Shown here in pieces: positions 1-42,126 of a stretch of 42,126 bases of DNA (positions are counted from its first letter, which is position 1; each line of letters begins with the position of its first letter). The translations under genes were made by a program, and so were the position numbers. Under the pieces are notes generated by a model. It did not search any database. It was not told where the DNA came from and worked only from the letters and a program-made list of their open reading frames with translations. The stretch is from positions 1 through 42,126 of the forward strand of contig JAGXLU010000015.1 in the NCBI GenBank assembly GCA_018334565.1, in the 5' to 3' direction. The stretch is from Halanaerobiales bacterium (GTDB lineage Bacteria; Bacillota; Halanaerobiia; Halanaerobiales; M55B127).

Positions 1-10
1 CTCCTTTAAT
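1..10 (-). promoter_or_regulatory. Ribosome binding site of a gene beyond the left edge
   Basis: Read on the minus strand the first ten bases give ATTAAAGGAG, a good Shine-Dalgarno sequence at the window edge. A leftward gene probably starts just outside, divergent from bioY. The gene itself is not visible. Confidence 0.45.
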
Positions 11-100
11 AATTCAAAAGAATATCAACACCTCCAATATTATTCATCTATTTATATAATTTCATTATTGATGGCAGATATCCTTCTTTAAGTATAAATA

Positions 101-137
101 TTGCATAATTAAATATTTGTTGTTATAATAATGACAA
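101..137 (+). promoter_or_regulatory. bioY promoter with overlapping imperfect palindrome
   Basis: A sigma-A-type promoter is visible: TTGCAT at 101-106, a 17-bp spacer and TATAAT at 124-129. An 18-bp imperfect palindrome, TTGTTATAA then TAATGACAA (120-137), overlaps the -10 box, as an operator would. BirA is the usual repressor of bioY genes, but the classical box with widely spaced GTTAAC arms is not present, so BirA binding is only a guess. Confidence 0.5.
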
Positions 138-169
138 TTTAATATTAATTCAGAGGTGAAAATAAAAGA

Positions 170-694
170 ATGGAAAATATATACCGAACCAAATATTTAA
201 TATTAACAGGCCTTTTTGCAGCATTAACTTCCATAGGTGCCTATATATATATACCACTACCGATCAGTCCTGTGCCAATTACCATACAAAACTTCTTTGT
301 TTTTACAGCAGGTAGTGTCCTGGGTAAAAAATACGGTTTTTTATCCCAGATAATTTATTTACTAATTGGGGCAATCGGCTTGCCTGTATTTGCAGGTGGT
401 ACAGGTGGAATAGGTATTTTATTTGGTCCTACAGGTGGTTACATTTTTGGATTTCTGATAGCAGCTTATATTGCTGGTCTTGGTGAAAATAAATTTTTAA
501 TAAAACTGCTATATATGTTACTCGGATTAACCGCTATATATGTCTTAGGTATTACGGGTTTGATCTTAATTACAAAAGTTAATTTGATCAATGCTTTAAC
601 AATAGGGGTTTTGCCTTTTATAATTGGAGATCTCCTAAAAGTACTTTTAAGTGCTTCTCTTTCAGTTAAATTAATTAATTATGTTCAACATTAA
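170..694 (+). CDS. bioY: Biotin transporter substrate-binding component BioY
   Basis: This is a 174-residue, very hydrophobic protein with about six membrane segments. It has the BioY signature of a proline-rich first loop (IPLPISPVPITIQNF near residue 30) followed by glycine-rich loops (GGTGGIG and GPTGGY near residues 75-90). BioY is the S component of an ECF-type transporter and captures biotin at the membrane. The energising EcfA/EcfT subunits are not in the window, so it probably shares a global ECF module. The start is supported by GAGGTG upstream. The gene is slightly short for the family (about 180-190 residues). Its last 20 bases overlap the convergent gene on the other strand. Confidence 0.9.
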   Translation: MENIYRTKYLILTGLFAALTSIGAYIYIPLPISPVPITIQNFFVFTAGSVLGKKYGFLSQIIYLLIGAIGLPVFAGGTGGIGILFGPTGGYIFGFLIAAYIAGLGENKFLIKLLYMLLGLTAIYVLGITGLILITKVNLINALTIGVLPFIIGDLLKVLLSASLSVKLINYVQH

Positions 695-1601
695 TATTAC
701 CTGCAGATGTTGAAATCTTAATATCAATTCTATGTTGAACCTCACCATAATTTTTTGATTGATAAATATTTTTATAAAGTTTAATTAAGCCTGTTTCTTC
801 AAAATTATTGTTATTGATAACAGAATTGGCCTCAATACGTAGAGCGGTTTGTGAGGGAATACTTAATTTAATATTACCTGCACCTGCATTTATTATTGTT
901 TTATTATCTCTATCTGGATATTTTATATCTAATTGCCCTAAACCAGCATCTATTTGTAAATTATTAACCTGTAATTCTTTTAAATCTAAAATAAGGTCTC
1001 CAGCTCCGGCTTTGAGATTGAGATTAATGGGAACCCTGCCGCTCAAACCCACTCTCCAAATTTCAGAATTTAGACCAATATTAATTTTTTTGGACTGCTC
1101 TATTTTTAATTCTGCTTTATTATTAAACATTTTATAATAGATGTTAGGTTGTGCATTTCTATAATCTAAATCAAGATCATATAAATTATCATTATCTCTT
1201 ACTCTATCAATATGTAATCTGTTTGCACCATAAATTAGTTCAATATCAAAATTTGTTATTTCATTATCATATTCTTTATCTTCCTGATATACACCCGCCC
1301 GTTCGCCATTATTTGAATCCATGATAAATATATCGGTATTAAAACGTCTCATAACAGCCTCCGGCATAAATATTGCTCCCACAAAAATAACCAGGACCAA
1401 GATCGGTATTATCCACCACAGTTTTGACTTTTTCAAAATGATATTTAAACCAATAATAATTAATATTAATGGCCAAAACTTGATGATAAAATACCATATT
1501 CTAAAAGTCGCAATACCCAACGTGTTCAACAAAAATATCAAACCTACTACAACTAAGATTAACCCAAAAATATAGGCAGATCTATTTTTATTTTCACTCA
1601 T
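675..1601 (-). CDS. LiaF-like membrane protein (DUF5668 / cell-wall-active antibiotic response type)
   Basis: The 308-residue protein starts with three or four closely spaced hydrophobic helices (about residues 10-80) containing the DUF5668-like pattern of a helix, an F-W-P-L turn (near residue 42) and a second helix. A soluble C-terminal half follows, rich in beta strands with repeated asparagine- and glycine-containing segments (GAGDLILDL, GAGNIKLSI), as in the LiaF C-terminal domain. LiaF proteins modulate envelope-stress two-component systems. No liaRS pair is nearby. The gene follows the PspC gene with no gap (the stop of one abuts the start of the next), so the two form an operon. The specific LiaF role is inferred. 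Confidence 0.7.
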   Translation of the reverse strand: MSENKNRSAYIFGLILVVVGLIFLLNTLGIATFRIWYFIIKFWPLILIIIGLNIILKKSKLWWIIPILVLVIFVGAIFMPEAVMRRFNTDIFIMDSNNGERAGVYQEDKEYDNEITNFDIELIYGANRLHIDRVRDNDNLYDLDLDYRNAQPNIYYKMFNNKAELKIEQSKKINIGLNSEIWRVGLSGRVPINLNLKAGAGDLILDLKELQVNNLQIDAGLGQLDIKYPDRDNKTIINAGAGNIKLSIPSQTALRIEANSVINNNNFEETGLIKLYKNIYQSKNYGEVQHRIDIKISTSAGNINVEHN

Positions 1602-2054
1602 TTATTTTTTAGCCTCCCTATATATTAAGATTGAACCCAGTACTATTAATATTATAGGCCAAAATCTACGCCAATAAAACCCCGGTATCCAATTGTCGAC
1701 TATGAAAAACAAACCCAAAGCAATTAAAATTAAACCTAGGATGTTTTTTCTCTGTTCTTTACTTTTTTTTTCCCCTTTAGACGATGCTTCTTTAGATTTA
1801 AACTCTCCCTCTTCATCTTCCTCATCAAAGTCTACATCATAGACTTCATCCTGACCTTGATGATCATCTTTAGTTCTTTCAGGAATAATTATCCAGGCAA
1901 TTATATAACCAATTATTCCTGCTCCTTCAACAAAAGCAAGGAGTACAAATGCTAGTCTTACAAGAGTAGGGTCAACGGCAAAATATTCTGCTATACCACC
2001 ACATACACCACCAATTATCTGGTCTTTTTTAGAACGATATAATTTTTTTGTCAT
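1602..2054 (-). CDS. PspC domain protein with C-terminal DUF5668-like helices
   Basis: The N-terminal 60 residues are a typical PspC domain: [20 protein letters not shown], then a membrane helix ending [10 protein letters not shown] charged acidic linker (about residues 70-100) leads to a second pair of helices with the motif [20 protein letters not shown], the same fold as the start of the downstream LiaF-like protein. PspC proteins sense or buffer inner-membrane stress. The start has a strong AAAGGAGG site. With the next gene it forms a two-gene envelope-stress operon; no sigma factor or two-component pair accompanies it. Confidence 0.8.
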
Positions 2055-2118
2055 AATTTTCCTCCTTTACTAATTTTACGCAAAAAATCTGTATTCCTAT
2101 TTTTCCAATTTGCAGCTA

Positions 2119-2979
2119 TTACCCAGGATGAATATGCACTAAAACCTCCTTAACTTCTTTAAGCTTTTCCAAAAGCCTATCCCTAACATTTTTGGAAATA
2201 TCATGGCCCTCTTTTACAGTCAAATTAGAATCAACAATAATTCTTAAATCTATGTACAAGTCAACACCACTAAAATGAGCTCTAAATTCTTTGATTGCCT
2301 TGACTCCTTTTGTATTAATAACAACTTCTTTAATGTTATCACTTTTCTCTTTACTGGGGGCTTTCACCATCAAAGAATTTATAGCTTCTACTATTATACC
2401 CCATCCTACTCTAATGATTAAAACGGCTACGATCAGACCGGCAATTGGGTCTAAGATTGGATATCCCATATTTGCACCTAATATGCCTGCTGCAGCTGCT
2501 ATAGAAGATATTGCATCACTTCTATGGTGCCAGGCATCTGCAATTAAGGCTTGATTATTCGTTTTTGCTCCAACTTGATAAGTGTAACGAAACATTGATT
2601 CCTTAACAACAATAGAAATAACAGCTGCCCAAAATCCATATATTCCCGGTACATTAAACTCTTGTTTTATAATATCTAAAACAATATTATATCCCAGAAC
2701 AAAACCTGTCATCAGTAGCAATATTCCCAATATTTTTGCTGCAATTGATTCAGCCTGACCGTGTCCATAATGATGTTCGCGGTCAGGGGGTTTATTAGAA
2801 ACAAATATCGCTATTAATACAGCAAAAGTGGATACAGTATCTGAAACTGAATGAAAGCCATCCGCTATTAAAGCAGAACTGCTTACTAAAATACCAACTA
2901 CGATCTTTAAAATCGCCAGAAATATATTACCAACTATTGTTATATATGAAATTTTTTTACCTTCATTAAACCTATCCAT
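2119..2979 (-). CDS. Cation diffusion facilitator family transporter
   Basis: This is a CDF-type metal/proton antiporter with six membrane helices. Two HxxxD metal sites are visible, HSVSD in helix 2 (about residue 45) and HHRSD in helix 5 (about residue 150). A soluble C-terminal ferredoxin-like domain ends VLVHIHPG. Such proteins export Zn, Mn, Fe or Co. The histidine residues in both sites are compatible with zinc, but the metal cannot be fixed from sequence. I chose the ATG at 2979, nine bases after a TTAGGG site, rather than a TTG three codons upstream. It stands alone and diverges from the TauE-like gene. Confidence 0.9.
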   Translation of the reverse strand: MDRFNEGKKISYITIVGNIFLAILKIVVGILVSSSALIADGFHSVSDTVSTFAVLIAIFVSNKPPDREHHYGHGQAESIAAKILGILLLMTGFVLGYNIVLDIIKQEFNVPGIYGFWAAVISIVVKESMFRYTYQVGAKTNNQALIADAWHHRSDAISSIAAAAGILGANMGYPILDPIAGLIVAVLIIRVGWGIIVEAINSLMVKAPSKEKSDNIKEVVINTKGVKAIKEFRAHFSGVDLYIDLRIIVDSNLTVKEGHDISKNVRDRLLEKLKEVKEVLVHIHPG

Positions 2980-3067
2980 AATAATCAACCCTAAATATTA
3001 AAGGATTATGCAAATAAATCTTGAATATAGTTAAGCAATGAATATATAAATGAATTAGGTGATATAT

Positions 3068-3823
3068 TTGTCAATAACTACTATTATTATTTTATGTATG
3101 GTTGGCTTCGCTGCATCTTTTATCGATTCCATCGCAGGAGGTGGGGGTATTTTAACCGTACCAGCTCTGATGGCTGCTGGACTACCACCACATCTAACTT
3201 TAGGAACTAATAAGTTTTCTGCAACTAATGCTTCTTTTACAAGTACTCTAACTTTTATAAACTCTAAAAAAATACATTTCCCTTTGATAAAATATATGCT
3301 TCCTTTTAGCTTTCTAGGAGCAGCCCTGGGTGTTACTGCTGTTTTACAAATAAATGAAAAGTATCTTAATATAATTATTCTGATACTACTAATTATTGTT
3401 GCTCTTAATACTCTCTTGAGCAAAAATATCGGCTCAACTAACAACTTTCAGGGAGTTAATACCAAAATTATAGTTATGGGCAGCATAATTGGCTTTACTA
3501 TTGGCTTTTATGACGGTTTTTTTGGGCCCGGTACCGGTTCAATATTATTATATGCCTTTATCCGGTTTTTTGAATTTGATTTTACAATGGGTACCGCTAA
3601 TGCCAGAATTTTAAATTTCACCAGTAATATTACTTCCTTGGTTCTTTTTGCTTACCATGGTAGAATAGTTTATTCAATAGGTATCCCTATGGCCATATCA
3701 ATGATTTTAGGGGCATTTTTGGGAACAAAAATGGCTATAAAACACGGTAGCAAAATAATAAAACCTATCTTTGTGTCTATGTCTTTGGCAATTGTGGTCA
3801 AGTTAATTATAGATACCATCTAG
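3068..3823 (+). CDS. TauE/SafE family membrane permease
   Basis: The protein has about eight membrane helices and two repeats of the family pattern, GFAASFIDSIAGGGGILTVPAL near the N-terminus and GFYDGFFGPGTGS in the middle. The family moves sulfur-containing or other organic anions (sulfite, sulfoacetate, taurine-derived compounds), so a sulfur substrate is plausible but unproven. The AGGTGA site at 3058-3063 puts the start at TTG 3068, since the GTG at 3059 overlaps that site. This gives 251 residues, a normal length. It converges with the ABC exporter, their stop codons being adjacent. Confidence 0.82.
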   Translation: MSITTIIILCMVGFAASFIDSIAGGGGILTVPALMAAGLPPHLTLGTNKFSATNASFTSTLTFINSKKIHFPLIKYMLPFSFLGAALGVTAVLQINEKYLNIIILILLIIVALNTLLSKNIGSTNNFQGVNTKIIVMGSIIGFTIGFYDGFFGPGTGSILLYAFIRFFEFDFTMGTANARILNFTSNITSLVLFAYHGRIVYSIGIPMAISMILGAFLGTKMAIKHGSKIIKPIFVSMSLAIVVKLIIDTI

Positions 3824-5566
3824 CTATTCGAAGTATAAATCTTCTTCTGCCTCAGTGAATTGAGTTTTATATAACCTGTTATATAATCCACCTTCTTTAT
3901 CAATTAGTTGTTCATGTGTGCCTTTCTCTACAATGCCTTTTTCAGTTAAAACGACTATTTTATCAGCATTTTTAACCGTTGATAATCTATGCGCAATTAC
4001 TAAAGTGGTCCTATCTTTTGATAATCTATCCAGGGAAGCCTGTATAATTTTTTCACTTTCATTATCTAAAGAAGAAGTCGCTTCATCTAGAATTAAAATT
4101 GGAGGGTTCTTTAAAAAAGATCTAGCAATAGATATTCTCTGTTTTTGTCCTCCTGATAGCTTTACACCTCTTTCTCCAATTTTAGTATTATATCCATCAC
4201 TTAAGTTCAAGACAAACTGATGAGCATTTGCTTTGATAGCAGCATCTCTTATTTCTTCTTTTGTAGCATTAGGGTTGCCATATGAAATATTATCTTTTAT
4301 ATCTCCATTAAACAAAAATACATCCTGTTGCACAATACCAATGTTTTTTCTTAAAGAATCTAATTTAATATCCTGGATATTTATTCCATCTATAGTTATT
4401 TCTCCATCATCTAGTTCATAAAACCTCGGCAACAGATTACAAAGTGTGGATTTGCCAACTCCAGATGGACCCACAAATGCAACTGTTTCTCCCGACTGTA
4501 TGTCTACATTGATATTTTTTAAAATCTTAGTATGGTTATCATAACCGAAAGTAGCATTATTATATTTTATGCTGCCTTTTACATTTCTTAAGGCTCTCGC
4601 ATTTTCTCTGTCTGTTATTTCAGGTCTAACATCGAGTAGTTCTAAAAATCTATTAAACCCAGCCATACCTCTTTGAAATTGTTCATTAAAATTAATCAGC
4701 CTTCTGATAGGATTCATGAACATATTTACATAAAAGATAAAAGCAACTAACTCCCCTGTTGTTAAGGCATCATTAAAGATAAAATAAGCACCTGCTGAAA
4801 GTGTAAATAAATTTATTAAATTAGCAAAAAAATTCATCCCGGAATGAAAAGATGCCATATTCTTCATGGCCGTTTCTCGCGACTGTCTAAACTGTTGATT
4901 GCCAACATCAAATTTATTTTCTTCTAGACTTTCATTGGTAAAAGACTTTACAACTCTAATTCCACTTAAGCTGTCCTCCACAATGGAATTAACCTCAGCT
5001 ATTTTTTCTCGAATATCTTTAAATGACAAATACATTTTTTCTCCCAAAACCATAGAAAAATAAAACATAATCGGTAACATAGCAAATGTGAATAAAGCTA
5101 ACTGCCATTTCATAAATAATAATATTAAAAAGGACCCCAAGAGCATAACAGTTGAAATAAAAATATCTTCAGGGCCATGGTGGGCAAGCTCTGATATATT
5201 ATTTAAATCATTAACAATCCTGGACATAAGATATCCTACTTTTGTATTATCATAAAATTTAAAAGATAGTTTTTGTAGATGGTTAAAGAGCTCTTTTCTC
5301 ATATCTGTTTCCATTCTTATACCAACTACATGACCCCAATAATGCACAATAAACTGGAAAATTAACCTTAAACCATATAAAATAAATAATAAGATCAGCA
5401 TTCTGATAATTAATTCGGCATTTTTATTGGGAAAATGTTGATCCAGCAATCGCTGGACAATAAGTGGAAACATCAAATCAATACCAGACATTAATAAAGC
5501 ACTTACCATATCCAATAAAAACAATTTCCAGTGGTTTATATAATACTTAGAAAATTTCTTGATCAT
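3824..5566 (-). CDS. ABC exporter, fused membrane and ATPase domains (MsbA/LmrA-like)
   Basis: This is a half-size exporter of about 580 residues. Six membrane helices occupy roughly residues 10-310. The nucleotide-binding domain follows, with Walker A GPSGVGKST, Q-loop QQDVFLF, signature LSGGQKQR and Walker B ILILDEATSSLD. It would work as a homodimer exporting lipids, drugs or peptides. I take ATG 5566 as the start because GGAGG lies about 11 bases upstream; a longer frame begins six codons earlier at 5584, within which the GGAGG falls. No peptide substrate or partner gene adjoins it, so multidrug or lipid export is the default guess. Confidence 0.88.
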   Translation of the reverse strand: MIKKFSKYYINHWKLFLLDMVSALLMSGIDLMFPLIVQRLLDQHFPNKNAELIIRMLILLFILYGLRLIFQFIVHYWGHVVGIRMETDMRKELFNHLQKLSFKFYDNTKVGYLMSRIVNDLNNISELAHHGPEDIFISTVMLLGSFLILLFMKWQLALFTFAMLPIMFYFSMVLGEKMYLSFKDIREKIAEVNSIVEDSLSGIRVVKSFTNESLEENKFDVGNQQFRQSRETAMKNMASFHSGMNFFANLINLFTLSAGAYFIFNDALTTGELVAFIFYVNMFMNPIRRLINFNEQFQRGMAGFNRFLELLDVRPEITDRENARALRNVKGSIKYNNATFGYDNHTKILKNINVDIQSGETVAFVGPSGVGKSTLCNLLPRFYELDDGEITIDGINIQDIKLDSLRKNIGIVQQDVFLFNGDIKDNISYGNPNATKEEIRDAAIKANAHQFVLNLSDGYNTKIGERGVKLSGGQKQRISIARSFLKNPPILILDEATSSLDNESEKIIQASLDRLSKDRTTLVIAHRLSTVKNADKIVVLTEKGIVEKGTHEQLIDKEGGLYNRLYKTQFTEAEEDLYFE

Positions 5567-5600
5567 TATACGAACAACCTCCATTACTACTACTGCTCAT

Positions 5601-5629
5601 ATTCTATCATATTTTTTGTTTATCTGCAA
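5601..5629 (-). promoter_or_regulatory. Promoter of the ABC exporter gene
   Basis: On the minus strand TTGCAG (5629-5624), a 17-bp spacer and TAGAAT (5606-5601) form a good sigma-A promoter about 35 bp before the start codon. Confidence 0.55.
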
Positions 5630-5726
5630 TATTTTTTTATCAATATTTTTAATATAAATATAAATTATTTTAATTATTTTATGTATTATTATAAATTTAT
5701 TTATTATATATTTTAATTTTTTAATA

Positions 5727-6563
5727 ATGGAGTTGAATAAATTTAAATCTTTATCTTTTGAGGTTTCACCCGATATATATAATATTTTTTTGGGGGGGAC
5801 AAAGCTAAAAACTAATTTGAATAGAAGTATGGAAGAAAATAATATTAAAGAAAGTCTGTACAGGTTTATCCTGATGATAAATTTACTATTAAATATGAAC
5901 ATGGAAAAACAGAGATATGTTATTTCCTTAGCTCTTCACCCAGGGGCAAATTATATATTGGACTTTAAAGATATATATAATAAAGAAAATTTTAAAAAAG
6001 TCATTAAGGAAGGCAATTTGGAGTATTATCTGAATGAAATAAAAGTAAATGAAGGAGATTTTTTTGTTCCTCCTGGTACATTTTATGCTATCGGTGGCGA
6101 TTTAATTATAATAGAAATACAGCAAAACTCAAATATTGCCTATAGATTATATGATTGGTACAGAGTAGATCATAAGGAAAATAAAAGAAAATTACACCTC
6201 AAGAAGAGTCTTGCAGCCACTAAATTTAAAGATAGTAACAAAGTTAAAAATAGTAAAATTACTGACCAGTACAAAAAAGAAATCCTGTGTATTTCTGAAT
6301 ATTTTGTAACTGAAAAAAATAAGTAAAAAAATAGTATTAACATCAATAATGATAAGTTTGATATACTTATGTGTATCAACAAAAATTATACTATCTATTA
6401 TGATGATAATAAAACCAGAAAGATAAAATCAGGAGAATCTCTTTTGATATCAGCTGCTTTGAAAAATACTATTTTGAATAGAGAAATGAAATTGCTTTAT
6501 ATTTTTACTGCGGATAATATAAAAATCTTTGATTTAATATTTTATCTTTACATGCAAAAATAA
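5727..6563 (+). pseudogene. manA: Decayed class I mannose-6-phosphate isomerase
   Basis: The pieces match type I phosphomannose isomerase, the zinc enzyme interconverting mannose-6-P and fructose-6-P. They are an N-terminal piece with FLGGTKLK, a segment in another frame from 5861 with QVYPDD...YEHGKTE (the zinc-binding QVHPDD with His changed to Tyr), then the original frame with LHPGANY, VNEGDFFVPPGTFYAIGG, IEIQQNSNIAYRLYDWYR and LHLKKS. A TAA at 6324 interrupts this frame, which then continues to 6563 with the C-terminal barrel (IKSGESLLISAA). About 70 residues are missing between the first two pieces. There is no ribosome binding site. Two frame changes, an internal deletion, a lost ligand and a nonsense codon make it non-functional. 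Confidence 0.85.
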
Positions 6564-6570
6564 CAGATGC

Positions 6571-7437
6571 TTATCTTTTATTTTGGCTGAACTTTAATCT
6601 TAATCCAACAGCAACTAAATTTATCAGCAAAACTAATAAGAGAAGCACAAATGCAGTTCCATAAGCTATAGGAATCTGTTTGGAAGGAAAAGTGCCGGCT
6701 GTCACTAAGGCATATATATTATATGGTAGAACCATAACTTCATCAAAAACAGATGAGGGCAACCTCATTGTGAAAAATGTAGCAGCAGTAAATATAATCG
6801 GGGCCGTCTCTCCAGCCACCCTGCCTATTCCTAATATTACACCAGTTAAGATGCCAGGCATCGCATTTGGTAATACTACATTTTTAACAGTTTGCCAATT
6901 AGTTGCTCCTAAAGCTAGAGAAGCATTCCTATATTCATCTGGTACTGTTATTATTGCTTCTTCTGAAGCACGAATTATTGTGGGCAAAATTACAATAGCT
7001 AATGTTAATGAACCAGATAACAAAGAGACTCCAAACCCTAAAAGTTTAACAAATATTCCTAACCCAAACAACCCAAAAACTACCGAAGGAACTCCAGCCA
7101 GGTTATTTACACCTATTCGGATTATGGAGACCAACCTGCCTTTTTTAGCATATTCAGTCATATATATTGCAGCAAATACACCTAAAGGGGTTGAAAATAT
7201 TATTGCCCCTATTACAAGGTAAAAAGTACCGAGTAATGCAGGCCAAATTCCACCTTCAGTCATCCCATTCTTAGGCATGGCAGTTATAAATTCCCAGCTG
7301 ATAACTCCGATACCTCTTTTTACAACAAAATATATAATAACAGCCAATATTAATAAGACAACACATAAAGTAATACCCAATAAAGAAAATATTACCTTCT
7401 GCTTTAAATGGCGATAATCAATGTTTGTCTCTTTCAT
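6571..7437 (-). CDS. pstA: Phosphate ABC transporter permease PstA
   Basis: This 288-residue permease has six membrane helices and the inner-membrane transporter EAA loop (EEAIITVPDEYRNASLALGATNWQTVKNVVLPNAMPG, about residues 158-195). With PstC it forms the channel of the high-affinity phosphate importer, powered by PstB and fed by PstS. It overlaps pstC by four bases (ATGA), showing translational coupling. It is the last gene of the run and ends eight bases from the convergent manA remnant. I see no clear terminator. Confidence 0.96.
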   Translation of the reverse strand: MKETNIDYRHLKQKVIFSLLGITLCVVLLILAVIIYFVVKRGIGVISWEFITAMPKNGMTEGGIWPALLGTFYLVIGAIIFSTPLGVFAAIYMTEYAKKGRLVSIIRIGVNNLAGVPSVVFGLFGLGIFVKLLGFGVSLLSGSLTLAIVILPTIIRASEEAIITVPDEYRNASLALGATNWQTVKNVVLPNAMPGILTGVILGIGRVAGETAPIIFTAATFFTMRLPSSVFDEVMVLPYNIYALVTAGTFPSKQIPIAYGTAFVLLLLVLLINLVAVGLRLKFSQNKR

Positions 7438-8318
7438 TTCCCGCTCACCTTCTTATAAAATCTTTTACGAGTAAGATCAGCTATGATATTAAAACTTAAT
7501 GTTATTATGAATAGAACAATTGCAATTCCGAATAATGCCTGGTAGTGATTACTTCCTACCGGAGTTTCTCCCATTTCAGCAGCTATAGTTGCTGTCATAG
7601 TCCTAACTGGTTTCAATATGCCTTCCGGCATTGCAGAAGCGCCTCCGGCCACCATTAAAACTGTCATGGTCTCACCTATAGCTCTACCCATCCCCAACAT
7701 TATAGATGTTACTATACCAGAGCTGGCAGTAGGTAAAATAACCTTACTGATTGTTTCCCATCTTGTTCCCCCTAAAGCTAAAGAAGCATCTCTAAATTTT
7801 TTCGGCACTGAGGTTATGGCGTCTTCAGAAAGACTTATAATTGTAGGAAGTGCCATTATGCCCAGCATTATAGATGCTGTTAGAGCGGTCAGTCCTGTAG
7901 GTAGTCCAAATATATCTTTTAAAAAAGGACCCAATATTTTCATCCCAAATAAGCCATAAATAACAGAAGGAATCCCTGCCAGTAATTCAATTATAGGTTT
8001 TATGAAGTTTTTTATGCTTTTCGGCATAATATAGGATATAAATACTGAAGTAGATAGGCCAATGGGAACAGCAAAAATCATTGCCCCTAATGTTACTAAG
8101 ACTGATGCTGATATAAGAGGCAAAATACCAAAAGAAGCTGGATCATAAGTAGGATACCACTCCTGACCGAATAAAAAATCTATTATACCTATTTTATAAA
8201 AAATTGGTAAACCTTCTCTGAATAAAACAATTACAATACCAATGAGAAACATAATTGAAGACATTGCAAAGATTAATAGTATATATTTAATTATCTTTTC
8301 TTTTGTTTTCCAATCCAT
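7434..8318 (-). CDS. pstC: Phosphate ABC transporter permease PstC
   Basis: This 294-residue permease has six membrane helices, a long periplasmic segment after helix 1 (FLFGQEWYPTYDPASFG) that is typical of PstC, and the EAA loop (EDAITSVPKKFRDASLALGGTRWETISKVILPTASSG). It pairs with PstA, which overlaps its end by four bases. The start follows GGAGG by seven bases. A strong 12-bp-arm palindrome separates it from pstS upstream. Confidence 0.96.
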   Translation of the reverse strand: MDWKTKEKIIKYILLIFAMSSIMFLIGIVIVLFREGLPIFYKIGIIDFLFGQEWYPTYDPASFGILPLISASVLVTLGAMIFAVPIGLSTSVFISYIMPKSIKNFIKPIIELLAGIPSVIYGLFGMKILGPFLKDIFGLPTGLTALTASIMLGIMALPTIISLSEDAITSVPKKFRDASLALGGTRWETISKVILPTASSGIVTSIMLGMGRAIGETMTVLMVAGGASAMPEGILKPVRTMTATIAAEMGETPVGSNHYQALFGIAIVLFIITLSFNIIADLTRKRFYKKVSGK

Positions 8319-8356
8319 TAATAATCCTCCATTAAAAAGATTTTTAATATGTAATG

Positions 8357-8380
8357 CTGGGGAGGAATATTCCTCCCCAG
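8357..8380 (-). promoter_or_regulatory. Stem-loop between pstS and pstC
   Basis: A perfect palindrome with 12-bp arms CTGGGGAGGAAT and ATTCCTCCCCAG fills the pstS-pstC gap. No U-run follows on the minus strand, so it is not a classic terminator. It could act as an RNA-stabilising or partial termination hairpin that keeps pstS mRNA more abundant than pstCA mRNA, as is common for binding-protein genes. That role is inferred. Confidence 0.65.
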
Positions 8381-8393
8381 ATTTGCTTGTTAA

Positions 8394-9209
8394 TTAATGA
8401 AGAGGGACATACCCTTGTTCTTCAACTATTTTTTGTCCTTCTGCACTCAACACAAAGTTAATGTAGTCTGCCACTAAACCTTCAGGCCATCCATCAGTAA
8501 ACATAAACAATGGTCTTGCTATGGGGAATTTGCCGCTTGCTACAGTACTGTTAGTAGGATATACACCATTAACTTTTGTGGCTTTTATACTTTCATCAAG
8601 ATATCCGAGTCCAACATAGCCTATAGCCCCTTCGGTGTTGGCAACAGTATCTTTAACCGCACCATTTGATGCCTGTAATAATGCACCGGGAGTAACTCTC
8701 TCTCCTTCTACAGCAATCTCATTAAAAACCTCAAAAGTACCGGAACTTGAATCTCTTGAAATCACAACTACTTCCTGATTTGTTCCACCCAGTTCACTCC
8801 AGTTTTCAATTTGACCTGTGTATATTTGTTTTATTTCCATTAAAGTCAACTTATCAATTGGATTATCAGGATGTACAACAACTGCGATTCCATCCATGGC
8901 CACACGATGGGGTACAGGAAAATGGCCATTGGCAACTGCATTATCAACTTCTTCTTGTTTAATAAAACGAGATGCATCAGCAATATCTGTTGTGCCATCG
9001 ATTAAGGCTGCTATGCCATTACCTGACCCGCCACCTCTAACTGATATAGACACATCATTATTCTCCATATAGACCTCAGCTGCTTTTTGTGCAATCGGCA
9101 GAACTGTTGAAGAACCCTGAATAGTCAAATTCTCTTGAGCCCCTACAACACCTGTAAATAAAGAAATAACCATTACGACAGTTAATAAAATAAGTAAGTT
9201 CTTTTTCAT
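8394..9209 (-). CDS. pstS: Phosphate-binding protein PstS (soluble type)
   Basis: This is the substrate-binding protein of the Pst importer. Residues 1-24 are a Sec signal peptide with likely cleavage after VVGA. The mature part starts with the phosphate-binding loop IQGSSTVLPI and contains SVRGGGSGNG and SRDSSSGTFEVF, all typical of PstS. There is no lipobox cysteine, so the protein is not a lipoprotein and would be free in a periplasm, unlike PstS of most Gram-positive bacteria. At 271 residues it is of normal length. A run of PhoP-box hexamers lies upstream, so it should be induced by phosphate starvation. Confidence 0.96.
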   Translation of the reverse strand: MKKNLLILLTVVMVISLFTGVVGAQENLTIQGSSTVLPIAQKAAEVYMENNDVSISVRGGGSGNGIAALIDGTTDIADASRFIKQEEVDNAVANGHFPVPHRVAMDGIAVVVHPDNPIDKLTLMEIKQIYTGQIENWSELGGTNQEVVVISRDSSSGTFEVFNEIAVEGERVTPGALLQASNGAVKDTVANTEGAIGYVGLGYLDESIKATKVNGVYPTNSTVASGKFPIARPLFMFTDGWPEGLVADYINFVLSAEGQKIVEEQGYVPLH

Positions 9210-9255
9210 TAATTAATTCCTCCTCAAGTAATAATTATCATTTTTAACTTCTGAT

Positions 9256-9323
9256 ATTATAATAACAGATGCTTGTTACAAACAGATTAATGATTTTTTA
9301 CAATTAAGTTAATAAAGTGTTAA
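9256..9323 (-). promoter_or_regulatory. PhoP-box array and -10 box of the pstSCA promoter
   Basis: Five hexamers lie on the minus strand at an exact 11-bp period: TTAACA (9323-9318), TTAACT (9312-9307), GTAAAA (9301-9296), TTAATC (9290-9285) and GTAACA (9279-9274). A TATAAT box follows at 9261-9256 with no good -35. This matches the known PhoP box of Bacillus-type PhoP (TT[ATC]A[CT]A repeats with about 5-bp spacers) in an activated promoter. Binding by the PhoP encoded in this cluster is inferred. Confidence 0.75.
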
Positions 9324-9405
9324 ATATAATTGTACTCATCTTGTTTAAAAATCTTGATTGAATTAAGCAAAGTTTAAAATATTGCTTCATATTTTAAATT
9401 TTGTC

Positions 9406-10101
9406 TTAAAGGGATGAGTTTTTATTTATAAATTTATAACCCAACCCTCTTACTGTCTGTAAATAATCATCTCCGATTTTTTTTCTTAATCTGCGAATAT
9501 GTACATCCAATGTTCTTGAATCTTTTGTATATTGAAATCCCCAGATCTTATCTATAAGAAGATCTCGAGTCAATACCATATTGGCATTATTATACATAAG
9601 CTTTAACAGCTCAAACTCTTTGGGAGTTAGATTAATAATTTTACCATTTTTTTTAACCTCATAACCTGCAAGATCTATCTGTAATTTATCTGAAATAAAA
9701 GAATTTTTATTTTTTTCTTTTTTACTATCCGTTTTTGTTCTTCTTAAAACAGCTTTAATCCTGGACTTTAACTCTCTTATACTAAAAGGTTTAGTAATAT
9801 AATCATCAGCTCCTATTTCTAAGCCTAATATTCTATCTATCTCTTTATCTTTTGCAGTTAACATAATTACTGCAATATCACTTATTCCTTCATCTTTTCT
9901 AATCCTTCTGCAAACTTCTAAACCATCAACTATAGGAATCATAATATCAAGTACTATCAAATCGACATTCTCATGTGCCTTTATATAAGCTTGCTCACCA
10001 TCAGAAGCTGTGATCACTTGATATTTATCGTTTTTTAAATTATATTTAATTAAGTCTCTGATATTTTTTTCATCATCAGCAATTAATATTTTATTTAACA
10101 T
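9406..10101 (-). CDS. OmpR/PhoB-family response regulator (no adjacent kinase)
   Basis: The receiver domain (about residues 1-120) has the acidic pair D9/D10, phosphoacceptor D52 in VLDIMIP and the lysine of TKPF. A winged-helix DNA-binding domain follows (LTPKEFELLKLM, RTLDVHIRRLRKKIG, TVRGLGYKF). It is close in sequence to the PhoP of this cluster but has no histidine kinase beside it; it sits between phoU and pstS. It may share PhoR or answer to a distant kinase. I chose ATG 10101 because GAGGA is nine bases upstream, whereas the ATG at 10110 abuts that site. Naming it phoB or phoP would overstate what the sequence shows. Confidence 0.92.
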   Translation of the reverse strand: MLNKILIADDEKNIRDLIKYNLKNDKYQVITASDGEQAYIKAHENVDLIVLDIMIPIVDGLEVCRRIRKDEGISDIAVIMLTAKDKEIDRILGLEIGADDYITKPFSIRELKSRIKAVLRRTKTDSKKEKNKNSFISDKLQIDLAGYEVKKNGKIINLTPKEFELLKLMYNNANMVLTRDLLIDKIWGFQYTKDSRTLDVHIRRLRKKIGDDYLQTVRGLGYKFINKNSSL

Positions 10102-10167
10102 ACCAACCATTCCTCTTTTGTATATAGCAAATTTTTAAAATATATTATAAGTAACTGAAATATTAAT

Positions 10168-10821
10168 TTAATATGAAATATCCCAATCACCAGTCGACAT
10201 ATAAATCACTCTTTCACAAATATTTGTAGCATGATCTCCTATTCTTTCTAAAAATCTACTGATAAAAATAAGGGAGGTTGCCTGCCTTATTGTTGAAGGT
10301 TCTTCCATCATAAATGTCAATAATTCTCTTAATATTTGTTCATCTAGCAAATCTACCTCTTCATCATCTTTGGCAATTTTGTGAGCTAGCTCTACATCCT
10401 GTTCAATAAAAGCTTTTAAACTTTCTCTTAATCTATATATTACTATATCGTTCATTCTTGGAATATCAATTAAAGGTTTAATCAATGGCTCTTTACCAAT
10501 TTTTATAACCATTTTTGCAATATTAGAAGCGTGGTCACCAACTCTTTCTAGGTCTGTAGCTAATTTCGAAATAACTATTACGGTTCTTAAATCATGAGCC
10601 ACAGGTTGTTGAGTTGCTATTAACCTTGTACACATTTCTTCTAATTCCAATTCGTAATTATCAATTTGATCATCAGATTTCATAATCTTTTCAGCTAATT
10701 CTATATCCTGTTTTTTTAAGGCATCTATGCTGTTTTCAATTGCTTTTTCAACTTTACTGCCCATGATTAACATTTCATTTTTTAATTTTTCAATATTATC
10801 ATCAAGTCCTTTTCTTTGCAT
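10168..10821 (-). CDS. phoU: Phosphate signalling complex protein PhoU
   Basis: This all-helical protein of about 217 residues is built from two PhoU repeats, each with the family core (TDLERVGDHASNIAKMV near residue 75 and SRFLERIGDHATNICERVI near residue 190) that binds metal clusters. PhoU links the Pst transporter to PhoR and represses the regulon when phosphate is ample. The site AAAGGAG puts the start at ATG 10821; a longer frame from 10848 would overlap the end of pstB without its own site. It lies in the same transcript as pstB. Confidence 0.95.
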   Translation of the reverse strand: MQRKGLDDNIEKLKNEMLIMGSKVEKAIENSIDALKKQDIELAEKIMKSDDQIDNYELELEEMCTRLIATQQPVAHDLRTVIVISKLATDLERVGDHASNIAKMVIKIGKEPLIKPLIDIPRMNDIVIYRLRESLKAFIEQDVELAHKIAKDDEEVDLLDEQILRELLTFMMEEPSTIRQATSLIFISRFLERIGDHATNICERVIYMSTGDWDISY

Positions 10822-10840
10822 TCTTACTCTCCTTTCTTCG

Positions 10841-11602
10841 TTAACCAAATCTTCCCGTTATATAATCTTCAGTTCTCTGATCATTTGGATTTTCAAAGAT
10901 TTTACCGGTCTCTCCATACTCTATTACCTCACCCATCAAAAAAAATCCGGTTTCATTGGAAACTCTAGCAGCCTGTTGCATACTGTGGGTAACTATAACA
11001 ATTGTATAATTTTTTGCTAGCTCAGCCATTAGTTCTTCTATTTTTGCGGTGGCAACTGGATCTAAAGCTGAAGCCGGTTCATCCATTAAAAGAATTTCGG
11101 GTTTTACAGCCAATGCCCTAGCGATACAAAGTCGCTGTTGTTGCCCACCTGATAGATCAAGAGCAGGTTGATATAATCGATTTTTTACTTCACCCCACAA
11201 GGCCGCCCCTCTCAAACTTTCTTCAACTATTTGTTCTAAGTTATTTTTATTTTTTTCTCCATGTATTTTAGGCCCATATGCAACATTATCAAATATTGTC
11301 TTAGGAAAAGGATTCGGCTGTTGAAATACCATACCAACCTTTTTTCTTAGTTCTACAACGTCAATCTCAGAAGAATACAGATTCTGTCCATCAATAATCA
11401 CTTCTCCTTTTACCTTTGTATGATCAATCAAATCATTCATCCTGTTGATAACCCTTAGAAAAGTAGATTTACCACAACCTGAAGGACCAATTAATGCTGT
11501 TATTTCGTTTTCCGCAATTTTCATGTTTATATTTTTTAAGGCTTGGAAATCATCATAATAAAAGTTAAGATCTTTGATTTCTATCTTTACATTTTCTGAC
11601 AT
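10841..11602 (-). CDS. pstB: Phosphate ABC transporter ATPase PstB
   Basis: The 254-residue ATPase has Walker [10 protein letters not shown] (about residue 40), signature DLSGGQQQR, Walker [14 protein letters not shown] and the PstB-typical stretch [23 protein letters not shown]. It powers the PstSCA importer. It lies apart from pstSCA, separated by phoU and a response-regulator gene, and has its own PhoP boxes. Start ATG 11602 or the adjacent TTG 11605 are both possible, since AGGAGGGAG lies 10-13 bases away. Confidence 0.96.
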
Positions 11603-11621
11603 CAAGACTAAACTCCCTCCT

Positions 11622-11698
11622 AAAAAAAAATTAACTTAACACTATTATAAATTTACCATAAATATGGCAAAAATATAACTAAAATAGTGTTAAGTTAA
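11622..11698 (-). terminator. Long inverted repeat with U-run between phoR and pstB
   Basis: Arms TTAACTTAACACTATT and AATAGTGTTAAGTTAA (11631-11646 and 11683-11698) are perfectly complementary over 16 bp, with a 36-nt loop. On the minus strand nine T residues follow (11630-11622). This can work as a Rho-independent terminator after phoR, though its stem is AT-rich. The upstream arm also contains a PhoP-box hexamer, so the same DNA may serve in both termination and activation. Confidence 0.6.
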
Positions 11699-11715
11699 TG
11701 TTAAACTTCTGTAAA
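11677..11715 (-). promoter_or_regulatory. PhoP-box array upstream of pstB
   Basis: Four hexamers at an exact 11-bp period lie on the minus strand: TTTACA (11715-11710), TTAACA (11704-11699), TTAACA (11693-11688) and TTAGTT (11682-11677). Three of the four match the PhoP-box consensus. A TATAAT sequence occurs further on, about 30 bp from the last hexamer, preceded by TTGCCA with a short 15-bp spacer. Separate PhoP control of pstB-phoU is inferred. Confidence 0.7.
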
Positions 11716-11723
11716 CAGAAAAT

Positions 11724-13514
11724 TTATTTGGCTTTATTTAAATAAAACTTAAATTTTGTTCCTTCTCCTTCTTCACTTTTAACCTCTATTGTGCTATTAT
11801 GCCCTTTAACTATATGTTTAACTATAGATAAACCTATGCCGGTTCCTCCTACATCTTTAGATCTAGCCTTGTCAACTCTATAAAATCTTTCAAATATTCT
11901 CTTTTGATTTTTTTGAGAAATTCCCAAGCCCGTATCCTCTACTTCAATAAAAACTTTATTTTTCTTTTCATAAGCTCTTAAATATATTTTGCCATGCTTT
12001 TTGTTATACTTGATTGCATTATCTATTAAATTAATTAATAAGTTTTCTATTTGTGATTTATTCATCTTAACAAAGGGCAAATCTTTATCAAAATGTTTAA
12101 ATACTTCAATATCATTTTTTACTAATTCTTTTTTTAATAGTTTTAAGGGTTTATCAAGAATATCATCTAGTTTTTCTGGCTTTAAGTCAAAGTATTCAGA
12201 TTCTAATTTAGATAAATCTAAAAGATCATTAATTAATAAATTCAAACGAGTTGTCTCCTGACTAATAATACTTACAAACTTATTAATGGTTTGATAATCT
12301 GTAATTTCATTTTCGGTTATCGTGTCTGCATAACCTTTAATCGAGGTTAGAGGTGTTTTTAATTCATGAGAAACATTTGCTACAAAGTCTTTTCTCATTT
12401 CTTCTAATTGCTTTATCCTGCTTACATCAATTAAAACAATCACAGCACCAATAATATTTTTATTATTATCAGTTATAGTTTTAAAATTACATTCTAAATA
12501 TATCAATTTAGGGTTTTTAAATTTCATCTCAATACTATAATATTCGTTTTTACTTAAAACCTTATCCAAATACTCCTCACACCTATGATCTCTTAACTTA
12601 TTCATAAAATTGCTGCCTTCTATATCTTCACAGTTAATATTAAGCATTTCACATGCTTTAGGATTAGTCACTAATATCTTTTTATTAACATCTGTTGCTA
12701 TAACACCCTCAGTCATGCTATTTAAAATCGCCGAAAGCTTATTTTTTTCTTCCATCAAAGTATCGATTTTTTTATCTAATTTTTGGCCCAATCTATTATA
12801 TTCCTGGACTAAACTACCTAATTCATTATTAGAATAACTTATTTCACCGATTTCATTTCTTTGACCCCGGGTGATTTCTCGCGCCATATTTTTTATTTTC
12901 TTAAGAGGAATAATAATTGCTTTTGAATATTGCCAGACTACTATATTACTTGCTAATAAAAGTAAAATTAAAAATAACAAATATTTATATATATCTTCTA
13001 TTATAACTCTGTTAATATTTTCTAAGGACTTGGCTAGCCTTATAATGACCTTTCTATTATTAATATTAAAAGATGCAGCAATATAATGCATCTTGTGGTT
13101 AAGAGTATCACTCATACGAGAAGAAACACCATAATCATTGTTTTGTAAAATATCCCTTACTTCCGGTCTATCAATATGATTATCCATTAATTCAGGTTCA
13201 TACCTCGAGTCAGCAATAACATTCCCTTTGTCTTTAATTATGGTAATTCTGGTGTTTATAGTTTTACCGATATCTTTGATGTGTTGATCCAGCTGCTCGG
13301 GATTATTGATATAGCTTATAATTAATTTATCATTTTTTAATAAGTTTATATTGTCTTTTAAATTAATTTCTAATTGTTCGATATAAAAATTCCGATAATT
13401 TAAACTGACAAAATAAAATATTAAGGAAAATAATATTATCTGTATTAAAGCAAAAACAATGATTAATTGGCTTCTTAAGCTAAGTTCATTCCATTTTTTC
13501 AAATTTGTAGCCAA
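11724..13514 (-). CDS. phoR: Phosphate-regulon sensor histidine kinase PhoR
   Basis: The 596-residue kinase has a membrane helix at about 17-40, an extracytoplasmic sensor region to about residue 170 and a second helix near 175-195. A HAMP linker, a PAS domain (LNSMTEGVIATDVNKKILVTNP) and HisKA with the phospho-accepting His in VANVSHELKTPLTSIKGY follow. The ATPase domain has NLIDNAIKYN, EDTGLGIS and GGTGIGLSIV. It phosphorylates PhoP, whose coding end it overlaps by 29 bases. The only in-frame early starts are TTG codons; TTG 13514 abuts a GAGAGGGG site and TTG 13502 lies 12 bases from it, so the exact start is uncertain. Confidence 0.94.
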   Translation of the reverse strand: MATNLKKWNELSLRSQLIIVFALIQIILFSLIFYFVSLNYRNFYIEQLEINLKDNINLLKNDKLIISYINNPEQLDQHIKDIGKTINTRITIIKDKGNVIADSRYEPELMDNHIDRPEVRDILQNNDYGVSSRMSDTLNHKMHYIAASFNINNRKVIIRLAKSLENINRVIIEDIYKYLLFLILLLLASNIVVWQYSKAIIIPLKKIKNMAREITRGQRNEIGEISYSNNELGSLVQEYNRLGQKLDKKIDTLMEEKNKLSAILNSMTEGVIATDVNKKILVTNPKACEMLNINCEDIEGSNFMNKLRDHRCEEYLDKVLSKNEYYSIEMKFKNPKLIYLECNFKTITDNNKNIIGAVIVLIDVSRIKQLEEMRKDFVANVSHELKTPLTSIKGYADTITENEITDYQTINKFVSIISQETTRLNLLINDLLDLSKLESEYFDLKPEKLDDILDKPLKLLKKELVKNDIEVFKHFDKDLPFVKMNKSQIENLLINLIDNAIKYNKKHGKIYLRAYEKKNKVFIEVEDTGLGISQKNQKRIFERFYRVDKARSKDVGGTGIGLSIVKHIVKGHNSTIEVKSEEGEGTKFKFYLNKAK

Positions 13515-14175
13515 CCCCTCTCACGGTTTTTATTAAGTTTTGATCAATTTTTTTTCTCAATCTTCTAACATGAACATCAACAGTTCTGGTATCTGCGGCA
13601 AATTCATAACCCCAGATTTCTTTTAGCAATTGATCGCGGGAAAATACTTGGCCTTCTTTTTGAATTAAGAAAACTATTAAATCAAATTCTTTGGGAGTAA
13701 TTGCAATTTCTTCACCATCTTTTTTTATAGTATGGTTTTCGATATTTATAATAATATTTTTAAACTTTATTACTTTATTTGCTTTTTTTCCATAATTTTT
13801 AGTCATGGCAATCCTTCTCAATAATGCCTTGACTCTTGCAATTAATTCCCGGGTATTAAATGGTTTGGTTATGTAATCATCTGCACCTAATTCTAAACCT
13901 AAAATTCGATCTATCTCTTCACCTTTAGCTGTAAGCATAATAATGGGCAAATCTCCTATAGCCTGGTTATTTCTGATATTTTTACATACATTTAATCCAT
14001 CTATTTCAGGCAACATCAGATCAAGAATGACAAGGTCAATTTCTGGGTCGATTTTTTTTAGAGCTTCTTTTCCATCAGAAGCATCTACTGTCTTATAACC
14101 TTCATTTTCAAGATTAAATTTCAATAAATCCCTTATGTTTTTCTCATCATCAACGATTAGAATTTTTTTCGACAT
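13486..14175 (-). CDS. phoP: Phosphate-regulon response regulator PhoP
   Basis: This is an OmpR-type regulator of 229 residues. The receiver has acidic pair D9/D10, phosphoacceptor D52 (ILDLMLPEIDG) and ADDYITKPF, and the winged helix has ITPKEFDLIVFL, RTVDVHVRRLRKKI and TVRGVGYKFE. It forms the pair with PhoR, which it overlaps, and is the natural candidate to bind the TTAACA hexamers before pstB and pstS. It lies 43 bp after the Na/Pi cotransporter gene. Confidence 0.94.
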   Translation of the reverse strand: MSKKILIVDDEKNIRDLLKFNLENEGYKTVDASDGKEALKKIDPEIDLVILDLMLPEIDGLNVCKNIRNNQAIGDLPIIMLTAKGEEIDRILGLELGADDYITKPFNTRELIARVKALLRRIAMTKNYGKKANKVIKFKNIIINIENHTIKKDGEEIAITPKEFDLIVFLIQKEGQVFSRDQLLKEIWGYEFAADTRTVDVHVRRLRKKIDQNLIKTVRGVGYKFEKME

Positions 14176-14218
14176 AATAGCCCCCTATAAAATAGTCAAA
14201 GGCCATTCAAACCTTTAA

Positions 14219-15877
14219 CTAAATAGTTCTCTTCTTTTTTCTTTCTATTATGCTATAAGCAATATCTGCAAATTGATCACTAATATGTTCCAGGTCTTCT
14301 AGTACTTCTAAATAAGCTATCCCAGCAGCGGGAATACAATCACCTCTATTTAATCGTTTCATATGTTCATTTCTATATTTGAGCAAAATGTTATCCATTT
14401 CCTCTTCTCCTGCAAATAATTTGGATGCTTTTTCTTCATCACCGGTTTCAATAATTTCTCGAGATATTTTCAAGTAATTTAAAACCAAGTCAAAAGCATG
14501 ATTTATTGATTCCACGGCTTTTTTAGAAAATTTTAAATTATTTTCAATTATGTATTCTGATAAGTCGGCAATGCTATCACCATCATCTCCTATACTCTCA
14601 ATATCATCAATAATTGCAAAATAACTATCGAGTGTCTTAATGTCTTTATCTGATAATGTATTTTGAGGTATATCTGTTAAAAATATCAATAAATCTTCTT
14701 CTATTTCATTGATTATCTTTTCTTTGTGTTTAATCTTATTGATCATTTTGGTATCTTTTTCTATTACTGCTTTTCTTGATTCAATAACCATTTCTTCAAC
14801 CAGACCGTGCATTCTACATACCTCTTTATTTACCTGAGATAAAGCAGCCTGTGGGGTACTTAACATTCTTTGATCAAGATGAACCAATCCCCTTTCAATG
14901 GAGACTTCTTCCCCAGGTATGATCCTATTTACTAATTTCACCATATAACCCACAAAAGGCATCCATAATAATGTATTAGTAATATTAAATAATGTGTGTG
15001 TATTGGCCAACATTCTCTCAGCACTAACCGAATTATTTGTGGCTATACTAAAGGCCCTTAATATTTCTCTCAATCTACCTACAAAACCAGGTACTAGATA
15101 TATAAAAGTAATCATAATACTTGTTCCTAATATATTGAAAATAAAGTGGGCTGCAGCAGCTTTCTTAGCAGTTTTATTGGCTCCAATTGCAGATAATATC
15201 GCTGTAACAGTAGTACCAATATTACTACCCAGTAAAATCGGTACTCCAGAGCTAAAATCAATAATTCCTACTGAAACTAAACCTACTAAAATACCAAATG
15301 TTGCACTACTACTCTGCACAACAACAGTAATAGTCATACCTGCTATTACACCTAAAATAGGGTAATCCCCGAAATTTTTCATCAACTCAACAATATACTG
15401 CGATTCCCTTAAGGGGTGCATCGTCTCACTCATAATATTAAGTCCCATAAAAAGGATGCCAAATCCTAATATGACCTGTCCTATATATTGATATTTCTTT
15501 TTATTCGCAAACAAATAAGCGGCAGCTCCTAAAGTTATAGCATGAAATGCATAATCTCCGAGTTGAAAGGAAATCAACTGAGCTGTCACTGTTGTACCAA
15601 TATTAGCTCCCATAATCACACCGATAGATTGATATAGGGTCATCAATCCAGCATTTACAAATCCTACTACCATGACAGTGGTAGCACTACTGCTTTGTAT
15701 AATTGAGGTTATACCGGTACCAACCAATACTCCAGAAAAAGTTTTATTAGTTAAAAAAGCCAAAATATGTCTTAACCTTTTCCCGGCAGTTTTTTGTAAT
15801 CCTTCACTCATCTGCTTCATACCATAGATAAATAATCCCAAACCCCCGGTCAAACCAATTAACATTTCAAATGACAA
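14219..15877 (-). CDS. Na+/phosphate cotransporter with C-terminal PhoU-like domain
   Basis: This 552-residue protein is of the NptA/YjbB-like family. Two inverted membrane repeats each carry the QSSSAT signature (near residues 62 and 188), the phosphate- and sodium-binding element. The C-terminal third (about 340-550) is a helical PhoU-like domain (IDDIESIGDDGDSIADLSEY, LEDLEHISDQFADIAYSI). It moves phosphate with sodium, possibly outward when phosphate is high. The start is TTG 15877, set by a GGAGGTG site seven bases upstream; no ATG fits. It leads the phosphate cluster. Confidence 0.9.
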   Translation of the reverse strand: MSFEMLIGLTGGLGLFIYGMKQMSEGLQKTAGKRLRHILAFLTNKTFSGVLVGTGITSIIQSSSATTVMVVGFVNAGLMTLYQSIGVIMGANIGTTVTAQLISFQLGDYAFHAITLGAAAYLFANKKKYQYIGQVILGFGILFMGLNIMSETMHPLRESQYIVELMKNFGDYPILGVIAGMTITVVVQSSSATFGILVGLVSVGIIDFSSGVPILLGSNIGTTVTAILSAIGANKTAKKAAAAHFIFNILGTSIMITFIYLVPGFVGRLREILRAFSIATNNSVSAERMLANTHTLFNITNTLLWMPFVGYMVKLVNRIIPGEEVSIERGLVHLDQRMLSTPQAALSQVNKEVCRMHGLVEEMVIESRKAVIEKDTKMINKIKHKEKIINEIEEDLLIFLTDIPQNTLSDKDIKTLDSYFAIIDDIESIGDDGDSIADLSEYIIENNLKFSKKAVESINHAFDLVLNYLKISREIIETGDEEKASKLFAGEEEMDNILLKYRNEHMKRLNRGDCIPAAGIAYLEVLEDLEHISDQFADIAYSIIERKKKRTI

Positions 15878-15904
15878 CTAAACACACCTCCGACTACTAA
15901 TATA

Positions 15905-15933
15905 AATATATATATATATATTTGTGACATCAA
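15905..15933 (-). promoter_or_regulatory. Candidate promoter of the Na/Pi cotransporter gene
   Basis: TTGATG (15933-15928), a 17-bp spacer and TATATT (15910-15905) fit a sigma-A promoter on the minus strand. The spacer is mostly an AT dinucleotide run, so the -10 position is ambiguous. No PhoP-box array is visible here. Confidence 0.4.
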
Positions 15934-15956
15934 CAACTATTTAGGAATATAATATT

Positions 15957-16217
15957 TTATATTACTCCTATTCTCTGATGATCCTCTTTCAATTTCAATT
16001 CAACAGAGTCAGTTAAAAGATCGGCATATGAAAACGAAAGATGCCTTTCCTGCTTACCTTCTTTTATTTTAACAATAAATATGTTGTCATAAGTATCATC
16101 TAATATTCCTTCTTTATTAATTGATCTCCTTCTACCTCTATCTGCTTTAATAATTACCTCTTGACCAACATATTTAGCAATGTTTTTTTTAATCTGAGTT
16201 AAAGTGTTTTTTCTCAT
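15957..16217 (-). CDS. veg: Veg family protein (DUF1021)
   Basis: This small basic protein (86 residues) matches Veg: an N-terminal helix MRKNTLTQIKKNIAKYVGQEV, then an Sm-like beta barrel with ADRGRRRSINKEGILDDTY, FIVKI and LSFSYADLLTDSVEL. In Bacillus subtilis Veg affects biofilm matrix gene expression and is highly expressed. It lies next to the rsmA group, as in many Firmicutes. A GGGGGGG site precedes the ATG. Confidence 0.9.
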   Translation of the reverse strand: MRKNTLTQIKKNIAKYVGQEVIIKADRGRRRSINKEGILDDTYDNIFIVKIKEGKQERHLSFSYADLLTDSVELKLKEDHQRIGVI

Positions 16218-16346
16218 GAGAAAACCCCCCCAAGTTTTCCTATTATCTGTTATTTTTTTAAATATTAAATTGTATTAATCATAATTATCAGTTTTATATT
16301 AATAGATTCAATATAAAAGACCTCTTTATTGTTAAAACATCTAAAT

Positions 16347-16823
16347 TTATTTAGTGTATCTATCAGCTACATTGGAAGCTGCATAAGAATCTGGTTTTAT
16401 TAAAGCATCATAACCACTTCCAACCACCATACCAACAACTTCTTTGATGATTGCACTACTAGGTCCATTCTGTCCTACATCAATATGGATTTCAATATCA
16501 AATAATTCAGTAGTGTTATCAAAAGAGATATAATCTGTAATTTTGCTGGCTACTTTTAAACTCCTGGCTACTTCATTAAAAATACGTTTTTTGAAACCAC
16601 TATTCATTACTACATTTTCTTTATGATAAAAATATCTACCACCATGACCAACTCTATAAATTACTATAGCAGTTACAAACACAGATTCTTTAATACCAGG
16701 ATGAGAATCAGTACCAATAATTAATTTATATTGGTACTGAGGTTTTTCCTGAATAAAAGATACAATACTTTTATAAGTTTCTTTTATATCCATTTTTCCT
16801 TCAGTTGGACTGATAAATTTCAT
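16347..16823 (-). CDS. YkuK-type RNase H-like protein (DUF458)
   Basis: The 158-residue protein has the DUF458 pattern: an N-terminal MKFISPTEGKM, a strand with the acidic residue of IIGTDSHP, IEIHIDVGQNGPSS and the C-terminal VGSGYDALIKPDSYAASNVADRYTK. The family is assigned to the RNase H-like superfamily, but its substrate is unknown. It begins six bases after the rsmA stop, so it is cotranscribed with rsmA. Family assignment is firm; function is not. Confidence 0.85.
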   Translation of the reverse strand: MKFISPTEGKMDIKETYKSIVSFIQEKPQYQYKLIIGTDSHPGIKESVFVTAIVIYRVGHGGRYFYHKENVVMNSGFKKRIFNEVARSLKVASKITDYISFDNTTELFDIEIHIDVGQNGPSSAIIKEVVGMVVGSGYDALIKPDSYAASNVADRYTK

Positions 16824-16829
16824 TTTATA

Positions 16830-17717
16830 TCACTCTTTTTTCTTTAATTCCCAATATATATTACTTAAAGAAACTAATTTAGGAATCTCTAGTTTTTCCC
16901 CCCGTATTCTCGGATCAATATTTGATTGCCTTAATCCTTCAATAATCAATTCTTTATCCATCTTAAAGAGAGGAGATAATTTTAAACTGTTTTTTATATT
17001 TTTTCTCCTTAAATTAAATATTGCTTTAACAAAATTGAAGAAAAATTCTTTATTTTTTACTTTATAAGGAATTTCCTGATAAGGTGTAAGCTTTATAACA
17101 GCAGAATGTACTTTGGGTTTAGGAATAAAAAATTTGGGAGGAACTTCAAATTTTATTTCAACTTTATAATGAAACTGAATAAACACAGATAAACTACCAT
17201 ATGCCTTTGTTCCTGGTTGCGCAACTAATCTCTCTGCTACTTCCCTTTGTATCATAAAGACCATAGAGTTTATTTTTAGGGGTGAGAAAAGTAGGCTTTT
17301 AATAATTGCTGTTGTGATATAATAAGGAAGATTAGCAATAATCTTTATTTCGACTTTTTCTAAATCATACTTCTTAATAAAATTATCCCAATCAATATTT
17401 AAAATATCCTCTTTTAATATAATTAAATTATCATAGTTATTAAAAAAATCAGATAGAATAGTTATAAATCTTGTATCCTTTTCAATAGCTATAAGTTCTC
17501 CTTTTTCTAATACTTTGAGTAAATATTGAGTTAGAGAACCTATACCTGCTCCAATTTCAATAACCTTTTCGTTACCTTTAAGATCTGAAGCCTTGATAAT
17601 TTTGTTCAAAACGACATTGCTGACCAAAAAATGTTGCCCCAGATTTTTATTCAACCTGATATTATATTTGCTTAATATATCTTTTGTATTATACAAGTCT
17701 GCAATTTCTTTATCCAT
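16830..17717 (-). CDS. rsmA: 16S rRNA (adenine1518-N6/1519-N6) dimethyltransferase RsmA
   Basis: RsmA (KsgA) dimethylates two adjacent adenines near the 3' end of 16S rRNA late in 30S assembly. Visible motifs are NLGQHFLVS, the SAM-binding loop VIEIGAGIGSLTQYLL, the catalytic NLPYYIT and PKFFIPKPKVHSAVI. The AAGGAGG site five bases before ATG 17717 sets the start, seven codons inside the longest frame, giving 295 residues, a normal length. A good promoter lies about 150 bp upstream. Confidence 0.96.
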   Translation of the reverse strand: MDKEIADLYNTKDILSKYNIRLNKNLGQHFLVSNVVLNKIIKASDLKGNEKVIEIGAGIGSLTQYLLKVLEKGELIAIEKDTRFITILSDFFNNYDNLIILKEDILNIDWDNFIKKYDLEKVEIKIIANLPYYITTAIIKSLLFSPLKINSMVFMIQREVAERLVAQPGTKAYGSLSVFIQFHYKVEIKFEVPPKFFIPKPKVHSAVIKLTPYQEIPYKVKNKEFFFNFVKAIFNLRRKNIKNSLKLSPLFKMDKELIIEGLRQSNIDPRIRGEKLEIPKLVSLSNIYWELKKKE

Positions 17718-17864
17718 GCATACCTCCTTATTTTTCATACTAACAAAGCTATTTTATCACAACAAATCTTATAATGTAAAATTTAATATGCTTTTCCTTG
17801 ACTATTATATGATATTTTTATAGAAATATTGTATAATAATATCCACAAAAAGATTGCTATTTTT

Positions 17865-17893
17865 ATGTTATTAGGATACTAGTATTTTGTCAA
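17865..17893 (-). promoter_or_regulatory. Promoter of the rsmA-DUF458 operon; rest of the gap empty
   Basis: TTGACA (17893-17888), an exact 17-bp spacer and TAACAT (17870-17865) form one of the best -35/-10 pairs in the window. The transcript would have a leader of about 140 nt before rsmA. The remainder of the 354-bp gap (17718-18071) is AT-rich and shows no gene, RNA motif or convincing terminator. Confidence 0.6.
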
Positions 17894-18071
17894 AAATAGA
17901 GCTTTTTTTATTTTTTATCAATAATTTTCCAAAGTTGTTTTCTTATAAGTACGGTTTTATATATAAAAAAATTCATCTATCTAAAGAAGTTGATATGAAT
18001 ACCTCTTCTCTTTTTTATATGGTATTAATAAAACATTATACAACAAACAATAATAATTAATAGATATATAT

Positions 18072-18683
18072 TCAATCTAAATCTACAATCCCCATTTTTA
18101 AAGATTTAATTAAGGCCTGTGTTCTATCGTTAACCGACATTTTTTTTAATATACTGCTGACATGGTTTTTTACAGTCCTTTCAGTAATTAACAGCTCAGC
18201 CGATATCTTCTTATTTGACATACCTTTAGATATTAACTTCATTACATCCATTTCCCTATCAGTAAGGTTTTGAAACTTATAATTAACTGAAAATTCTTTT
18301 ATAGTTTCTTCAACATTCTTATTCACATGTTTTTTTATCATGGAATATAGATAATTGTAATCTTTTGAAATAGGAATTATTAGATCAACATAACGATCTG
18401 TATTTTTGTTGAATGCCTTTTTATCATTTTGTAAAACAAAGATATTGGTTCTCTTATTAATAGTTTTAATAGCTTTAACCAGATTTTCTAGTTCTTTTGT
18501 TCCCATCTTTAGGCTATTGATAAGTACCATATCAGGATAAAATTTCTCTAATACTGAAATCACATGTTCATATTGAGATATAGAAAAAACTGATTTTATC
18601 TTTCTTTTGTCTTTTAAAAGATACGAAATAGCATCTTTATATAATTTATTTTTATCAAATATTAATATTTTTATTTTCTCCAT
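18072..18683 (-). CDS. NarL/LuxR-type regulator with degenerate receiver
   Basis: The 203-residue protein has a receiver-like fold (about 1-125) and a LuxR helix-turn-helix (about 138-200) with LTDREMDVMKLISKGMSNKK and ITERTVKNHVSSILKKM. The receiver looks unable to be phosphorylated in the usual way: the acidic pair is reduced to F9-D10 and the phosphoacceptor position is N56 (VLINSLKMG) instead of Asp. The switch lysine (ISKD) is kept. It is therefore a pseudo-receiver regulator, probably controlled by ligand or protein contact. There is no kinase beside it. Its target is unknown. Confidence 0.85.
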   Translation of the reverse strand: MEKIKILIFDKNKLYKDAISYLLKDKRKIKSVFSISQYEHVISVLEKFYPDMVLINSLKMGTKELENLVKAIKTINKRTNIFVLQNDKKAFNKNTDRYVDLIIPISKDYNYLYSMIKKHVNKNVEETIKEFSVNYKFQNLTDREMDVMKLISKGMSNKKISAELLITERTVKNHVSSILKKMSVNDRTQALIKSLKMGIVDLD

Positions 18684-18730
18684 ATTGTCACCTTTTTACC
18701 CTTTTTATTTATTATATCAAATAAAACAAT

Positions 18731-18761
18731 AAAAAAAAGGCTAATCCCTTAAGAATTAACC
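18731..18761 (-). terminator. Rho-independent terminator after the cyclase gene
   Basis: On the minus strand GGTTAATTC, a 5-nt loop and GGATTAGCC form a 9-bp stem (two G-U pairs) followed by eight T residues. It lies about 90 bp after the cyclase stop. Confidence 0.75.
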
Positions 18762-18851
18762 AAAAATTTATTTATATACTCATTCATTATTTTTTTCATC
18801 TCAGGTTCCTTAAAAAAAATATATATCAATCTATGATTTGGGTGGAGAGGT

Positions 18852-19481
18852 TCATTTATATAACAAGGCTCTGACTGGAGAAGCTTCACAATTTTTAAAT
18901 TTTAAAGGTATAGCTAATAAATTATAAATTCCATTTTCAACATTACTCAAATTTAAACTTTCTATTATCACTACTTCATTTTTTAATAAAATTTTATGTG
19001 CAGGAAAATCATGACTGTTAGAGCTTTCAATACTTAAGTAATCAATTCCTATTAGTCGTATTCCTTTATTTAATAGATATTCAGCTCCTTTATAGGTTAG
19101 ATAAACATAATTTTCATCAAAAAAATCTTTTTTATATAATGTACTATTTCTTGTTTTGAAAAGCACCTTATTGCATTTGATATCTGTATTTAAAAGTTCT
19201 TTTCTTGTTATTTCTTTTTGATTATTAATTTTAATTACCTGAACTTTACCAATAAATTTCCCTAGGTCAATATCATCTATATTTTTCCCATTTTCTACAA
19301 AATGTGAAGGGGCATCAATATGAGTACCGGCATGTAAACTCATATTCACACTGCTTAAGTTATATCCATCTTTTTTTATTTCCTTTGCTCTATCAATTTC
19401 AGTAGCCTTATCACCTGGAAAATTAATCATATCCTTTGTAATCTTTAAGGAAATATCAAATATTTTCTTTTCCCTTTCCAT
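18852..19481 (-). CDS. Cyclase / kynurenine-formamidase-like metal hydrolase
   Basis: This 209-residue member of the cyclase family (PF04199) has the metal-binding motif HAGTHIDAPSHF at about residues 50-61 and the downstream family elements IDYLSIESS and HDFPAHKILL. Such enzymes hydrolyse N-formylkynurenine, isatin or related amides and lactones. No tryptophan-degradation gene is nearby, so the substrate stays open. The start has GGAG seven bases before ATG. It follows the dehydrogenase gene by 13 bp, suggesting one transcript and perhaps one pathway. Confidence 0.82.
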   Translation of the reverse strand: MEREKKIFDISLKITKDMINFPGDKATEIDRAKEIKKDGYNLSSVNMSLHAGTHIDAPSHFVENGKNIDDIDLGKFIGKVQVIKINNQKEITRKELLNTDIKCNKVLFKTRNSTLYKKDFFDENYVYLTYKGAEYLLNKGIRLIGIDYLSIESSNSHDFPAHKILLKNEVVIIESLNLSNVENGIYNLLAIPLKFKNCEASPVRALLYK

Positions 19482-19494
19482 ACGAAAACTCCTT

Positions 19495-20451
19495 TCAAGT
19501 AACTCTATTGATTGGTGTTTTACCTTCCAGAACTTTTATAACATTTTTAGCTACCATTACTGCCATTTTATTGCGTGCATCCGTGGTAGCAGTACCTATA
19601 TGAGGGGTTAAAATTACATTATTTAATTTTAATAATTTAGGATTTACTTCAGGCTCATTTTCATAAACATCTATTCCAGCTCCAAATATTTGATTATTTA
19701 TTAGCGCATTTACTAAGGCATCTTCATCGACAATCGAGCCTCTACCAGTATTAACTAAAACAGCATTATCTTTCATTATTTGAAATTCATTTTTACCTAT
19801 CAAATGATGAGTGCTTTCATTTAAAGAAGCATTGATTGTAATATAATCTGAATTATTGAGAAGTTCATCTAATTTAGCATATTTGATATTAAGTTGTTCT
19901 TCCTCTTTATTACTTAACCTTGATCTTTTATTATATAATACTTTCATATCAAATCCATGGGCTCTTTTCGCCACAGCTCTTCCTATTCTACCAAATCCTA
20001 CAATACCTAGTGTTTGTGCATATATACTTTTCCCCAACATTAATTCAGGTGACCAACCATCAAATTTTAATTCGCGAAGATATTTATCGGCCTCAACAAT
20101 TCTTCTTGCCATTGCAGACAATAATGTCCATGTCAAATCAGCAGTTGCTTCTGTTAAAACACCCGGGGTGTTGCTTACATAAATTTCATTTCTTCGAGCT
20201 GCATCTAGAGCAATATTATCATAACCCACTGCATAATTAGCAATAATCTTCAAGTTTTTACAGCTATTTATAATCTCCTCATCAATTTCATCACTTAACA
20301 AAGTAATCAGTGCATCAACTTTCTTTGCATAATTAATAATCTGCTCTTTATCAGGATTTACCTCATCAGAAAAAACTTTAACATCATGTGCGCTTTTTAA
20401 AAGATTTAAACCTGCATTAGGAATTTTTCTTGTCAAAAATATTTTGGCCAT
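19495..20451 (-). CDS. D-2-hydroxyacid dehydrogenase (glyoxylate/hydroxypyruvate reductase type)
   Basis: This 318-residue NAD(P)-dependent enzyme has an N-terminal substrate domain with NYAVGYDNIALDAARRN, a Rossmann fold with GFGRIGRAVAKRA (about residue 150), VNTGRGSIVDEDAL carrying the active-site Arg, and the Glu/His pair in DVYENEP and LTPHIGTAT. It closely resembles GyaR-type glyoxylate reductases. It would reduce glyoxylate or hydroxypyruvate; exact specificity cannot be read from sequence. The gene leads the pair with the cyclase gene. Confidence 0.9.
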   Translation of the reverse strand: MAKIFLTRKIPNAGLNLLKSAHDVKVFSDEVNPDKEQIINYAKKVDALITLLSDEIDEEIINSCKNLKIIANYAVGYDNIALDAARRNEIYVSNTPGVLTEATADLTWTLLSAMARRIVEADKYLRELKFDGWSPELMLGKSIYAQTLGIVGFGRIGRAVAKRAHGFDMKVLYNKRSRLSNKEEEQLNIKYAKLDELLNNSDYITINASLNESTHHLIGKNEFQIMKDNAVLVNTGRGSIVDEDALVNALINNQIFGAGIDVYENEPEVNPKLLKLNNVILTPHIGTATTDARNKMAVMVAKNVIKVLEGKTPINRVT

Positions 20452-20552
20452 ATTAAAACACTACCTTTTTTCATTTAATGAATTATACTTATAATTTAAA
20501 AATTCTCACGGGAAATCAATTTAATTATTAATATACATGACTCAATATTAAT

Positions 20553-21647
20553 CTAAAATAAAATAGTATCTATTTTACCTTCTTGATATGACTTTGCTCT
20601 TTCTTCGCCTCTTAAAACCCTTAAAACCCCTTCCTTTAAATCCTCCATTTCCTCAGCACCAGGATAAACAAATACTTTTGAGATATACTCTACCTTTTTT
20701 ATTAACCTTTCTACAATATATTCAGAATTAGCGAGACCACCTGTAATAAATATTGCATCAACTTCTCCATTTAAAACGGCAGCCATTGCACCTATATCTT
20801 TTGCTATCTGATAAATCATGCCTTCATATACCAGCTTGGCTTTTTTATCACCCTGTTCAATCCTCTTTTCAATTTCTACACAATCATTTGTTTTTAAGTA
20901 AGCGTTTAAACCTCCATTACCCAGAAGCTTTTTGATAAAAATATCTTTCTCTGGTTGATTATCCAAAATATACTCAGCTAAATCCAAAGTAGGTAAAGTT
21001 CCAACTCTTTCAGGCGAATATGGACCTCCTTGATTGGCGTTATTAACATCAACTATTCTACCTCGTTTTAATGTAGCTATAGAAATACCACCGCCCAAAT
21101 GTGCGCCTATAAACTTAGCTCCTTCAAATCTTATATTTATCTCTTTAGCTGTTTTTCGTCCAATAGATTTAAGATTTAAAGCATGGGACTGACAGCGACG
21201 TGGCAATTCTGGCAAACCCGACAACCGTGCAATATCTTCAAATTCGTCAACTGAAATGGGATCAACAGTATAAGCTGGTTTATTATATTGTTGACCTAAA
21301 TTATACGATATAATACCGGCTAAGTTAGAGGCATGGGCTGAATTTTTGGCGATCTTTAAATCCTTTACCATCTTCTTATCTATCAAATAAGTACCACCCA
21401 ATAAAGGATCAAGTGCTACACCACCTCTAGCAACTATAGCATCTAACTCTGCAAATTCATATTTCGAGTTCTCGACTTCTTCTTTAATAAGATTTTGTCT
21501 CCATGCTAGTTGGTCTATGATCTTTACATATTTTTTTATTTTTTTATTGCTATGCTTAAGATTTTTGTTCCAAACTTCTGCATCATCAATAAATATTGAT
21601 AGTTTTGTAGAAGTAGAACCAGGATTAATAACTAAAATTTTATACAT
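20553..21647 (-). CDS. buk: Butyrate kinase
   Basis: This 364-residue enzyme of the acetate/butyrate kinase (ASKHA) family begins ILVINPGSTSTKLSIF, with the phosphate-binding loop, and has VARGGVALDPLLGGTY, HASNLAGIISY, GAHLGGGISIATLKRGRIVDVNNAN and ITGGLANSEYIVERL. It interconverts butyryl phosphate and butyrate, making ATP; branched acyl substrates are also possible. No phosphotransbutyrylase gene is in the window, so it is not in the usual ptb-buk pair here. The start has AAGGAGAGG upstream. Confidence 0.93.
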   Translation of the reverse strand: MYKILVINPGSTSTKLSIFIDDAEVWNKNLKHSNKKIKKYVKIIDQLAWRQNLIKEEVENSKYEFAELDAIVARGGVALDPLLGGTYLIDKKMVKDLKIAKNSAHASNLAGIISYNLGQQYNKPAYTVDPISVDEFEDIARLSGLPELPRRCQSHALNLKSIGRKTAKEINIRFEGAKFIGAHLGGGISIATLKRGRIVDVNNANQGGPYSPERVGTLPTLDLAEYILDNQPEKDIFIKKLLGNGGLNAYLKTNDCVEIEKRIEQGDKKAKLVYEGMIYQIAKDIGAMAAVLNGEVDAIFITGGLANSEYIVERLIKKVEYISKVFVYPGAEEMEDLKEGVLRVLRGEERAKSYQEGKIDTILF

Positions 21648-21763
21648 AATTACCTCTCCTTAAGTCATATATTATTATATCAGATTAAGCCTAATTTAAG
21701 CAGTTATTCTCGATGTCATTATTTTGAAAATTATTTGTATTGATTATATCTACATTTCCTTGA

Positions 21764-22600
21764 TCAAGACCCTAATTCCTCTTTTTTTATATCAACTTCT
21801 TCAAATGTCAATAAACCATTTTTGAATGCTTTAACTACCATCTCTATTTGCGAATTAACTTCAAATATATTATATAATCTTTGTTTATGGTACTTAATAG
21901 TACTCCTACTTAAATGCAATTCTTCTGCTAATGAACTTTCTGTCAGACCATTGGCGATCATCTTTAATATATACAACTGTTTTTCAGATAATCCTTCTTT
22001 AAAATTAATCTTGTTATTATAACTTTGTCTATTATATAATTTAAGCTGAATATTACTTGTCAATAGATCGCTTAAACAAATAACTTCATTTTTAATAATA
22101 TTTTTATTAATAATATTGATATAACCCAAAATAGAACCATTATCTATTATAGGAAATGCAATACTATAATATGTATTTAAAGGTCTACAAAAATGGTGAC
22201 CCGGTAGAATAAATACTGGTTTTTTCATTTTTTCAGCCAAATATACTGCATTTGTACCCGAATATTTTTCATAAAAAGAAAATCCTTTTTTTATGCCTAG
22301 AGCATGTAACTTTAAATAAATATTAGCTGAAGCAGACATTACCTCTACTATAAATTGATTGTTTATTAGAAAAAAACAGTAACCTCCATTTAACTTTTGA
22401 TTAATTTTATTAACCTTTTCAAAAAAATAATTCCTAATTGCTTTACTAAAATATAAGTTTTTAATATCCTTACCGTTTACATGTTTATTAACTATAATAG
22501 AACGGGATTTGCCCGATTTTAAACATCTGGACCAAGAAAAAGCTACTTCCTTTTTTATTGACTTATAATCAAAATATTTTTTAGCTGTATCCAAACCCAT
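21764..22600 (-). CDS. LuxR-type regulator with AcoR-like GAF sensor
   Basis: The 278-residue protein begins with the AcoR-like pattern FSWSRCLKSG and a GAF-like sensor domain (about 40-190) that ends with KYSGTNAVYLA and IAFPIIDNGSILGYINI, features known from sigma-54 activators. Instead of an AAA domain it has a LuxR helix-turn-helix at about 207-265 (LSEKQLYILKMIANGLTESS, HLSRSTIKYHKQRLYNIF). It starts five bases after the HlyD-like gene, so it is the last gene of the peptide-export operon and probably its regulator. A small-molecule or peptide ligand for the GAF domain is inferred. Confidence 0.8.
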   Translation of the reverse strand: MGLDTAKKYFDYKSIKKEVAFSWSRCLKSGKSRSIIVNKHVNGKDIKNLYFSKAIRNYFFEKVNKINQKLNGGYCFFLINNQFIVEVMSASANIYLKLHALGIKKGFSFYEKYSGTNAVYLAEKMKKPVFILPGHHFCRPLNTYYSIAFPIIDNGSILGYINIINKNIIKNEVICLSDLLTSNIQLKLYNRQSYNNKINFKEGLSEKQLYILKMIANGLTESSLAEELHLSRSTIKYHKQRLYNIFEVNSQIEMVVKAFKNGLLTFEEVDIKKEELGS

Positions 22601-22605
22601 GCCCC

Positions 22606-23754
22606 CTAATTTATAAAATCCAATTTTTCTAATACATAATATATTATTGGCCTTTGCCCAACAATTATAGAAGCCTCGGTAATCATACCATTGACATAAT
22701 TAACTTGTTTTTTATTCGCTCCCTTATTAAGAAAGTTATTGATACTTGCTTCTGCTTTATATATATAGCTTTGTCCTCCAGTTTTAGTCACATCATAATT
22801 AATACTTATGATTTTACCTTTGGCTGTACCAAACTCTTTATATGGATAAGATGTGATACGATACCTTACTATATCACCTTTATTTATCCTTAAAATATCA
22901 TCATTATTTATTACAAGTTTTACAATATATTTTTCGTGAGAAATCGGAACAACTTTCATTACCAGGTTACCAGCAGGAATATAGTCTCCGATATTAAAAT
23001 GTTCTATAAACTGGATTCTGCCATCAATAGGGGACTGGATATTATATCGCTTTAATTTTTCATCAATATTTTTTTTGTCTATGATATTACTTGATATTTG
23101 ATCTTTATATTTTTCTATCCTATTTGCTATATCTATTATCGTTTCTTTTTTATAACTAGATAATTCATATTTCATATTAGTAAGTCCCATTTTTTCTTGA
23201 TTATACTGTACTTCAGAAATACTGATTCCTCTAAAATTTTTTAGCTTTTTAATCCTGGCTTCTTTTAATCGTATTTTTTCACGCAAAAATTGAATTTTTT
23301 CTTTAATAAATACAAATTCATTTTTTATAGAGCCAGTCATAAATTCACTGTTTGTTTCTTTGTTTTTTAAATAATCAACAATTATTTTTAAATCCTTTAT
23401 CTCATTATTATATTCAATATTTTTCTCAGTCAAATACTTTTTCCGTTTTTCATATACAGTATTTTCTATGGAAAACAAACAATCACCCTTGTAAACCTCT
23501 TTTTGATCTTTATTAACCATACTCTTTAAAATACCGGCTTGCATATTATATATCTTACTAATAGGATTTTTTTGACTAATTATACCTCTGGTTTCTATAA
23601 TTACATCAACTTTTCCATAAAATAACCAAATAAATGCAATAATCAAAACAAAAATTATAATTATTACCGTAGAATATATAAACAATATATCTTTTGTATT
23701 TCTTTTGTATTTTCTTTGACTTAAATCATCAAAATCTTGATAAGCAAATTTCAA
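22606..23754 (-). CDS. HlyD-family adaptor protein for peptide export
   Basis: The 382-residue protein has one N-terminal membrane helix (about 26-48), a short biotinyl-lipoyl-like strand region (IIETRGIIS), a long charged helical hairpin (about 105-225, coiled-coil rich) and a C-terminal barrel with YNIQSPIDGRIQFIEHFNIGDYIPAGNLVMKVVP, the hallmark of membrane-fusion proteins. It works with the C39 ABC exporter encoded 26 bp upstream, as in bacteriocin secretion sets. The start is TTG 23754, with AAAGGGA seven bases before it; no ATG is available. Confidence 0.9.
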   Translation of the reverse strand: MKFAYQDFDDLSQRKYKRNTKDILFIYSTVIIIIFVLIIAFIWLFYGKVDVIIETRGIISQKNPISKIYNMQAGILKSMVNKDQKEVYKGDCLFSIENTVYEKRKKYLTEKNIEYNNEIKDLKIIVDYLKNKETNSEFMTGSIKNEFVFIKEKIQFLREKIRLKEARIKKLKNFRGISISEVQYNQEKMGLTNMKYELSSYKKETIIDIANRIEKYKDQISSNIIDKKNIDEKLKRYNIQSPIDGRIQFIEHFNIGDYIPAGNLVMKVVPISHEKYIVKLVINNDDILRINKGDIVRYRITSYPYKEFGTAKGKIISINYDVTKTGGQSYIYKAEASINNFLNKGANKKQVNYVNGMITEASIIVGQRPIIYYVLEKLDFIN

Positions 23755-23780
23755 TTCTTATTCCCTTTCATATAACATCA

Positions 23781-25970
23781 TTAATATATCTGTTTATTCC
23801 ATAGATCATAATAATATCCCCGTTTATCAACTAAATCTTGATGTGAGCCATATTCCACAACTTTTCCTTTTCTTAAAAAAAATATTTTCTCACAGTTTTT
23901 AACCGCTTTTAATCTGTGAGAAATTATTATCACCGATTTATCAAAACTAATTTCATCAAGCATCTCATAAATCTTTTTTTCATTACTGAAATCTAAATTA
24001 TTGGTAGCCTCATCCAGTATTATTAGATCTGGATCTTTTAATAAAACTCTAGCAATAGCTAATCTCTGTTTCTCTCCTCCCGATAAATTATTACCGTGTT
24101 CCGTTAAAATAGTATCATATCTTTTCGGAAGTTGATTAATATAATTATGAATTTCTGCTTTTTCGGCCGCTCTTATTATTTCTTTAATACTGTAATCTTC
24201 ATTATTTAAACATATATTTTCTTTTATAGTTTTATTAAATATAAATATATCTTGTGGTACATATCCTATATTATTCCTCAAACTTTTTGTCTCTATATCT
24301 TCTAAATTGTTTCCATCAATAGTAATTTTACCTCTATTGATACTATAAAACTTCAGCAAAGATTTAATTAAGGTGGTTTTCCCAGATCCGCTGGCCCCTA
24401 CAATGGCGATTTTCTGTCCCTTCTTGATCTTAAGTGATATATTATTTAAGATCTTTTTTTTCCTATTATAAATAAAATCTACATTTTTAAATTCTATATC
24501 ACCCTGTATTTTATTTAACTTCATCAACTTTTTTTCGTACTCTTTTGTTTCTAAAACCATAATTTCTCTTAATCTATCTATTGCTACCAATGCTTCCTGG
24601 ATTTTAGGTTGTAATTTTATTAAATTTTGTAAAGGATTATAAAAATATACTAAAAGGGCATTGAAAGTTATCAACTGGCCCACTGTTAATTTACCTTGGA
24701 TGACTTGATATCCTCCCAACCACAATATGATCGTTTCTCCCAGTGATGCTAATAGATTATCTAACGAATTCTGTATATTTTTTAAAAAGCTGGCTTGAAA
24801 AATTTTTTCTATGAAATCAAGAAATTTATACTCATTATTTAAATAACTTTTTTCTTCATAATTAGATGCCTTTATAGTATTAATGCCATTGATAGTTTCA
24901 ACAAGACTGGACTGAAGTTTTGCCCCACATTCCATTTCTTGTTTTCTTACCCTTTTGTGTTTGTTGGCAAATAGAATTACTAATATAATATATACGGGTA
25001 ATAAAAAAGCAGCTATTTTAAATAAATATTTACTTTGAAGATAAAGAATAATGCCGGCCCCAATTATTAAGAGAGTATCAATCATTATTGATATGGCGGC
25101 ATTGGAAATAGCTTCTCTTATTTTGCTAGAATCCTGTATTCTTGAAATGATTTCACCGGTCTCTCTTTTCTCATAAAATGAAATGGGTAATTGAAGGATG
25201 TGTTCAATATAATCCATTATTAACCTAATATCTATTTGTTGGCTCAAATATATCGTCAGGTGGTTTCTAAAACCATCCATAACAATTTTTAAAAAGGCGA
25301 TAAGCATTACCCCTATTGATATTATATGCAGTGTCTTAATTAATCCATTTACTAAAATACTGTCAATTAAATATTTAAAATAAAAAGATCCCAATATGCC
25401 TAAAATTGTATATATGATGGAAGCTAAAAATATTTGAAATATTAAACTTTTATTTTCCCTTATAATATTTTTTATAAAGTTGAACTTTTTGGGTGTTTCT
25501 TTTTTATTATAAGCTAAGTTGGCCGGCTTAAGTAAAATTAAGATATTTGTCCACTTCTTTTCAAAAGCAGCCTTGCTTATTATCTTTAAACCATTATCAG
25601 GATCAAAAATTATTAAACGGCTGCCTTTGATTTTATAAATCACAATAAAGTGCAGCACATCATTTTTTACAACATGAGCAATTACCGGCAAATTTAATTT
25701 TTTTGTTAATATTGCCAGCTTTGCCTTAACTCCTTTTGCTTGAAATCCAATTTTTTCCGCAGCTTTTATTAGACCATATGCTGATGTGCCTTTTTGATCA
25801 GTACCAGCTGATTCTCGTATCCTACTAATAGGGTAATTTAACTTGTAAATATTAGCAACAGTAGCCAGACAAGCTGCCCCGCAATCAGTTTTGTCTCTTT
25901 GTTTTATTAGTTTATTAAAATTTTTTATTTTTATATATGTTAAATATATTTTTAAGAATAATTCTTGCAT
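23781..25970 (-). CDS. C39-peptidase-containing ABC exporter for double-glycine peptides
   Basis: The 729-residue exporter has three parts. An N-terminal C39 protease domain carries catalytic C30 (TDCGAACLA), H107 (LHFIVIY) and D123 (IFDPDNG). Six membrane helices follow (about 175-450). The ATPase domain has Walker A GASGSGKTT, signature LSGGEKQR and Walker B LIILDEATNNLD. Such proteins cut leaders after Gly-Gly and export the mature peptide. The three small genes directly upstream, two with Gly-Gly leaders, are its obvious substrates. The start ATG lies 14 bases after the stop of the nearest peptide gene and has only a weak ribosome binding site, so translational coupling is likely. Confidence 0.95.
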   Translation of the reverse strand: MQELFLKIYLTYIKIKNFNKLIKQRDKTDCGAACLATVANIYKLNYPISRIRESAGTDQKGTSAYGLIKAAEKIGFQAKGVKAKLAILTKKLNLPVIAHVVKNDVLHFIVIYKIKGSRLIIFDPDNGLKIISKAAFEKKWTNILILLKPANLAYNKKETPKKFNFIKNIIRENKSLIFQIFLASIIYTILGILGSFYFKYLIDSILVNGLIKTLHIISIGVMLIAFLKIVMDGFRNHLTIYLSQQIDIRLIMDYIEHILQLPISFYEKRETGEIISRIQDSSKIREAISNAAISIMIDTLLIIGAGIILYLQSKYLFKIAAFLLPVYIILVILFANKHKRVRKQEMECGAKLQSSLVETINGINTIKASNYEEKSYLNNEYKFLDFIEKIFQASFLKNIQNSLDNLLASLGETIILWLGGYQVIQGKLTVGQLITFNALLVYFYNPLQNLIKLQPKIQEALVAIDRLREIMVLETKEYEKKLMKLNKIQGDIEFKNVDFIYNRKKKILNNISLKIKKGQKIAIVGASGSGKTTLIKSLLKFYSINRGKITIDGNNLEDIETKSLRNNIGYVPQDIFIFNKTIKENICLNNEDYSIKEIIRAAEKAEIHNYINQLPKRYDTILTEHGNNLSGGEKQRLAIARVLLKDPDLIILDEATNNLDFSNEKKIYEMLDEISFDKSVIIISHRLKAVKNCEKIFFLRKGKVVEYGSHQDLVDKRGYYYDLWNKQIY

Positions 25971-25984
25971 TGTTTATCAATACT

Positions 25985-26116
25985 TTATTGTAACAAATAA
26001 TAGATTACTTGACCGATTATATATCCCAATAATACCCCTGCAGCAGTTGTAAAAAAAAGTCCTAAAACAAAATTATGACCAGTTATTGGCCCTTGTAATA
26101 AGGTAAATAATGACAT
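25985..26116 (-). CDS. Small hydrophobic peptide without double-glycine leader
   Basis: The 43-codon gene (MSLFTLLQGPITGHN then a hydrophobic helix) has AAGGAG before its ATG. Residues 16-41 form one membrane helix with GVLLG and GYIIG, two GxxxG-type motifs. It shares TTAA plus glycine-spaced helix features with the neighbouring leader peptides but has no Gly-Gly site. It may be a leaderless third peptide, an immunity protein or a small exporter subunit. It is placed between the leader peptides and the exporter. Recognised only by context. Confidence 0.7.
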   Translation of the reverse strand: MSLFTLLQGPITGHNFVLGLFFTTAAGVLLGYIIGQVIYYLLQ

Positions 26117-26161
26117 CTTTTCATTCTCCTTTTTATTCAAAATATTTTCCCCCTTTAAGTT

Positions 26162-26191
26162 AGGGATGCTCTAAAATATTCGAGCATCCCT
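26162..26191 (-). promoter_or_regulatory. Stem-loop between peptide genes
   Basis: Perfect 10-bp arms AGGGATGCTC and GAGCATCCCT flank a 10-nt loop. No U-run follows on the minus strand, so it is more likely an mRNA-stabilising or read-through-limiting hairpin between the leader-peptide genes and the exporter genes than a full terminator. Confidence 0.6.
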
Positions 26192-26196
26192 TCCTT

Positions 26197-26346
26197 TTAC
26201 CTGTGAGACGCTTTTTGGTAACCAACATATGCACCAAGAGCAATTCCACCCAATCCAGCAACAAGATATATAATAGCTGCTGTTGTACTACTTACTACAA
26301 ATCCACCTCTTACATCCATTAGTTCCTTTTGGGATAATTCTTTGAT
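26197..26346 (-). CDS. Double-glycine leader peptide with AUC as apparent start
   Basis: The frame reads a 15-residue leader IKELSQKELMDVRGG, which fits the class II bacteriocin leader rule (LS..EL..I.GG), and a 34-residue core starting FVVSSTTAA. The core helix has GIALG and GAYVG (GxxxG) and a basic tail YQKASHR. There is no ATG, GTG or TTG before the leader: a TGA in the same frame lies 12 codons before the internal ATG. A GAGGTGA site sits four bases before ATC 26346, which is correct spacing for initiation there. It may use AUC, be silenced by an ATG-to-ATC mutation, or contain a sequencing error. The internal ATG would leave a useless 6-residue leader. Confidence 0.7.
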   Translation of the reverse strand: MKELSQKELMDVRGGFVVSSTTAAIIYLVAGLGGIALGAYVGYQKASHR

Positions 26347-26363
26347 ATGTTCACCTCATTTCT

Positions 26364-26537
26364 TTAATGGGAATAATAATAGTAGGCTGCTCCAAGAGCC
26401 ACTCCAATTGCTACTCCCGCTGATGCTATCCCAAAAGCACCCAAGACTAAGGTGGCAGCTGAAACAGGACCTCCTCCTTTTATTTCCATTAATTCTTTGT
26501 CACATAAAATTTGACAATTATCAGCCATTAATTCCAT
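26364..26537 (-). CDS. Double-glycine leader peptide, bacteriocin-like
   Basis: The 57-codon gene has AAGGAGG six bases before ATG. A 22-residue leader ends CDKELMEIKGG. The core of about 35 residues starts GPVSAATLVLG, continues with a small-residue helix containing GVAIG and GVALG (GxxxG motifs) and ends AAYYYYSH. This fits one half of a class IIb two-peptide bacteriocin, the next peptide gene being the likely partner: the two share G(I/V)ALGA near the C-terminus and a final SH. Core and leader contain no modification-typical Ser/Thr/Cys cluster, and no modifying enzyme is nearby, so the product is probably unmodified. Confidence 0.85.
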   Translation of the reverse strand: MELMADNCQILCDKELMEIKGGGPVSAATLVLGAFGIASAGVAIGVALGAAYYYYSH

Positions 26538-26562
26538 TTAATTCCTCCTTAGTAATATATTT

Positions 26563-26637
26563 TTAATCCGGTACTCCGTTTAATTCTTGTATAAGATTTA
26601 ATGGAGTACATTTTCTTATGGCATAATAATCTGCCAT
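26563..26637 (-). CDS. Possible 24-codon upstream reading frame
   Basis: ATG 26637 opens a short frame beginning MADYYAIRKC and ending LNLIQELNGVPD, 25 bp before the first peptide gene. It lacks a clear ribosome binding site and a Gly-Gly motif. Its MAD start resembles the MAD at positions 4-6 of the next peptide. It could be a leader ORF, a decayed peptide gene or chance. A candidate TTGGCA/TAGATT promoter (18-bp spacer, 26668-26639) overlaps its start, and if real would place transcription inside it. Confidence 0.2.
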   Translation of the reverse strand: MADYYAIRKCTPLNLIQELNGVPD

Positions 26638-27135
26638 TAATCTACTTTACCCACTTTTCATTTGCCAAGCTTTTTATACAATCCCCCTTTATGCTTTTTT
26701 AAAAAGTAGGTAGATTCACATTGCTAATGATGCCACAGGTTTGAACAACTCTAGCAACTTCCCTCTCTAGAGGAATAATCGTTGGCTGTTCGTAGAGCAT
26801 GTGGTGGGTACAATATTCTTAATGCTTAATGTCCTGTATATCATAGTTAATATCAAACAAAGTCATTTAGACTCCTTGCTCTTCACTATTTTTTATACCA
26901 ACCAAAGCTTATCAACCAGGCATTTTAGTCTCCAAAAAGCCTCATCATTATTTTTTTAAGATGAAGTGGCTGATTTTTCCCGGGATCCACTATTTACAAT
27001 ACTATCATATATTACCATTATTTGCCACTATACAAACAGGTAAAATCTCCTTGTTAAATGAATATGTTTGTCGCCTTATTTGGAATATATTTTGTTCTTA
27101 ATCAAATTAATGTTGAAAAATAAAGTTTTATGCAT
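26638..27135 (-). other. Gene-poor stretch with broken short frames
   Basis: No intact gene is visible. On the minus strand several short protein-like stretches occur with stops or frame changes between them: one with LPVCIVANNGNI (about 27110-27015), continuing in the next frame as YDSIVNSGSREKSATSS, and one starting AAGGAG-TCTAA-ATG at 26863 (MTLFDINYDIQDIKH, stop, then MLYEQPTIIPLERE and VVQTCGIISNVNLPTF to about 26698). I could not assign them. They may be remnants of one or more genes lost beside the peptide locus. Confidence 0.4.
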
Positions 27136-27169
27136 AAAAAAAAGGCTATATAAAGTAATTTATATAACC
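27136..27169 (-). terminator. Rho-independent terminator closing the tatD operon
   Basis: On the minus strand GGTTATATAAA and TTTATATAGCC pair over 11 bp (one G-U) around the loop TTAC, followed by eight T residues. It lies 50 bp after the 52-codon gene and separates that operon from the peptide locus. Confidence 0.8.
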
Positions 27170-27219
27170 AAATAAATTTCATTATTAAATTAATTTTTTA
27201 CAAGCAGTTTATAAATATA

Positions 27220-27378
27220 TTACTCTTGTTCATCATACGGCATTATCTTAACATCATCCGCGTCTATCTTTTCTATGTCAATATCATGTTTTTTTAGAAA
27301 ATGATAAGTGGCTTGCCCGGGAGCATGAGCTTCAACAATCTCTTCTATTTCATCTTTATATTTAACTATATATTTCAT
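27220..27378 (-). CDS. Small acidic protein, 52 residues, unknown
   Basis: AGGAGG precedes ATG 27378. The protein starts MKYIVKYKDEIEEIVEAHAP and ends with a very acidic tail. The order of a beta strand, a helix (GQATYHFLKKH) and a strand (IEKIDADDVKIM) looks like a compact folded domain, with A-x-x-x-A-x-x-F resembling small domains that modify or bind other proteins. I do not recognise the family. It lies 75 bp after tatD and ends at a terminator, so it is probably the last gene of that operon. Confidence 0.7.
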   Translation of the reverse strand: MKYIVKYKDEIEEIVEAHAPGQATYHFLKKHDIDIEKIDADDVKIMPYDEQE

Positions 27379-27453
27379 AATATCGCCTCCTAGTAATATT
27401 GTTTAATTATATTAAAACATTTATTTCAAAAGATTAAAGTTAAATCGAATACA

Positions 27454-28227
27454 TTAATCAATCTTAAAAAATCTTTGCGTGTTTTTAGTTGTCATTTCAG
27501 CTATTTTTGCTAGACTAGAGTTCTTCAAAGAAGTTATAAACTTAGCAACTTCTATCACATATAGAGGTTCATTTCTCTTGCCTCGATGTGGAGCAGGCGC
27601 TAAATAGGGTGAATCTGTTTCCAGTAATATTCTGCTTAAAGGTACGCTTTGTATTATGTTTTTTAAATATTGTGCACTATTAAAAGTAATAATCCCTCCT
27701 ACCCCAAAATAAAACCCCATATTAAGGGCTTCTCCTGCCATCTTTTTAGATCCTGTAAAGCTATGTAGTAAGATATTATAGTTGTACATTGTTTCTTCTT
27801 TTAATATTTTAATAGTTTGCTGGTCTGCTTCTCTACTATGTATTACTACTGGTAGATTGATCTCTTTAGCTAATCTCAATTGTTGTCTGAAAGCCTCTTT
27901 TTGCTGTTCTCGCGGTGAATTATCATAGTAAAAATCTAAACCGATTTCTCCAATAGCAATTACTTTATCAGCTTTAGCAAGGTCCTTTAAAACTTTTATA
28001 GACCTTTTGCTAAAGTTTTTAGCCTGATGTGGATGTATACCAACAACTGCGTATATGATTTCATATTTTTGGCTTAAGTTCAAAGCTCGATGGCTGGATG
28101 CCAAGCTTGTACCCACATTAATAATATTTATAATTCCATTAGTTTTTGCTCTTTTGATAACTTCATCTCTATCATTATTAAATTTATCGAAATCTAGATG
28201 AGCATGTGAATCAATGTATTTTAACAT
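27454..28227 (-). CDS. tatD: TatD family metal-dependent DNase
   Basis: This 257-residue TIM-barrel hydrolase has all TatD metal-binding elements: DSHAHLDFDKF at the N-terminus, GEIGLDFYYD (about residue 93), VIHSREAD, LHSFTGS and LETDSPYLAP (about residue 204). TatD enzymes are 3'-5' exonucleases or endonucleases acting in DNA repair or turnover. It is complete and normal in length. It follows an unknown gene by 22 bp. Confidence 0.93.
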   Translation of the reverse strand: MLKYIDSHAHLDFDKFNNDRDEVIKRAKTNGIINIINVGTSLASSHRALNLSQKYEIIYAVVGIHPHQAKNFSKRSIKVLKDLAKADKVIAIGEIGLDFYYDNSPREQQKEAFRQQLRLAKEINLPVVIHSREADQQTIKILKEETMYNYNILLHSFTGSKKMAGEALNMGFYFGVGGIITFNSAQYLKNIIQSVPLSRILLETDSPYLAPAPHRGKRNEPLYVIEVAKFITSLKNSSLAKIAEMTTKNTQRFFKID

Positions 28228-28249
28228 TTGTTATTACCCCTAAATGATT

Positions 28250-28852
28250 TTAATAACAACCTTTTATTTTTCTATTAAGCGCTTTAAGGCATGCTTTGCC
28301 AACGGCAAGAGGCAAATCTTGATTAATAAAGGCCGCTCCTAATAATTGGTCTTTCATTCCATATTCATTATATAAACAAATTTGTACTACTATGATTTCA
28401 TTTTTTAAACCAGTTGTAAAAACATGCTCCACTCTTATTTTACCAGGTAATTTTATGTATTTTTCTAAAAGCGATACTATACCATTAGCTGCTTTATATA
28501 TTATCGGCTCATCTGAAGAATCATTACTCTCCCCTTTAATAATTTGATCATTTATTTTTAATCTATAGTGGCATATTGGTTTATTATTTTCTTTAAAAAT
28601 TGATACTATTTCTAACCTGCTAATATCATGTTTTTGATCATTATATTTATACTGTGCAATACTGATCTTTTTGTGATCTATGTCTTTATTTTGGTTAACT
28701 AAAATAATCGTTTCTACATCTCTGACTATTTTTTTGGGGTTTCTCCTTTTGTCAGCTATAATATGAACTTCATCAATGTCATGATCACCGGTTATCTTAC
28801 AAGATATAATACCATCCAATTTATTGATTTTTTGTGATAAATCTTCGTGCAT
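28250..28852 (-). CDS. Conserved-looking protein of unknown function, 200 residues
   Basis: The N-terminal part (about 1-65) has IISCKITGDHDIDEVHIIADKRRNPKKIVRDVET, with a predicted alternation of strand and helix, then a positively charged linker with DHKKISIAQ. The C-terminal part (about 75-195) seems a second alpha-beta domain with YKAANGIVSLLEKY and LAVGKACLKALNR. No catalytic motif or membrane helix is visible. I recall the first pattern from unannotated clostridial proteins but know no function. AAGGAGG eight bases before ATG 28852 sets the start, eight codons inside the longest frame. It is probably cotranscribed with tatD. Confidence 0.75.
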   Translation of the reverse strand: MHEDLSQKINKLDGIISCKITGDHDIDEVHIIADKRRNPKKIVRDVETIILVNQNKDIDHKKISIAQYKYNDQKHDISRLEIVSIFKENNKPICHYRLKINDQIIKGESNDSSDEPIIYKAANGIVSLLEKYIKLPGKIRVEHVFTTGLKNEIIVVQICLYNEYGMKDQLLGAAFINQDLPLAVGKACLKALNRKIKGCY

Positions 28853-28905
28853 CCTTTTTTCCTCCTTTTCATACAATCCTGAAGATCATTTGTTTAAATT
28901 GAAAA

Positions 28906-30150
28906 CTAACTCTTTTTAAAACTACTATCTAATTCTCCTGTTTCAATAAGATAGATTATCTTTTCAACCAGATCGGGATCAAATTGTTTTCCGGAACATC
29001 TCTTGAATTCTGATATAGTTTCTTCTTTATTAAGAGCCTTTTTATAACTTCGTCCCGTAGTCATAACATCAAAAGAATCAGATATATTTAAGATCCGAGA
29101 ACCAAATGGTATTTCTTTTCCTTTAAGACCTGCAGGATATCCCTCGCCATTATAAAATTCGTGGTGATAAAGAATGATTTCGAGATCATCATTTAACATG
29201 TCTATATCTTGTAAAAGCTCATAACCATATTGACTGTGTTTTTTCATTTCTTCAAATTCTTCTTTAGTCAGCAATTCATTGCTTTTTAATATATTATCAT
29301 CAACATAGATCTTCCCTATGTCATGTATTTTAGCCATATTAACTATTTTCTCTTTTCTATTCTGATTAACATTCGCCATCTCACATAATAATCTTGTATA
29401 ATTTGCTACTCTTTCACAGTGCCCTTCGGTGTAATGATCCTTGGAATCAATTACCTTTAGAAAGCTTTCTATAACTTGTGTAAATGAATTGAGGAGCTGA
29501 ATTCTGGAAAAGAAAATATCTCTACCAATATAGATCAGTATAATCACAAGTAAAAAGAATAGCTTTCCAAATTCGATATAACTAAAATAAAGTATTAATC
29601 CCAAAAAATACGAAACAAAAATACTTTTAAATAATTCAGACCAAAAAACCCTGTAAGATATTTTCTGTTTTTCACCTGATAAATATATAACCGCATAAAC
29701 CAAACTACTATTAATAATAAAATAAACTACCGCTGAAAAAAACAAAGAAATAATAATATTGGAGGTGATGTTGTCTATAGAAAATTTAAAGATCAAAGCT
29801 GCACTGCCAGCCGCTATGCCTAACATACATCTATTAAACATAAATTTATACCAGGGAATCTTCTTATCTCCCACAACTATCTCACTCGTACCTAAAAAGG
29901 CAATCACTGTAATCCACAAGGGATTAATCAATGTCATGGCAGGTATTAACACAGGTAAACTAATAGAAGTAGAGGTGCTGCTTTCAAAGTTCAAAAACTC
30001 ACTTAAATTACTCAGTATTAATAGGGTTATTAAAAAAAACATAATATTAAAGTTGATATTTGTTAGAGAATAAACATTGGATAACATTACAATAAATACT
30101 AAAAAAAATATAAATTCAACTGCTAAAAATGCTTTTACATTCCTATTCAT
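28906..30150 (-). CDS. Membrane-bound HD-GYP domain phosphodiesterase
   Basis: The N-terminal half (about 1-210) has eight or so hydrophobic helices, like an MASE-type membrane sensor. The C-terminal half is an HD-GYP domain: HCERVANYTRLLCEMA, the HD pair in AKIHDIGKIYVDD, HSQYGYELLQDI, LYHHEFYNGEGYPAGLKG with the GYP motif, and ISDSFDVMTTGRSYKKAL. Such proteins break down cyclic di-GMP. All metal ligands look present. The ATG at 30150 follows GGGAGGAG by seven bases. A 29-codon secreted-peptide gene lies directly upstream in the same direction, a possible signal for the membrane domain. Confidence 0.92.
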   Translation of the reverse strand: MNRNVKAFLAVEFIFFLVFIVMLSNVYSLTNINFNIMFFLITLLILSNLSEFLNFESSTSTSISLPVLIPAMTLINPLWITVIAFLGTSEIVVGDKKIPWYKFMFNRCMLGIAAGSAALIFKFSIDNITSNIIISLFFSAVVYFIINSSLVYAVIYLSGEKQKISYRVFWSELFKSIFVSYFLGLILYFSYIEFGKLFFLLVIILIYIGRDIFFSRIQLLNSFTQVIESFLKVIDSKDHYTEGHCERVANYTRLLCEMANVNQNRKEKIVNMAKIHDIGKIYVDDNILKSNELLTKEEFEEMKKHSQYGYELLQDIDMLNDDLEIILYHHEFYNGEGYPAGLKGKEIPFGSRILNISDSFDVMTTGRSYKKALNKEETISEFKRCSGKQFDPDLVEKIIYLIETGELDSSFKKS

Positions 30151-30176
30151 CAAAAGACTCCTCCCACAAAAAAAAC

Positions 30177-30408
30177 ATCTGATGGCATTTGATACTAATT
30201 ACCTCCAGTGAACTGTGTCTGCCAAGGCAGCAATTGTGGAAGCAAATGTTAATAATCCAGTTAATATTGTAACATACCACTTCTTCATGATTATAGCCTC
30301 CTTCGTTATTTAGTAGACTAAGCTCTATTTCAAAACACGAAGGTCGGCTAAGCTCATTTTTTATAAGCTGATCTCTTGTTGTTTTTTTATATATCTATGC
30401 CATCAGAT
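30177..30408 (-). repeat. 12-bp inverted repeat framing the 29-codon peptide gene
   Basis: ATCTGATGGCAT (30177-30188) and ATGCCATCAGAT (30397-30408) are perfectly complementary. On the minus strand the downstream arm is followed by G and eight T residues (30175-30168), so pairing of the two arms would make a long-range terminator before the HD-GYP gene. Inside, CCTTCGT and ACGAAGG (7 bp) also pair and would hide part of the GGAGG site of the peptide gene. The rest of 30301-30510 shows no gene; a TTGGTT-A-AACCAA palindrome lies at 30492-30504 before murB. Confidence 0.55.
30199..30288 (-). CDS. 29-residue secreted or signalling peptide
   Basis: AAGGAGG lies just before ATG 30288. The peptide MKKWYVTILTGLLTFASTI followed by AALADTVHWR has a basic start, a hydrophobic core and a possible signal-peptidase site after ALA, which would release DTVHWR. 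Its size and layout resemble precursors of peptide pheromones, but it lacks the cysteine of cyclic AgrD-type peptides. It lies 48 bp before the membrane HD-GYP gene. The coding call rests on the ribosome binding site and signal-peptide pattern only. Confidence 0.6.
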   Translation of the reverse strand: MKKWYVTILTGLLTFASTIAALADTVHWR

Positions 30409-30540
30409 ATTAAAACAACTATCATTTGTATTAATTCTGTACAAAGCTTAAAAATCCTTTAAGATATTCGTTTTATGTCCCCTAATTTTATTTGGTTAAA
30501 CCAATAATCTATGATAAAATTTATTACAGAGGTGTCCATA

Positions 30541-31443
30541 ATGAAAAATTATATTGATGAATTATATCATATTAAAAATCTATCTATAAAAGAAAATGCC
30601 CCTTTGAAAGATTATACAACCATGCAAATAGGTGGTCCTGCCGATCTATTTTTGACACCCAAAAGTGAAAAAGCCCTGATCAAATTAACCAAACTTATCA
30701 AAAACATTAACAAACCTTACTTTGTTTTAGGTAAGGGTAGTAATGTTATCGTAGGTGACAAAGGATACAGAGGTATAATAATATATACTGGATCATTTAA
30801 TAAAATTACTTTTAAGAATAATAATATAATTGCCCAGTCCGGTTCAACCCTCAAAGAACTTGCTAATATCGCCCAGAAACATTCTCTTGCAGGCATGGAA
30901 TTTGCCAGCGGCATCCCTGGATCTTTGGGTGGCGCGATTTATATGAACGCTGGTGCTTATGGTGGAGAAATGAATGATGTCATAAAAAAAGTTTCAGCTT
31001 ATGATCAAAATGGTAACAAAAAAGTTATGCAAAAAGTTGAATTAAATCTATCTTATCGAGACAGTATCTTTCAAAAAAAAGAGTGTATTATTTTTGAGGC
31101 TTTATTAGAACTTCAAAAAGGTAATAAAGATAAAATAAGTGCAAAGATGAACAAGTTAAATCGAAAAAGAAAAAATAAACAGCCTCTTGAGTATCCAAGT
31201 GCTGGTAGTTCTTTTAAGAGACCAGCAAACTATTATACTGGGCCTCTAATTGAAAAAGCTAATATGAAAGGTTATCAGCTCGGTGGTGCCCAGGTATCTG
31301 AAAAACACACCGGCTTTATTATCAATAAAGATAATGCTACTGCTAAAGATATTGTTAACTTGATTCAAAAAATACAAAAAGAAGTTTATGAAATTTCAGG
31401 TGTAATGCTTAAACCCGAATACAAATTCTTAGGAGAATTCTAA
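30541..31443 (+). CDS. murB: UDP-N-acetylenolpyruvoylglucosamine reductase MurB
   Basis: MurB is the FAD enzyme that reduces enolpyruvyl-UDP-GlcNAc to UDP-MurNAc in peptidoglycan precursor synthesis. Visible are KDYTTMQIGGPADLFL, the FAD-binding GKGSNVIVGDKGYRG, ASGIPGSLGGAIYMNAGAYGGE, SYRDSIF, the catalytic Ser in SAGSSFKRP and the C-terminal Glu in KPEYKFLG. The GAGGTG site six bases before ATG 30541 sets the start, ten codons inside the longest frame (300 residues). It is a lone gene. Confidence 0.95.
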   Translation: MKNYIDELYHIKNLSIKENAPLKDYTTMQIGGPADLFLTPKSEKALIKLTKLIKNINKPYFVLGKGSNVIVGDKGYRGIIIYTGSFNKITFKNNNIIAQSGSTLKELANIAQKHSLAGMEFASGIPGSLGGAIYMNAGAYGGEMNDVIKKVSAYDQNGNKKVMQKVELNLSYRDSIFQKKECIIFEALLELQKGNKDKISAKMNKLNRKRKNKQPLEYPSAGSSFKRPANYYTGPLIEKANMKGYQLGGAQVSEKHTGFIINKDNATAKDIVNLIQKIQKEVYEISGVMLKPEYKFLGEF

Positions 31444-31455
31444 TTATTCTGTCAT

Positions 31456-31790
31456 TTAAGAAAGATCTAGGTTTAGAAATTCTACTCTGTTTCTCCCATT
31501 TCTTGAGCTTTATATAAAGCATCATCAGTCCTTTTTAAAAATCATCTTTAATTTCAGCTGTCCCAATGTTGATTGAACTATTTTTCTTTTCTGAAAGCAT
31601 CTCTATTTCAGACAAACATTTTTTTCGATGTGCAATATGGAGGGCTTAATTTAGATTAGTTTCGGGCAAGAGTATTACGAACTCGTCTACCCCCATCCAG
31701 GCAGCTAAGTCTTTATTTATAGTTGTTCTTTGCAACACCTCTCCTACAAACTGCATAGCCCCCCAGATTGGGCCTAAATAATGTCCCCTT
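31456..31790 (-). pseudogene. Remnant of a GGDEF diguanylate cyclase
   Basis: Reading the minus strand gives VGEVLQRTTINKDLAAWMGV directly followed by DEFVILLPETNLN and a stop, then ALHIAHRKKCLSEIE, INIGTAE, and after frame changes FLKRTDDALYKAQEMG and RNRVEFL, ending at 31456. This is the second half of a GGDEF domain in the right order. The active-site GGDEF is GVDEF, there is at least one internal stop and two frame changes, and the first half is missing. Cyclic di-GMP synthesis by this copy is lost. Confidence 0.85.
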
Positions 31791-32056
31791 AAATTATAAC
31801 AGATGGTCTTAAATTAAAACTGACCGCTTCTTTTGGTGGATATACAAAAAAATTAATAGAATTAGCCGGATTGACAAAAAAGATCCCAGCTAAAATCATT
31901 AATATAAATAATTTAAAGCAAAAAGTAAAATTAAAGTTTTTATATAATATATCCTTATTCTTTCTTTTTTTATAAAAACTATTCTAACAACTTCTCCATA
32001 ATTACACATTCAGTTCTCACAAATAATTTCCCTTCAATTTGCTTATTAATCTTATT
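31791..32056. other. Non-coding stretch, no feature recognised
   Basis: This gap lies between the GGDEF remnant and the rubrerythrin-like gene. A plus-strand frame (31793-31975) without start codon begins IITDGLKLKLTASFGGYTKK and looks faintly protein-like, but I cannot assign it. Nothing else is visible. Confidence 0.3.
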
Positions 32057-32542
32057 TTAATTTAACAATTCTTTTTTATAATTGACCAGGTTCACATAGT
32101 GTTCTTTTTCTTCTTCGATTAATCTTTCCAATACCTCTTTTGTCTCATCTTCGTTATAGGGAATGAGTTCCCTGTAAAGTAAAATAGAATCTTTTTCAGA
32201 CTGTATAGCTCTATCCAACACCTCAACTGTCTCCATACCTTCTAACTCTTGCGATGCCCCTCTGTGAAATACTTCAAACTGTACAAAACTCTGCAGGTAG
32301 TCATTGACTTCTACTTTTTCTAAATAATCATAATCTTTTTGGTCCTTTTTTTTATAATCCTTCTCCAATTTATCAAAGGTATTATAATGATCTTTTTCAT
32401 CAGAAGCCAGTTTATTAAATATTACTTTAAGTTTAGGTTCATCCGTCTTTTTGGCATGCGTTGAATAAAGCCTATATCCTTTATCTTCAATTTCCTTGGC
32501 CATTTTTAACATTTCTATCACATTAAATTTATCACTTAACAT
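32057..32542 (-). CDS. Rubrerythrin/ferritin-like diiron protein
   Basis: The protein of about 161 residues is all-helical, with carboxylate-histidine patterns of a ferritin-like diiron site: KEIEDKGYRLY (helix 1), ASDEKDHYNTF (helix 2), AIQSEKDSILLYREL (helix 3) and LIEEEKEHYVNL (helix 4). It lacks the rubredoxin tail of classical rubrerythrin. Such proteins remove peroxide or store iron in anaerobes. The start at ATG 32542 is nine bases after AAGGAGG; the ATG at 32548 is only three bases from it. It diverges from nrdJ. Confidence 0.85.
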   Translation of the reverse strand: MLSDKFNVIEMLKMAKEIEDKGYRLYSTHAKKTDEPKLKVIFNKLASDEKDHYNTFDKLEKDYKKKDQKDYDYLEKVEVNDYLQSFVQFEVFHRGASQELEGMETVEVLDRAIQSEKDSILLYRELIPYNEDETKEVLERLIEEEKEHYVNLVNYKKELLN

Positions 32543-32656
32543 CTCCATTTACCTCCTTATTTTATTATAATAGTATCCTAATTTCTATATTAAACAATTT
32601 AATATTAAATCCTCCTTTTAAATTGAAAAGTGATTATAATAACTAATATACTTACC

Positions 32657-32685
32657 TTTATTTTTTAGATAGTTAGTGCTATAAT
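32657..32685 (+). promoter_or_regulatory. Extended -10 promoter of nrdJ
   Basis: TGCTATAAT (32677-32685) is an extended -10 box with a weak TTTATT -35 at 17-bp spacing. No cobalamin riboswitch is visible in the short leader, and I could not find a convincing NrdR box. Confidence 0.5.
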
Positions 32686-32726
32686 TAAATACACAAAATT
32701 TAATAATAGAAATTTGAGGTGAGTTT

Positions 32727-35700
32727 ATGTCAGAAGAAAAATCTATAAATTTAACACAAAATGCTCTTAAAGTATTAGAAGCTAGATACTTAAAAAGGAA
32801 CAAAGAAGGGGACTTAATTGAGGATCCAGAAGGCATGTTTGATCGAGTTGCCACAAATATTGCCGAAGCTAACAAAGCCTATGGGGAAGATGTAGAAAAA
32901 GATAAAGAAGATTTCTATAACTTGATGACGAATTTAGATTTTTTACCTAATTCACCAACCTTAATGAACGCAGATAATGATTTACAACAACTAAGTGCCT
33001 GCTTTGTTCTTCCTGTGGAAGACAGTATGGAAGGAATTTTTGATTCTCTAAAAAACTCCGCCCTGATACATAAAAGTGGAGGCGGTACCGGCTTTAGTTT
33101 TTCTAAATTAAGGCCAAAAAATGATATAGTAAAAACTACTGGTGGTGTAGCTTCTGGGCCACTTTCTTTCATGAAGATATTCGACAAAGCCACTGATATT
33201 GTAAAACAGGGTGGAAAAAGAAGAGGTGCCAACATGGGTATCTTAAGAATTGATCACCCTGACATCATGGCCTTTATTACAGCTAAAGAAAATGAAGATA
33301 TGTTAAATAACTTCAATATTTCTGTATCGGTTACCGATGAATTTATGAAGGCAGTCGAGAAAGATGAGTTTTATGAACTGGTTAACCCCCATAATAATAA
33401 AGTTACTGCCAAATTAAATGCTAGAGAAGTATTTGATAAGATCGTATATATGGCTCATAAAAACGGAGAACCAGGTATTATCTTTTTAGATGAAATCAAC
33501 CGTCACAATTCTACACCAGGTGTTGGTGAAATAGAAAGCACCAATCCGTGTGTTACAGGTGATACTTTAGTCAGTACTAAAGATGGTTTAATGCGTATAG
33601 ACACATTATATGAGGAATATAAGGAAAAAGGTTTTAAAGTTATAACTGATAAACGGATCCCCACTATTCTACCAAAAGTAGTAAACAGTAGTAATCCAGT
33701 ATATTCTACTAATGTAAATAAAAAAGGAACTCAATTGCAGGAAGCTGTTAAAATATATAATAACGGCAAAAAAGATGTTTATAGATTAACTACTAAAAAC
33801 GGTTATGAAATCAAGGCTACTGCTGATCATAAATTTCTTACAGATAAAGGCTGGAAAGAACTACAGGATTTAAAGAGAGAAAACAAAGTTTTAATACAGT
33901 CTGATGAAGGTAACTTTTCTACTTCATCTAATTTAACCTTTGAAGTAAACAATACTGTTAAAGAAAAAAATGGGAAAAGATATAAATCTAACTTTCCACA
34001 AGAATGGTCGCAAGAATTAGGACAAGTGCTGGGATACCTCCTTGGAGAAGGTGGGCTCAGAAAAGAAAACAAAAACTGCCGCGTTGGTTTTACATTTAGT
34101 AAAAATGATCAGCAATTATTAAAACACTTCAAAGAAATACTTGACCAGATGTACGGCAGAGATATTAAACCTATCAAAAAGAAAAATGATACTTTCCATC
34201 TCTCCTATCACAGTAAGTTTTTTGTTGATTTTTTCAAAAAACTGGGAGTAAAAGCTACACAACCAAGTTCTAAAGAAGTTCCTTCTTCTGTCTTCACTGC
34301 TAATAAGGAAGCTGTAACTGGCTTTTTACAGGGACTATTTACAGCAGATGGAACTGTATCTAATGATAAAAATAAAGGAAATTACTATGTCCGTCTAACT
34401 TCTAAATCATTGACACTATTAAAACAGGTACAGATGCTTTTAATCAATCTAGGTATTAAGTCCAGAATTTATAATAGAACAAGAAAAACAACCGATAATA
34501 AATTCACATATGCTAATGTTAACGGCGAAAAAAACAGCTACAGGACTGATGTTATCCTGTATGAACTGCAGATATCTTCCGGTTCTCTTTATACTTTTGC
34601 TGAAAAAATAGGTTTCCTACTTGAACGAAAGGAAAAAGAATTAACAGATATTATAAGCAACCACAATCTGCATCAGCAAAAAATGTTTGATAAAATTAAA
34701 AATATTGAATATGCAGGAAAAGAAACTGTATATGATCTTACAGAACCAGCTACTCATTCTTTTATCGGCAATGGCTTTGTTATCCATAACTGCGGTGAAC
34801 AGCCTTTATTACCTTTTGAAGCATGTAATTTAGGTTCTATTAACCTTGCCCACATGACTAAAAAAGTTAATGGTGATTATCGTATTGACTACAACAAGCT
34901 CGAAAATACCGTAAGAAAAACAGTGAAGTTTTTAGACAATGTAATTGATATGAATAAACATCCCTTAGAAAAAATTAAAGAAATGGTTCAAGGTAATAGA
35001 AAGATAGGTTTAGGAGTGATGGGTTGGAGCGATCTTCTAATACGCCTCAGAATCCCATATAATAGCGAAGAAGCGGTTAAATTGGGAGAAGACATTATGG
35101 CCTTCATAGAAGAAGTGTCACATGATGAATCCTCTAATAGAGCAAATAAGAGAGGCTCCTTCCCTAACATTGAAGATAGTGTTTATGATAAACCGATGAG
35201 AAACGCAACTACTACTACGATTGCTCCAACTGGAACAATTAGTATTATTGCAGGGGTAAGCAGTGGTATCGAACCTTTATTTGCAATCAACTATGAACGG
35301 CACATCTTAGATGATGTTTTAATAGAAACCCATCCTATCTTTGAAGAAATAGCCAAAGAAAGAGGCTTTTATTCAGAAGAATTAATGAAAAAAGTAGCCA
35401 AAAACAATTCTATACAACACATGGATGAAATACCGGAAGATGTAAAGTTAATCTTTGTAACCGCCCATGATATCGAGCCAGAATGGCATATTAAGATGCA
35501 GGCTGCTTTTCAAAAATCAGTCGATAATGCAGTAAGTAAAACTGTCAACTTTAAAAACTCAGCTACTGTCGATGAAGTAAAAAACGTATATGAAATGGCT
35601 TATGAATTAAACTGTAAAGGCGTCACTATCTATAGAGATGGAAGTAGAAGCAAACAGGTTCTTTCAACCTCCAGTGAAGAAGAACAATCTAAACATGATA

Positions 35701-36215
35701 GAAAAACTAAGAGGCCTCGTCCTAAAATAACTTACGGTACTACCGAAAAGACTAAAATTGGTTGCGGCAAACTCTATATCACTATTAATTCAGATCTAAA
35801 AGGTATCAACGAGGTATTTACCACTACAGGTAAAGGCGGCGGCTGTCACGCCCAATCAGAAGCAATTTCTAGACTTGCCTCCCTGGCTTTAAGAAGTGGT
35901 GTTGCCATCGAGGAAGTTGTCGATCAACTGCGGGGTATCAGATGTGAAGCAGCCATGATCAGAAAAGACGTACACAATTTATCCTGTCCAGATGCAATCG
36001 GCCGGGCCTTAGAAAAATATGATGAAGAAGAGATTCATAAAAAGTTCAATATGGATATTGAAGCAGAAGATACAGAGGAAGAGGGCACTCCTCAAATAAA
36101 TCAAAAAGTGGATTCCTATACAAACGGCTCTGTTTGTCCTGAATGTGGACATGAGTTAGAACATGAAGGCGGTTGTTCAGTCTGTAGAAACTGCGGTTGG
36201 TCACACTGCGGATAA
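32727..36215 (+). CDS. nrdJ: Adenosylcobalamin-dependent ribonucleotide reductase NrdJ, intein-containing precursor
   Basis: The 1162-residue precursor holds a class II ribonucleotide reductase (748 residues after splicing) that makes deoxynucleotides with B12 and without oxygen. Extein motifs are NSPTLMNA, LSACFVLPVEDS with the first redox Cys, KSGGGTGFSFSKLRP, ESTNP joined to CGEQPLLPFEACNLGSINL with the thiyl-radical Cys, and ATTTIAPTGTISIIAGVSSG. A vitamin B12-dependent NrdJ-type C-terminal region follows with TGKGGGCHAQSEAISRLASL and a zinc ribbon CPECGHE...CSVCRNCGW. Residues 275-688 are an intein. GAGGTGA precedes the ATG. It has its own promoter and ends at a terminator. Confidence 0.95.
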   Translation: MSEEKSINLTQNALKVLEARYLKRNKEGDLIEDPEGMFDRVATNIAEANKAYGEDVEKDKEDFYNLMTNLDFLPNSPTLMNADNDLQQLSACFVLPVEDSMEGIFDSLKNSALIHKSGGGTGFSFSKLRPKNDIVKTTGGVASGPLSFMKIFDKATDIVKQGGKRRGANMGILRIDHPDIMAFITAKENEDMLNNFNISVSVTDEFMKAVEKDEFYELVNPHNNKVTAKLNAREVFDKIVYMAHKNGEPGIIFLDEINRHNSTPGVGEIESTNPCVTGDTLVSTKDGLMRIDTLYEEYKEKGFKVITDKRIPTILPKVVNSSNPVYSTNVNKKGTQLQEAVKIYNNGKKDVYRLTTKNGYEIKATADHKFLTDKGWKELQDLKRENKVLIQSDEGNFSTSSNLTFEVNNTVKEKNGKRYKSNFPQEWSQELGQVLGYLLGEGGLRKENKNCRVGFTFSKNDQQLLKHFKEILDQMYGRDIKPIKKKNDTFHLSYHSKFFVDFFKKLGVKATQPSSKEVPSSVFTANKEAVTGFLQGLFTADGTVSNDKNKGNYYVRLTSKSLTLLKQVQMLLINLGIKSRIYNRTRKTTDNKFTYANVNGEKNSYRTDVILYELQISSGSLYTFAEKIGFLLERKEKELTDIISNHNLHQQKMFDKIKNIEYAGKETVYDLTEPATHSFIGNGFVIHNCGEQPLLPFEACNLGSINLAHMTKKVNGDYRIDYNKLENTVRKTVKFLDNVIDMNKHPLEKIKEMVQGNRKIGLGVMGWSDLLIRLRIPYNSEEAVKLGEDIMAFIEEVSHDESSNRANKRGSFPNIEDSVYDKPMRNATTTTIAPTGTISIIAGVSSGIEPLFAINYERHILDDVLIETHPIFEEIAKERGFYSEELMKKVAKNNSIQHMDEIPEDVKLIFVTAHDIEPEWHIKMQAAFQKSVDNAVSKTVNFKNSATVDEVKNVYEMAYELNCKGVTIYRDGSRSKQVLSTSSEEEQSKHDRKTKRPRPKITYGTTEKTKIGCGKLYITINSDLKGINEVFTTTGKGGGCHAQSEAISRLASLALRSGVAIEEVVDQLRGIRCEAAMIRKDVHNLSCPDAIGRALEKYDEEEIHKKFNMDIEAEDTEEEGTPQINQKVDSYTNGSVCPECGHELEHEGGCSVCRNCGWSHCG
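33549..34790 (+). mobile_element. Intein with LAGLIDADG homing endonuclease, in NrdJ
   Basis: This in-frame 414-residue element starts at Cys1 (CVTGDTLVST), has the block B TxxH motif (T91-H94 in ATADH) and two endonuclease motifs LGYLLGEGG (161-169) and LQGLFTADG (260-268). It ends NGFVIHN, with the splice-active His-Asn before Cys+1 of the C-extein. All splicing residues and one acidic residue in each endonuclease motif are present, so both splicing and homing could be active. Cys+1 is also the catalytic radical cysteine of the reductase, a conserved site known to host inteins in other ribonucleotide reductases. Confidence 0.95.
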
Positions 36216-36234
36216 AAAAATAACTTGCAGTTAT

Positions 36235-36263
36235 ATAGGAACCTTGACAGGGTTCCTATTTTT
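36235..36263 (+). terminator. Terminator of nrdJ
   Basis: ATAGGAACC, a 7-nt loop and GGTTCCTAT form a 9-bp stem followed by TTTT, 20 bp after the nrdJ stop. Confidence 0.8.
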
Positions 36264-36271
36264 GTCCCCAT

Positions 36272-36294
36272 AAGAAAAAGAACCCTCCCGGGTT
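36272..36294 (-). terminator. Terminator of the DUF1232 gene
   Basis: On the minus strand AACCC, loop GGGA and GGGTT form a short stem followed by CTTTTTC, directly after the DUF1232 stop. It converges with the nrdJ terminator. Confidence 0.55.
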
Positions 36295-36305
36295 TTAAAC
36301 ATACA

Positions 36306-36602
36306 CTAATCTATTTCATAATCATTTTTATTTAAATCTATAGAATCAGATTTGTCTATATTGCCTTGTTCATCATTATCCGGACCCTGGTATTCATTCA
36401 TCATGCTGCTTAAGAAAGGCCACATTATTACAAAAACAGCAATATCATCTAACTGCCCTACCAAGGGGAAAAAATCGCCAATAAAATCATAAGGAATAAT
36501 TAAATACAGCAGTGGTATGGCTAAAAGTAATTTTTTATGAAACGGGACATTTTTATCTCGAAAAAATTGAATGATCCTGATAGCTTTCTGTAAAACTCTC
36601 AT
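36306..36602 (-). CDS. DUF1232 membrane protein
   Basis: The 98-residue protein has the DUF1232 pattern: KLLLAIPLLYLIIPYDFIGDFFPLVGQLDDIAVFVIMWPFLSSM, i.e. two hydrophobic helices joined by a P-x-D-x-x-x-D-x-x-P-x-x-G-x-x-D-D loop. The C-terminal 25 residues are a very acidic tail. Function of the family is not known; members are often near-membrane small proteins. GAGGT precedes the ATG. It stands alone between two terminators. Confidence 0.85.
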   Translation of the reverse strand: MRVLQKAIRIIQFFRDKNVPFHKKLLLAIPLLYLIIPYDFIGDFFPLVGQLDDIAVFVIMWPFLSSMMNEYQGPDNDEQGNIDKSDSIDLNKNDYEID

Positions 36603-36661
36603 AATATATACCTCTTTTTTTATCTGGTAAGTATATTATAATATATAAACTCGATTTGTAC

Positions 36662-36690
36662 AAAAATAACCGGTGGAAAACTCACCGGTT
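36662..36690 (-). terminator. Terminator of the transaldolase gene
   Basis: On the minus strand AACCGGTG, a 7-nt loop and CACCGGTT form a perfect 8-bp stem followed by ATTTTTG, 30 bp after the transaldolase stop. Confidence 0.8.
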
Positions 36691-36720
36691 TAAGTCTGTT
36701 TTAATTATTTATATGAAAAT

Positions 36721-37374
36721 TTATTTTTGTTTCTGCAACTTTTTCCAATCATTCAAAAAACCTTCCAGCCCTGAATCAGTTAAAGGATGTTTGGCCATTT
36801 TTTCAATTACACTATATGGTATAGTTGCAATATCAGCACCTGCCAATGCTGCATATTTGACATGAAGTGGATGTCTTATACTAGCAGCCAATATTTTTGT
36901 TTCAAAATCATAGTTATCATAAATTGTTCTCATATTTTTCACTAGATCCATACCCTCATGGGCTCGATCATCTAATCTACCAATAAATGGGCTAGCATAA
37001 GTGCCTCCTGCTTTAGCAACCAAAAGTGCCTGGTTAGCTGAAAATACCAAAGTTACATTTGTCTTTATTCCCTCTTTAGATAGAGTTTTGACAGCCTTTA
37101 AACCATCGATAGTCATTGGAATTTTTACTACTACATTGGAAGCAAGCTGAGCAAGTTCTCTTGCCTCTTCAATCATACCCTCTGTATCAATGCTTAAAAC
37201 CTCTGCGCTTACAGGGCCATCGACTATTTCACATATGTCCTTTATCCTGGTGTGAAAATCTATATCTCCCTCTTTAGAAACAAGGGATGGATTAGTTGTA
37301 ACTCCGTCAATAACTCCAAAGTTAGCAGCCGTTTTGATTTCTTCTAGATTTGCAGTATCAATAAAAAAATCCAT
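36721..37374 (-). CDS. tal: Transaldolase, short (TalC/FSA-like) form
   Basis: This 217-residue class I aldolase of the short transaldolase group has [13 protein letters not shown] at the N-terminus, [25 protein letters not shown], the Schiff-base lysine in NVVVKIPMT (about residue 86), [19 protein letters not shown] and SPFIGRLDD. It transfers dihydroxyacetone units in the non-oxidative pentose phosphate path; fructose-6-phosphate aldolase activity is a possible alternative within the family. GGGAG precedes the ATG. It has its own terminator. Confidence 0.92.
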
Positions 37375-37446
37375 TTAGCACTCCCACCTTTCTGCTTATA
37401 ATATATTAATTTAAATTATATCATATATTGTGTGAAGATTAAATTT

Positions 37447-37683
37447 TTAATCCAAATAACCAAGGCTTTTTAATCTCTTTTTAATCATTTTAATTTCATA
37501 GTTCGATAAATTTTCTTTTCTATTACTCATATTTTTATCTTTCATTTTCTGGTTTGAAACTAAATCCCTCAAAACATATACTATAAATTCAGTTACACTA
37601 TTAAAACCTGAATCTTCAATAATTTGATTCAAATTATTGTATAAATTTCGGGGGATTTTAATAGTTGCTTTATTATCTACCAC
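37447..37683 (-). CDS. Ribbon-helix-helix (CopG-like) protein linked to sulfate activation
   Basis: The protein of 78 residues begins with a strand and two helices of a ribbon-helix-helix fold (ATIKIPRNLYNNLNQIIEDSGFNSVTEFIVYVLRDLV), the DNA-binding domain of small regulators. A basic tail with NYEIKMIKKRLKSLGYLD follows. The TTGGAGG site eight bases upstream sets the start at GTG 37683. It follows the APS kinase gene by 30 bp in the same direction, so it may be a cotranscribed local regulator of the sat-cysC operon. Confidence 0.8.
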   Translation of the reverse strand: MVDNKATIKIPRNLYNNLNQIIEDSGFNSVTEFIVYVLRDLVSNQKMKDKNMSNRKENLSNYEIKMIKKRLKSLGYLD

Positions 37684-37713
37684 AGTTAAAACCTCCAAAT
37701 CTAATAATTATTG

Positions 37714-38256
37714 TTATAAAATACCTCTTTTTTCCAAATGATCAATAACAATTTGAGCACTTTCTTCTACAGTTTCCTGATCAGTTTTTAAGATTATATC
37801 AGGTTTTTTGGGTTTTTCATAAGGATCAGATATACCCGTAAAGTTTTCTATTTTCCCTTCTCTTGCCTTTTTATACAGTCCTTTGACATCCCTCTTCTCA
37901 CATACTTCTAATGGAGGAGCTACAAACACTTCAATAAATTCTCCCACCTGCATTATTTCTTTTTTGGCATAATTTCTAGCAGATTCATAAGGAGAAATGA
38001 ACGAACATAAAGTGATTACATCATTATCAGTCAAAATCTTTGCAACAAAAGTATTCCTCTCTATATTTTTATTTCTATCTTCTTTAGAAAACCCTAGATC
38101 TCCCGTTAATTTTTCTCTAACAATATCTCCATCCAATCTTTGAATATAATAACCTTGTTCAGTTAACCTCTTTTCTACCTCTAAAGCAACAGTTGTCTTT
38201 CCAGCTCCACTTAAACCTGTAAACCAAACAGTAACACCTTTTGCTCGCTTATTCAC
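37714..38256 (-). CDS. cysC: Adenylylsulfate kinase (APS kinase)
   Basis: This 180-residue kinase makes PAPS from APS and ATP. It has the P-loop GLSGAGKTT near the N-terminus, DGDIVREKLTGDLGFSKEDRNKNIER, the APS-binding FISPYESAR and FIEVFVAPPLEVCEKRDVKGLYKKAR. It follows sat by 27 bp. The start is probably GTG 38256, 11 bases after AAAGGAG; the longest frame starts at a TTG that overlaps that site. No PAPS reductase gene is in the window. Confidence 0.94.
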   Translation of the reverse strand: MNKRAKGVTVWFTGLSGAGKTTVALEVEKRLTEQGYYIQRLDGDIVREKLTGDLGFSKEDRNKNIERNTFVAKILTDNDVITLCSFISPYESARNYAKKEIMQVGEFIEVFVAPPLEVCEKRDVKGLYKKAREGKIENFTGISDPYEKPKKPDIILKTDQETVEESAQIVIDHLEKRGIL

Positions 38257-38283
38257 TGTGATAATTGCTCCTTTCAATCTATA

Positions 38284-39438
38284 TTATTTATGATTGCTCA
38301 TGCCTTTTATTAATATATCAGCAACCTCTGGTCTGGTCATCTCCTCTGGAGGCCTCTTTCCCTCTCTAATTAGTTTTCTTACTTTTGTTCCACTCAATCC
38401 TATATGTTCTTTACTACTATGTGGACAAGTTTTTGTTGTCGCCATTGACTTACATTTTTTACAATAAAAAGAATATTCAAATCTTAAGGGTATAATTCCT
38501 ATTTCACTTTGAGAAAAATTATCAAACATATTTTGTGCTTCATATGTCCCATAATAATCACCCACACCGGCATGATCCCTTCCAACTATGAAATGTGTAC
38601 ATCCATAATTTTTTCTGCATAAAGCATGAAATACAGCTTCTTTTGGCCCGGCATATCTCATAGCAGCAGGGAATACTGACAGAAAAACCCTTCCTTTAGG
38701 ATATATTTTATCCATAACAACCTCATAACTTCTTATCCTATAATCTGCAGGTATATCGCTGCTTTTGGTCTCCCCCACTAAGGGAGATAAAAGTAGACCA
38801 TCAGTAATCTCTAAAGAACACTTTTGCAAATATTCATGTGCCCTGTGGATAGGATTTCTGGTTTGAAAACCAACCACGCGTTCCCATCCTTTGTTTTTGA
38901 TATAATTCCTTACTTCTGTAGGGTCCATCCGATATTGATTAAATTTATCATGCTTAATTCGCCTTAAAAGATGTATTTCACCCCCTAGATGATAACAGCC
39001 TCTTTTATAAACATTTTTGACACCTGGATGTTTTTCTGATTGAGTCTTATATATCATTTCAGCTTCTTTTTCTTGTTCATAAGTATAAATATCTTCTACA
39101 TCCATCACTGCATAAATTTTTTCTGAGTAATCTGTCAGTGCAATCCTTTGGCCCTTTTTGATCTTTGCAGCCTCTTTTTTGTCAACACCTAAAACTATAG
39201 GAATTGTCCACATAGTGCCATCAGATAATCTCATTGTATCCCTTACGCTTTTATAGTCATCTTTATTCATAAATCCTTCAATAGGGCTATAAAGACCTGT
39301 TGCAATATTTTCTGTCTCTACTAAATCACTTTTATCAAGTTTAAGGTGAAACATATTTTCTTTTTCTTCTAAAATATCAGCCTTTTGCTGATTACTTACT
39401 ATTTTATTAACCAATTTACCACCATGAGCAGCTATCAT
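38284..39438 (-). CDS. sat: Sulfate adenylyltransferase (ATP sulfurylase)
   Basis: This 384-residue enzyme forms APS from sulfate and ATP. It is of the homo-oligomeric Sat type, with GFMNKDDY, the active-site QTRNPIHRAHEYLQK (about residue 195, with the HxxH), PLVGETKSSDIP, GRDHAGVGDYYG and a C-terminal CKKCKSMATTKTCPH, the zinc-binding set of some Sat proteins. The AGGAGG site is 14 bases from the ATG, rather far, so the start is less certain. It leads the sat-cysC-RHH run. Confidence 0.95.
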   Translation of the reverse strand: MIAAHGGKLVNKIVSNQQKADILEEKENMFHLKLDKSDLVETENIATGLYSPIEGFMNKDDYKSVRDTMRLSDGTMWTIPIVLGVDKKEAAKIKKGQRIALTDYSEKIYAVMDVEDIYTYEQEKEAEMIYKTQSEKHPGVKNVYKRGCYHLGGEIHLLRRIKHDKFNQYRMDPTEVRNYIKNKGWERVVGFQTRNPIHRAHEYLQKCSLEITDGLLLSPLVGETKSSDIPADYRIRSYEVVMDKIYPKGRVFLSVFPAAMRYAGPKEAVFHALCRKNYGCTHFIVGRDHAGVGDYYGTYEAQNMFDNFSQSEIGIIPLRFEYSFYCKKCKSMATTKTCPHSSKEHIGLSGTKVRKLIREGKRPPEEMTRPEVADILIKGMSNHK

Positions 39439-39523
39439 TATTTGTATTAATACCTCCTGTTCGTAACACTCTTATAATATATACTGTAAACACTCCTATA
39501 ATCCTCTTATAGTTCAAAAAAAA

Positions 39524-40351
39524 TTACTTTACTTTTCTTAGCTTCTCAACATAGTAATCTTTAAGGATTACATCCCCTAACTTTACACCCGGTGAATTTT
39601 CACCGTGGAAATCAGAACCGCCTGTTATTAACAAATTTAGCTTTTCGGCAATATTTTTATAAAATTTTACATCGTCTTTACTATGTTTGGAGTGGTAAAC
39701 CTCTAAACCTAAAAGCCCAGCTTCTTTTAATCTATTGATTCCTGCCTTTCGCATGGGATTACCATGATTGATAAACACAGGATGAGCCAATACCGGTAAA
39801 CCTCCACTTTTTAATATCAATTTTATAGCCTCTTTAGGACTTATCTTGTATTTTTTTACATAAGCTTCTCCCCCATTGCCAATATATTGATCTGAAAAAG
39901 CATCTTTCATCTGTTCTATATAACCTTTTTTGACCATTAATTGGGCAATATGGGGTCTACCAATATAATCATTACCTGCAATTCTTCTTAGCTCTTCAAA
40001 CTTTATTTTTATATTTCTTTGATTTAAAAGTTCAACCATTTTCTTAGCTCTTATTAATCTAGCATCAAAAATCTCTTCCGCCTTTTTTATTAAAAGGGGA
40101 TCTTCATAATTAATAAAATATCCCAGGATATGAATTTCAGCATTTCCTTTAAAAGTTGAAAATTCTATTGCAGGAATTATCTCAATTTTCTTGTTTTCTG
40201 CATATTCCAAAGCCGGTTTGATCCCCTTTAAGGTGTCATGATCTGAAATAGCAATTGTATTCAATCCAATATTCACTGCTCGATTGATGATCTCCTGGGG
40301 TGAATAACTACCATCTGAGTATATAGTGTGGATGTGTAGATCTGCACTCAT
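39524..40351 (-). CDS. PHP-domain phosphoesterase (TrpH/YciV-like)
   Basis: This 275-residue metal-dependent phosphoesterase has DLHIHTIYSDGSYSPQEII at the N-terminus, AISDHDTLKGI, IEFSTFKGNAEIHILGY, ARP-like GRPHIAQLMV, VLAHP and TGGSDFHG, all PHP metal ligands. Members of the TrpH/YciV group remove phosphate from 3',5'-bisphosphonucleotides such as pAp or act on 5' ends of short RNA. Its place next to the PAPS-making genes supports pAp recycling as one job. The GGGAGG site seven bases before ATG sets the start. It ends 18 bp or more from its neighbours. Confidence 0.88.
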   Translation of the reverse strand: MSADLHIHTIYSDGSYSPQEIINRAVNIGLNTIAISDHDTLKGIKPALEYAENKKIEIIPAIEFSTFKGNAEIHILGYFINYEDPLLIKKAEEIFDARLIRAKKMVELLNQRNIKIKFEELRRIAGNDYIGRPHIAQLMVKKGYIEQMKDAFSDQYIGNGGEAYVKKYKISPKEAIKLILKSGGLPVLAHPVFINHGNPMRKAGINRLKEAGLLGLEVYHSKHSKDDVKFYKNIAEKLNLLITGGSDFHGENSPGVKLGDVILKDYYVEKLRKVK

Positions 40352-40369
40352 CTAATAACCTCCCAATTA

Positions 40370-41137
40370 TTATATTCTGTCATTTACTTTATACCATAAT
40401 AGACCTATCCACTCATGCACAGCCTGTAAGTTTGCTTCAAGAACTCCTCTATTGGGTAAATAGTCTAGCCAGGATAGTTTGTGGCTATAGCTGTAATTAG
40501 ATACAACAGGAAAATATTCTATATTTAAATTATCAAATACAGCTACTGACCTTCGCATATGGTTGGCCGAAGTAACAAGATAAATCTTTTGATATTGGTT
40601 TTCTTTTAACCATTCTCTTATCTCTAAACCGTTTTCATAAGTAGTTCTAGCTTTGTTTTCTAAAATCAAGTTAATATTTTCAAAGTTTTTTGCCACAGCA
40701 GAAACAATATTATCTATATCAACACCTTCATATCCAATACCGGCCCCACCGGAATATATTAAGGGCATCTCACTTTTTTGAGCGATCATAATCCCCTTTA
40801 TCATTCTAGCAAGACTAATGGAAGAAAGTTCATCTTGGCTCTCACTTTCACCATAATGGCTCCCCCCACCTAAAACTACAACCGGTATTTTTTTGATTTC
40901 CGCTTTATTAAAATCATCAATTTCTGCAGCAAAATTTTCAAGCGGCATCACTAATAAATGAATGCCAAGAGCTGTGAATGTAATCACCATTAACAAAACA
41001 ATAAATAGAGACATCAATTTTATAATAAAAGATTTTGTTTTGGTAATAAGATATAGCAAAATCATGATATTAAATAATAAAAACAAGCCTGGTAATGTTA
41101 TTAAAGATGAAATGATCTTTTCTATTGAGAGCAGCAT
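40370..41137 (-). CDS. YdcF/SanA-like DUF218 membrane protein
   Basis: The protein of 255 residues has two N-terminal membrane helices (about 12-32 and 38-60) and a DUF218 domain with PVVVLGGGSHYGE, SLARMIKGIMIAQ, LIYSGGAG, NLILENKARTTYENGLEIREWL and LVTSANHMRRSVAVF. DUF218 proteins are linked to envelope polysaccharide or permeability functions. Its ATG overlaps the TGA of yjbQ (TGATG), showing translational coupling. The enzymatic reaction is unknown. Confidence 0.85.
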   Translation of the reverse strand: MLLSIEKIISSLITLPGLFLLFNIMILLYLITKTKSFIIKLMSLFIVLLMVITFTALGIHLLVMPLENFAAEIDDFNKAEIKKIPVVVLGGGSHYGESESQDELSSISLARMIKGIMIAQKSEMPLIYSGGAGIGYEGVDIDNIVSAVAKNFENINLILENKARTTYENGLEIREWLKENQYQKIYLVTSANHMRRSVAVFDNLNIEYFPVVSNYSYSHKLSWLDYLPNRGVLEANLQAVHEWIGLLWYKVNDRI

Positions 41138-41553
41138 CAATCACCAATCACTTTCACAAGTACCCTTTTTCTTCTTTTTCCATCAAACTCACCATAAAAA
41201 ATCTGTTCCCATGGCCCGAAGTCTAATCCACCTTTTGTAATAGCAACCACAACTTCTCTGCCCATAACCTGTCTTTTTAGATGGGCATCAGCATTTTCTT
41301 CAAAATCGTTATGCTCATATTGAGAAATGGGTTCATGAGGAGCGAGTTCTTCCAGCCATTTTTTATAATCATTATGCAAACCTGATTCGTCATCATTTAT
41401 AAACACACTAGCTGTTATATGCATAGCATTTACCAAACATAAGCCCTCTTTTATCCCACTCTCTTTAACTATTTTTTTGACTTCACTAGTTATATTTATC
41501 AGTTCTAATCTTCGGTCGGTATTAAACCACAAATACTCTCTAAAAGATTTCAC
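41137..41553 (-). CDS. yjbQ: YjbQ family protein (UPF0047)
   Basis: The 138-residue protein has the family signature [36 protein letters not shown] and [47 protein letters not shown]. Some YjbQ proteins have weak thiamin-phosphate synthase activity, but the physiological role is unsettled. A GGGAGG site seven bases before GTG 41553 sets the start; the longest frame adds 24 unlikely residues. It is coupled to the DUF218 gene. Confidence 0.92.
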
Positions 41554-41749
41554 TTCATTCCCTCCCACTTTATAATTTATTATCTTTATTATAAAACACA
41601 TTGCAATACAGAACAAGTCATTCATTATTTATATCCAATCTCGTTTAAATTAAAATCTGGACTTGCTTATAATATATCATTTGTTTTAATTGCTTTATTA
41701 AAAACAGTGATGAAGGATCAATAATGACGCGGTTATCATAATTTTGCTT

Positions 41750-42055
41750 TTATTTTTTAAGATAATAATTAGGAATATTAAAACAAATAGTTTCTATATC
41801 TGTTAGTATTTTATCAATGTTTTTTTTATTATATTTTTCTTTTTGTGCCTCTTCACAAAGTTGTTTTGATAATAAATATATTTCTTCCATATGTAAATTA
41901 CTCGCGATACCTTTTAAATTATGAGAATAATATTTGATTTTTTTTACATTTTTATCTTTGATAGCTTCTTTTAATTTATTTACTCTTTGAGGCAGTGATC
42001 TTATACCTTTTTTTACAATATCACTTATTTCCGCATCTTTATTAATCCATTCCAT
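41750..42055 (-). CDS. Hpt domain phosphotransfer protein, possibly a split piece
   Basis: This 101-residue four-helix protein has the Hpt motif KYYSHNLKGIASNLHMEEIYLLSKQLCEEAQ, with the His that takes a phosphoryl group in phosphorelays. No kinase or receiver is next to it inside the window. The ribosome binding site is weak (AGAAGAG), and the same frame stays open upstream to a TGA near 42087. It could therefore be the detached C-terminal part of a hybrid kinase lying beyond the right edge. The gap 41626-41749 is empty. Confidence 0.7.
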   Translation of the reverse strand: MEWINKDAEISDIVKKGIRSLPQRVNKLKEAIKDKNVKKIKYYSHNLKGIASNLHMEEIYLLSKQLCEEAQKEKYNKKNIDKILTDIETICFNIPNYYLKK

Positions 42056-42126
42056 TACCAGCTCTTCTGCATCTATGTTCTTATTAAAAATTATTCAACA
42101 CCCCTTAATATTAGTGATTTTAATTA

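Follow-up and report, generated by a model that had tools for sequence, protein, structure and literature searches.

A conserved locus for a probable two-peptide bacteriocin in Halanaerobiales, with a toxin-like membrane peptide and a non-canonical start codon

A six-gene locus in the genome of an uncultured salt-lake bacterium of the order Halanaerobiales contains the genes of two double-glycine precursors, P1 and P2, a small membrane peptide, P3, a C39-peptidase ABC exporter, an HlyD-type adaptor and a GAF-LuxR regulator. We read it as the locus of a new, genus-restricted class IIb bacteriocin with a type I export route. There is good reason to take the locus for that of a bacteriocin. As far as sequence can tell, the system is of a known kind with two unusual features, a P3 that resembles P1 and a non-canonical start of P2. 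The gene order, the protein families, the catalytic residues, the purifying selection, the P1-P3 homology and the conserved AUU/AUC site are read from the DNA. The functions proposed for these parts are discussed below with the evidence that bears on each.

Anatomy and range of the locus

The window, a stretch of 42,126 nucleotides that was analyzed as a whole, is contig JAGXLU010000015.1 (assembly GCA_018334565.1) and belongs to a 2.16-Mb draft genome, G000. The six genes span positions 21764 - 26537, all on the minus strand, in agreement with a preliminary description of the window, and are flanked by a gene for a TatD-type hydrolase and a butyrate-kinase-like (buk-like) gene. No gene for a modification enzyme is present between these two neighbors, as the same description had stated. 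The same-genus relatives used for comparison are metagenome-assembled Halanaerobiales (uncultured Halanaerobiales SRR6193124_bin.36 and Tobar isolates). The gene order and both neighbors are the same in G001 and G002, and the order is retained up to the contig limits in G003 and G004. P1 and P3 were compared across four genomes (G000 to G003), which form two close pairs.

Purifying selection acts on the cores of all three peptides, with dN/dS of about 0.05 - 0.15. Between the window and G001 or G002 the ratio is about 0.11 - 0.14 for P1, 0.06 for P2 and 0.04 - 0.07 for P3. P1 is kept in G001, G002 and G003, its core having a dN of 0.20 and a dS of about 1.5 - 1.8; the corresponding values for both P2 and P3 are about 0.1 and 1.6 - 2.1. 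Each core contains a GxxxGxxxG motif that is invariant among the orthologs and arises in only 4 - 7% of shuffled cores; GxxxG-type motifs had been noted earlier in all three peptides. The locus is real and conserved, and probably functional.

P1 (26364 - 26537, minus strand) is a double-glycine precursor of 57 residues, with a predicted mature peptide of 35 residues, GPVSAATLVLGAFGIASAGVAIGVALGAAYYYYSH, and a monoisotopic mass of 3356.7. It passes the Pfam model PF10439 (Bacteriocin_IIc) marginally, by 0.1 bit (27.2 bits against a gathering threshold of 27.1), and scores 13.6 bits with TIGR03949, below the cut-off of 21.5. P2 (26197 - 26346, minus strand), read from an ATC codon, has the leader (I/M)KELSQKELMDVRGG and a mature part of 34 residues, FVVSSTTAAIIYLVAGLGGIALGAYVGYQKASHR, with a monoisotopic mass of 3452.9. 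It passes the NCBIfam model TIGR03949 (class IIb, lactobin A/cerein 7B) with 24.1 bits against the same cut-off of 21.5, and falls short of the PF10439 threshold of 27.1 with 20.9 bits. The two adjacent, unmodified double-glycine precursors with GxxxG motifs have the sequence characteristics of class IIb. The locus had been called uncharacterized and its product, by inference, a new two- or three-peptide bacteriocin or signal. Two peptides and C39 export are borne out by PF10439, TIGR03949, TIGR01193 and the conserved anatomy, whereas novelty of kind is not, because the peptides partly match a described family.

The two cores had also been paired by a shared G(I/V)ALGA and a terminal SH. Their similarity is at chance level (643 of 3000 shuffles), as is that between the cores of P2 and P3, and the relatives lack the terminal SH: there P1 ends in TH and P2 in AAK or ARK. 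Readthrough from P1 into P2 was considered and dismissed, as the two are in frame in G002 only and not in the window. A possible fourth peptide upstream (open reading frame 26699 - 26800) is non-coding, since it carries a frameshift and a stop in G003, and the same stretch matches the HEARO RNA.

P1 and P3 were found in this genus only, P3 having been sought in all six frames of 59 genomes, and neither had a match among the plasmids or viral contigs searched. With this distribution and the synteny across the genus, an origin of the locus from a mobile element was rejected. Weak relatives of P2 occur in G054 and G044. Matches to the P3 model in other members of the phylum were short stretches within frames of about 680 residues, with chance-level E-values, and were discarded. 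Queries for Abp118 alpha and a second bacteriocin gave no plasmid matches, and no conclusion is drawn from this.

The C39-peptidase ABC exporter (23781 - 25970, minus strand; 729 residues) scores 670 bits with TIGR01193 against a cut-off of 524, and its peptidase domain matches PF03412 at 1e-40. The residues C30, H107 and D123 are intact, as described before, and so is Q24; all four are invariant in six exporters. It is the sole C39 exporter found in the genome. The HlyD-type membrane-fusion adaptor (22606 - 23754, minus strand; 382 residues) matches PF13437 at 3.5e-12. By its profile scores, which are both below cut-off, the adaptor is nearer to the type I HlyD family (TIGR01843, 132 bits, cut-off 209) than to the bacteriocin accessory family (TIGR01000, 55 bits). 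Halanaerobiales have an outer membrane with LPS (PMC5007114) and the genome encodes three TolC-like OEP proteins on another contig, so that export across two membranes is likely. One further locus, in G057 (L045, 9157 - 15106), has a C39 exporter and an HlyD gene followed in the same direction by two genes read as TolC-like by their sequence; this arrangement would support outer-membrane export for such loci.

The regulator (21764 - 22600, minus strand) has a GerE match at 2.6e-11. Its GAF domain is weak in Pfam (E-value of 0.088) and is backed by the DhaR-type match of the N-terminus (5.6e-14). The AlphaFold model of this protein has a mean pLDDT of 43 and was set aside. In G044, G057, G054 and G013, homologs of the regulator are neighbors of C39 exporters and of double-glycine peptides, and several others are solitary (G041 and G022, for example). 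The GAF-LuxR protein thus seems to accompany such loci regularly in this class. This linkage of the regulator gene to peptide loci in several Halanaerobiia would also suit P1 and P2 being secreted pheromones that the regulator reads, directly or indirectly, with no killing involved. Such a role is improbable: the locus has neither a sensor kinase nor a peptide importer, the DhaR-like N-terminus resembles small-molecule GAF sensors, and both P1 and P2 are long and very hydrophobic, with helix-packing motifs. In G044, a region at about 1.960 - 1.990 Mb (L041 and L042) contains about eight different double-glycine peptides, three GAF-LuxR genes, broken copies of a C39 exporter and small membrane proteins that are likely to confer immunity. 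It is an apparent expansion hotspot.

Start codon of P2 and other expression signals

The initiation site of P2 (26344 - 26357, minus strand) consists of GAGG at 26354 - 26357, a 7-nucleotide spacer and ATC at 26344 - 26346. The codon is ATC in the window and in G003 and ATT in G001 and G002, that is, near-cognate in all four genomes. The spacing to the Shine-Dalgarno sequence is exactly 7 nucleotides in each, and this sequence is AGGAGG in G001 and G002. From the preceding in-frame stop to the leader, none of the four has an ATG, GTG or TTG that would retain the leader. Canonical starts alone give only a product beginning with MDVRGG. This in-frame ATG was rejected as the start because its position, its codon (ATG, TTG or CTG) and its Shine-Dalgarno sequence are all unconserved, and its use would delete the conserved leader positions -7 to -12. 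The codons that follow ATC or ATT encode a textbook double-glycine leader (KELSQKELMDVRGG, KELNQNELLQINGG and KNLNQKELLQTNGG) with dN lower than dS. A single base change would create an ATG, yet this change is not fixed in any of the four genomes. We are highly confident, from this conservation, that translation of P2 begins at ATC/ATT. The earlier account recognized both Gly-Gly leader genes but missed this start.

The usage is exceptional among such precursors. About 20 other intact double-glycine leaders in the loci examined in related genomes have canonical starts, and one further leader that lacks a start belongs to a broken gene next to a transposase-like open reading frame. In infC, the standard example of a gene with this type of start, the codon is ATC or ATT and follows GGAGGTG in the five genomes of the order that were read, with ATC in the window genome and ATT in its close relative. 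The P2 site has the same sequence characteristics as infC: a conserved near-cognate start, a strong Shine-Dalgarno sequence and proper spacing. Translation of P2 is therefore expected to be weak and sensitive to IF3, and IF3 control of P2 is, by this analogy, a strong prediction. In Staphylococcus aureus, cvfC1 starts at AUU and ccpN at AUA behind extended Shine-Dalgarno sequences; these conserved starts give about 10 - 30% of the AUG output (PMC13009471). The sigR gene of Streptomyces has a GTC start and is repressed by IF3 (PMC5472188).

The gaps between the genes had been described as short. The one between P2 and P3 is about 56 - 110 nucleotides long, depending on the start of P3, and contains a strong hairpin (26162 - 26191, minus strand; -21.4 kcal/mol, z of -5.4). 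The hairpin is conserved in the three comparable genomes; its counterparts in G001 and G002 (-22.7 and -22.3 kcal/mol) are followed by a T-rich tail. It is a probable partial terminator or stabilizer of the mRNA end, and could raise the peptide mRNA above that of the exporter.

Upstream of P1, a promoter-like element (26976 - 27030, minus strand), TAGTGGYAAATAATG...TATAAT-like...TCCCGGGAAA, is common to all four genomes. In the window species and in G003 only, a degenerate HEARO/omega-RNA (26710 - 26974) is inserted between this element and P1 on the operon strand. It matches RF02033 over its full length (1 - 211) with 30.4 bits and an E-value of 1.6e-4, below the gathering threshold of 83. 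The element is absent from the loci of G001 and G002 and is present in a single copy in the genome. The other such match, at L038 502 - 764 (minus strand), is likewise degenerate, full-length and placed between the promoter-like element and P1, and has 35 bits against the same threshold of 83. G000 also contains remnants of IscB-bearing elements, namely IscB-type RRXRR matches on four contigs, three with internal stops and one a short fragment. Elsewhere in the window, at 32727 - 36215 on the plus strand, a ribonucleotide reductase gene of 1162 codons has an in-frame intein with a LAGLIDADG domain (PF14890 and PF14528).

P3 and its kinship to P1

P3 (25985 - 26140, minus strand) is a leaderless, single-span membrane peptide of 51 residues, or 43 if the ATG at 26116 is used, and is a candidate immunity peptide. 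It matches no family among the Pfam and NCBIfam models. The mature core of P1, GPVSAATLVLGAFGIASAGVAIGVALGAAYYYYSH, and the end of P3, GPITGHNFVLGLFFTTAAGVLLGYIIGQVIYYLLQ, are both 35 residues long. Their gap-free alignment begins at the residue that directly follows Gly-Gly in P1, and 13 of 35 residues are identical. The ungapped local score is 70, while shuffles have a mean of 22 and a standard deviation of 4.3 (z of about 13) and none of 5000 reaches it. A harsher shuffle, which keeps hydrophobic, Gly/Pro and polar positions fixed, reaches the score in 4 of 5000 trials. The highest score among 783 real hydrophobic segments from this and related genomes is 39. When a P3 profile was run against all six frames of the 59 genomes, the four top matches other than P3 itself were the adjacent P1 cores of G001, G000, G002 and G003, and the profile-profile comparison of P3 with P1 gives a probability of 93%. 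By these measures P3 is homologous to the mature P1 core, a relation that the earlier pairing of P1 with P2 had overlooked.

The two proteins differ at their N-termini. In place of a Gly-Gly leader P3 has a short, charged, conserved segment, MNKKENEKM(S/T)L(F/Y)TLL(Q/K), with a dN/dS of about 0.05 - 0.08 between the species pairs that include the window; for this reason P3 should remain in the inner membrane with its N-terminus inside. The core is preceded by LLQ or LLK and begins with GP, and there is no Gly-Gly or Gly-Ala before it; therefore no processing by the C39 exporter is expected.

That no recognized immunity gene is present, as stated in the preliminary description, is literally true, but P3 is better explained as an immunity candidate than as a third peptide. 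It is a candidate because some immunity factor is required with a two-peptide bacteriocin and the locus offers no other, and because its place, size and predicted topology are like those of CbnZ, the proven immunity protein against carnobacteriocin XY, which is 42 residues long with one transmembrane domain, N-terminus inside, and whose mechanism is unknown (PMC6957408). P3 has this position, size and topology without homology to an immunity protein. On these grounds, an immunity function is the reading toward which the evidence leans, if modestly.

How P3 might protect the producer is a matter of less confidence. Immunity by mimicry of P1 is a tentative proposal. The bacteriocin may instead be an ordinary one of class IIb in which P3 shields the receptor or blocks the pore by the usual route, its likeness to P1 being only a trace of duplication. 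The order and size class of the genes are the same as in cbnXYZ (PMC6957408), and the immunity proteins of class IIb vary widely and are without exception embedded in the membrane (PMC8538875), both of which fit this reading. The sites common to P3 and P1 (GP, VLG.F, AGV and G...G...G), however, are those kept in every ortholog, an indication that the resemblance as such is being preserved, and we regard a mere trace as unlikely.

The homology to mature P1 and the GxxxGxxxG motif of P3 are also compatible with a third active, leaderless component of a three-peptide bacteriocin, released by another route; leaderless two-peptide bacteriocins do exist (PMC7332713). The lack of a C39-cleavable site, the charged and conserved N-terminal extension and the position of P3 with the exporter behind the hairpin make this improbable, if slightly less so than a role of P3 as a small membrane component of the exporter, either a subunit or a docking guide. 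The latter would account for the 14 nucleotides that separate P3 from the exporter gene and for the hairpin between P3 and P1-P2. Yet other Halanaerobiia have related C39 exporters that do without a homolog of P3, and P3 resembles P1 and no known part of a transporter.

Proposed mechanism and comparison with known systems

The explanation that we consider best as a whole combines a two-peptide bacteriocin, immunity through a P3 mimic, and low, IF3-sensitive production of P2; from the sequence features we infer killing, immunity, the export route, IF3 control and the target of the regulator. P1 and P2 would be made with double-glycine leaders, which the C39 domain of the exporter would cut after Gly-Gly. 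The exporter and HlyD, probably with a TolC-type protein encoded elsewhere, would release the mature peptides of 35 and 34 residues. In sensitive relatives these would enter the membrane and form a leak, with their GxxxGxxxG faces as the packing surfaces. P3, which reproduces the mature P1 helix but has no leader to be cleaved, would stay unexported, anchored with its N-terminus inside in the producer's inner membrane. There it may stall pore assembly by replacing P1, either in the complex of the P1 and P2 helices or at a receptor that is shared. The AUC/AUU start behind a strong Shine-Dalgarno sequence would keep P2 low and IF3-sensitive and set the P1:P2 ratio. The probable target of the GAF-LuxR protein, as an activator, is the conserved promoter upstream.

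Taken as a whole, this explanation stands in even balance. A weak start of P2 is odd if the bacteriocin works best at 1:1, P3, with its likeness to P1, could also be an active third peptide or a subunit of the exporter, and the hairpin parts P3 from P1-P2, P3 being predicted to be expressed with the exporter genes. The specific conjunction of a non-exported toxin paralog that blocks the pore with a partner dose set by the conserved IF3-sensitive AUU/AUC start is doubtful, more so than mimicry taken singly.

How class IIb immunity proteins work has been described as unknown (PMC8538875, PMC6957408). A candidate immunity peptide that visibly copies the toxin helix makes this question testable with peptides of 35 residues. 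With the ATC/ATT start, a bacteriocin precursor joins the few genes on record that have conserved non-canonical starts. Gene calling restricted to ATG, GTG and TTG loses most of such a leader or misses the gene, and partners of other 'single-peptide' bacteriocins may therefore have been overlooked. If the present reading is true, the locus is an instance of class IIb in a Firmicute with two membranes.

The members of TIGR03949 and PF10439 share with P1 and P2 the leader consensus, the Gly-Gly site and Gly-rich cores with GxxxG. The locus differs from them in its genus-restricted sequences, a host order with an LPS outer membrane (PMC5007114), the type I style HlyD protein and the conserved AUC/AUU start of P2. 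In the near-cognate codon, the strong Shine-Dalgarno sequence and conservation between species this start is like those of infC, cvfC1, ccpN and sigR; unlike these genes, P2 encodes a bacteriocin precursor, and no such case was found in the literature searched. The exporter is like PCAT1 and ComA (PDB codes 4ry2 and 8hf4) in domain order and catalytic residues over its entire length, but it is paired with an HlyD protein and the genome also encodes TolC-like OEP proteins.

Carnobacteriocin XY, whose cbnXYZ sequences were taken from a Carnobacterium plasmid (locus L098), has two double-glycine peptides followed by the hydrophobic CbnZ of 42 residues, the place that P3 holds here. P2 weakly resembles CbnY (15 of 2000 shuffles). 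The source of CbnXY, however, is a lactic acid bacterium and thus a monoderm, and the start of cbnY is canonical. Furthermore, CbnZ is not clearly similar to CbnX (47 of 2000 shuffles, z of 2.7) or to CbnY (1295 of 2000, z of -0.4), whereas the kinship of P3 with P1 is unmistakable. The likeness of P3 to P1 is therefore special to this system, and mimicry would be no general rule of class IIb. A parallel is the self-immunity of enterocin DD14 (PMC7332713), where a bacteriocin-like sequence inside the producer adds to immunity. In that case it is the active leaderless peptides that take part, whereas here a separate, non-exported paralog is proposed to do so.
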